35,419 nucleotides of DNA from IMG/VR virus record IMGVR_UViG_3300025674_000158, positions 1 to 35,419 of that record, one strand, 5' to 3'. The stretch is from a virus. The translations under genes and the position numbers were made by a program. Positions 1-35,419 of the stretch are shown piece after piece. The number at the start of each line of letters is the position of its first letter. The stretch's first letter is position 1. The notes below the pieces were generated by a model. It did not search any database. It was not told the DNA's origin and saw nothing but the letters and a program-made list of their open reading frames with translations.

Positions 1-93
1 ATGGGTGGTAAACATTCAGCTAGGGCAATGCAGTTAGCTACTAGACTATATCAAAAAGCGGGTGGTGGATATAGAGGTAACAAGCCAAAATGA
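1..93 (+). CDS. small basic protein, probably C-terminal part
   Basis: This frame is open from the first base and ends with TGA at 91-93. It gives 30 residues rich in Gly, Lys and Arg. The ATG at position 1 may be internal, since the window cuts the gene here. The stop overlaps the start of the next gene (ATGA), so the two are translationally coupled. It belongs to the run of small basic proteins ahead of the ejection protein. I recognise no family, and the true length is unknown. Confidence 0.5.
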   Translation: MGGKHSARAMQLATRLYQKAGGGYRGNKPK

Positions 94-506
94 ATTATGC
101 TCAGGTAAAAAAAACCTATGCTATCAAAAAGGCAGAGAAGAACTTTAAACCTCATATGATGTATGACCCAAAGACAGGCAAGGGTGTAAAAGCTAATAAA
201 CTCAGCGATCATTTACGTATGAAGAAGATGGGTTATGGTCACACCAAGAAAAAGAATTATTCTGTAGCCTCTGATAATAGTCTTAAAAGATGGGGCAATG
301 AGGATTGGGGATATATCAATAAGGGAGATAAAAAGAAACCAAAAGCTAAACGAGGTCGTTATCTACCAAAGAGCGTAAGACAAAGTCTAACCCCATCTCA
401 AAAAGTAGCAGAGAACAGAAAGAAAAGAAGAGCTACTCAGAGCGGAAAGCCTGAGGCTAAATATTCTGAAAGTGTTAGGAAAAAGGTAAGGAGTACTTAT
501 GCCTAG
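90..506 (+). CDS. small basic phage protein, function unknown
   Basis: 138 residues, strongly basic, with many Lys and Arg spread along the whole length and no membrane segment or signal peptide. The C-terminal third has a run of the type LTPSQKVAENRKKRR followed by a Ser/Lys/Arg-rich tail, a composition seen in small phage proteins of the DUF5872/DUF6321 sort. The start is fixed by the ATGA overlap with the preceding stop. The stop overlaps the next start. Its place between the tail genes (if the genome is circular) and the ejection protein suggests a minor virion or DNA-associated protein. That role is inferred; there is no catalytic motif. Confidence 0.75.
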   Translation: MNYAQVKKTYAIKKAEKNFKPHMMYDPKTGKGVKANKLSDHLRMKKMGYGHTKKKNYSVASDNSLKRWGNEDWGYINKGDKKKPKAKRGRYLPKSVRQSLTPSQKVAENRKKRRATQSGKPEAKYSESVRKKVRSTYA

Positions 507-774
507 TCCCGCATGGACACGTAAAGAGGGGAAGTCTGAAAGCGGAGGTTTAAATGCTAAAGGTGTTGCCTCATATCGTAAGGCTAACCCTAAGTCTAAG
601 TTAAAAATGGCGGTTACAGAGAAAAATCCTACAGGAAAAAAACTAGCTAGAAGAAAAAGTTTCTGTGCAAGGATGTGCGGTATGAAGAAAAGATTAACAG
701 GGGAGAAAGCTAGAAGAGACCCTAATTCAAGAATAAACAAGTCACTTAGAAAGTGGCGATGCAAGTGTAGGTAG
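499..774 (+). CDS. DUF6321-like small basic cysteine-containing protein
   Basis: 91 residues. The sequence begins MPSPAWTRKEGKSESGGLN and carries the landmarks AVTEKNPTGKK, RRKSFCARMCGMK and DPNSRINKSLRKW. I recognise this pattern from a widespread family of small phage proteins (DUF6321). Cysteines at CARMC and at the C-terminal CKC could bind metal. Function is unknown; in other phages it lies near structural genes and is sometimes labelled structural. The start has a strong AAGGAG at 488-493 and overlaps the previous stop by 8 bases. Family assignment is from memory of the motif and has not been searched. Confidence 0.8.
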   Translation: MPSPAWTRKEGKSESGGLNAKGVASYRKANPKSKLKMAVTEKNPTGKKLARRKSFCARMCGMKKRLTGEKARRDPNSRINKSLRKWRCKCR

Positions 775-777
775 TGT

Positions 778-1578
778 ATGGCAGACCCAATGGACAGATA
801 TCGTAAGTATTTAGATTATAAACTTAAGCAACAAGAGACTGAAAGAAGTAATACGGCTAAAACACAATTAGCTAATATAGAGGCTGAGTCTAGAAAATAT
901 CGTGCTGATAGAGAGTACATGACAGAGATGTTAAAAATACAGGGAAATCAAAACAAAGAGAGACTTGGCATCTACGTTGATTTAATTACTCAGCTAAATA
1001 AATTTGATGAGCAAAATCCTCTTACTGATTATATCATACAAGACCCTAAAGATTATTATCCATCCGATGGTAATACGAAACAACCAAGGATGTATTATAA
1101 AAACAAAGATGGTTCTTTAGGACAAGAGATTCCTCAGGATGTTGCTTTGGAAATACTTGCTAGAAATAAGAGAACTCTTACTACTAGAGAAAGTATAGCA
1201 ACAGGTGTTAAGAGTGTTGACCCTTTTGGTAAGGTGCAAGACAAAGAGAATGATAATGCTAAGAGAATTAAAACTGACCGCTCAGGAAATGTTGTTATAG
1301 ATAATAAGAATATTAAACAGATACAAAATGAAATAGATGAGAATCCAACTATTACTATGCCTGAAGAATCTGATAGAAAAAAGAATGATTATGTAACTCC
1401 ACCCTCAGCACAAGACCTACAAAAAAGAACTAAGGTAACTACAGTTTCTGATTTAATTAAATCCCAAAAAGAACGTGGGGTTGGAGGGAACACTAGATTG
1501 GATAGTAATTCAGGTGGATTCAATGCGGGTTCTAGTGCCAATCAATTCTTAGGTGGGAAGTCAGGATTTCAGCAGTAG
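778..1578 (+). CDS. putative virion protein with N-terminal coiled coil
   Basis: 266 residues. Residues about 5-85 are charged, Lys/Glu/Gln-rich and predicted by eye to be a long helix or coiled coil. The middle is mixed, and the last 60 residues are Gly/Ser/Asn-rich and probably flexible. No signal peptide or membrane segment is present. It lies directly upstream of the 2076-residue ejection-type protein with a 3-base gap. That is the place where many podoviruses keep a smaller internal virion protein (T7 gp14/gp15 region). I therefore infer an internal virion or ejection role; no homology is recognised. The ribosome binding site is weak, suggesting coupling to the upstream gene. Confidence 0.7.
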   Translation: MADPMDRYRKYLDYKLKQQETERSNTAKTQLANIEAESRKYRADREYMTEMLKIQGNQNKERLGIYVDLITQLNKFDEQNPLTDYIIQDPKDYYPSDGNTKQPRMYYKNKDGSLGQEIPQDVALEILARNKRTLTTRESIATGVKSVDPFGKVQDKENDNAKRIKTDRSGNVVIDNKNIKQIQNEIDENPTITMPEESDRKKNDYVTPPSAQDLQKRTKVTTVSDLIKSQKERGVGGNTRLDSNSGGFNAGSSANQFLGGKSGFQQ

Positions 1579-1581
1579 TAT

Positions 1582-4500
1582 ATGGATCGTTCTTGGCTCT
1601 ACGAGGGAGTGGCGAAAAATGAGAACGTAGACACTTCCGACCCTAATTGGACACATAATATATATGGTGTGTCAACTTGGTCTGATTGGATGAATGAATA
1701 CAATGAAGACCCTCAAAACCCTAGTGTATATCCCGATTACGAAAACCCTATTATAAATGCAGATGGTAGCTCATATGCTAGAGTTCGATTTACAAACCCT
1801 GATACTGCTAAAGCAGTAGGCGAAAGAATTATAGATGACCATTATGATAATGCCAAAGGAGACTTAGTAAGGTTTTCTACTACATATATAAATGGATACG
1901 AATCTGAATTTGATACACTCAATCCTGAATTTAAAAGTAGAACAAAAAACTATTCCAATAGATTAAGCTCTTGGCAGAATTATGGAGAGACTAAAGAGGT
2001 TGTAAAACAAACTGCATCTCAAATAAAGAATAGGGAGTATATGAATCTTATGCGTCCTACTCTTGAGTCATTCTATAAAAAAGAAACATTAGATGATGCT
2101 ATTGAAAGAGGTATTAGTTATCAAGACTTCATATATGGCAACGCTTTATCTCAGGAAGAACAAGACAGAGAAAAACTAGCCAATACTCCCGCTTATGAAT
2201 TAGATACTTTTTCTACTGAATATGCTAAAAGAATGGGCAGTCAGTTTGTTGCGGGTTTTGGTGATGTTGCCTATAGCATGGGTGGTGGTCTTGATTGGTT
2301 AGGATTTGAAGTCGGAGACGACCTTAGAGAATGGGGAGAAAGTGTTCAGAAGTCATACGGACAAGAAACAGACCCTGACTTATTTAAGGGGGATAAGTTC
2401 TTACCTGATTTATTTGAGGCTATGACAGATGGAGATTTTTGGTTATTAGATGCTCCAAGATTATTACCAAATATCATTACCTTACTTATACCATATACTG
2501 CGGGTGCAAAAGCTACCTCATTAGCATTAAGAGGAACGGGAGCTCTATTAAGTAAAGTTCCTAAGATCGCGGGATATTTTGATAAAGTTGGTAAGGTAGC
2601 ACAAGCAACAAAACTTAATCAAAAAGTAGCTCAAGCAAGTCCTGTAGTAGCAGAGCTTATAGGGGGTGCTTACGTAGGTAGACAATTAGAGTCTCTTATG
2701 GAAGCGGGTGGTTTATTTAATGAATTAAAATCAGAGGGTTACTCTGACCAAGAGGCATCACTTGGAGCAAAAGAAGTTCATAATAATAACATGAATATGT
2801 TTTGGGTTGATATACCTCAGTTAGCTTTAGCATTTGGTAAGATGCCAAACATTTTAAAAGCTGATGTAGCAAAGTGGTATACTACTATGGGTGCTAAAAC
2901 TTTAAAGTATACAGGAGCGGGTGTAACAGAGGGTGCAGAAGAAATTACTCAATCTTACTTTACTGATTTGGGTAGGGCATTTGCAATAGACCAAGATAAA
3001 TATCAGGATATGGCTTACCTTGATTACTTATCTAAAGCTAGTACTAACCCTGAGGCAAAGAAGTCATTTGCTTTAGGATTTTTATCAGGTACTGCATTTC
3101 AAGGCATGGGGGATTTAGGTCAGAAATTGTTTGGTAGTGAAGATGCAGATATATCTACCGCTGAGGCTAAAGAAGTAATTCAGGAATTAGTTGATGACTA
3201 TGCAAATATAAATGAGGTAAGGGGTAGAGAAAAAGTTGATATAGAAAGTCTTGTAGAAAGCAGACTAAAAGAGATTACGGAGCTTAATGCTTTTACAGAC
3301 CTTGGTGTTGAATTCACATTTTCAAACAGAGAAATGATGGACGATGTAACACAAGACCAAGTGCAATACAACTTAGAAGAATTAGAAAAAAGCGGTAACG
3401 CAGAGAAGACAGGCGAAGTAATAGATGGTCAGCCTGTATATAGAATTAAAGGTATTCGTGGGTCAAATGATATAAAAGATGGGACAGTTCGTTTTCCTAT
3501 ATCTAAGAGAGCTACCAAAGAAGATGTAGCTGAGGAGGTTATAGAGGCAGTCGTTAAGGCTTTAACAAAGAGCAATCCCGCCCTAGCTTTAGAAATAGAG
3601 CGGTGGATTAATGAAAACACCGACCAAAGTAATGATGTATCAGGGTTAGAACTTTTTGCTAAAGCCTTTTTATATGGCAACTCTGAGGCAAACTCTAGAG
3701 GTAATGCTATAAATAAATCAATGTCAGGTATTTTAGTTGAGTCTGAATTAGCAGATGCATTTAGTAAAGAGTTTGATGGAGAGAACGGCAATGTTATTAC
3801 CAATCTACTTGAGGGAGATATAAACTTTGAACCTAAAACGATCGAAAATCCAACTCCAAAACCTGAGCAAGTAGAAGTACAGGAAGACGTAAATGACGAG
3901 GTAGAAGTAACTGATGAAAATACAGGGGCAGTAATTACTGAGGCAGATGCAGACGTAATAGCTGAACGTGTTAAGGGAACTAAGTATGAGTTGTTTGAAA
4001 AACAAGCAAGTCCTGAAGTTAAAGAACGTGTTAAAGAAGTTCTTCGAAAGTTGCAAGAAGAGAATCAAATAGATGATGATGTGGATTTACCTCCCGCAGT
4101 TGAGGAAGTTGGCGAAGACTTATCAACCCTTAGTAAAAAAGAATTAGAGAATAAAAGAAAATCAGAACTATCTGACTTCCTTAAGTCCAAGGGAGAGAAA
4201 GCATTAGTTAGAGATACTAAAAAAGTATTAATAGAAAGAATACGCAATCTTAACAAACAGGAAGAGAGTACTCCTGTTGAAGAAAAGTCAGAGCCAAAGA
4301 AAGTTGAGCCACCTAAGAAAGAGCCATTGCCTGATGTGCTTACTAATATATATGCTAACCCTCAATACACTAAGACGCAGTTGGCTAAGATTGCCAAAAA
4401 AGAGGGTATCGATGTATTAAAGACAGATACAAAAGCAAAGATAATCGCAAAGATAGAGCAAAAATATAAGCCAAAGAAAAAAATGTCCGCTAAGACCATG

Positions 4501-7500
4501 AAGAAAGAAGTGGTCAAAGCTATACAAAAGAAAAAGCCTGTATCTAAACCTAAGCCAAAAAAGAAAGATACTAAGTCAGAAAAAATTGCTATCCTTTCTA
4601 AACGTGGAGATAAGCCACTTACTAAAAAGAATATAACAGATATATTTTCTAAAGACCCACAACGTACAGATGTTGATTTAGTTGAAAACTCAGTAGATGC
4701 ACAAGTAGTTAGAGACTTATTAAAAGAATTAGGAATCAATCCATCTTCTCCACCTTATAGTTTAAATCAATCTAGTACGACTAGAAGTGGATTAACTGCA
4801 TTACATATGTATTATAGGAATAAGCAAAATGAGGGATTGTTAAATGTAGGGCAAAGTTTCTCTATAGCGGTTATGCCTGATAGACCTATACCACCTACCT
4901 ATGAACAAATGGATGGTCTTCAAAAATCCATACTGCAAAGAGCAGTTGCCTCAATTAGAGATGGTGCTAGAATCATATTTAACATTGATAGTTCTGACCC
5001 TGATAGTAGGGACAATCTAATTGATATTGTTACTGAGCAGACTAATTATGTTAGTAGAGACGATCTTAATGAGTCTCTAGGAGATGAGGAAACTATTGTA
5101 TTTGAGAATGTCAAGCGTAGAGCAGACAGGGTAGAGTTCTTTGATGAAGAGGTAGGGAGATTTCCTGATGACTTTGAAACAAAAGAGTATGAGATAGGCG
5201 ATGGTTATAGAGCACTAGACTATTATGTAGATAAGGCTAGTTATTCTGTGGCTGACAGAGAAGCACCAAAATTAAAATTCTCAGGGGACGCTAGTACATT
5301 ATCTGATGAAGATTTAGACAGGCAGATAAAGGGTAAGAAGACTAAAATAGAAAAAGAGAATATTAAAAATCAGGAAGAGAACTTTGGTCAAAGAAAATTC
5401 TTTTCTGACAAACTAAGAACATTCTCTAGAAACCTAGCAAAGATACATCCGACTTTACCAACTGTATTTAAAAAATATCAGTTTGAAAGCCGTAAGTATT
5501 ACAATGAGGCAATGGAGGACTTCAAACCTTTAATAAAGAAACTTAAAGAAATTAAAAAGCTAGGCAAAGGTGGTTGGGTATCTAAGGGAGATAAAGAAGT
5601 AGCTAGAGACTATATAGATATAGAGCTAGGTCTTAAAAATTCTGACTTTGATAATCCTAAGTTTCAAGCACTTATAAAAAAGTACGACTTAAAAGATGCT
5701 ATAGACTTAGCAAGACTACGATTTGAAAAGTTTGCTAGAGATTTTAAAGCAGTAGGTATGGATATTGGATATATCAATAATTACATAGCTAGAACTGTAA
5801 GTGACTATACAAACCTATTAGCTTACCTAGAAAAGAATGGTAAGATATCTCAGGAAGAAAGAATTCAAATTCAACAAGTATCTGAACAGATGGGGCAAGA
5901 GGGTAATGGACTATTAAGAGATGACCAAATACTTCAAATTGTTCAGGATATTATAGTAGGTAATGGAGCTACAAATAAGAATGGTTCTATTGATAATGGC
6001 AAAGCAAGAAAGATACTTGAAATAAATGCAGAGATGAATGCCTACTACAGAGATACTTTTGACGCATTAAATATTTATGCTAATCAAGTCTCTGAAAAGA
6101 TTATGCAAAAGAGATTCCTAGGTGGTTCTCATTATGGTATTAGAAAAAAGAAAGGTAAGAACGGCAAGACTTACTATATCATTACTAATAGAGTTACGAA
6201 CCAACAGATAAAGAGTGAGCAGTTTTTAAGTAAAGCTAGAGCAAGAGCTAGGATTACTGCATTAGAAAAACAGGACGCTGAAAAACAGGGAGCTCCTCAT
6301 TTTGATATGAGCGTTCAGTTGGATTCTATGGTTGAGGAACTAATAAAGAAATACGATCTTGATGTAAGGAACGCTGATAGGTTAAAACAATTATTAAATG
6401 TGTATTTCACTAAAGGTAAGGGAGACCCATTTTGGTCAGGGTTTAAAACACTTGGATATATCGGAACTCTTATGTCAGGTCTGTTCTCCACTATTACTCA
6501 GTTCGCTGATATATCATTGGCGATATGGCGGTCGGGGGACACAGGATTAGCAAGGATACCAACAGGATTAGTAAGAACATCTCAGGCATTAGCAAAATCT
6601 TTTATACATGGTGTAAAGCCTGATAAGGCATTATTTAAAAATGGTTTTATATCAAAAGAAGATTATGGTATTGATAGTATAGCTGAGGAATACCTTGCGG
6701 ATGATGGACACTTAGTAAACATATTTAGATTCTTAAGTAAAAATTTATTCTTTGAGTTCACAGATGCTTTGGGTAAGAACACCACAGTTAATGCTACTTT
6801 ATATAAATATCGTAGTGCTATTAGAAGACCTAATTCTAAGACGTTTGCTGAGTTAGATTTTAAACTAGACACTATGGGTTACAACCAAGGGGAGAAACAA
6901 AGAATATATAACGCTCTATCTAGCAACAACTTTACTGACCCTATCGTTAAAGAGTTTGCCTACTATGAGCTATTAAATGTTCAGCCTATTGATAAGTCAG
7001 AAGTACCTCCTTATTACTTAGAAAATCCTGGGTTTGGTAGGTTGTGGTATCAGTTAAAAACATTTATGATTAAGAGGTGGGATGTCTTCTATGATGACAC
7101 CTTAATGATTAGAGATAAGGCTACCAAATTCCAAGAGCAAGGTCAGACCGCAAAGGCATATGCGGGTTATGCTGAGATGATGTTTAGAATGACTATGTTA
7201 GCTACAACATTAGCACTTGGCGAGTCAGGTGTTGACAGATTTAAGGATTGGGTAGCGGGACGACGTAGCACACCAATGACAGATTTAGTCGCATCAAACG
7301 TGATGAAAATATTTGGCTTATCTAAATACAACTACTTTCAATTTCAAAGAGAGGGTTTATTACATGCTATGGTAAAACTTATTCTACCCGCATCGTTTAG
7401 TATGGCTGACGATATTGTTGTACAAGATTTAGCTTTTAAATATTTAGGTACTTACGCAGAAGAGGGTGTCAAAACTATTGGTACTAATGCATCTTTTGGT

Positions 7501-7812
7501 AAAGCAATGGAAAGAGGTACTAGGAAAATCGCACAGGATATTAAAAAAGATGGTATAAGAAGTTGGAAATACATTCCGATGGTTGGTAAACATTTATATT
7601 GGTGGGATACAGAAACAATGGGTAGTAAACCTAAAGGTCTATTAGACAGGGCTGATATGAGAGTAATAAATGATTATGTTAAAAAGATCGGTGGCGGTAT
7701 GGGTGCAAAAAGAACCAAAAAATACGATAAACAACCCAAGGGAGAAATTGGAAAAGCTAGAGAAAGAGTAGAAAGAAAATTAAAAAGAACTCTTAATGAC
7801 CTAGTCAATTAA
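1582..7812 (+). CDS. giant internal virion (ejection) protein, polyvalent type
   Basis: 2076 residues, the largest gene in the window. Such giant proteins downstream of podoviral tail genes are usually ejected into the host with the DNA (T7 gp16-like role). What is visible: an N-terminal globular part (1-290); a hydrophobic Gly/Ala-rich stretch around 294-330 (LLPNIITLLIPYTAGAKA); an acidic region near 730-850; two SAP/HeH-like helix-extension-helix units at about 850-890 and 929-960, the first containing KSELSDFLKSKGEKA; a very Lys-rich linker near 960-1015; then a long helical C-terminal half with hydrophobic segments near 1623-1650 and 1867-1880. The N-terminus faintly resembles a muramidase or transglycosylase repeat, but I cannot place catalytic residues. 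The start is 3 bases after the previous stop. Large polyvalent proteins of this layout are known; exact family membership is inferred. Confidence 0.85.
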   Translation: MDRSWLYEGVAKNENVDTSDPNWTHNIYGVSTWSDWMNEYNEDPQNPSVYPDYENPIINADGSSYARVRFTNPDTAKAVGERIIDDHYDNAKGDLVRFSTTYINGYESEFDTLNPEFKSRTKNYSNRLSSWQNYGETKEVVKQTASQIKNREYMNLMRPTLESFYKKETLDDAIERGISYQDFIYGNALSQEEQDREKLANTPAYELDTFSTEYAKRMGSQFVAGFGDVAYSMGGGLDWLGFEVGDDLREWGESVQKSYGQETDPDLFKGDKFLPDLFEAMTDGDFWLLDAPRLLPNIITLLIPYTAGAKATSLALRGTGALLSKVPKIAGYFDKVGKVAQATKLNQKVAQASPVVAELIGGAYVGRQLESLMEAGGLFNELKSEGYSDQEASLGAKEVHNNNMNMFWVDIPQLALAFGKMPNILKADVAKWYTTMGAKTLKYTGAGVTEGAEEITQSYFTDLGRAFAIDQDKYQDMAYLDYLSKASTNPEAKKSFALGFLSGTAFQGMGDLGQKLFGSEDADISTAEAKEVIQELVDDYANINEVRGREKVDIESLVESRLKEITELNAFTDLGVEFTFSNREMMDDVTQDQVQYNLEELEKSGNAEKTGEVIDGQPVYRIKGIRGSNDIKDGTVRFPISKRATKEDVAEEVIEAVVKALTKSNPALALEIERWINENTDQSNDVSGLELFAKAFLYGNSEANSRGNAINKSMSGILVESELADAFSKEFDGENGNVITNLLEGDINFEPKTIENPTPKPEQVEVQEDVNDEVEVTDENTGAVITEADADVIAERVKGTKYELFEKQASPEVKERVKEVLRKLQEENQIDDDVDLPPAVEEVGEDLSTLSKKELENKRKSELSDFLKSKGEKALVRDTKKVLIERIRNLNKQEESTPVEEKSEPKKVEPPKKEPLPDVLTNIYANPQYTKTQLAKIAKKEGIDVLKTDTKAKIIAKIEQKYKPKKKMSAKTMKKEVVKAIQKKKPVSKPKPKKKDTKSEKIAILSKRGDKPLTKKNITDIFSKDPQRTDVDLVENSVDAQVVRDLLKELGINPSSPPYSLNQSSTTRSGLTALHMYYRNKQNEGLLNVGQSFSIAVMPDRPIPPTYEQMDGLQKSILQRAVASIRDGARIIFNIDSSDPDSRDNLIDIVTEQTNYVSRDDLNESLGDEETIVFENVKRRADRVEFFDEEVGRFPDDFETKEYEIGDGYRALDYYVDKASYSVADREAPKLKFSGDASTLSDEDLDRQIKGKKTKIEKENIKNQEENFGQRKFFSDKLRTFSRNLAKIHPTLPTVFKKYQFESRKYYNEAMEDFKPLIKKLKEIKKLGKGGWVSKGDKEVARDYIDIELGLKNSDFDNPKFQALIKKYDLKDAIDLARLRFEKFARDFKAVGMDIGYINNYIARTVSDYTNLLAYLEKNGKISQEERIQIQQVSEQMGQEGNGLLRDDQILQIVQDIIVGNGATNKNGSIDNGKARKILEINAEMNAYYRDTFDALNIYANQVSEKIMQKRFLGGSHYGIRKKKGKNGKTYYIITNRVTNQQIKSEQFLSKARARARITALEKQDAEKQGAPHFDMSVQLDSMVEELIKKYDLDVRNADRLKQLLNVYFTKGKGDPFWSGFKTLGYIGTLMSGLFSTITQFADISLAIWRSGDTGLARIPTGLVRTSQALAKSFIHGVKPDKALFKNGFISKEDYGIDSIAEEYLADDGHLVNIFRFLSKNLFFEFTDALGKNTTVNATLYKYRSAIRRPNSKTFAELDFKLDTMGYNQGEKQRIYNALSSNNFTDPIVKEFAYYELLNVQPIDKSEVPPYYLENPGFGRLWYQLKTFMIKRWDVFYDDTLMIRDKATKFQEQGQTAKAYAGYAEMMFRMTMLATTLALGESGVDRFKDWVAGRRSTPMTDLVASNVMKIFGLSKYNYFQFQREGLLHAMVKLILPASFSMADDIVVQDLAFKYLGTYAEEGVKTIGTNASFGKAMERGTRKIAQDIKKDGIRSWKYIPMVGKHLYWWDTETMGSKPKGLLDRADMRVINDYVKKIGGGMGAKRTKKYDKQPKGEIGKARERVERKLKRTLNDLVN

Positions 7813-7850
7813 ATAACTTGATAAAACAGGGAACTTATATAATATAAAAT

Positions 7851-8354
7851 ATGGCAGATAGTGGAATAGCACCAAATCCTGATAGTAATCAACCATCAGG
7901 TACGTCCTATACAGGGACTTTAGGAACTGATTTAGGAACTACAGTAATTAGTGAGGTCTATAGAGACCTTTTAACTATTAATGATGCAAGTAGTAATAAC
8001 GCGGGTTCAACCGATAGTTTAAAATTTATACGAGATGGTGCGGGTTTTCCCTTACCACTTAAGCTAAGTAGGACAGAAGTCTCTGTAGAGGGAGATTTAA
8101 AAGTCAATGATTTACATATTGGAAATACAATCAATTTAGATTCGATTGACCAATATTTATTTAACGTAGATACAGGAACTACAGGAACTGTATTTAAAGT
8201 AAAATTAGGTAGTGAAGACATTTTCTCTATTGATAATGAGGGAGTCGTTGGAGCTAAAGGTTTAGACCTTGAAGAGACAGATGAAACAGGAATATCAAGT
8301 CCGTCTAAAGGTCATATAGTATGGAATGGCACTAGCCTAATGTGCTACAAATAA
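7851..8354 (+). CDS. putative tail fibre or tail-associated protein
   Basis: 167 residues, rich in Gly, Ser, Thr, Asp and beta-prone, with no Cys in the body and no membrane segment. The pattern SVEGDLKVNDLHIGNTINLD and the ending GHIVWNGTSLMCYK resemble short phage fibre proteins in which a shallow beta-helix ends in a small knob. It sits between the ejection protein and two longer fibre-like genes. A TATAAT-like box at about 7836 lies in the 38-base gap, but its spacing to TTGATA is only 14, so I do not call a promoter. Role is inferred from composition and position. Confidence 0.7.
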   Translation: MADSGIAPNPDSNQPSGTSYTGTLGTDLGTTVISEVYRDLLTINDASSNNAGSTDSLKFIRDGAGFPLPLKLSRTEVSVEGDLKVNDLHIGNTINLDSIDQYLFNVDTGTTGTVFKVKLGSEDIFSIDNEGVVGAKGLDLEETDETGISSPSKGHIVWNGTSLMCYK

Positions 8355-8373
8355 CGAATAAGGAGATTGCAAA

Positions 8374-9471
8374 ATGGCAGGTTGGGAACGAATTTTAACT
8401 GAGGGAGATGATGGGAATTATAAGAATAGCAATATTCAAAAGGCAACGTCTTCAGCATTAGGTGGTGTAAAGATCGGGTCAGGAGTTTCGATAGACGCGG
8501 GTGGTACTATATCAGTATCAGCGGGTTCGGATACTACTGTATCTAGTATGGCTTTTGATACATCAAGTGGTGTACTAACATTAACTGATTCAGCTAGTAA
8601 CACTACCACAGTAGATTTAGATGGAAGATTTATAACATCTCAAACTGATACTCAAGACTTAAGTATAAGTGGAAGAGTAATTAGTTTGGTTAATGGTGGG
8701 AGTGTAACAGTACCCGCTAGTTCTTCAAATGATTTTACAACTGCTCATAAGAACAAAGTTGATTTCTTAACAGTTACTCAAGCGGTGGACTTAGATACAA
8801 TGGAATCTAATATCGCTACTAACAATGCGAAGACAGGAATTACATCTGCTCAAGCGAGTGCTATAACTGCTAATACTGCAAAAACAGGAATCACATCTTC
8901 TCAGGCTAGTGCAATAACTGCCAATACTGCTAAGGTTGGTATAACTTCTTCTCAAGCTAGTGCAATTACCGCTAATACTGCTAAGGTTGGCATAACTACT
9001 GCTCAGGCAAATGCAATTACTGCTAATACGTCTAAGGTAACTTGTGATGAAAGTAATGTAAAATCTGTATTGGCGGGTCTAAATGATGCCGATACTCTTT
9101 ACATTGGAGACGGAGGTAACGATGCAAATATAAGCATTAGAGGTAATCTTACTGTAACAGGAACTACTACAACAGTAAATACTGAGACGATCGCTTTAGC
9201 TGATAATTTTATCCTAATAAACTCTAACCAAACAGGAACACCAAGTGAACATGGTGGTATCGAAGTTGAAAGAGGTAGCTCAAGTAACGTACTTCTATAT
9301 TGGAGAGAAGATATGGATAGATGGTTAGTTGACACAGGAGCAGATTACAGAGGTGAAATATTAACTACTAATGTTATTAACCAAAACCCAAGCACAAGTA
9401 ACAATGGAGTTGGTGTTGGGCACTTTTGGTACAATTCTAGCGCAAGAACTTTGTACGTTAGAAAAACTTAA
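8374..9471 (+). CDS. tail fibre protein with 17-residue repeats
   Basis: 365 residues. The N-terminus MAGWERILT is shared with the fibre gene at 9852, suggesting a common docking peptide. Residues about 25-40 (SSALGGVKIGSGVSIDAGG) are a motif typical of phage fibre shafts. Residues about 154-221 hold four 17-residue repeats, each based on GITSSQASAITANTAK, probably helical or coiled-coil. The C-terminal part is beta-rich (SIRGNLTVTGTTTTVNTET) and ends with a HFWYNSSARTLYVRK knob-like stretch. It likely forms trimers and contacts the host surface. The start has AAGGAG 8 bases upstream. The GCA codon after the start gives the only GCAGG that I found in the window. Confidence 0.85.
   Translation: MAGWERILTEGDDGNYKNSNIQKATSSALGGVKIGSGVSIDAGGTISVSAGSDTTVSSMAFDTSSGVLTLTDSASNTTTVDLDGRFITSQTDTQDLSISGRVISLVNGGSVTVPASSSNDFTTAHKNKVDFLTVTQAVDLDTMESNIATNNAKTGITSAQASAITANTAKTGITSSQASAITANTAKVGITSSQASAITANTAKVGITTAQANAITANTSKVTCDESNVKSVLAGLNDADTLYIGDGGNDANISIRGNLTVTGTTTTVNTETIALADNFILINSNQTGTPSEHGGIEVERGSSSNVLLYWREDMDRWLVDTGADYRGEILTTNVINQNPSTSNNGVGVGHFWYNSSARTLYVRKT
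8833..9036 (+). repeat. four tandem 51-bp coding repeats in the tail fibre gene
   Basis: Four in-frame 51-bp units encode 17 residues each, with variants at the first residue (T or V) and near the SSQAS core (SAQAS, SSQAS, TAQAN). The last unit is the most diverged. Such repeats can change the fibre length through recombination. They are coding repeats, not CRISPR: units are adjacent, without spacers. Confidence 0.9.
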
Positions 9472-9488
9472 TTAAGGAGGAAACATAA

Positions 9489-9701
9489 ATGCCTTTACAG
9501 TCTAAAGGTGGTTTCAAGAATAAAAGTCAGTTAGTTAAGGTTGAAGAAAAAAAAGATGATAGGGTTGAATTAAAGGCGAGTGATACAGATTTCTTATTAA
9601 AGCTATTTATGGATAGCTCCTTTAAAGGGAGCGACATAGAGAAAGCTCACGCAGTTCTGACTAAATTAGCAACCATGCACAGGAGGAACTTAAATGTCTG
9701 A
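9489..9701 (+). CDS. small hypothetical protein between fibre genes
   Basis: 70 residues, charged, predicted alpha-helical, with Lys-rich N-terminus and the ending LTKLATMHRRNLNV. It has a very strong ribosome binding site, AAGGAGGAAA, ahead of the start, and overlaps the next start by 8 bases. Lying between two fibre genes, it could be a fibre chaperone or a tail-assembly factor, but nothing in the sequence proves this. No family recognised. Confidence 0.75.
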   Translation: MPLQSKGGFKNKSQLVKVEEKKDDRVELKASDTDFLLKLFMDSSFKGSDIEKAHAVLTKLATMHRRNLNV

Positions 9702-9849
9702 TAAACAAACATCAATCAAGTTCACGCAAAATGAACTTCAGATATTAATCATAGCTATGGAGGGAGCTACGATAAAAGGAAAAGATGCTTTACCTATCGC
9801 CAATCTAATAAAAAAACTCTCTAATGGATTTGAAAGAGCGACGAAATAA
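9694..9849 (+). CDS. 51-residue hypothetical protein
   Basis: A short gene of 51 residues beginning MSDKQTSIKFTQNELQ and ending GFERATK. It starts inside the end of the previous gene, preceded by AGGAGGA with a spacing of about 6, and its stop is directly followed by the next fibre gene. The helical, mildly charged sequence with a hydrophobic stripe suggests a small two-helix protein. Co-occurrence with the 70-residue neighbour hints that the two act together. Function unknown. Confidence 0.7.
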   Translation: MSDKQTSIKFTQNELQILIIAMEGATIKGKDALPIANLIKKLSNGFERATK

Positions 9850-9851
9850 TA

Positions 9852-10958
9852 ATGGCGGGTTGGGAGAAAATATTAACACATCGAGTTGTTAATGCAGAAA
9901 TTGCAAATGATGCAGTCGATAATTCAAAGATAGCTAATGATGCAGTCGATGGTTCAAAGATAGCTAATGATTCGATAAACTCAGAACATTATGTAGATGG
10001 AAGTATCGATACTGCTCACATTGCTAATGGTCAAATCACTACTGATAAGATAGAAGATGAGGCAGTTACAGGTGCTAAGATTGAATCGGCAACTATTGAA
10101 AGTGGTCACTTAGAGGCGGGGATTATTAATGATAGTCAGATGATAGCTGATGATGTTATTAACTCTCAACATTATGCTAATGGCAGTATTGATACTGCTC
10201 ATATTGCTGATGGTCAAATTACTACTGCTAAACTTGCTAGTGGTGCAGTTGATAGATTTAAAATAGGTAGTGCTCAAGTCAGAGCAGATGCTATAGCCCC
10301 TGAGGCAGTTGAAGCGGGAAAGCTTGGCTCAGGAGCAGTAGACCATCCTAGTAGAATAGCAAATGGTGTTGTTGGTAACGCTCAATTAGCAAATGGTGCG
10401 GTAAGAATAGGTAACATTGATACGAGCAATAGCTCAGTTCTAGGATATTATTTACAAGCTAGTCAAACAACCGAGGGGTTATCTTGGGTACAAGCTCCAA
10501 CCGCACATAACTACATAACATTTAAACACAACTTTAGTGACAATTTAGATACTAATGAACACTATCTACCTTGGGGTAGTACAGGTGAAAACACTAGTCC
10601 ATATGTAGACAATGTAAGATTTGTAGTTCCTTTTAATAATATGAAATTTAGAAGATTAGTATTTCAGTATGAAAGTTTACAATACTCTTCTATAACTGCT
10701 ACTTTTGATTTAAAAAGTTCTGCAAATGGTTCAACAACACTTATAGATAGAGACACAGTAAATGTTACTATTTCTTCAGCAACAACATATACTACCTATA
10801 CTATTGATGATGGAACTGCATCTAGTCAATTAAATTATACCGCATCGGTAGGAGAGGCTTTATACTTTTCTGTAGATTTTAGTTTAGACCCTTACAATAC
10901 TACTAGAGATTTTTATGCTACAAGTGTGTGGGAGTTAGATGGGAATAGTATAGGATAA
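9852..10958 (+). CDS. tail fibre or receptor-binding protein with hexapeptide-like repeats
   Basis: 368 residues. The N-terminus MAGWEKILT matches the other fibre protein. Residues about 15-195 consist of repeated short units of the kind KIANDAVDGS, DTAHIANGQIT and GAKIESATIES, about ten residues per turn, typical of beta-solenoid fibre shafts. Residues about 215-368 form a non-repetitive, aromatic and beta-rich domain (YITFKHNFSDNLDTNEHYLPWG) likely to be the receptor-binding head. The gene begins 2 bases after the preceding stop. It probably binds the host surface; target unknown. The two fibre genes may be used together or as alternatives on one docking site. Confidence 0.8.
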   Translation: MAGWEKILTHRVVNAEIANDAVDNSKIANDAVDGSKIANDSINSEHYVDGSIDTAHIANGQITTDKIEDEAVTGAKIESATIESGHLEAGIINDSQMIADDVINSQHYANGSIDTAHIADGQITTAKLASGAVDRFKIGSAQVRADAIAPEAVEAGKLGSGAVDHPSRIANGVVGNAQLANGAVRIGNIDTSNSSVLGYYLQASQTTEGLSWVQAPTAHNYITFKHNFSDNLDTNEHYLPWGSTGENTSPYVDNVRFVVPFNNMKFRRLVFQYESLQYSSITATFDLKSSANGSTTLIDRDTVNVTISSATTYTTYTIDDGTASSQLNYTASVGEALYFSVDFSLDPYNTTRDFYATSVWELDGNSIG

Positions 10959-11179
10959 TGACTAATTTAATCTTTGAAGTAAAAATTACATCAACAGGTT
11001 TTAGTGAACCCTTTCATCAAAATGTTGAGCCAAAATTAAATACTACAAAACCATATAGTATTAGAGGTTATCTTAATACTGAGGCTAAAGAATTAACAGA
11101 TTGGAAATGCATTGTAGCAGTTGACGATGAAAACTTGAATGCATTTAGAAATTACACAGGATATATAGAAGACGAATAA
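10958..11179 (+). CDS. small hypothetical protein
   Basis: 73 residues, beta-prone, acidic, without membrane segment. The start overlaps the previous stop in a TAATG arrangement. It sits between the receptor-binding protein and the lysis-like genes, so it may be a small fibre accessory or chaperone. Sequence landmarks are SIRGYLNTEAKELTDWKC and the C-terminal NYTGYIEDE. No family recognised. Confidence 0.7.
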   Translation: MTNLIFEVKITSTGFSEPFHQNVEPKLNTTKPYSIRGYLNTEAKELTDWKCIVAVDDENLNAFRNYTGYIEDE

Positions 11180-11180
11180 G

Positions 11181-11396
11181 ATGAAAGAGAATGACATCCG
11201 AGGTTGGTTAGTCCGTTTAGACGAAAGAAATAGAACTATATTTAATACTCTATCCCGAATAGAGAATCACTTAGTAAAATTAAATGGCAAAGTAGAAAAG
11301 CATGAGCTAGATATTGTAAGATTTAAAACTTATGGTGCAGTTGCAGTTTTTATTATTCCTTTTAGTATACACTTTTTAATGAGGTGGGTTGGATGA
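11181..11396 (+). CDS. small protein with coiled coil and C-terminal membrane segment (holin-like/XhlA-like)
   Basis: 71 residues. Residues 1-46 are charged and helical (RLDERNRTIFNTLSRIENHL), followed by one hydrophobic segment at about 49-67 (YGAVAVFIIPFSIHFLMRW). This topology, a cytoplasmic coiled coil followed by a single C-terminal membrane helix, is that of XhlA-like haemolysin/holin accessory proteins. The endolysin gene follows shortly downstream, so a lysis role is likely. It overlaps the next gene by ATGA at 11393-11396. A spanin-like or tail-anchoring role is possible but less likely. Confidence 0.65.
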   Translation: MKENDIRGWLVRLDERNRTIFNTLSRIENHLVKLNGKVEKHELDIVRFKTYGAVAVFIIPFSIHFLMRWVG

Positions 11397-11689
11397 CCGA
11401 GGTCGCAGAATTATACACTCAGATTGGGATAACGGGGGTTGTTGTTTGTCTCTTTGCATTTATGATTAAGTCTCTTATTGATAAGAATAGGGAGCAGTCA
11501 GACGACTTAGATGAAATACAAAAGTCAATTAGTCAAATGCAATCTGAGATAAGTAATAGTCAACAGATAGTTATAAAGTTAGTTGATAGAATTAATCGTA
11601 GCTCTGAAAAGAGAGAAGAATTTTGGAGAGAAATCTCAGATGATTTGAGTTTTCTCAAAGGTAGAATAAACGGAAAGGGTGGCAACTAG
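11393..11689 (+). CDS. putative holin-like protein, N-terminal membrane segment plus coiled coil
   Basis: 98 residues from the ATG at 11393, chosen over an upstream in-frame GTG because GAGGTG precedes it at good spacing and ATGA overlaps the previous stop. Residues about 10-30 (IGITGVVVCLFAFMIKSLI) form one membrane helix. The rest is a long charged coiled coil (DEIQKSISQMQSEISNSQQ). With the oppositely organised neighbour upstream and the muramidase downstream, it probably belongs to the lysis cassette as holin or antiholin. Experimental proof is absent, and the single membrane helix does not define the class. Confidence 0.65.
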   Translation: MTEVAELYTQIGITGVVVCLFAFMIKSLIDKNREQSDDLDEIQKSISQMQSEISNSQQIVIKLVDRINRSSEKREEFWREISDDLSFLKGRINGKGGN

Positions 11690-11698
11690 GAGAATATA

Positions 11699-11875
11699 AT
11701 GTTAGGAAAGATGGTATTTGATTATTTATTTGATGATGAAGTTATGGACGAGCTTGTCGATGGTATCAATAAAGAGGTTAATATCCCGCTACTTTCAGAA
11801 TCTTCAGAAGAAAAGGCTATTCGTGCTTTAATAAATCTTTTGAAATTAGTAATGGGAAAGAGACTTGGTGTTTGA
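11699..11875 (+). CDS. 58-residue hypothetical protein in the lysis region
   Basis: A short gene of 58 residues, starting MLGKMVFDYLFDDEVMDEL and ending LKLVMGKRLGV. It is preceded by TAGGAGAA at a proper distance. Its stop overlaps the endolysin start by 8 bases, so endolysin translation is probably coupled to it. It is acidic and helical, with no membrane segment. Similar small soluble proteins occur beside phage lysins, but no function is assigned. Confidence 0.65.
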   Translation: MLGKMVFDYLFDDEVMDELVDGINKEVNIPLLSESSEEKAIRALINLLKLVMGKRLGV

Positions 11876-12371
11876 AGACTTATCAGATAAGGATTTAAAT
11901 GTTTGGTTTGACTCTATAGAGTTTGTACTAAAGCATGAGGGCGGTCTATCCGATCATCCTGATGACAAAGGTGGCTTAACTAATTTTGGTATTAGTCAGA
12001 GAGCATTTCCTGACTTAGATATCCGCAATCTTTCAGAGGAAGATGCTATGCAGATATACTATAAGAAATATTGGTTACGCTACAGGATTAATGAGTTACC
12101 TCCATACATCCGTAAAATGGTTTTTGACGGAGTTGTGAATATGGGTGGAGGTATGATTAAAGTACTTCAAAGAACCACTAATAGAAAAGGTGCAAAGCTA
12201 AAGGTTGATGGTCGCATTGGTAGAAAAACAATTAGTGCGGTTAGATACTACAAGCCTGAAGTTGGCAGAGTAAAAGCCTATAGGGTTAAACACTATGTTG
12301 ACCTCATTAGACGCAACCCAAAACTTGAATCATTTTATTTCGGTTGGTGGAACAGGACAGTTGCTATTTAG
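11868..12371 (+). CDS. endolysin, GH108 family N-acetylmuramidase
   Basis: 167 residues from the GTG at 11868 (GGGAAAGAG lies 5 bases upstream; a TTG at 11865 is the alternative). The sequence near the N-terminus, KHEGGLSDHPDDKGGLTNFG, is the hallmark of glycoside hydrolase family 108, with Glu24 of the EGG motif as the expected catalytic acid. The C-terminal half carries the peptidoglycan-binding-like stretch KVDGRIGRKTISAV. It cleaves the glycan backbone of host peptidoglycan at the end of infection. No signal peptide is present, so it should need a holin for export; two candidate membrane proteins lie just upstream. Confidence 0.9.
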   Translation: MFEDLSDKDLNVWFDSIEFVLKHEGGLSDHPDDKGGLTNFGISQRAFPDLDIRNLSEEDAMQIYYKKYWLRYRINELPPYIRKMVFDGVVNMGGGMIKVLQRTTNRKGAKLKVDGRIGRKTISAVRYYKPEVGRVKAYRVKHYVDLIRRNPKLESFYFGWWNRTVAI

Positions 12372-12403
12372 TATGCCTTAGAGTTAAATTATATCAAGTC
12401 GAG

Positions 12404-12419
12404 TGACAGGAAACTGTCA
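12404..12419 (+). terminator. hairpin with GAAA tetraloop after the lysis genes
   Basis: A perfect 6-bp stem, TGACAG / CTGTCA, encloses a GAAA tetraloop and is followed by an A/T-rich stretch with only a short T run. It lies 33 bases after the endolysin stop and probably helps to end or stabilise the late transcript. Confidence 0.4.
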
Positions 12420-12460
12420 ATTTAAAATGATATGTGTTATCACTTTCATTTGTTTGTTAG

Positions 12461-12486
12461 GAAACCCCGCGGTAATGTGGGGTTTC
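12461..12486 (+). terminator. terminator-like hairpin
   Basis: An 8-bp stem, GAAACCCC / GGGGTTTC, with a 10-base loop, followed by TGCTTTAG. The U-tract is poor, so termination may be partial. It is the second hairpin after the late operon and shields the attachment region from late transcription. Confidence 0.5.
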
Positions 12487-12505
12487 TGCTTTAGTTAATG
12501 TTTTA

Positions 12506-12524
12506 GGAACACAATGGGAACACA
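12506..12524 (+). repeat. left integrase arm-type sites (two GGAACACA copies)
   Basis: GGAACACA occurs at 12506-12513 and at 12517-12524, exactly 11 bp apart, on the left of the tRNA-like core. Together with the matching copies on the right side they form the expected layout of arm-type sites for the N-terminal domain of a tyrosine integrase. Binding is inferred. Confidence 0.6.
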
Positions 12525-12550
12525 AAATAATCAAACTTTGAGGGTAGGTT

Positions 12551-12577
12551 AGGGGTTCGAATCCCTCCCCCTCCACA
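12551..12577 (+). other. attP core, copy of a tRNA 3' end
   Basis: The stretch contains the T-loop signature GGTTCGAATCC followed by CCCCTCC and a discriminator-like A, the 3' arm and acceptor strand of a tRNA (expected 5' partner GGAGGGG, compatible with a serine tRNA). No 5' half of a tRNA precedes it. The 5' strand of the T stem (AGGGG against CCCTC) has a mismatch and a wobble, which suggests that identity to the host tRNA begins only within the T stem. It is 330 bp from the integrase stop and flanked by arm-type repeats, so it is the likely phage attachment site. The exact crossover cannot be placed without the host. Confidence 0.75.
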
Positions 12578-12590
12578 CTACATAGAGAGA

Positions 12591-12616
12591 GCCTCCTCGC
12601 AAGGGAGGCTTTTTTT
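12591..12616 (+). terminator. strong rho-independent terminator directly after the tRNA-like core
   Basis: Stem GCCTCC / GGAGGC (12591-12596 with 12604-12609) with a 7-base loop, followed by seven T. It reads rightward. After integration it would end transcription of the reconstructed tRNA gene, and it also blocks read-through toward the integrase from the late operon. Confidence 0.85.
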
Positions 12617-12648
12617 ACGATCTATTCTACCTCAATGTACCATATTCG

Positions 12649-12678
12649 GGAACACAGGGGTAACACATACGGAACACA
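12649..12678 (+). repeat. right integrase arm-type sites (three copies at 11-bp steps)
   Basis: GGAACACA at 12649-12656, GTAACACA (one change) at 12660-12667, and GGAACACA at 12671-12678, each 11 bp apart, thus on the same face of the helix. They mirror the pair on the left arm in direct orientation. Confidence 0.65.
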
Positions 12679-12744
12679 TATACCCTCATACAATTCTAAC
12701 AATATTTTAAAAGTTATAGAGGGGAAGTCAGGGGAATTTCATGC

Positions 12745-12933
12745 ATGAAAATAGTAACAATAATACTAATTATGTCCTTGTTGAGTTACAATTCTAACTT
12801 AGAAACATATGAGTTAGTATGCAGAGACGGAAAGAAGCATGAGTATTTTTTCAAGCCTGATAGTAGTGGAGACTTCCAATGCCTGATACATTGGGAACAG
12901 GAGTCTCTACAAATTGTTGAGAAGAATTTCTAG
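12745..12933 (+). CDS. small putative secreted or membrane-anchored protein
   Basis: 62 residues. The N-terminus MKIVTIILIMSLLSYNS has a positive start and a hydrophobic core, like a short signal peptide or anchor. The mature part has two Cys (ELVCRDG and DFQCLIHW) that could form a disulphide. AGGGGAA lies upstream of the start. It converges on the integrase gene and overlaps its end by 27 bases. Being outside both main operons and next to the attachment site, it could be a lysogenic-conversion or superinfection-exclusion protein. That is inference from position only. Confidence 0.5.
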   Translation: MKIVTIILIMSLLSYNSNLETYELVCRDGKKHEYFFKPDSSGDFQCLIHWEQESLQIVEKNF

Positions 12934-13902
12934 TTCTTTTGAACCCGCATGGATATAGTTATCTACTGCGGTGGAGTGATGCCCTGTGATTCTTTTAATA
13001 TCTGATTCTTTGTAACCTGACCTAGATAAGTGAGTAGCTACTGAATGACGAATGGCATGAAAGTCGGTTTCAATATCCCGTTCTTTCATCATTGCTTTAT
13101 ACCTAGCTAAGGATTGACGTTGCTCATATTCAGTTGGACAAACCATAACCGCTACATCAGGGTTATCTTTAAATTCTTTAGGTAACCCTAGCGGTATTGG
13201 TTCAGATGTCTTTCCCTGATACTTACCCTGAACAATATCATTTAATGTTAATGTCCCCGCATCATGTCTACGCAATAAAGTGTAGAGCATTATGCTCCAA
13301 TAGATACGATCTTTTTCATTCGGTGCATTTTTAATCACATCTTTTATATATCTTAGGCTAATTGGTCTACGTTTTTTAGTAGGTTTAGCACTCGGTAAAA
13401 AGCTCTTAGGGAGGTTGTCAAAAAGGGGTATACCCAAGTATGCCTTATTGATACAAAACTGAAGAAATTCGCGGACACATAAAAGATAATCCCTTGCGGT
13501 CTTATTTGCGTAGTCTTTTAATAAGTATGTTTTGTAATCTAAAAGAGTAGATGCAGTTAATTCGCGTATAATTAAGTTAGGTCTGCAATAATCTATAAAT
13601 TTATTTATTTGTAATACTTGTTTCTTGTAATGAGATTCGGGTCTAGCTCTGCCGTTTGTGTCCTTACCCTTTTTATATTCAATATGTTTTACCCATTCAT
13701 CTTTTGCCTGAGATATTGACATAGGCATTATTGTTTGCTCTAATCCAATTTTAGTTCTAGCGAATGCTATATCTAATTCAGATTGTAAAGTTTGAGCTAC
13801 TTGTTTATTTGTAACTCTTAAGCTAACTCTTACAGAATCAGGTCTGCTCGGTCTTCCCCTATGGTAATACCAAACAGAACCACGTTTGACTAGAGAGCTC
13901 AA
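12907..13902 (-). CDS. int: tyrosine recombinase integrase
   Basis: 331 residues. An N-terminal arm-binding-like region (1-50, GSVWYYHRGRPSRP and following beta-prone residues), a SAM-like core-binding domain (about 65-165), and a C-terminal catalytic domain (about 175-331). Visible catalytic residues are Arg211/212 (TLLRRHDAG), His282 and Arg285 (HAIRH), His308/309 (TGHH) and the nucleophile Tyr316 (DNYIH). It should insert phage DNA at the tRNA-derived core at 12551-12577. Translation seems to begin with TTG overlapping the regulator stop (TTGA), so it is coupled to the HTH regulator, an economical lysogeny operon. The second motif, HDAG in place of the common GE, is slightly unusual. Confidence 0.95.
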   Translation of the reverse strand: MSSLVKRGSVWYYHRGRPSRPDSVRVSLRVTNKQVAQTLQSELDIAFARTKIGLEQTIMPMSISQAKDEWVKHIEYKKGKDTNGRARPESHYKKQVLQINKFIDYCRPNLIIRELTASTLLDYKTYLLKDYANKTARDYLLCVREFLQFCINKAYLGIPLFDNLPKSFLPSAKPTKKRRPISLRYIKDVIKNAPNEKDRIYWSIMLYTLLRRHDAGTLTLNDIVQGKYQGKTSEPIPLGLPKEFKDNPDVAVMVCPTEYEQRQSLARYKAMMKERDIETDFHAIRHSVATHLSRSGYKESDIKRITGHHSTAVDNYIHAGSKELEILLNNL

Positions 13903-14267
13903 TGCTTTATCATTTTTTTTGCTTTAGCTTGATAAGCATTGGTTAGCATCCATTCAAGAAGTAAATCAATTTCTGTGTTTTGAGATGCAACCCTCTCTAG
14001 TTTTTTTTCAAGTAGAGCTATTTTTTCTTTCTGTAGTTTGATAATGTAATCCTTGTCTTGTAATTGATTGTCTAACATTTTTTCTCCTTTACCTCCATTG
14101 CCTAGTTTCTCAAGTTCAATTTCAATAGCTCTCTTTGGAGATCGTCGTCCGCTTTTCCAAGAGAGTATAGAGTGTGAAGAAACACCGAGAGATTCGGCTA
14201 GTTGTTTATCATTCCATCCGTATATGTTTTTAACGGAATCAATAAGATTTGTTATATTGCTACCCAT
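13899..14267 (-). CDS. HTH (XRE-type) regulator, probable lysogeny repressor
   Basis: 122 residues from the ATG at 14267, chosen over upstream in-frame codons because GGGAGAGGGGAA stands directly before it. Residues about 18-48 (WNDKQLAESLGVSSHSILSW) form a helix-turn-helix of the XRE/Cro-C1 kind. Residues about 65-110 form a charged coiled coil that may dimerise it. There is no self-cleavage (LexA/S24) domain, so induction would not follow the classic RecA route. It is divergent from the gene at 14404 across an operator-like region and shares a transcript with the integrase. It probably represses the rightward early promoter. An activator role cannot be excluded. Confidence 0.85.
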   Translation of the reverse strand: MGSNITNLIDSVKNIYGWNDKQLAESLGVSSHSILSWKSGRRSPKRAIEIELEKLGNGGKGEKMLDNQLQDKDYIIKLQKEKIALLEKKLERVASQNTEIDLLLEWMLTNAYQAKAKKMIKH

Positions 14268-14329
14268 TTCCCCTCTCCCCCCCTTATTTTTATTAACACA
14301 TTTGTTATGCACAAAGTACAAAACATATC

Positions 14330-14358
14330 TTGACATAAACAATACTTATTTGTACTTT
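14330..14358 (+). promoter_or_regulatory. sigma70-type promoter for the rightward early operon
   Basis: TTGACA at 14330-14335, a 17-base spacer, and TACTTT at 14353-14358. It is the best box pair in the region and points to the gene at 14404. A transcript would start near 14365. The -10 box is covered by the inverted repeat at 14350-14368. Confidence 0.6.
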
Positions 14359-14368
14359 TTATGTACAA
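14350..14368. promoter_or_regulatory. probable repressor operator, TTGTAC-N7-GTACAA
   Basis: A 6-bp inverted repeat with a 7-base centre overlaps the -10 element of the early promoter. Another GTACAA half-site is at 14316-14321. The related GTACA-N5-TGTAC repeat at 26378-26392 lies in the other control region. The position fits binding of the HTH regulator; binding is inferred. Confidence 0.5.
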
Positions 14369-14371
14369 TAT

Positions 14372-14399
14372 TTGACAATTTAATATTACTACATACTAT
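14372..14399 (+). promoter_or_regulatory. second possible promoter close to the start codon
   Basis: TTGACA at 14372-14377, a 16-base spacer, and TACTAT at 14394-14399. A transcript from it would begin at or just after the ATG at 14404, giving a leaderless message. Less certain than the upstream pair. Confidence 0.35.
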
Positions 14400-14403
14400 T
14401 ATA

Positions 14404-14610
14404 ATGAAAGATATAATATATATAAACCTTAGTCAAGCGGAAAAGAAAACAGGACTCCGACGAGAACAACTAAAAAATTTAATTATTAGCGGGGATGTAC
14501 AGGGTTCAAGGGTCAGCTATAAGACATATCTTATACATTTTGAGTCCCTAATCAGGTACATCGAGGGAAAATCTGTACAACCAATTAAGAGGGTAGCACC
14601 ACATGTTTAA
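14404..14610 (+). CDS. small MerR/excisionase-like HTH protein (Cro or Xis candidate)
   Basis: 68 residues. The stretch NLSQAEKKTGLRREQLKNLI followed by SGDVQGSRVSYKTYLIHFES matches the helix-turn-helix plus wing layout of the excisionase / HTH_17 group. It is the first gene rightward from the divergent control region, the usual position of Cro or an excision/early regulator. No Shine-Dalgarno is seen before the ATG, so translation may be weak or leaderless. Much longer in-frame upstream starts lie antisense to the regulator and are rejected. Its 3' end and stop fall in a large hairpin. Confidence 0.75.
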   Translation: MKDIIYINLSQAEKKTGLRREQLKNLIISGDVQGSRVSYKTYLIHFESLIRYIEGKSVQPIKRVAPHV

Positions 14611-14656
14611 GGAATAAACCGCTACCCGTTCCACATACTAAAGGTGCTACTCTCTT
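14587..14656 (+). promoter_or_regulatory. large hairpin with alternative pairing before the nuclease gene
   Basis: Bases 14587-14600 pair with 14643-14656 over 14 bp (one G-U). In competition, GGGTAGC at 14591-14597 can pair with GCTACCC at 14631-14637 in the loop. The stop codon of the upstream gene lies in the loop, and the ribosome binding site of the nuclease gene (GGAGGT) is 8 bases after the stem. It could couple or throttle translation, or be an RNase III site. There is no U-tract. Confidence 0.55.
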
Positions 14657-14671
14657 AGACGCGGAGGTCAT

Positions 14672-15502
14672 ATGAGTTCAATAAGCAGAAATGCAACAAA
14701 GCTTGGTAGGATGTACACAAATGGTACAAAGTCCTACTTCAGCGTAACCACCATTCTAAATGGTCTATATGCTAAAGGCAAGTTCTTCGATACTTGGCTT
14801 AAGAATCTAGGTCACTTTGCTGATATCTTTACAAAGGCAAAACAACAACGAGGCACATTCGTGCACGAGATACTACATATAATGAAGAGCGACCCGCTTT
14901 GCGTTGTTGATAGACCATACTTACATGACATGATACATGAGTATATGGATAGCGTATCAATACAATTCTTTCATGGTAAGGATTCAGTTGTTGATAGCGT
15001 TATGAAATATATTGAGTCATATCAGAAATGGCATAGTGATTATAAGATTACTTATTTAGGTAGTGAGGTTATGTTATTTCATCCTGAATTGGATTGGGCG
15101 GGAGCAGTAGATGACCCGATCATAAATCACACACTCGGTCACAATATGATATGTGATATTAAAACGGGTGGAGCTTATGATACTCACGTATTACAATGTG
15201 TTGCATACGCATTACTATGGAATAAGATATATCCTAAACATAAGATGACCGCAGTTGGAATCTTATATGTTAAAGATGAGTATGTCAAAGCACCTACTTA
15301 CAAATTTGAAAGCCTTGAACTAGATAGTCCAAAAGGTAAAAAAGCTATTGAGCAATGGGGTCATACTATGAAACTATGGAGACTTAAATATGCTAATGCT
15401 GACGGCACGTATCCTGTTAGGCAATTTTATAAAACAAGCGACGAGCTCTCTCTTCCTGAAGATATAAAAAGAGAGTTTGTTGACCCAAATAATCACGAAT
15501 AA
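14672..15502 (+). CDS. RecB/Cas4-like PD-(D/E)XK nuclease
   Basis: 276 residues. The core motifs are visible in order: GTFVHE (His65, Glu66), Glu132 (GSEVML), Asp147 in WAGAVDD, Asp162-Ile-Lys164 in ICDIKTG, and Gln175/Tyr179 in LQCVAYALLW. This is the RecB-family nuclease pattern (PF12705-like), as in phage exonucleases used for recombination or end processing. It is the first large gene of the early operon and is followed by a possible ssDNA-binding protein, a pairing like exonuclease plus SSB or recombinase. Start has GGAGGT 3 bases upstream. Exact substrate is unknown. Confidence 0.85.
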   Translation: MSSISRNATKLGRMYTNGTKSYFSVTTILNGLYAKGKFFDTWLKNLGHFADIFTKAKQQRGTFVHEILHIMKSDPLCVVDRPYLHDMIHEYMDSVSIQFFHGKDSVVDSVMKYIESYQKWHSDYKITYLGSEVMLFHPELDWAGAVDDPIINHTLGHNMICDIKTGGAYDTHVLQCVAYALLWNKIYPKHKMTAVGILYVKDEYVKAPTYKFESLELDSPKGKKAIEQWGHTMKLWRLKYANADGTYPVRQFYKTSDELSLPEDIKREFVDPNNHE

Positions 15503-15518
15503 AAAGGAGATAATAACA

Positions 15519-15962
15519 ATGGCAGAATGGATAAAAATCCCTGTTGGAGGTTCGGTCACAGTTACCCCGTTGTCTTTTGAAGATAACTATTATAATGGTA
15601 ACCTAGACGGAAAGAAGTATAATTGTCAGAACGATATAAACTTCAAAGCCTCTGCACAATTACATACAATGATTCAGGAGTTCGCTCCTAATCAAGGTAT
15701 TGGACAGGCTATTACTATCGGTAAAAAGCAAGTCCAAGGTAAAGATGGGAAGTCTTTTACCCCTTTCACATTAAATGGTAAGACCTTTGATGAGCTAAAA
15801 AATGGAGGAGGAATGTCTGCTCCATCCCCTGTTGCACCTCAACCACAAGTGACTCCGCAAGTTACACCAAACATGGGTGCACAACTCGGTTCATCATTGG
15901 AAGATCGAGTAGCCAAGTTGGAAAAAGAAGTCTTAGACCTACAGACTAAGGACTTATTCTAA
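15519..15962 (+). CDS. putative ssDNA-binding or recombination accessory protein
   Basis: 147 residues from the ATG at 15519 (AAGGAGA upstream). Residues 1-110 are beta-rich with charged loops, compatible with an OB-like fold (IKIPVGGSVTVTPLSFEDNY). Then comes a Pro/Gln/Val-rich linker (residues about 114-130) and a C-terminal coiled coil ending in LDLQTKDLF. A flexible linker with a short tail is common in SSB proteins. Position after the RecB-like nuclease supports a DNA-metabolism role. No family was recognised with certainty, so this is a hypothesis. Confidence 0.55.
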   Translation: MAEWIKIPVGGSVTVTPLSFEDNYYNGNLDGKKYNCQNDINFKASAQLHTMIQEFAPNQGIGQAITIGKKQVQGKDGKSFTPFTLNGKTFDELKNGGGMSAPSPVAPQPQVTPQVTPNMGAQLGSSLEDRVAKLEKEVLDLQTKDLF

Positions 15963-15967
15963 TATAC

Positions 15968-16318
15968 ATGGCTGATACAAGAGAAAAAGGACGAGGCATC
16001 GATTGGGTTATTAACCTTGTTGATACTCGTCCCTCTTGGCAGAGAGACCCTAAGAAAAGGGCGGGATATGTATCCCCGATGAAGTTCAATGTCAGGAAGT
16101 GCAATATCTGTGAAAAGGTATGGGACTTCACATTAAGCAACGACTTCATTGATTTATTATACTATGAAGATTTCCCAAAGTATGGGTTAGAGACTACGGC
16201 TTGTCTCAAATGTGCCCCTGAAAAGACACATGAAGTAACAAACAGTAAAAAGGAAGTGAGAGTTAGACACCATGAAAGCAACATCAGTTTTGCCTGTATA
16301 CGAAAAACAAAACGATAG
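15968..16318 (+). CDS. zinc-finger protein, paralogue of the protein at 19146
   Basis: 116 residues. The N-terminus carries KGRGIDWVINLVD, followed by a metal-binding pair Cys45-x2-Cys48 (CNICEKVWDF), a YYEDFPKYGLE segment and Cys79-x2-Cys82 (CLKC). The protein at 19146 has the same order of elements: GISWVIDL, CPSCDNAW, HYKNFPTLGK, CLKC. It probably binds DNA, RNA or a protein through one zinc knuckle. Function unknown. The last 47 bases overlap the next gene in another frame. Confidence 0.75.
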   Translation: MADTREKGRGIDWVINLVDTRPSWQRDPKKRAGYVSPMKFNVRKCNICEKVWDFTLSNDFIDLLYYEDFPKYGLETTACLKCAPEKTHEVTNSKKEVRVRHHESNISFACIRKTKR

Positions 16319-16796
16319 ACTTAGACAACGCATTATTGCTGATAGGTTTATCGAGGCTATGAAAACAGACCTAAACCTACCTAATAGTTTTAGGCATCCA
16401 TTTAGTGAAAAGAATTGGAATCTAATCGATTGCCCGTATAAGTATGTAAACGACTACTTCGTTACTACAGACTATCATAAGGTAATCGCGGTACTAGAAT
16501 GTAAATGGTATTGGAAAGAGTGGAGGGATTACAATTACCTACAACCAATCAGCTTACACAAACTTAAGCACCTATTAGATTGGTCAGAACTATTTAACGT
16601 GCCCTCGTATATGCTTATAAGAAATAGGGACGGCTTGTATTACTTGCCTGTAGAAAAGCATCTCTTTACAAAGAATGAAGTTAAGTATTATGGTAGGGTG
16701 GACAGGGGTAACCCCAACGATCTTGAACCTATGATATTTATTGAGGAAAGATATTGGTATCCATATGTAAACGGCATGGTGAACATCGATGGATAA
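16272..16796 (+). CDS. putative PD-(D/E)XK nuclease
   Basis: 174 residues. The stretch VIAVLECKWYWKEW holds a Glu76-x-Lys78 motif at the end of a beta strand, preceded by acidic Asp61/Asp67 and followed by KLKHLLDWSELFNVPSYMLI. This is the restriction-endonuclease-like fold pattern of Holliday junction resolvases and related phage nucleases. It starts inside the preceding gene and overlaps the replication initiator by 8 bases. Assignment rests on the motif only; a non-catalytic relative is possible. Confidence 0.6.
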   Translation: MKATSVLPVYEKQNDRLRQRIIADRFIEAMKTDLNLPNSFRHPFSEKNWNLIDCPYKYVNDYFVTTDYHKVIAVLECKWYWKEWRDYNYLQPISLHKLKHLLDWSELFNVPSYMLIRNRDGLYYLPVEKHLFTKNEVKYYGRVDRGNPNDLEPMIFIEERYWYPYVNGMVNIDG

Positions 16797-17844
16797 GGGT
16801 TACATACTATTTCCAAGGGAGTTAATGGATGAGGAGTTTTGGACTTTCACACCCGTAGCTCGTCAAATATTTCTCTACTTAATGATGAGAGTCAATTATA
16901 AGGACGGCTCTAACGGCTATAAAAGAGGTCAGGGATTCTTTAGCTACGGCAAAATAAAGGAAGATTTATCATGGTATGTAGGATTTAGAAAGCATACCTA
17001 CTCTGATTCACAAATACGTAACGCAATGAACCACTTAGTGACCAACGGGATGATTAGCACAACGAAGAGCACACGGGGTCTCCGCGTAACTATCTGTAAA
17101 TACGAGAGTTATCAGAATCCTAAGTACTATGAACAACACAATGAACGACACGATGACCAACACAATGACCAACAGGATGAACGTACCCAAGATGACACAC
17201 TATATGTAAAGGAAAGAAAGAATAATACAAATACAAAAGAAGATTATATAGAAAGTGAAGAAGAACAATCTATGTTAGCTCTTGCACAAGAAAGCAATTC
17301 TGAAGTTAGTAAGTCGAGTGACAAGAGGGAGGTGGATGGTGTTGTAGATAGTGAGGGAGGACAGGTCAGGCACGTAAGAGAATTGGCAATGGGTTGGTTG
17401 AAGTGGCAACCTGAATCAGAGCTATATCTAATAAGGAAAGCGATCAAAGATATAGGTTATGAAAAGGTAGCAGAGGTAACTAAGTATTATTCAGACCAAG
17501 TAACAGGGGGGTCTATAAAAGATAATATAGTATCGTCCTCTCGTTATTGGTGGACATCAGGAGTTTACTCTTGGGCAAATAAAGTAACGACCCAAACTAA
17601 AAAGGTAGAGGTTGAGTCCAAGGTAAAAAGAAAGTGTAACCATTGTCATAATGTATTTGAGTTCGATAAAGATAATGTACCGCAGACATGTCAATCCTGT
17701 CACAATGGTACGTTATTAAGTAGAGTAGAATATCAAGCTGAGTTTCCAAGTAAGCCTAAGCCTACCCCTGAGCCTGAAGTTTTAACAGAAGAAGAACAGA
17801 ACGCAAAAGATATAGTTGACGCGTTTATAAACAATTTCAATTGA
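16789..17844 (+). CDS. replication initiator (lambda O-like / DnaD-like replisome organizer)
   Basis: 351 residues. Residues 1-107 form a winged-helix domain typical of phage replication proteins (FPRELMDEEFWTFTPVARQI, then QIRNAMNHLVTNGMISTTKS). Residues about 116-131 are a polar linker encoded by the four iterons. Residues about 200-265 resemble a DnaD-like helical region (GYEKVAEVTKYYSD, SSRYWWTSGVYSW). A zinc knuckle follows (Cys283-x2-Cys286 and Cys301-x2-Cys304), then an acidic C-terminal tail. It should bind the origin inside its own gene and load the host helicase, since no phage helicase or polymerase is visible. The start overlaps the previous gene by 8 bases. Confidence 0.8.
   Translation: MDKGYILFPRELMDEEFWTFTPVARQIFLYLMMRVNYKDGSNGYKRGQGFFSYGKIKEDLSWYVGFRKHTYSDSQIRNAMNHLVTNGMISTTKSTRGLRVTICKYESYQNPKYYEQHNERHDDQHNDQQDERTQDDTLYVKERKNNTNTKEDYIESEEEQSMLALAQESNSEVSKSSDKREVDGVVDSEGGQVRHVRELAMGWLKWQPESELYLIRKAIKDIGYEKVAEVTKYYSDQVTGGSIKDNIVSSSRYWWTSGVYSWANKVTTQTKKVEVESKVKRKCNHCHNVFEFDKDNVPQTCQSCHNGTLLSRVEYQAEFPSKPKPTPEPEVLTEEEQNAKDIVDAFINNFN
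17134..17181 (+). repeat. four 12-bp iterons, probable replication origin
   Basis: Four adjacent 12-bp units in direct orientation: CAACACAATGAA, CGACACGATGAC, CAACACAATGAC, CAACAGGATGAA. They lie within the initiator gene, as in lambda ori, and are followed by A/T-rich DNA (about 17198-17260) that could unwind. In frame they encode the polar linker of the initiator. The origin role is inferred from this likeness. Confidence 0.65.
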
Positions 17845-17845
17845 T

Positions 17846-17977
17846 ATGATTATAATTGATTTACCTAATTGGATATCCACGACATTGACATTATCGATAG
17901 CATTCTTTTTGCTAATGGTCTCGTCTCACTTGTTTGTATGGCTAGTCAACAGGGTAATAGAAATGTTTGAAGATTGA
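17846..17977 (+). CDS. 43-residue single-pass membrane protein
   Basis: A small gene of 43 residues. MIIIDLPNWISTTLTLSIAF begins a hydrophobic segment running through FFLLMVSSHLFVWLV, then a short charged tail (NRVIEMFED). It starts directly after the initiator stop and overlaps the next gene (TTGA at 17974-17977). One membrane helix with the tail probably cytoplasmic. Early position suggests inner-membrane interference with the host or another phage, but that is speculation. Confidence 0.6.
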   Translation: MIIIDLPNWISTTLTLSIAFFLLMVSSHLFVWLVNRVIEMFED

Positions 17978-18375
17978 AAAAACAATCTACACAACGCAAG
18001 GGAGTAATGGGAGAGCTCATGGTAGCTACCCGTCTCCTTGAAGAAGATTACGATGTCTTTTTCCCCTTTGTGGATGACGTATCGGGAATAGATTTAGTCT
18101 CTTATAAAGATGGTGTATTTGATTCCTTGCAAGTACGCTATCACAAAGTCAAACAAGGTAAGAGTAGCCTCACGTTCAATGTGAACCCGTGTCAGGCTGA
18201 TACCATAGCATTACCTATTGGCAATAAAATCTGTTTTGTCCCGAACAATCGCAAAGGGGAAAGATGGCATATCAACTTATCGATTAGTCCACCTAGGAAT
18301 AATCAAAAGAAATTCATCAACTCGTATGTTGATTATCTAGAATATAAACCAAGAGGTAAAAATGAAACTAACTAA
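17974..18375 (+). CDS. PD-(D/E)XK nuclease-like protein (Holliday junction resolvase-like)
   Basis: 133 residues starting with TTG that overlaps the previous stop. An ATG at 18007 has a purine-rich site too close to it and would remove the conserved QRKGVMGE element, so TTG is preferred. The pattern KG-x2-GE (Glu14), GIDLVS (Asp40) and SLQVR (Gln53, Arg55 where Lys is usual) is that of restriction-endonuclease-like resolvases. The Arg in place of Lys may reduce activity or be tolerated. Followed by a 14-base overlap with the DUF1599 gene. Confidence 0.65.
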   Translation: MKKQSTQRKGVMGELMVATRLLEEDYDVFFPFVDDVSGIDLVSYKDGVFDSLQVRYHKVKQGKSSLTFNVNPCQADTIALPIGNKICFVPNNRKGERWHINLSISPPRNNQKKFINSYVDYLEYKPRGKNETN

Positions 18376-18715
18376 GTCAGGAGACATAGTCTTACTCATG
18401 GAAAAAGAATATCCTGAGATGACTCGTAGATTTAAAGAGCTACAGAATGAGCAGTACATACTATTCTGCCGTAAGCAACATGACTATGGCTCTACTAATA
18501 TAAGTGTAGGTACTAACCTTGAAACAAAAGACGAGATTAAGCTATCTCTTACAGGCTTATGGTTCAGGATGAATGACAAGATTCAAAGACTTAAAAACCT
18601 ACTAATGAAAGATCGTAAGAATGCCGTAGATGAACCAATGGAAGATGCATTCCTAGACCTATCTAATTATGGTATCATGGCTACTCTCGTTAAAGAACAG
18701 AAGTGGGGCAAGTAA
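18362..18715 (+). CDS. DUF1599 / nucleotide-modification-associated domain 1 protein
   Basis: 117 residues, nearly all one domain. The motifs FCRKQHDYGSTNISVGTN, LSLTGLWFRMNDKIQRLKN and EPMEDAFLDLSNYGIMA are typical of DUF1599 (Nmad1), an all-alpha MazG-like fold found in phages beside DNA base-modification genes. It may hydrolyse or channel nucleotides. No modifying enzyme such as a thymidylate synthase-like or glycosyltransferase gene is visible nearby. The stop and the next start share TAATG. Confidence 0.8.
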   Translation: MKLTKSGDIVLLMEKEYPEMTRRFKELQNEQYILFCRKQHDYGSTNISVGTNLETKDEIKLSLTGLWFRMNDKIQRLKNLLMKDRKNAVDEPMEDAFLDLSNYGIMATLVKEQKWGK

Positions 18716-19014
18716 TGCCTAGTAAATCAAAAGCTAAAGGCAACCGCTTTGAATATGAAGTAGTAGAAAAACTTAAAGCAAGAGGAATGAAAGACGTTAA
18801 AAGAGCTTATGGTTCTAATGGTCTCTCGTTACCTAATTGTGCTGAAGATGTAGACATCCTCGCTGATGGTGTCAAAATTCAATGCAAGGTCAGGAAGACT
18901 ACTCCTAAATGGCTTGAGCTAGGGACTTGTGACATGGTCGTCTACAAGCAAGACAGGGGAGAGATTTTCGTAATTCAAAAGTTGGAGGATGTAGATGTCA
19001 AACGCACTAATTAA
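18715..19014 (+). CDS. Holliday junction resolvase-like nuclease
   Basis: 99 residues from the ATG at 18715 (an upstream GTG is rejected because TAATG overlaps the previous stop). The pattern SKAKGNRFEYEVVEKLKARG (Glu13/Glu15), AYGSNG, Asp45/Asp47 in AEDVDIL and QCK (Gln56, Lys58) matches small archaeal-Hjc-like phage resolvases with a PD-(D/E)XK core. It likely resolves branched DNA before packaging. Complete for this compact family. Confidence 0.8.
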   Translation: MPSKSKAKGNRFEYEVVEKLKARGMKDVKRAYGSNGLSLPNCAEDVDILADGVKIQCKVRKTTPKWLELGTCDMVVYKQDRGEIFVIQKLEDVDVKRTN

Positions 19015-19177
19015 AAAAGCACTACGTTGCCTAATCGTTTTAGGTCAGGCAGATAGTGAGATTTCAAAGGAAGAAGTAGCGGAGGCTACGACCTTACTTA
19101 GAATCATAGATAAAGATGAACTATCGGGTAGCAACACCGAGGTACATGGAAGACAAGGGAATCAGTTGGGTCATTGA
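18995..19177 (+). CDS. 60-residue hypothetical protein
   Basis: 60 residues, mainly helical and acidic in the centre (ADSEISKEEVAEATTLLRII). TTGGAGG precedes the ATG at a fair distance. It overlaps the previous gene by 20 bases and the zinc-finger gene by 32 bases. The fold hint is two helices with an EF-hand-like acidic turn, but no family is recognised. Function unknown. Confidence 0.6.
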   Translation: MSNALIKKALRCLIVLGQADSEISKEEVAEATTLLRIIDKDELSGSNTEVHGRQGNQLGH

Positions 19178-19430
19178 TTTACTCGTAGAAGAACATGCAA
19201 AGAAGAGACGTTCAGTAAAGGGAGGCTCGTTCAAAAGAGTCCCTGTTGATGAGGTCATTCTTGTCTGCCCATCATGTGACAATGCATGGGAAAATGTTTG
19301 GTCTGATGGTATACGTAGAACCATTCATTACAAAAACTTCCCTACCTTGGGCAAAGAGAGAAAGGTCTGTCTTAAATGTCGCAAGAAGAAAAAGAATACT
19401 TCGGAGACCACCCAAGATTCAAAGAGATGA
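19146..19430 (+). CDS. zinc-finger protein, paralogue of the protein at 15968
   Basis: 94 residues from the ATG at 19146, chosen since the homologous start of the 15968 protein aligns there (MEDKGISWVIDL). An ATG at 19116 is the alternative. Cys41-x2-Cys44 (CPSCDNAW) and Cys75-x2-Cys78 (CLKC) form one likely zinc knuckle, followed by a Lys-rich tail suited to nucleic-acid binding. Presence of two diverged copies at both ends of the early operon suggests duplication and different partners. Function unknown. Confidence 0.7.
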   Translation: MEDKGISWVIDLLVEEHAKKRRSVKGGSFKRVPVDEVILVCPSCDNAWENVWSDGIRRTIHYKNFPTLGKERKVCLKCRKKKKNTSETTQDSKR

Positions 19431-19624
19431 TTCTCAAATGGAATGAGATGCAAGATATCATGGGAATTGGTCAAACTTTATGGGTGCTCCGTGTTGAAAT
19501 AGAGTATCACGACTACTTACATTACCTAGACCCTGATAGGTTTTTTAACTCGTACTTACCAAAGTTTCGAGCTCATTACCACAGACTCGTTCGTCAGGGT
19601 AAAATCAAAAATCAGGAGGGATAG
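19376..19624 (+). CDS. last early protein, hypothetical
   Basis: 82 residues, aromatic and charged (WNEMQDIMGIGQTLWVLRVE, HDYLHYLDPDRFF). The start at 19376 has an AGG 10 bases upstream and overlaps the zinc-finger gene by 55 bases. An ATG at 19427 forms an ATGA overlap with the previous stop and would give 65 residues, but its ribosome site is poorly spaced. No family recognised. It ends just before the structured RNA and terminator. Confidence 0.6.
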   Translation: MSQEEKEYFGDHPRFKEMILKWNEMQDIMGIGQTLWVLRVEIEYHDYLHYLDPDRFFNSYLPKFRAHYHRLVRQGKIKNQEG

Positions 19625-19713
19625 GTTGGCGTTTGTCCCTGTGATTTAAATGAAATGGTTGATAAATGATGAGTCCACGGCATACATGTAAAAGTTCTCC
19701 GATGGACTATCTT
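19625..19713 (+). ncRNA. structured RNA at the end of the early operon
   Basis: This gap between convergent operons has no credible gene. It contains a 9-bp stem (AGTCCACGG at 19672-19680 with CCG-A-TGGACT at 19699-19708, one bulged A) closing an 18-base loop, and then the terminator. It may be the stable 3' end of the early mRNA or a processed small RNA. A likeness to hammerhead cores was checked and rejected. Confidence 0.4.
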
Positions 19714-19749
19714 AAAGACCCCTCAGGATTATTCCCAAGGGGTCTTTTT
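19714..19749 (+). terminator. strong terminator between the convergent operons
   Basis: AAAGACCCCT pairs with AGGGGTCTTT (10 bp) and the hairpin is followed by more T. It clearly ends the rightward early operon. The opposite side has only a short A run, so leftward termination is weaker but possible. Confidence 0.85.
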
Positions 19750-19753
19750 GTTT

Positions 19754-19948
19754 CTACTTCTCGAACTTAGTTACATGATTCCTGAGTATCATACCAATGT
19801 AGGTTTGAACGGGAACTCGATTCTTCATTGCCATCGATTTTAATTCCCACCAATCAGGGTCAGTAATAGACGCATTGATATACTTCCTCGTACCAACCTT
19901 TTCTTTCGCGTACTTATTTGGCTTGAACTCTTTCATTTTATCGTCCAT
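19754..19948 (-). CDS. ribbon-helix-helix DNA-binding protein
   Basis: 64 residues. After a basic N-terminus, KYINASI forms a likely beta strand, then DPDWWELKSMAMKNRV and PVQTYIGMILRNHV form two helices, the Arc/MetJ-type layout. Such proteins bind operators as dimers. It is the last gene of the leftward operon and may repress this operon or the early promoter. TTGGAG lies 5 bases ahead of the start. The first 16 bases overlap the small gene upstream. Confidence 0.75.
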   Translation of the reverse strand: MDDKMKEFKPNKYAKEKVGTRKYINASITDPDWWELKSMAMKNRVPVQTYIGMILRNHVTKFEK

Positions 19949-20043
19949 AGTATCTCCAATCTTCTTTTATATTGTTTCCAATTAATCCGTTTACGGAGCA
20001 AACGAATGGTCTGCTCCGCACATATTATCAAGTTGTCAATCAT
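19933..20043 (-). CDS. 36-residue basic peptide
   Basis: A short gene whose ATG overlaps the stop of the gene at 20040 (ATGA). AGGAG stands 6 bases upstream, an ideal distance. The product starts MIDNLIICAEQTIRLLRKR and continues with a strongly basic helix. It could be an amphipathic or nucleic-acid-binding peptide. A 7-bp stem (CGGAGCA 19994-20000 / TGCTCCG 20012-20018) lies within it. The overlap and ribosome site make it likely to be real; the function is unknown. Confidence 0.55.
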   Translation of the reverse strand: MIDNLIICAEQTIRLLRKRINWKQYKRRLEILWTIK

Positions 20044-20321
20044 GTTGAACTCCTGACTCTTAGTCTCCAACTAAATGAAGACTCGAAGTTGTTGTAAGGA
20101 ATGAACCCTGAGATATCATTACCCGCGTCACGAAGTAAGTCGTCAATGATGCAGTCAACAAGGTCTTGTCTCGATGATCGTTTTTGCTTGTTAAAAGGTC
20201 TGACATATCCCTTATGAACTACCTCAACGAAAGCCAAGGTTGGCTCGTCGTCAACCACGTAAGTGATTTCAAGGTCAAAGACTTCAGCCTTTCCAACTTT
20301 AGTGTAGATATAGTTAGCCAT
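20040..20321 (-). CDS. hypothetical protein
   Basis: 93 residues, mixed alpha/beta: a beta-rich first half (VFDLEITYVVDDEPTLAFVE), a basic turn (RPFNKQKRSSRQ), an acidic helix (LVDCIIDDLLRDAG) and an aromatic/basic end. GAGAGGG is upstream of the start. It lies 1 base after the stop of the neighbouring gene in the leftward operon. No family recognised. Confidence 0.7.
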   Translation of the reverse strand: MANYIYTKVGKAEVFDLEITYVVDDEPTLAFVEVVHKGYVRPFNKQKRSSRQDLVDCIIDDLLRDAGNDISGFIPYNNFESSFSWRLRVRSST

Positions 20322-20322
20322 C

Positions 20323-20760
20323 TCAAGACCCTCTCATAGATATGATATCGGCTTTATGCCTATCCATTTCAGAGTAACCTACTCGTTCATTAGCTAAGAT
20401 AACCTCGTCCTTGGTCAGTTGCATGTCGGTCTTATGGTAACCTTGTTCCCAAGAACCTTGACCATTATCTCTTATCTGAATGACATTCTTCAGAGGAAAC
20501 AACTCGTCATTCTCCTGACTAGGTAACCAAGTCAAGATAGGAACTTTAGGTATGCCAAACGTCTCATCGTCGTTATTCATTAGAACAATTGACTCTAAGC
20601 GATTGTTAGTCACTTCATCAAACAAGTCCTCGAACACGAACTTGACTTCCTCAACGTCACTATCATAGTTGGTTCTATAGCCTACTTGAATATCCTTTGG
20701 GTCTAAGTCGTGACTCGCACAAAGGAACTCGATTTGGTTTATTAATTCACGTGCATTCAT
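20323..20760 (-). CDS. hypothetical acidic protein
   Basis: 145 residues from the ATG at 20760 (AGAGAGGTG upstream; an in-frame ATG 18 bases further up lacks such a site). The N-terminus MNARELINQIEFLCASHDLD is helical. The remainder is acidic alpha/beta with a PILTWLP stretch. Composition suits a small soluble early protein. I cannot assign a function. Confidence 0.7.
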   Translation of the reverse strand: MNARELINQIEFLCASHDLDPKDIQVGYRTNYDSDVEEVKFVFEDLFDEVTNNRLESIVLMNNDDETFGIPKVPILTWLPSQENDELFPLKNVIQIRDNGQGSWEQGYHKTDMQLTKDEVILANERVGYSEMDRHKADIISMRGS

Positions 20761-20761
20761 T

Positions 20762-21124
20762 TTACACCTCTCTTTCATTATTGATTATTGGTTCTATTTC
20801 TGATATGTCTGAATCGTAACTATACGTATCATTCATATCATCTATGTCGATGGTTTCTCCTAGGACTATGTCGTCTTTATCATAGGCTAAGACCTCTTGC
20901 TCGTATTCGATAGTCATCAATGCAGTTACCTTGAATGGTGTCAGCATCTTATCAGTTAGTTCATAGTGACCATCCTCGTTAAAGTCCCACTCCTCAAGAG
21001 AGTAGGACTCGTTAACAAGAAATTCATCCGAAACACCATCGTCCCCATCGGGAAAACGACTCCGTATCCAATCGGCTAATTCCTTTTCTGTTTTAAAGGT
21101 TTTATAGATTTTATGCATATTCAT
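20762..21124 (-). CDS. hypothetical strongly acidic protein
   Basis: 120 residues with an unusually acidic C-terminal half (DKDDIVLGETIDIDDMND, DSDISEIEPIINNEREV). The start shares one base with the previous stop (TAATG). The leader has the (CAAA)n element at about 21141-21156 before GTGAGG. Strong acidity without Cys or membrane parts is compatible with a DNA-mimic or protein-binding inhibitor, which is only a suggestion. Confidence 0.7.
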   Translation of the reverse strand: MNMHKIYKTFKTEKELADWIRSRFPDGDDGVSDEFLVNESYSLEEWDFNEDGHYELTDKMLTPFKVTALMTIEYEQEVLAYDKDDIVLGETIDIDDMNDTYSYDSDISEIEPIINNEREV

Positions 21125-21546
21125 TATGCTACCTCACTTTCTGTTTGTTTGTTTTGTATTTTCTTTACTCGTTCGATGTCTGACAACGGCACTACATGTA
21201 AGTAATCTGATGCCATGACAGGACAGAGACTAGCCTCCAAGTGGTTGTCATTCTTTCTTATACTATCAAAGAACTGCTTGGCAAATTCGTAGCTACCGAA
21301 CACTCGATACGTCCATTGATTACCGACACCTGTTCGTTGAGCTATTCGTTTGTCATAGTATGAGTAAGCCACCAACCATTCGCCTTTGATATCATTCTCA
21401 ATAAGGTTCTCATATCGAGGGACATCCTTACCTAAGAACTTGATTTTATCTATGACGATTTCAACTAGAGGAAAAGGATATACTCGTCCATGCTCTAGTC
21501 CAAAGAAGTCGCCATCTCTTAGTTCAGTTATTATTACGCGTCTCAT
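21124..21546 (-). CDS. hypothetical protein
   Basis: 140 residues beginning MRRVIITELRDGDFFGLEHG, with aromatic-rich alpha/beta sequence (WLVAYSYYDKRIAQ, YEFAKQFFDSIRK). The C-terminal residues KKIQNKQTESEVA are encoded by the (CAAA)n leader of the next gene, so that element overlaps coding sequence here. AAAGGAG lies upstream of the start. No family recognised. Confidence 0.7.
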   Translation of the reverse strand: MRRVIITELRDGDFFGLEHGRVYPFPLVEIVIDKIKFLGKDVPRYENLIENDIKGEWLVAYSYYDKRIAQRTGVGNQWTYRVFGSYEFAKQFFDSIRKNDNHLEASLCPVMASDYLHVVPLSDIERVKKIQNKQTESEVA

Positions 21547-22217
21547 TACTTAACTCCTTTCATTGCTTGTTCCATTCGTTTCATGTCGTTTACCTCATCA
21601 TCGTTTTCAATCGGTATTTTTACCATCTCGTCTGATAGAGTTATAGTCTCTGTCTGTTTGAGGTAGTGGTTCTTATACCAACTTTCAGTATCATCGATGA
21701 AGTCATCCTCTCCATGATACATTATGAGCCTATCTCGTAGGTCTGCATAGCACATCTCCTCCAAGGATAGTTTCCTATCATCTACTGATGGTTTGGTATT
21801 CATGTAGGTCACATCAAACCATATGTCATGTAGGTATTTCCAACTCTTCCTAGAGTAGCTATCCATATGACCAAGGAAGTGAGCATAACCATGCTTTTCT
21901 AACCTATTAGTCCACTCTCGTCGATAGTAGTTGTCTCGATACCCAAATCGATAGCCTGACCAAAACCAAGCTAACTGCTCCAAGGTAAATGACGTTACAT
22001 AATCTGCGATGTATCGACCTATCCAAACCTCGCACTCGTCAGGGTTATCCATATCGATAGATGTAGGGATTGCCTCTAACATGCCCTCCAACATCCTTTG
22101 GTCTCGTAATAAGCTTAAGACCTCATCAGAACCATGTCGTCCCGATTGAGCCTCTGCTCTTTTGATTGTATACTCTAGTATCTCTAGTCGTTTTGTGATA
22201 TCACTATGTGTCTGCAT
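21546..22217 (-). CDS. hypothetical protein
   Basis: 223 residues, the second largest of the leftward cluster. Helical N-terminus (KRLEILEYTIKRAEAQSGRH), a very aromatic centre (LEQLAWFWSGYRFGYRDNYY), then acidic alpha/beta (MYHGEDDFIDDTESWYKN). The leader shows CAAACAG then AAAAGGAG. The stop overlaps the next start by one base. The aromatic centre may be a ligand or protein-binding surface. No known motif found. Confidence 0.7.
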   Translation of the reverse strand: MQTHSDITKRLEILEYTIKRAEAQSGRHGSDEVLSLLRDQRMLEGMLEAIPTSIDMDNPDECEVWIGRYIADYVTSFTLEQLAWFWSGYRFGYRDNYYRREWTNRLEKHGYAHFLGHMDSYSRKSWKYLHDIWFDVTYMNTKPSVDDRKLSLEEMCYADLRDRLIMYHGEDDFIDDTESWYKNHYLKQTETITLSDEMVKIPIENDDEVNDMKRMEQAMKGVK

Positions 22218-22218
22218 T

Positions 22219-22521
22219 TTACTGCTCCTTTTCTGTTTGTTTTATTGTGTTAGTAACATGGTATGGATATTCTCTCCACGATTGACTCGTATAGTGTTCA
22301 TCCACCCAATGCCATTGAGAACCCTTGCCATCCTTGACAAGGAATCCTACGTCAACTAAGAACTTGCAAAAGTCCTCAGGTAATAGAGGGAGGAACACGA
22401 TCTTTCCTACCTCGTGAACTAGACCATTTTTTATCTCGTAGTTCGGATGGTCATTACCGAACTGAATCCCAAACTTCCGTCGAGTAGAAAGCTTGGGATA
22501 TTTGTCTCGTACTCTAGCCAT
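22219..22521 (-). CDS. hypothetical protein
   Basis: 100 residues, basic N-terminus (MARVRDKYPKLSTRRKFGI) and alpha/beta core (LPLLPEDFCKFLVDVGFLVK). The C-terminal TNTIKQTEKEQ is encoded by the CAAA-containing leader of the next gene. It overlaps the upstream zinc-finger gene by 8 bases. Function unknown. Confidence 0.65.
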   Translation of the reverse strand: MARVRDKYPKLSTRRKFGIQFGNDHPNYEIKNGLVHEVGKIVFLPLLPEDFCKFLVDVGFLVKDGKGSQWHWVDEHYTSQSWREYPYHVTNTIKQTEKEQ

Positions 22522-22894
22522 TTATCTTTCCATTCTCATATTGTAGTTGTTGGCATATCTCGCAATCTTCTATATCGATTTCACATCCATCGTACCATTC
22601 CGTCCAATACGTATCGTCACTACCTCCATCAGCCTCCATCTCATCAAAGAACTTCTCGTACGACTCCATCGTCCAATTCTGCTTACCCGTATCATCAGGC
22701 ATCTGAAGTAAGCATTCCTCGGAACAGATATAGTTGTAGTCGAACCACATGAAATACCATCCTGAATCCATGCCACCACCGCAACAATCACATACTGAGT
22801 ATTTATGGTACAACCTTGACCCGTCCTTAGCGAACGGGTCGAAGTCAATATGAGGTTGTTTAGGCTCTCCATTTTCTCCTATGAAGTCATGCAT
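22514..22894 (-). CDS. treble-clef zinc-finger protein with WTEWYD motif
   Basis: 126 residues. CDCCGGGMDSGW and YICSEECL make a four-Cys zinc site of treble-clef type. An acidic helix and YWTEWYDG follow, then a second Cys pair near the end (CEICQQ). The same elements occur in the protein at 23457. I have seen small phage and bacterial proteins with CDxCG-MxxG, YCSxxC and WTEW, but they have no known function. ACAGGAGG precedes the start. Probably a protein-interaction or RNA/DNA-binding module. Confidence 0.75.
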   Translation of the reverse strand: MHDFIGENGEPKQPHIDFDPFAKDGSRLYHKYSVCDCCGGGMDSGWYFMWFDYNYICSEECLLQMPDDTGKQNWTMESYEKFFDEMEADGGSDDTYWTEWYDGCEIDIEDCEICQQLQYENGKING

Positions 22895-23454
22895 TAGAAA
22901 CCTCCTGTTCTGATGTACTCGTGGATATCTTCCATATCACGTATGATGTTATCGAATGCATTGTCGATATCTGCCTCGTCCATCCAATATTCCTCATCTC
23001 CATCGATTGCCTTAACTCCCCATAGAGCATCGACTCCCGCCTCAACAAGCTCTGTTACATAGTCCGTTACTGAGTCCAAGTCATAATCATCCAAGTCCTC
23101 AGAGGTCTCGTTAAGGACTCTGTCGACAATATCATCTATCGCGAACTCAATCAGCTTGTATTCATGTTTCTCAAGATATTCTTCAGTATCGAGGATTTCA
23201 TCCTTGGTTTTATTGTGCTCGTCTATTTGCTCCACCAACTTTTTGAGTCGGTCTAACTCAAAGTCGATACCCGCAAACTCCTTTATCTTGCATTCTACAT
23301 CGTCAGGAGTGGTATCATCAACTGAAGTCGTGTTGCGAACAACCACCCTGTAATCAGCCTCCAATGATGCCTCCCATGCCCATGTCTCGTTATCCTCAAT
23401 AGCCTCGATTAAGTGCTTTGAGTATTCTAGTAACTGCTTAGTCATAATATCCAT
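22894..23454 (-). CDS. hypothetical acidic helical protein
   Basis: 186 residues, mostly charged helices (FELDRLKKLVEQIDEHNK, TEEYLEKHEYKLIEFAID), very acidic (EDLDDYDLDSVTDYVTEL). The leader has three CAAA units (23471-23482) and then AAAGGAG. The stop shares a base with the next start. It may form a helical bundle that binds a host protein. No family recognised. Confidence 0.7.
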   Translation of the reverse strand: MDIMTKQLLEYSKHLIEAIEDNETWAWEASLEADYRVVVRNTTSVDDTTPDDVECKIKEFAGIDFELDRLKKLVEQIDEHNKTKDEILDTEEYLEKHEYKLIEFAIDDIVDRVLNETSEDLDDYDLDSVTDYVTELVEAGVDALWGVKAIDGDEEYWMDEADIDNAFDNIIRDMEDIHEYIRTGGF

Positions 23455-23456
23455 GA

Positions 23457-23768
23457 TTAAGCTCCTTTCTTTTGTTTGTTTGTTTCAATAAAATGCTCCT
23501 CGTCGTCCCAATCATCATCATCATCATCGTCGTACCACTCTGTCCAAAACAGACCCTCTAACCAATACCATTCGTCATCATATTCGTCATCATATTCGTC
23601 ATCATCCTCGTAGAAGAGAGCCAAGACTTCCTTAGCTCTCTCCTCAGTTATGTGTGCCGACTTGACTAGTCTGTCTTGCATACATTGTTTACTACAGACG
23701 TAGACACTACCACAATCACTAGTCCAACCATCATCCATACCCTCGTAACATTCATCACATGTCCTCAT
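23457..23768 (-). CDS. treble-clef zinc-finger protein with polyaspartate tail
   Basis: 103 residues. CDECYEGMDDGW and YVCSKQCM give the four-Cys site, as in the protein at 22514. A helix follows, then DDDEYDDEYDDEW, then FWTEWYDDDDDDDW and an end TNKQKKGA encoded by the CAAA leader of the next gene. The acidic stretches come from short tandem GAT/GAC/GAC-TAT repeats that may vary in number. Zinc finger plus polyacidic tail could mimic DNA or bind a basic host protein; unproven. Confidence 0.75.
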   Translation of the reverse strand: MRTCDECYEGMDDGWTSDCGSVYVCSKQCMQDRLVKSAHITEERAKEVLALFYEDDDEYDDEYDDEWYWLEGLFWTEWYDDDDDDDWDDEEHFIETNKQKKGA

Positions 23769-24295
23769 TATTTGATACCTCCGTAGCTACGTTTACAAGC
23801 CTCAGTTGCGGATTGAACATCGGTAAACCCCTCGTGTTTGAAGAAGTCTCCCTGTCCGAAACATCTCTTGTAGAATTGAGCTCTAGTCTCCGTACCAACA
23901 TTGGTCGTCAGTCCTATATGGTCATCAACATCTACCTGAGTGAATGGCAAGTCTTTACCATCCATTCTGAGCCATGAACCTCGTAACTTTTCATATGCCC
24001 TGAGACGATTGTAAATCTCGATTCTAGTCTTCTCAGTTATATCGCCCTGACCAATGGTAAACATTGCCCATATCAGGCAATTAGTGACAGGATTCATCCT
24101 CTCAACATATGCTTTACCATCATTGACATTCTCGTCGAAGTTCTTGCCATCAGGTTCAACTATGTACCATTCTGAACCACCACCAACGCTGAACCTCTCG
24201 TCCTTAGGTAAATTCTCCCAAGTTTCAATCGGCATCACGAAGTAGCATAATTCACGATAGTTTTTTACTTTTTCTATATTCCAATTCAAAGACAT
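23768..24295 (-). CDS. hypothetical protein
   Basis: 175 residues, alpha/beta, with Gly-rich GGGSEWYIVEPDGKNF and a Cys/aromatic C-terminus (FYKRCFGQGDFFKHEGF). The last base overlaps the start of the zinc-finger gene. The leader holds two CAAA units then AGGAGGG. Motif SVGGGSEWY could form a nucleotide or ligand loop, but it is not a Walker motif. I have no family for it. Confidence 0.7.
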   Translation of the reverse strand: MSLNWNIEKVKNYRELCYFVMPIETWENLPKDERFSVGGGSEWYIVEPDGKNFDENVNDGKAYVERMNPVTNCLIWAMFTIGQGDITEKTRIEIYNRLRAYEKLRGSWLRMDGKDLPFTQVDVDDHIGLTTNVGTETRAQFYKRCFGQGDFFKHEGFTDVQSATEACKRSYGGIK

Positions 24296-24305
24296 AATGT
24301 CCCTC

Positions 24306-24422
24306 CTATTTGTTTGTTATTTTGATTATTACCTCAATTACTAGACGAATCATTACTATGCTGAGATAGACCATAGTAAACGTCTCAAATCGATCGATGA
24401 GCTCGTGTATTTTCTTAATCAT
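24306..24422 (-). CDS. 38-residue membrane peptide
   Basis: A tiny gene whose ATG overlaps the stop of the preceding gene (ATGA, 24419-24422), with AGGAG at a good distance. Residues 1-13 are charged (MIKKIHELIDRFE), the rest is hydrophobic (MVYLSIVMIRLVIEVIIKI), a probable single membrane helix. Its last codons (KITNK) are formed by the CAAA element of the next gene. Likely an early membrane-active peptide; role unknown. Confidence 0.6.
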   Translation of the reverse strand: MIKKIHELIDRFETFTMVYLSIVMIRLVIEVIIKITNK

Positions 24423-24619
24423 TTCACTTCTCCTGTTTTTGTTTGTATTTCGTGATACGCTTTGAGGATATCTCGTTGCGTGTTAGTTAGGTCTTCACAA
24501 CCCATTTTTTCTCGTAACAATAACCAATCGATATCATTCGTGAAGTCAGGCAGAGCGGTCGATTTGACCGCCTTGCCTTTCTCGATTACAATGCCCATTG
24601 CTAGTCTTCGTTTATTCAT
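24419..24619 (-). CDS. small hypothetical protein
   Basis: 66 residues from the ATG at 24619, supported by AGGGGGTG just upstream; longer in-frame starts lie in the GP88 gene and lack such a site. Basic N-terminus (MNKRRLAMGIVIEKGKAVK), then helical (DWLLLREKMGCEDLTNTQRD). Follows the GP88-like gene by 1 base. Unknown function. Confidence 0.65.
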   Translation of the reverse strand: MNKRRLAMGIVIEKGKAVKSTALPDFTNDIDWLLLREKMGCEDLTNTQRDILKAYHEIQTKTGEVK

Positions 24620-24620
24620 G

Positions 24621-25415
24621 TTACACCCCCTGAACATTTGATGGGTTACTCGGAACAACGAATGTATTAAGTGCCTCAGCAATTTTCACTTTTGACATCT
24701 TAGCTCGTAGTCCAACAATTACATTTGACCCGTCATTCTTAGCCGTCCTGAGGTCTGTCTCATCCCCGTCAACAACCTTTTTACCATGCCACGTCTCAGG
24801 AAGATTGCCTTTGACCTTGGTCAATCCTGACACGTCAAACACCATCGCAATATTCATTCCCTTATCGGATGCTTTCCTCGTGTCGTCCCATTGACCATGA
24901 TGACTATAAGTGAGCTCATAGTTATCTTCGGTAGTCCTGTTGACCAACTTGGTATAGTCATAGAATGTCACGTCAGGAAATAGCTCGTAAAGTGTCTTCC
25001 CGTCCTGAGCCTCGATGGTCTCCCATCTGATATCAGAATATGCATTGAGTCGGAAACTCGCGACGTAACCATGATGATTTGACCACTCGATAGCGAAGCG
25101 AATATCAGCGACCAAGTCAGCCATGAAGCTCGTTCTGTCCTCGAAGAACCGCTTGGTCTTTTTGATTCTCGCATTCATTACAGAATCGTATCGACCATTA
25201 CCATTTTTAGCCACACACACCGAGGAACAAGTCGATTTCCTCGGATTGTTTTCGCCCGTCGTTATCCTGTTAGCCATAGGGCAAACATTGTAACCGCTCA
25301 GGTCGGAGTGAGCTAAAGCCAAACTGAATGAATAATTTTTCAGTTTCATGTTCTTACTTAGCTTATAGTTGTAAGTCGGTGGGGATAATAGAATCCCTTT
25401 ATATGATTTTCTCAT
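24621..25415 (-). CDS. GP88 family protein (mycobacteriophage L5 gp88-like)
   Basis: 264 residues. The sequence carries the whole pattern I know from the GP88 family: FSLALAHSDLSGYNVCPMAN, CSSVCVAKNGNGRYDSV, ARIKKTKRFFEDR, a SDIRWE segment, FYDYTK, NIAMVF and VVDGDETDLR...IVGLRAKM. Three Cys (NVCP, CSSVC) suggest metal binding. The family is widespread in phages and plasmids, yet without proven function. The leader has six CAAA units (25430-25453) before AAGGAAAA. Being the second gene of the leftward operon, it is probably well expressed. Confidence 0.85.
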   Translation of the reverse strand: MRKSYKGILLSPPTYNYKLSKNMKLKNYSFSLALAHSDLSGYNVCPMANRITTGENNPRKSTCSSVCVAKNGNGRYDSVMNARIKKTKRFFEDRTSFMADLVADIRFAIEWSNHHGYVASFRLNAYSDIRWETIEAQDGKTLYELFPDVTFYDYTKLVNRTTEDNYELTYSHHGQWDDTRKASDKGMNIAMVFDVSGLTKVKGNLPETWHGKKVVDGDETDLRTAKNDGSNVIVGLRAKMSKVKIAEALNTFVVPSNPSNVQGV

Positions 25416-25429
25416 AGTGTTATTTTCCT

Positions 25430-25453
25430 TTTGTTTGTTTGTTTGTTTGTTTG
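25430..25453 (-). repeat. six CAAA units before the GP88 gene ribosome site
   Basis: Six perfect 4-bp units lie wholly in the 38-base gap between genes, just upstream of AAGGAAAA. It is the longest member of the recurring (CAAA)n leader element of this operon. The length may change by slippage. Confidence 0.9.
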
Positions 25454-25828
25454 TTAGTCTTTTAAATCTTCTTGCATAAAATGATATGTAAGAAAATCTG
25501 AATAGAAGTCGGCTATCTTCTGAATACTAGCGAATGGCATAATGTCGCCATCCTCAGAAACTTCACACCACTCACTAACTTTTTTATAATCATGGTTCTC
25601 CTCTGAAATGATTTCAATGACATCGTTAAAGCATATTTCAATGTCATTGAGTGAATAGAATTCCAAAGAATCGTCGAAATCATCAATCATGTTTTCCTCG
25701 ACACATGTCCAAAAAGTATCGACGTGAAGATTCAATATTTTCTTATATCGATAGTCACAGACTTCTTTTAATCCATGTTTGATTTCTTCTCTAAGTGGTT
25801 TAACCATTTTATTTATATTTGAGTACAT
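25454..25828 (-). CDS. first gene of the leftward operon, hypothetical
   Basis: 124 residues, acidic and helical, with aromatic-rich segments (HVDTFWTCVEENMIDDFDDS, ADFYSDFLTYHFMQEDL). It has the classical leader: three CAAA units at 25839-25850 followed by GGAGGAG. As promoter-proximal gene, it may be made in large amounts early. Strongly acidic composition again; function unknown. Confidence 0.7.
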   Translation of the reverse strand: MYSNINKMVKPLREEIKHGLKEVCDYRYKKILNLHVDTFWTCVEENMIDDFDDSLEFYSLNDIEICFNDVIEIISEENHDYKKVSEWCEVSEDGDIMPFASIQKIADFYSDFLTYHFMQEDLKD

Positions 25829-25879
25829 AACTCCTCCATTTGTTTGTTTGTTTTTAAGTAAAATCTCTCTCGGAGATTG

Positions 25880-26010
25880 ACCCTCGATGCGGTTGCGAAT
25901 CGCTTGAATTACTCATATAAAATCGAGGGTTGAAGTTGGCTTGGTACAATAGGTATTCACTCCATACACACATGAATTATTCCATCAACGTCACGACGAT
26001 ATCAACCCTC
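25880..26010 (-). promoter_or_regulatory. alternative stem-loops in the leader of the leftward operon
   Basis: ACCCTCGAT (25880-25888) pairs with ATCGAGGGT (25922-25930). The overlapping GAGGGTTGA (25925-25933) pairs instead with TCAACCCTC (26002-26010). Both are perfect 9-bp stems and exclude each other, an attenuator or switch layout in the 5' leader of the minus-strand transcript. Confidence 0.5.
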
Positions 26011-26377
26011 CTACCTCCCTTAATTTGCCCTCTAATAAAATTGTTAGTTATTGAGTCAAATCTTAGTTGATGTTCGTCGGTGAGCATACCTAACAAGGTC
26101 ACGCTCCAAACCATTAACTCTCTCGGTAAGCTACCCCTAAGGACTTACTGCAAAATTTGGTGTCTTCGACGGAGACCCTCACAATCTAGCGATCATAATA
26201 GATGGTCGTGAATGTGGGTATCATATTTTGGAAATCCGAACTCGTATTCAGTCGTAACTCGTTGAGAAATCCACACGTGTCACCGAGGAGAAAAACACTC
26301 AAATTTTAAATTTTCAAAAAGCGAAAGCGTTCGAACACTTAACTTTAATTATTTACTTATATGTAAGTCAATAAAAA

Positions 26378-26392
26378 GTACATAATTTGTAC
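26378..26392. promoter_or_regulatory. possible second operator, GTACA-N5-TGTAC
   Basis: A 5-bp inverted repeat built from the same GTAC-type half-sites as the operator at 14350-14368, but with a shorter centre. It could be a second binding region of the HTH regulator. Confidence 0.35.
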
Positions 26393-26492
26393 ATTTCACG
26401 TCGGGAAAAAATATTTTCATGGGACGGGGAATTGTTGAAAATTTGAACAATTAATTAGTATTTATGGACGTAGTACGGAAGGAATTTTTTTT

Positions 26493-26804
26493 ATGAGTTC
26501 GAAGAAAAAAACACAATTTCAGCAAGGGAAATCAGGAAATCCCACAGGAAAAAACAAAAGTAATTTCGGGGAGCTTATCCGTTCACATCCGAAAAGCCCC
26601 GCTCTAATTCAAAAGCTTTTTGACATTGCACTTACCGACGGAGAAAAGCATCAAATTCGAGCAATTTCGATATTAATGGATAGAATCGCCCCTCAATTAA
26701 AAGCGTCCGAAATCAAAGCCGAAATCAGCGAAAATAAAGGGGTCATTATACTTCCACAAAAGGGGAGGGGAGGAGCTACAAAAAATGATAAAGCAAAGGC
26801 ATGA
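26493..26804 (+). CDS. DUF5681-like protein, putative small terminase subunit
   Basis: 103 residues. The N-terminus FQQGKSGNPTGKNKSNFGEL has the SGNPxGK/R signature of DUF5681, then a helical part with KHQIRAISILMDRIAPQLK. Proteins of this layout are frequent just upstream of phage large terminases and are likely DNA-recognition (small terminase) subunits. GGAAGGAA lies ahead of the start behind a run of eight T. It leads the packaging operon, separated from the large subunit by several small membrane genes, which is unusual. Confidence 0.65.
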   Translation: MSSKKKTQFQQGKSGNPTGKNKSNFGELIRSHPKSPALIQKLFDIALTDGEKHQIRAISILMDRIAPQLKASEIKAEISENKGVIILPQKGRGGATKNDKAKA

Positions 26805-26831
26805 TTTTAACTTTTGTCGACGGAGATTTAA

Positions 26832-26859
26832 ATGGCATATAACGTGTATTATGTATAAT
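26832..26859 (+). promoter_or_regulatory. possible promoter for the packaging/head operon
   Basis: ATGGCA (four of six -35 matches) with 16 bases to a perfect TATAAT at 26854-26859. A transcript would begin near 26866, ahead of the ribosome site CCGAGG of the small gene at 26894. Confidence 0.4.
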
Positions 26860-26893
26860 AGACCCTCTAAGTCGACCCCATTCCGAGGAAAAA

Positions 26894-27025
26894 ATGTCTG
26901 ACTATCGGTTTGCCCTGTATCATTTTTTTGAGTCAGAGAGTTTGAGCAAAGTAAACTTCGATCATCATACTACTACCATGTACAACATCAACGTACATTA
27001 TATATACAGGGAAGTAGATGAGTGA
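26894..27025 (+). CDS. 43-residue hypothetical protein
   Basis: A short gene with GAGG 5 bases before its ATG. It begins MSDYRFALYHFFESESLSKV and ends REVDE, overlapping the next gene start by 8 bases. Polar, aromatic and His-rich, without membrane segment. The ribosome site and tight overlap favour a real gene; function unknown. Confidence 0.5.
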   Translation: MSDYRFALYHFFESESLSKVNFDHHTTTMYNINVHYIYREVDE

Positions 27026-27335
27026 GGAAAAAACGTATCGTTCCGCAAACGCGAGAGTTATTAGTGATAATGCGGTTATCTCAATTAATCTACATTGGAT
27101 TCGGAACATTCTTGGTCTATTGCTACTTATCGGTGGCATCGTATATAAATATGAAACACGACTACGAACTCTTGAGTCAACAGTTATCACAAATCAAGAA
27201 GAACTTCGAAAATTGGTCGAACACCACATCCTTACTCAAGAAACGCAAAGAGTTGAACTAGAGGAAAAGATAAAGTTTTATGAAAAAGAATTCAATATTA
27301 ATCCACTCAGTTGGGGAAAGAAAAAAAGAAAATGA
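27018..27335 (+). CDS. membrane protein with coiled coil
   Basis: 105 residues. Residues about 29-46 (IRNILGLLLLIGGIVYKY) form one membrane helix, followed by a charged coiled coil (TRLRTLESTVITNQEELRK) and a basic end. AGGGAAG precedes the start. Its build resembles the putative holin at 11393, but it lies in the packaging operon. It may be a holin/antiholin, spanin-like or membrane tether; undecided. Confidence 0.7.
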   Translation: MSEEKTYRSANARVISDNAVISINLHWIRNILGLLLLIGGIVYKYETRLRTLESTVITNQEELRKLVEHHILTQETQRVELEEKIKFYEKEFNINPLSWGKKKRK

Positions 27336-27415
27336 ATGAAGATTATAAAGACTACTTAATAATAATAGGCTTTTTACTAGTTGTTCTTGGAGGCATGGTA
27401 TGGCTAGGGACTTAA
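27332..27415 (+). CDS. 27-residue membrane peptide
   Basis: A tiny gene overlapping the previous stop by ATGA and the next gene by 16 bases. Product: MNEDYKDYLIIIGFLLVVLG followed by GMVWLGT, one hydrophobic helix with an acidic N-terminus. The tight overlap on both sides supports expression. No ideal ribosome site of its own, so coupling is likely. Confidence 0.5.
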   Translation: MNEDYKDYLIIIGFLLVVLGGMVWLGT

Positions 27416-27684
27416 ATGTAAATGAAAATTCAAGTATGAGTATATCGCTCCCTATGATTATACAGGCAGTAACCTTTATAGTTATGTTGGTTTGGGGGTA
27501 CTCACAACTAAATGCTAGAATATCATTTCTAGAGTATCAGGTTGCAATGAATGAGGAGCATATTATTGATTTAGAAGAAGACGCTGAAGCGAATCAAGAT
27601 GCAGAAATTCCCGCTGATATTAGACAGAATGAAAGAATTAGTGTTTTAGAGGATGAAGTATTGAGGTTGAGAGATGGGAGATAA
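27400..27684 (+). CDS. membrane protein with coiled coil, terminase-adjacent
   Basis: 94 residues. Residues about 16-34 (SLPMIIQAVTFIVMLVWGY) form a membrane helix, followed by an acidic coiled coil (ISFLEYQVAMNEEHIIDLEE, ISVLEDEVLRLRDGR). GGAGG stands at a proper distance upstream. It overlaps the terminase start by 11 bases. With the two preceding genes it makes a trio of small membrane proteins within the packaging operon; holin-like function is possible. Confidence 0.7.
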   Translation: MARDLNVNENSSMSISLPMIIQAVTFIVMLVWGYSQLNARISFLEYQVAMNEEHIIDLEEDAEANQDAEIPADIRQNERISVLEDEVLRLRDGR

Positions 27685-29047
27685 TGTAATATGGCAACCC
27701 CACGAGGGACAACAGACCCTAGCCTTATCAACAGATGCCTATGTGATTGCATATGGTGGTGCTAGAGGTGGTGGTAAAACTGATTGCGGTCTTGCGTGGC
27801 TTATTGAACCGCAGTACCTTGATAATCCGCAATATAGAGCCTTGGTCTTACGTAGAAACTACGATGACCTACGTGATTGGATTGATAGGGCTAAGTTTTT
27901 TTATCGTTTCCTTGGTTGTAATACTGTTGGTAACCCTACCGAGTTTCGTTTTCCAAGCGGTGCTAAAATTAGGACAGGACACTTATCGGAAGATTCAGCG
28001 TTCCAAAAATACCTAGGACATCAGTACCATAAGCTACTAATTGAAGAGGCTACACTTATACCAAATGAGCTTGATTTTGAGCGTGTTGCATCGGCAGTTC
28101 GTTCGCCTCATCCTGAGCTCCCACCGAGGATTTTCTTGACGACAAACCCTGGCGGGGCGGGTCATAAATGGTTCAAAGATCGCTTTGTAAAATCGCCCAA
28201 TGAGGTCGTTCAAGGAAAGGACGGACGCACCCAATGTTTCATACCCGCTAAGATATATGACAACCCTACTTTAATAAAGGCTGACCCCGATTATGTTAAA
28301 CAACTAGAGTCTTTGCCTGATGAATTAAGACGTATGTGGCTTGATGGCGATTGGGACGTATTCCAAGGGATGTACTTTGATACATTTAAAAGAGATGTGC
28401 ATGTTATTAAACCAATAGAGATACCTGATTCATGGTATAGGTATAGAGCAATTGACTATGGATATCGTGCCCCCTTTGCTTGTCTTTGGTTAGCAGTTGA
28501 TTACGATCAGAATGTATACGTATATCGTGAGCACTATGAGGCGGGTAAAGATTTACATCATCACATTAATACAATTAAGGAACTTTCAGGCGATGAAGAT
28601 TACATGGCTACTATTATTGACCCATCTACTTATATATCTAATCCACAGAATACGAACCGCTCCGACGTTACCGCTCCATCAAATAAGTCCATTGCAGATA
28701 TATTATTATTTAATGGCATTCCTACTATCCGTGCTAATAATAATCGTATGTCAGGATGGAATCTTGTAAGGGAATACCTACAGGAAAAAAATAAAGAGGA
28801 TGCAAAAGGAGGCAACCTTAGAATCTTTGAGAATTGTAATAACCTAATAGATGAATTTACTACCGCAATCTATGATAAGCATAGAGTTGAGGATTTAGAT
28901 ACAAAGGGAAGTGACCATGCCTTGGATAGTTTGCGTTATGGTCTGATGCATCTAGGTAAACCTCATTTAGTAAAGGAAAAAACTTGGTTCGAAAAAGAAT
29001 TAGACATGTTACAGAGTGGCGAACTTGAATATAAAGGTATAGCTTGA
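27674..29047 (+). CDS. terL: terminase large subunit
   Basis: 457 residues, complete. ATPase domain: Walker A GGARGGGKT (28-36), Walker B LLIEEAT (121-127), coupling motif TTNPGG (156-161). RNase H-like nuclease domain: Asp261 (AIDYGYRAPF), Asp316 (IIDPS) and Asp414/Asp418 (GSDHALDSLRYG). It cuts concatemers and pumps DNA into the procapsid through the portal encoded downstream. Short family member of the headful type by general look, though the packaging mode cannot be fixed here. Start overlaps the membrane gene; the stop overlaps the next TTG start. Confidence 0.95.
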   Translation: MGDNVIWQPHEGQQTLALSTDAYVIAYGGARGGGKTDCGLAWLIEPQYLDNPQYRALVLRRNYDDLRDWIDRAKFFYRFLGCNTVGNPTEFRFPSGAKIRTGHLSEDSAFQKYLGHQYHKLLIEEATLIPNELDFERVASAVRSPHPELPPRIFLTTNPGGAGHKWFKDRFVKSPNEVVQGKDGRTQCFIPAKIYDNPTLIKADPDYVKQLESLPDELRRMWLDGDWDVFQGMYFDTFKRDVHVIKPIEIPDSWYRYRAIDYGYRAPFACLWLAVDYDQNVYVYREHYEAGKDLHHHINTIKELSGDEDYMATIIDPSTYISNPQNTNRSDVTAPSNKSIADILLFNGIPTIRANNNRMSGWNLVREYLQEKNKEDAKGGNLRIFENCNNLIDEFTTAIYDKHRVEDLDTKGSDHALDSLRYGLMHLGKPHLVKEKTWFEKELDMLQSGELEYKGIA

Positions 29048-29271
29048 AATATGTATTAAAAGATAACGAGTGGATTCCCGAACCTGATTCAGTAGACGCA
29101 GAAGATCGATTTCCTGTTCTAAAAAAGATAAAGCACCAACCTAAGTATGTCAAAAAGCAGTTTGAAATAGCTTGGAATGAGATATTTATGCTTAGAATGA
29201 TAGTTGAAATGCGTTCTCCTGATGAATTCTACCACGATGTACTACCCGATTTACTAATTGCAAAGGCTTAA
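29044..29271 (+). CDS. hypothetical protein between terminase and portal
   Basis: 75 residues. Starts with TTG overlapping the terminase stop (TTGA). No in-frame ATG exists in the N-terminal part, so TTG is likely. Helical and charged (KYVKKQFEIAWNEIFMLRMI), acidic at the start. Could be a packaging accessory or portal cofactor. Function unknown. Confidence 0.65.
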   Translation: MKYVLKDNEWIPEPDSVDAEDRFPVLKKIKHQPKYVKKQFEIAWNEIFMLRMIVEMRSPDEFYHDVLPDLLIAKA

Positions 29272-29272
29272 A

Positions 29273-31111
29273 ATGGACTCATATAGAGGAAGTAACCCCA
29301 AAGACTACACCCCATCAAAGGAAGATAAGGCATTGATGGAAAAAGTGTATGCTATGTTTGAATTATCTAAGGATAGTAAACAGGAAATGTATAAAGAATG
29401 GAGAGAATCCGAGGCTTTATATCAAGGACACCATTGGGAGGGTATGAAAGTACCTCAATTTAAAAACAAGATGACTATTGACCTGATTGGTTCGGCTATT
29501 GATACTATGATACCTATATTGAATAGTAGACCGCCTAAATTGGACGTATTAGCCGTTGGAAACGATCCCCTTGATTACTCCTTATCTGAAACACTTCAAG
29601 CCGTTATGGACGAATTTTGGCAGTTGCGTTGTATGCAGAACCTAGTGAGCGAATTATTACAAGATTATCTAGTTTATGGAACGGGTATTTTAAAGGTGCA
29701 TTATAATCCATATGATGACTTACCTGATTGCGACATTGTAGACCCATATAGTTTCTTTATTAACCCATCTGCTACAAAACTTGAGAATGCAGAGTGGGTA
29801 ATCTATGCAAGTCCGACCCCATTATATGAAATACGAAAGATGTTTCCTGAAAAAGGGCAGTATGTAATGCCTGATAAGGAACTAGAGCAGTATAGAGCTC
29901 AAAGACAAAAGCAAAATAACCCAATGGGTTACGATAGCTATGTACATATAGGCGATGGGGCGAGTAAGGGCGAATTATACAGGAGTAAGTCACAATCATA
30001 CAGGGATAAAGAGGAATCAGTACTACTTATTGAGTGCTATATGCGTGATAACTCAAAAGAATATGTTTCTTACGTAGATGGCGAGGAAATTGATGATAAG
30101 GATAAAGGTAGGGGCATTGATGGTATGCGTAAGGTATGCATGGCGGGTAATGTTGTACTATTTGATGGTAGAACTAAGTATCCATTCTTTAATAAAGACA
30201 ATCATATATCTCATCCTTTCCCATTTGTATCAGTTAAGAACATGGGTTCAGCACATGAGTTTTGGGGCAGACCTGAACCTCGCAGATTAAAGCATTTAAA
30301 TCTAGCACTAGATAGAATAGCATCTCAGGTTATGGATAACGTCCATTTAATGGCTAATCCGATGTGGGTTGTAGACCAAACTGCGGACGTTCAAGACCAA
30401 ATAAACAATAAGCCAGGGAGTGTCATTCGTAAGAGGGGAGCGGGGCAAGTTTCTATGCAAAGTCCCGCAAGTATGCCGAGCTATGTTTTCAATTTATATA
30501 GCATATTATTAGATATGTTTGAGACTGTTTCAGGTGTCAATAAATCTACTCAAGGTAAGGCTGACACTAATGTAACATCAGGTATTCAGGCATCAATACT
30601 TCAAAAGGCTAGTAGTTCAAAGATTGATTATAAAGCTAGGACTATAGAAATGGCTCTAGCACAACTAGGAAACATGTGGCTTACCATGTTTAAGAACCTA
30701 GGAACAAAATTTATAAACGTACCCTATCAGCACTCCACGGGAAGAATGGAATATAGACAAGTCATTGGCTTGATATTTAAGGATAAGGAAACGATGGTTA
30801 GAGTGCGGGTAGGGTCGATGCTACCTGAGAACAGACAGTTCAATGAGAACAAGATTATGCAGTTAGCACAGATGGGTATTATAAAAGACCCAATGTATAT
30901 CGTACAAAATTTGGATATGCCACAAAAAGAGGCATTGATTTCGAAAATGATGGAAGAGGCAGAAGCTCTAGCAGAGCAACAAAGGGCGATGGCAGAAGAA
31001 GTTCAGGGGAGTCCTCCCGATCTTAGCAGATTTGGCGGTTCTCCTGAGGAGATTCAAAGAAACCTACAGAGCAACCCTGATTTAATGAGGGATGCGAGTG
31101 AAATATCCTAA
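29273..31111 (+). CDS. portal protein
   Basis: 612 residues from the ATG at 29273 (AAAGG upstream; a TTG 15 bases earlier is less likely). The N-terminal region has SEALYQGHHW and NKMTIDLIGSAIDTMIPILNSRPPK, the typical podovirus portal start, then a DYLVYGTGILKVHYNP segment, and in the C-terminal half GVNKSTQGKADTNVTSGIQA, as in P22-like portals. The last 60 residues are helical and Glu/Gln-rich. It forms the ring through which DNA enters and leaves, binding terminase outside and connector proteins on the tail side. It is followed by the scaffold and coat genes. Confidence 0.9.
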   Translation: MDSYRGSNPKDYTPSKEDKALMEKVYAMFELSKDSKQEMYKEWRESEALYQGHHWEGMKVPQFKNKMTIDLIGSAIDTMIPILNSRPPKLDVLAVGNDPLDYSLSETLQAVMDEFWQLRCMQNLVSELLQDYLVYGTGILKVHYNPYDDLPDCDIVDPYSFFINPSATKLENAEWVIYASPTPLYEIRKMFPEKGQYVMPDKELEQYRAQRQKQNNPMGYDSYVHIGDGASKGELYRSKSQSYRDKEESVLLIECYMRDNSKEYVSYVDGEEIDDKDKGRGIDGMRKVCMAGNVVLFDGRTKYPFFNKDNHISHPFPFVSVKNMGSAHEFWGRPEPRRLKHLNLALDRIASQVMDNVHLMANPMWVVDQTADVQDQINNKPGSVIRKRGAGQVSMQSPASMPSYVFNLYSILLDMFETVSGVNKSTQGKADTNVTSGIQASILQKASSSKIDYKARTIEMALAQLGNMWLTMFKNLGTKFINVPYQHSTGRMEYRQVIGLIFKDKETMVRVRVGSMLPENRQFNENKIMQLAQMGIIKDPMYIVQNLDMPQKEALISKMMEEAEALAEQQRAMAEEVQGSPPDLSRFGGSPEEIQRNLQSNPDLMRDASEIS

Positions 31112-31147
31112 TGTTGGGAGCGGAACTGAATCTAAATTGGAGAAATT

Positions 31148-32041
31148 ATGAGTGAAGAGAAACAATACTTAGAAGACTCAAACTTTGATGGAGTCAGAAT
31201 TGACGCGGACACCTTAGCGTCGCTCTACGTTCAGGATGAACCTGAAGAAAAGACCGATGTAAAGGTAGAAGACCAAAGTGAGAGCAACAGACAGGAGACG
31301 GCTGAAGAAAACGTCCAAGTGACTCAAGATGAGCAACCAAAGGATGAAGAAGAAATAGTCTCAGCAGAGAGTTCATTTATCAAAATAGGAGATAACGAAT
31401 ATTCTGAGAATGAACTGAATCTCGCTCTTGAAGCCTTAAACAACAGGAATGATTGGCAGAGAAGTAATACCCAAAAAGCTCAGGAAATTGCGGACGAAAG
31501 GAGATATCTAGATGGCATTATAGCTACGTTGGATAGTGTCCTTGAAGACGATGAATTGAGAGAGACTTTGGGTACTGAACATCAACTGTATAAGGCTATC
31601 TCAGAGTATGAGATGTCGCCCGAAGAAGAGCAAGACGCTATTGTAGAGGCAGAGCAAGAAGTTGAAACTGATAGATTAGCTCAACTAGAAGATAAGTTGG
31701 TTATGATGGAAACCGAAAAAGAGGTTGACCGAGAAATTGCTGACTTAGTTACAAAGCATCCTGAACTAAATGAGGATGCCATTACTGAAGTGATGAATGT
31801 AGCAGTTGAGAAAAACCTTAATCTTGAAGACGCATACATCTTTGCGAATGCAACTATTAACGGAGAGTCGGCACTTAAGAAAGCGATTGAGAGTGTTAGG
31901 AAAGCAGAAGAGTTGAAAGCTCAACCTGAAGTCAGCGGTATAAATAGGGGTTCAAGTGAAGAACCAATTCCATTGGGAAAAAGCTACGACGACATTGAGG
32001 ACATTCTTCTTAATTCTAAGCACTACGAATTGTTTAAATAG
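31148..32041 (+). CDS. scaffolding protein
   Basis: 297 residues, highly acidic and almost wholly helical, without Cys. The N-terminal 75 residues are disordered and Glu/Asp/Gln-rich, the centre has coiled coils (EAEQEVETDRLAQLEDKL), and the C-terminus ends with DDIEDILLNSKHYELFK, probably the coat-binding helix. Placement between portal and coat is the standard position of podoviral scaffolds. TTGGAG precedes the start. Confidence 0.85.
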   Translation: MSEEKQYLEDSNFDGVRIDADTLASLYVQDEPEEKTDVKVEDQSESNRQETAEENVQVTQDEQPKDEEEIVSAESSFIKIGDNEYSENELNLALEALNNRNDWQRSNTQKAQEIADERRYLDGIIATLDSVLEDDELRETLGTEHQLYKAISEYEMSPEEEQDAIVEAEQEVETDRLAQLEDKLVMMETEKEVDREIADLVTKHPELNEDAITEVMNVAVEKNLNLEDAYIFANATINGESALKKAIESVRKAEELKAQPEVSGINRGSSEEPIPLGKSYDDIEDILLNSKHYELFK

Positions 32042-32062
32042 GAATAAAAAGGAAAACGCAAA

Positions 32063-33130
32063 ATGGCATTAGACGTATCAAACGTAGATTATAGTACGCT
32101 GAATGCTTTGACGAAAGAACAGTACATTCCTACTTTGGTTGATAATATCAAAAAGAAGTCTGTTTTATTGTCGAAGTTTTTAAGCTCTAGTAAGCCTAAT
32201 GCATCAGGTAAGAAGATTGTAGTTCCTATAGAATACGCAGACGCTAACTCTAGCAGTTACGGATTCTATTCGAAGTATGATGACCTTGGTGTATATCCTG
32301 ATGAGTTCGCAAAGCAAGTGTCCTACGATTGGTCACAGGCACACGCAAGTGTAGCGATCTCAGGATTTGAGGAAAGAGTAAATGATAACCCTGAGAAGTT
32401 AGTAGACTTACTATCTTCTAAGATGAAGTCCGCTGAGAAGTCTTTAATGAAGTTCTTTTCAGGTGTTCTTTATGGGTCTACCGCAGAGGCGGGATTCAAT
32501 GACTTGAAGTCAATTGCAAGTCAGAGTTCTAAATTAGGTGGTATTACTCCTGATGCAGATAATACTTCAGGTTCTCTTGAAGCAATATGGAAAGGTGCTT
32601 TTGACTTATCTAAGGCAACTGACATCAACGCAGTTGATTCTAGTTCATCTTATGGTAATGCTCTTTTCGATAATTTTTCTGTAATTATCGATGAGATTCT
32701 AAGAGAGGCTTTTGAGGTCTTTCATAGAGATTCAGGTGAGCAACCTAAAATGATAATCGTACCTCAGATTGTTGCAGACGCATATGAACAACATCTTAGC
32801 GATAAGAAGAGAGCTCCAAGTATGGCATCTTCTGAAGTTGCAGATGCGGGTTTCAGCGGATTCAAGTATCGTGGTTTAGACATGCTAGTCGACCCATCTT
32901 GTCCCGCGGGAGAAATGTTCTTCATCAATGATGAGTACCTAAAAATGATTCACAATAGAAAGGCTAACTTTTCCTTTACAGGATTCCGTCAGCCTGTGAC
33001 TCAGGACGCTAAAGTTGGTCACATCCTTTGGATGGGTCAGCTTATCTGTACTAACAGAGCAAAAGCAGTAGGTCGTATCAGCGGTTTACCGACTGATTAC
33101 TCAACTGTATCAGAAGAACCCTCAGAATAG
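32063..33130 (+). CDS. major capsid protein, HK97-like fold
   Basis: 355 residues. The sequence is typical of coat proteins: KEQYIPTLVDNIKKKSVLLSK at the N-terminus, then SGKKIVVPIEYADANSSSYG, a long helix (PEKLVDLLSSKMKSAEKSL), and a C-terminal SFTGFRQPVTQDAKVGHILW with the last part entering beta strands. It has a strong ribosome site (AAAGGAAAA) and, just downstream, a stable hairpin that may limit read-through so that coat is made in excess. No protease gene is seen, so maturation probably does not involve a prohead protease. Confidence 0.9.
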   Translation: MALDVSNVDYSTLNALTKEQYIPTLVDNIKKKSVLLSKFLSSSKPNASGKKIVVPIEYADANSSSYGFYSKYDDLGVYPDEFAKQVSYDWSQAHASVAISGFEERVNDNPEKLVDLLSSKMKSAEKSLMKFFSGVLYGSTAEAGFNDLKSIASQSSKLGGITPDADNTSGSLEAIWKGAFDLSKATDINAVDSSSSYGNALFDNFSVIIDEILREAFEVFHRDSGEQPKMIIVPQIVADAYEQHLSDKKRAPSMASSEVADAGFSGFKYRGLDMLVDPSCPAGEMFFINDEYLKMIHNRKANFSFTGFRQPVTQDAKVGHILWMGQLICTNRAKAVGRISGLPTDYSTVSEEPSE

Positions 33131-33144
33131 GTAAGTAAATAATT

Positions 33145-33166
33145 AGGGGGGTGGCAACACCCCTCT
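33145..33166 (+). terminator. hairpin with GCAA tetraloop after the capsid gene
   Basis: A 9-bp stem (AGGGGGGTG / CACCCCTCT, one G-U) closes a GCAA tetraloop, followed by GATTTACG, a poor U-tract. Likely a partial terminator or mRNA-stabilising 3' end setting high coat expression against the downstream tail genes. Confidence 0.6.
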
Positions 33167-33177
33167 GATTTACGATT

Positions 33178-33954
33178 ATGACGATAGCAGATATAAAAAA
33201 CCATGTCCAACTAAGATTGGAAGACCCATCAGGGAACGTATATACCTTACCTGATATCACAAGGGCAATAGATTCCGCATTACAAAAGATACCCGCTTTA
33301 TTAGATAAGCAGTATTTATCAAGACTTTTACACCAACAACAGATTTCAACAGGTACTAGTGATTCTAGTACAACTCAAACTGCTGATAATTATTTAAGTG
33401 ACGGCTCATTCTTATTAGAAGATTTAACGAACTCTAATAAAATATCAGGTCAGTATGGATATGAGTTAGCTTACGATCAAATAGAATCAGCCTTTTTGAT
33501 ACCAAATAGCATAGCTAACCTAGGAGCAAGTATTACGGAAAGCATAGTTTGGATACATATAACAGACCAACTAGGAAGATATGAGCTAGAGAATAGCTAT
33601 ATGTATACACCAAATGGCGACTCTCCTGTCTTTGTTAGGTCAGGTGGAAATGGCGGTACAGGCAGTAAGGAAGTAGAATATCAGATACTTCCTGTAGATT
33701 TATTTAAGTACGGAAAGATATTTGTCATGTATTATATGAAACCTCCAAAGGTTTCTAATATAAGTACAAGAGAGCCTGAGATTTCAAGCGTGGCACATGA
33801 GGCATTAGTTTATTTTGCGGTAAGTGAATTACTAGCATCAGATGGAGATATGAATAGAAGTAACGCTATGTATCAAAGAGCGTCGGATATTGTAGCTACT
33901 TTAAATGCAAAGGTTTCTAATATGGATGTAACGAAAAAGCAGAGTCAGATATGA
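33178..33954 (+). CDS. head-tail connector/adaptor-like protein
   Basis: 258 residues. The N-terminus (MTIADIKNHVQLRLEDPSGN, then ITRAIDSALQKIPALLDKQY) is helical as in connector adaptors. The centre has beta-rich and Gly/Ser linkers, and the C-terminus shows EPEISSVAHEALVYFAVSEL, a motif I know from podovirus head-completion proteins. It sits straight after the coat gene and overlaps the next gene by 4 bases (ATGA). It probably forms the ring under the portal. Family not fixed. Confidence 0.7.
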   Translation: MTIADIKNHVQLRLEDPSGNVYTLPDITRAIDSALQKIPALLDKQYLSRLLHQQQISTGTSDSSTTQTADNYLSDGSFLLEDLTNSNKISGQYGYELAYDQIESAFLIPNSIANLGASITESIVWIHITDQLGRYELENSYMYTPNGDSPVFVRSGGNGGTGSKEVEYQILPVDLFKYGKIFVMYYMKPPKVSNISTREPEISSVAHEALVYFAVSELLASDGDMNRSNAMYQRASDIVATLNAKVSNMDVTKKQSQI

Positions 33955-34916
33955 CATGGTCGCAATTAGTTGATAGAGTAGTATTACAGTTTGGTACTAA
34001 TCCTCATAATAAAGCATTAGCTAGAAAATTTTTAGAAGAGGCTGAAAGAGATTTAGCCTTTCATACAAAGTGCCTAGTCAGGGATAAATCAATCGTGGTC
34101 AATGAAGAAGATAATTACTTCGAGCTACCTAATGATTTCTTAGAATTAAAGTCTGCCGTTCTTTATGATGAAAAGACTTTAGAACCTTATAGGAATCAGA
34201 TACCTAGGATTAAGTTTGATGGGACTAATGTAAAAGGCACACCCCAATACTACACGCTGACCTCCAATCAGATTATATTAGTCCCACACCCTGAAAGTGC
34301 GGGTTTAGTGAACTTTCAATATATAGCTCAACCTGTTAATACTGAAAAGGGCGAAGAGTATGTTAAAATAAACTACAAGAATCTTGATAATGGATTCTTT
34401 CAGGTAGGCGATAAGATAAAGGGTGCTACTAGTCAGGCAACGGGGATCGTCCATAGGGATGTAAATGACCTAAAAACAGGAACGCTTATTTTAAAAGATT
34501 ACACACCTTATGTGGCAGAGAGTACAACAACTCATCTTCAGCAAAATGAAACCATTCATGTTCTTGACGATGCGTATCAATTAGCTCAAGTTTCAGGTAG
34601 TTATACATTCGCACAATTAGAATCAAGTTGGGATACGTTTGGATTATCAGCAAGAGCTACAACTTCAAGCGTAAGGGTAGATTGGAATGATGATGATGTA
34701 AACAAACCTGAGATTCCTGATATATATCATTTATACTTAGTCGATTATGCTAAAAGCACGATAGCTGAGAACGAAAAAGAATTTGAATTAGCTGATAGAT
34801 ATATGGCTAGATACCAACAAAACAGAGAGCTAGTCAGAAGTCAGATAAGTGGCAAAGGTACAGGCTCAGGAACAATGACAGTTGCAGATATGAGCGTGAG
34901 AGATGCTTACTTATGA
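33951..34916 (+). CDS. head-tail adaptor / tail accessory protein
   Basis: 321 residues. Residues 1-55 (WSQLVDRVVLQFGTNPHNKA, ARKFLEEAERDLAFHTK) are helical, followed by YFELPNDFLELKSAVLYDEK and IPRIKFDGTNVKGTPQYY, a pattern of tail-tube A / gp4-like adaptor proteins in podoviruses. A central insertion (about 140-215: KIKGATSQATGIVHRDVNDL) looks like a small beta domain. The C-terminal helix region (DYAKSTIAENEKEFELADRY) ends the adaptor fold. ATGA overlaps on both sides show tight coupling. Confidence 0.75.
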   Translation: MTWSQLVDRVVLQFGTNPHNKALARKFLEEAERDLAFHTKCLVRDKSIVVNEEDNYFELPNDFLELKSAVLYDEKTLEPYRNQIPRIKFDGTNVKGTPQYYTLTSNQIILVPHPESAGLVNFQYIAQPVNTEKGEEYVKINYKNLDNGFFQVGDKIKGATSQATGIVHRDVNDLKTGTLILKDYTPYVAESTTTHLQQNETIHVLDDAYQLAQVSGSYTFAQLESSWDTFGLSARATTSSVRVDWNDDDVNKPEIPDIYHLYLVDYAKSTIAENEKEFELADRYMARYQQNRELVRSQISGKGTGSGTMTVADMSVRDAYL

Positions 34917-35419
34917 GTTTAATAAAAGTTCCAATTTTTTCAGGATTAGTTACTAATAATGACCCTGAAGACCTCCGTGCGGATTTAACTCCTGATACGC
35001 AAAACTTTGATATTAGCCAATCGGGTGTTCTTAAACGTAGAGATGCGTCTCAATTGGTATCCCAAGAAGATGACAGAGGTGTAAATAGTGCCTATCTTTG
35101 GTCAAATAATAAACTACCAAATGAATATGAATGGATTGCTTATTGTAAACAAAGGGGTATCATTTATAGAAAATCTTACTTGTGGGTCAGTATACCGACA
35201 GATAGTTATGATGGACTTATGGCTCAGTTCGACTCTTCTCATGCTCCACAGGTTAATACGAACGAGCCTTTCTCTACATATCTAAAGATATTACCTGACC
35301 CACTTCCTGATTCTGTAACATTTACCGCTATAGGTAATTTGCTATTTGTGAATACAGGAGCGACTCATTCTCCATATATTATATATAGAAAGAAAGATGA
35401 AAAGCATTTCGGAGAGTTA
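34913..35419 (+). CDS. tail nozzle / tail tube B-like protein, N-terminal part (cut by window)
   Basis: 169 codons are open up to the last base, with no stop. The start overlaps the adaptor stop (ATGA). It begins MSLIKVPIFSGLVTNNDPED, followed by TPDTQNFDISQSGVLKRRDA, the N-terminal signature of podoviral nozzle/stabilisation proteins, and then beta-rich blade-like sequence. It likely continues into a beta-propeller of several hundred residues, closing the tail tube. If the genome is circular, the rest lies upstream of position 1. Confidence 0.7.
   Translation, partial: MSLIKVPIFSGLVTNNDPEDLRADLTPDTQNFDISQSGVLKRRDASQLVSQEDDRGVNSAYLWSNNKLPNEYEWIAYCKQRGIIYRKSYLWVSIPTDSYDGLMAQFDSSHAPQVNTNEPFSTYLKILPDPLPDSVTFTAIGNLLFVNTGATHSPYIIYRKKDEKHFGEL

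Follow-up and report, generated by a model that had tools for sequence, protein, structure and literature searches.

Introduction

The attP of phage lambda holds five arm sites, and lambda integrase contacts arm sites with its N-domain and core-type sites with its core-binding and catalytic domains (excerpt of PMC4880445). As in the locus described here, two of the lambda arm sites (P1 and P2) lie on one side of the core and three (P'1 to P'3) on the other, next to int. By our own reading of the fetched lambda sequence, three sites stand in tandem, 10 and then 11 bp apart; these are presumably P'1 to P'3, and the record's own label "int 4" adjoins them. In the P arm of lambda, the two sites face opposite ways, at a distance of about 32 bp according to the record's labels, whereas all sites in our locus are direct and 11 bp apart within each arm. 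The lambda attP core is not a tRNA, whereas ours reads as a tRNA 3' end.

Mycobacteriophage Pixie (cluster K3) has, according to an excerpt of PMC3203893, a tRNA core with a left pair and three right-hand sites, all direct, as in our locus. The Pixie word (GGGTACAC) is unrelated to ours, however, and its spacing by our measurement is 12 bp on the left and 13 and 14 bp on the right; the same excerpt reports a sixth, inverted site, whereas our locus has five. In cluster K1 (CrimD, Anaya, and Adephagia), base changes in the arm sites among close relatives are described together with integrase N-domain substitutions at positions 17 and 19 (PMC3203893, in excerpt). Those attPs differ from ours in having four sites, with one pair inverted, and a tmRNA core, and the arm words of Adephagia are mixed, whereas each of the four sister phages reported below has a uniform word (same excerpt). 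The attP of ICEMlSym-R7A also has five arm-type sites, all needed for efficient integration, but its word is TGKTGGTATC and the element is a different one (PMC11963761, in excerpt). Since the arm-site and N-domain variation of K1 and the direct two-plus-three array of Pixie have already been reported, the kind of attP described here is already known. Attachment sites of this kind are indeed well known, which makes our locus ordinary when viewed alone. Among the matches listed by a literature search of partial coverage, there was no paper on these phages.

Results

Five repeats flank a tRNA-like core

We analyzed a virus record of 35,419 bp (the whole stretch is called the window). The array of repeats sits between the convergent genes of an endolysin (11865 to 12371, + strand) and an integrase. 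Offsets in the following list are counted from the start of the T-loop, and sisters are the four related phages described below.

12460 to 12487, +: terminator-like hairpin after the endolysin gene, upstream of the left arm (consensus scan)
12506 to 12513, +: putative left-arm integrase site 1, GGAACACA, exact match; offset -49 (sisters, -48 or -47)
12517 to 12524, +: putative left-arm integrase site 2, GGAACACA, 11 bp from site 1; offset -38 (sisters, -37 or -36)
12552 to 12576, +: probable attP core, GGGGTTCGAATCCCTCCCCCTCCAC, read from the sequence as a tRNA T-loop plus 3' acceptor strand (sisters, 3' end of another tRNA at the aligned position)
12583 to 12617, +: terminator-like hairpin with a T-run in the gap between core and right arm; fold of -20.3 kcal/mol, z of -6.1
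12649 to 12656, +: putative right-arm integrase site 1, GGAACACA; offset +94 (sisters, +95 or +96)
12660 to 12667, +: putative right-arm integrase site 2, GTAACACA, one mismatch; offset +105 (sisters, +106 or +107)
12671 to 12678, +: putative right-arm integrase site 3, GGAACACA; offset +116 (sisters, +122 or +123)
12907 to 13902, -: tyrosine integrase, 331 aa, TTG start (PF00589, 3.1e-10; PF13102, 3.3e-05; phrog_1 integrase, 3e-25)
13899 to 14342, -: CI-like repressor with HTH (PF07022, 1.9e-04; 22.1 bits against a cutoff of 22)

A preliminary description of the locus had reported five directly oriented repeats, one with a single change, two to the left and three to the right of a tRNA-like core and 11 bp apart within each arm. 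Its coordinates and spacing proved exact: GGAACACA occurs at 12506 and 12517 on the left and at 12649 and 12671 on the right, GTAACACA lies at 12660, all five are on the + strand, and the step inside each arm is 11 bp. The core is tRNA-like as described: 12552 to 12576 reads as a tRNA T-loop followed by the 3' acceptor strand, and it is the probable crossover region. ARAGORN found no full tRNA anywhere in the window, as expected if the core holds the 3' part only. None of 200 shuffles folded as well as the hairpin at 12583 to 12617, which is absent from the output of the consensus terminator scan. With one mismatch allowed, two IHF-like sites were found against a shuffle mean of 1.02, which is not clearly above the shuffles; one of these matches, at 12529, falls between the left arm and the core. 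Past the right arm, toward the 3' end of int, lies a reading frame of 62 aa (12745 to 12933, +) whose start is hydrophobic; the sisters, in which int stops immediately past the right arm, leave no space for it.

There are only four perfect copies of GGAACACA on both strands of the 35,419 bp. With one mismatch allowed, we found 17 copies in the whole window against 22.8 expected. The octamer is thus not overrepresented, and the signal lies in clustering and phasing. Between 12372 and 12906, GGAACACA was the best tandem word, with three pairs at the same spacing (11 bp); among 2,000 dinucleotide shuffles of this stretch, 1,894 gave no same-spacing pair, 106 gave one, and none gave two. Other tiles of the window with at least two same-spacing pairs held the low-complexity words TCATCATC, TCGTCATC, and GTTTGTTT, and one further tile word, CAGGAACT, recurred with a 9-bp step near 7.7 to 8.3 kb.

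The PF00589 match of the integrase exceeds the cutoff, placing a tyrosine recombinase gene beside the probable attP. The protein carries RRHDAG at 211, HAIRH at 282, GHH at 307, and DNYIH at 314, which we take to be the catalytic positions. It has core-binding and catalytic domains and would also have an N-terminal arm-binding domain. The portal protein is P22/SU10-like, so the phage is probably a podovirus. We saw no prophage form of the window phage.

Sister phages keep the layout and change the word

Searching with the integrase alone gave no confirmed relative in viral contigs (three peptide-pattern stretches, none confirmed) and no relative among annotated phages, and searching phages with the window attP DNA found nothing. 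Sisters were reached only through the portal protein, which led to 23 viral loci. An integrase 37 to 39% identical to that of the window was present in four of these records (G030, G032, G033, and G039); many of the 19 without a match are short fragments. Both a profile of the five integrases and a pattern made from the sisters' core returned the same four records only.

All four sisters have an attP beside int, with two repeats to the left and three to the right, all direct, around a core (AAGGGTTCGAATCCCTCTCTCTCCAC) that is the 3' end of a different tRNA from that of the window. The offsets were as follows.

Window: -49 and -38 left; +94, +105, and +116 right
G030, word TGTCCG: -48 and -37 left; +96, +107, and +123 right
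G033, word TGTCCG: -48 and -37 left; +95, +106, and +122 right
G039, word TGTCAG: -48 and -37 left; +96, +107, and +123 right
G032, word TGTCAC: -47 and -36 left; +96, +107, and +123 right

Within each sister the word is identical at all five sites, and it varies between sisters, as it should if a single protein recognizes every site. The repeat word of the window has no clear alignment to the sisters' words. The six-letter words are not confined to the array: counting the five array sites, the loci have 5, 7, 8, and 6 + 1 copies over about 5.9 kb, so that three of the four loci have extra copies outside it, and G033 has the word once more at +202. Comparison with the attPs of related integrases, which the preliminary description had proposed as a check, thus found the layout kept in 4/4 sisters and the word changed at all five sites.

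One part of that description, namely, that the spacing is more regular than usual, was not supported. By our reading, the steps are 10 and 11 bp in the lambda P' arm, 12 bp and then 13 and 14 bp in Pixie, and 11 bp on the left with 11 and 16 bp on the right in the sisters, where the last right-hand step is 16 bp instead of the 11 bp of the window. As 16 bp is about 1.5 turns, stacking of the integrase on one face of the DNA, which that description put forward as a possibility, is no conserved requirement.

A natural switch of the arm word

The integrases of G030 and G039 are 98% identical, differing at 5 of 312 residues (Y12H, K23R, V204I, D227A, and R231K). Y12H and K23R fall in the predicted arm-binding N-domain, and the other three lie elsewhere. 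From G030 to G039, the arm word changes from TGTCCG to TGTCAG, with C to A at 5/5 sites (-40, -29, +104, +115, and +131). The two attPs have 22 alignment differences between -60 and +140, five of which are these changes. Lysine at residue 23 accompanies TGTCC in G030 and G033, and arginine accompanies TGTCA in G039 and G032. The residue aligned to position 23 in the window integrase is R, but the alignment is uncertain here and the word of the window is not alignable.

The full-length integrase model was poor (pLDDT of 57). For the first 58 residues of the G030 integrase, AlphaFold predicted strands at residues 2 to 7, 10 to 15, and 22 to 28 and a helix at 31 to 48 (mean pLDDT of 76). Arm-binding domains are described as having a strand-strand-strand-helix order (excerpt of PMC8138268). 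The model shows the same order and would place residue 12 in strand 2 and residue 23 in strand 3. DUF6538 matched 4/5 integrases weakly, below the cutoff in the one member shown. Comparing the N-domain model with solved structures gave no convincing match and listed no arm-binding domain, which is not in itself a sign of a different fold.

Separately, the G030/G039 pair (loci L169 and L170) loses its likeness a short way upstream of int, from about +1072 onward relative to the core: these near-identical sisters have 271 alignment differences between +1080 and +1500 against 40 between +140 and +1080, a range covering int. The divergence looks like a swapped immunity region.

The octamer in other records

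The bare pair GGAACACAnnnGGAACACA occurred in at least 119 stretches in viral contigs; several of the pairs inspected resemble coding sequence by eye. PF00589 matched in 1 of 16 records tested (14 behind these loci and 2 others), namely, G013. A pattern seeded with the window's own word, requiring a T-loop 55 to 85 bp upstream of the pair, occurred in 2 viral and 13 genome stretches. By title, 11 of the 13 genome stretches are from Bacteroidota; the others are from Streptomyces and "Candidatus Kutchimonas." An ARAGORN tRNA (Asn, Pro, Met, or His) overlapped the match in 10 of the 13 but not at L125, L133, or L135, and a backward control pattern was absent from the 13 matched genomes. A simple motif search found no integrase-like frame in the 14 loci L124 to L137. 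In a same-order sample of 119 genomes, the pair occurred in the center genome only and the backward-read control pattern occurred in two; we therefore do not claim GGAACACA as a widely shared arm word or code.

Some of these loci resemble attachment junctions. The G013 record (IMGVR_UViG_3300017589_000096, 24,954 bp; loci L092 and L010) apparently includes an integrated element's two junctions. Near both of its ends it repeats a terminator and a tRNA 3' end resembling that of the tRNA-Pro in L126, and inward of each lies a GGAACACA pair with an 11-bp step (+77 and +88 at one junction and -147 and -136 at the other, around tRNA-like cores). Its 441-aa integrase hardly aligns with that of the window (best local E value of 0.015). 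In Paludibacter sp. 221, two contigs each carry a tRNA-Pro junction sequence (L188 and L190), one with a GGAACACA pair after the core (+72 and +83) and the other with a pair before it (-145 and -134), both at 11 bp; they are possibly, but not necessarily, the two ends of one element. L134 (Streptomyces sp. ISL-98) has a tRNA-His, a hairpin-like stretch, and then a GGAACACA pair at 11 bp, possibly an attachment junction with the same octamer outside Bacteroidota. The virus contig L102 has, at about 1570 to 1870, nine copies of GGAACACA in one orientation and, by a count made in L102, three in the other, all within about 300 bp. The array recurs in L023, L097, and L114, with a PF00589 match in none of the four records; it may be an origin, or an attP whose integrase escaped detection.

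Host

None of 296 sampled genomes, all Bacteroidota, had a tRNA gene carrying the window core. Shine-Dalgarno-like words of at least four letters precede 16 of the 34 window genes (a raw count, without a shuffled control), a weak hint against a Bacteroidota host. The tRNA-Tyr gene of L122 has the same 25 bases as the window core at its 3' end, and the tRNA-Ser of L121 shares 23 of the 25. The core would fit tRNA-Tyr, and we offer both matches as leads only.

Discussion

The stretch is very probably the attP of a temperate phage, with the five GGAACACA repeats (one altered) as arm-type sites of its integrase, as the preliminary description had proposed from their lambda-like two-plus-three layout. 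That layout and the concerted change of word in 4/4 sisters support this reading. It is very improbable that the repeats are instead bound by a directionality factor (Xis/RDF) that assembles head to tail into a filament, each helical turn providing one site. Direct tandem repeats about one turn apart would suit such a filament, which has been proposed for RdfS by likeness to BldC (PMC11963761, in excerpt), and the window phage has no assigned excisionase. The 16-bp step to the sisters' last site does not suit a filament, however, and the arm word differs between two sisters whose integrases differ at five residues, two of them in the N-domain. Moreover, RDF sites usually lie on one side of the core, whereas these repeats flank it on both.

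Repressor operators or another regulatory array lying beside the core by accident would be an even less probable explanation. A CI-like repressor gene is close to the array, and promoter-like matches flank it (12403 to 12431, +; 12731 to 12704, -), but such matches are about as frequent in the region as chance predicts (10 against 8.4 expected). The array flanks a tRNA-like core between two convergent genes, and four sisters share its layout, which also argues against operators. Chance clustering is the least credible of all: although the octamer with one mismatch is not overrepresented in the window, the lack of any shuffle with two or more same-spacing pairs and the conservation of the layout in relatives already refute it.

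Taking the repeats as integrase arm-type sites, the neighboring tyrosine integrase would exchange strands at the tRNA 3'-end core with a matching host tRNA gene. Its small N-terminal beta-sheet domain would bind the repeats, for which the joint change of arm words and N-domain residues gives indirect support, and its core-binding and catalytic domains would bind core-type sites within the tRNA-like core. DNA bending would bring core and arm sites together, and the two-plus-three arms may let each integrase link an arm site to a core site. Which arm sites are occupied may decide between integration and excision, the two sets probably being different.

As a tentative and rather doubtful proposal, residue 23, which lies in strand 3 of the predicted arm-binding sheet, may read the fifth base of the site, lysine going with TGTCC and arginine with TGTCA; one or two substitutions would then retarget the integrase, and the five sites would follow. 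Four phages, two of them close, are insufficient to prove such a code. If it is true, co-resident relatives would be insulated from each other's integrases. What the comparison adds to the known attachment sites is a clean natural case for testing how five arm sites and their integrase remain matched while both change.
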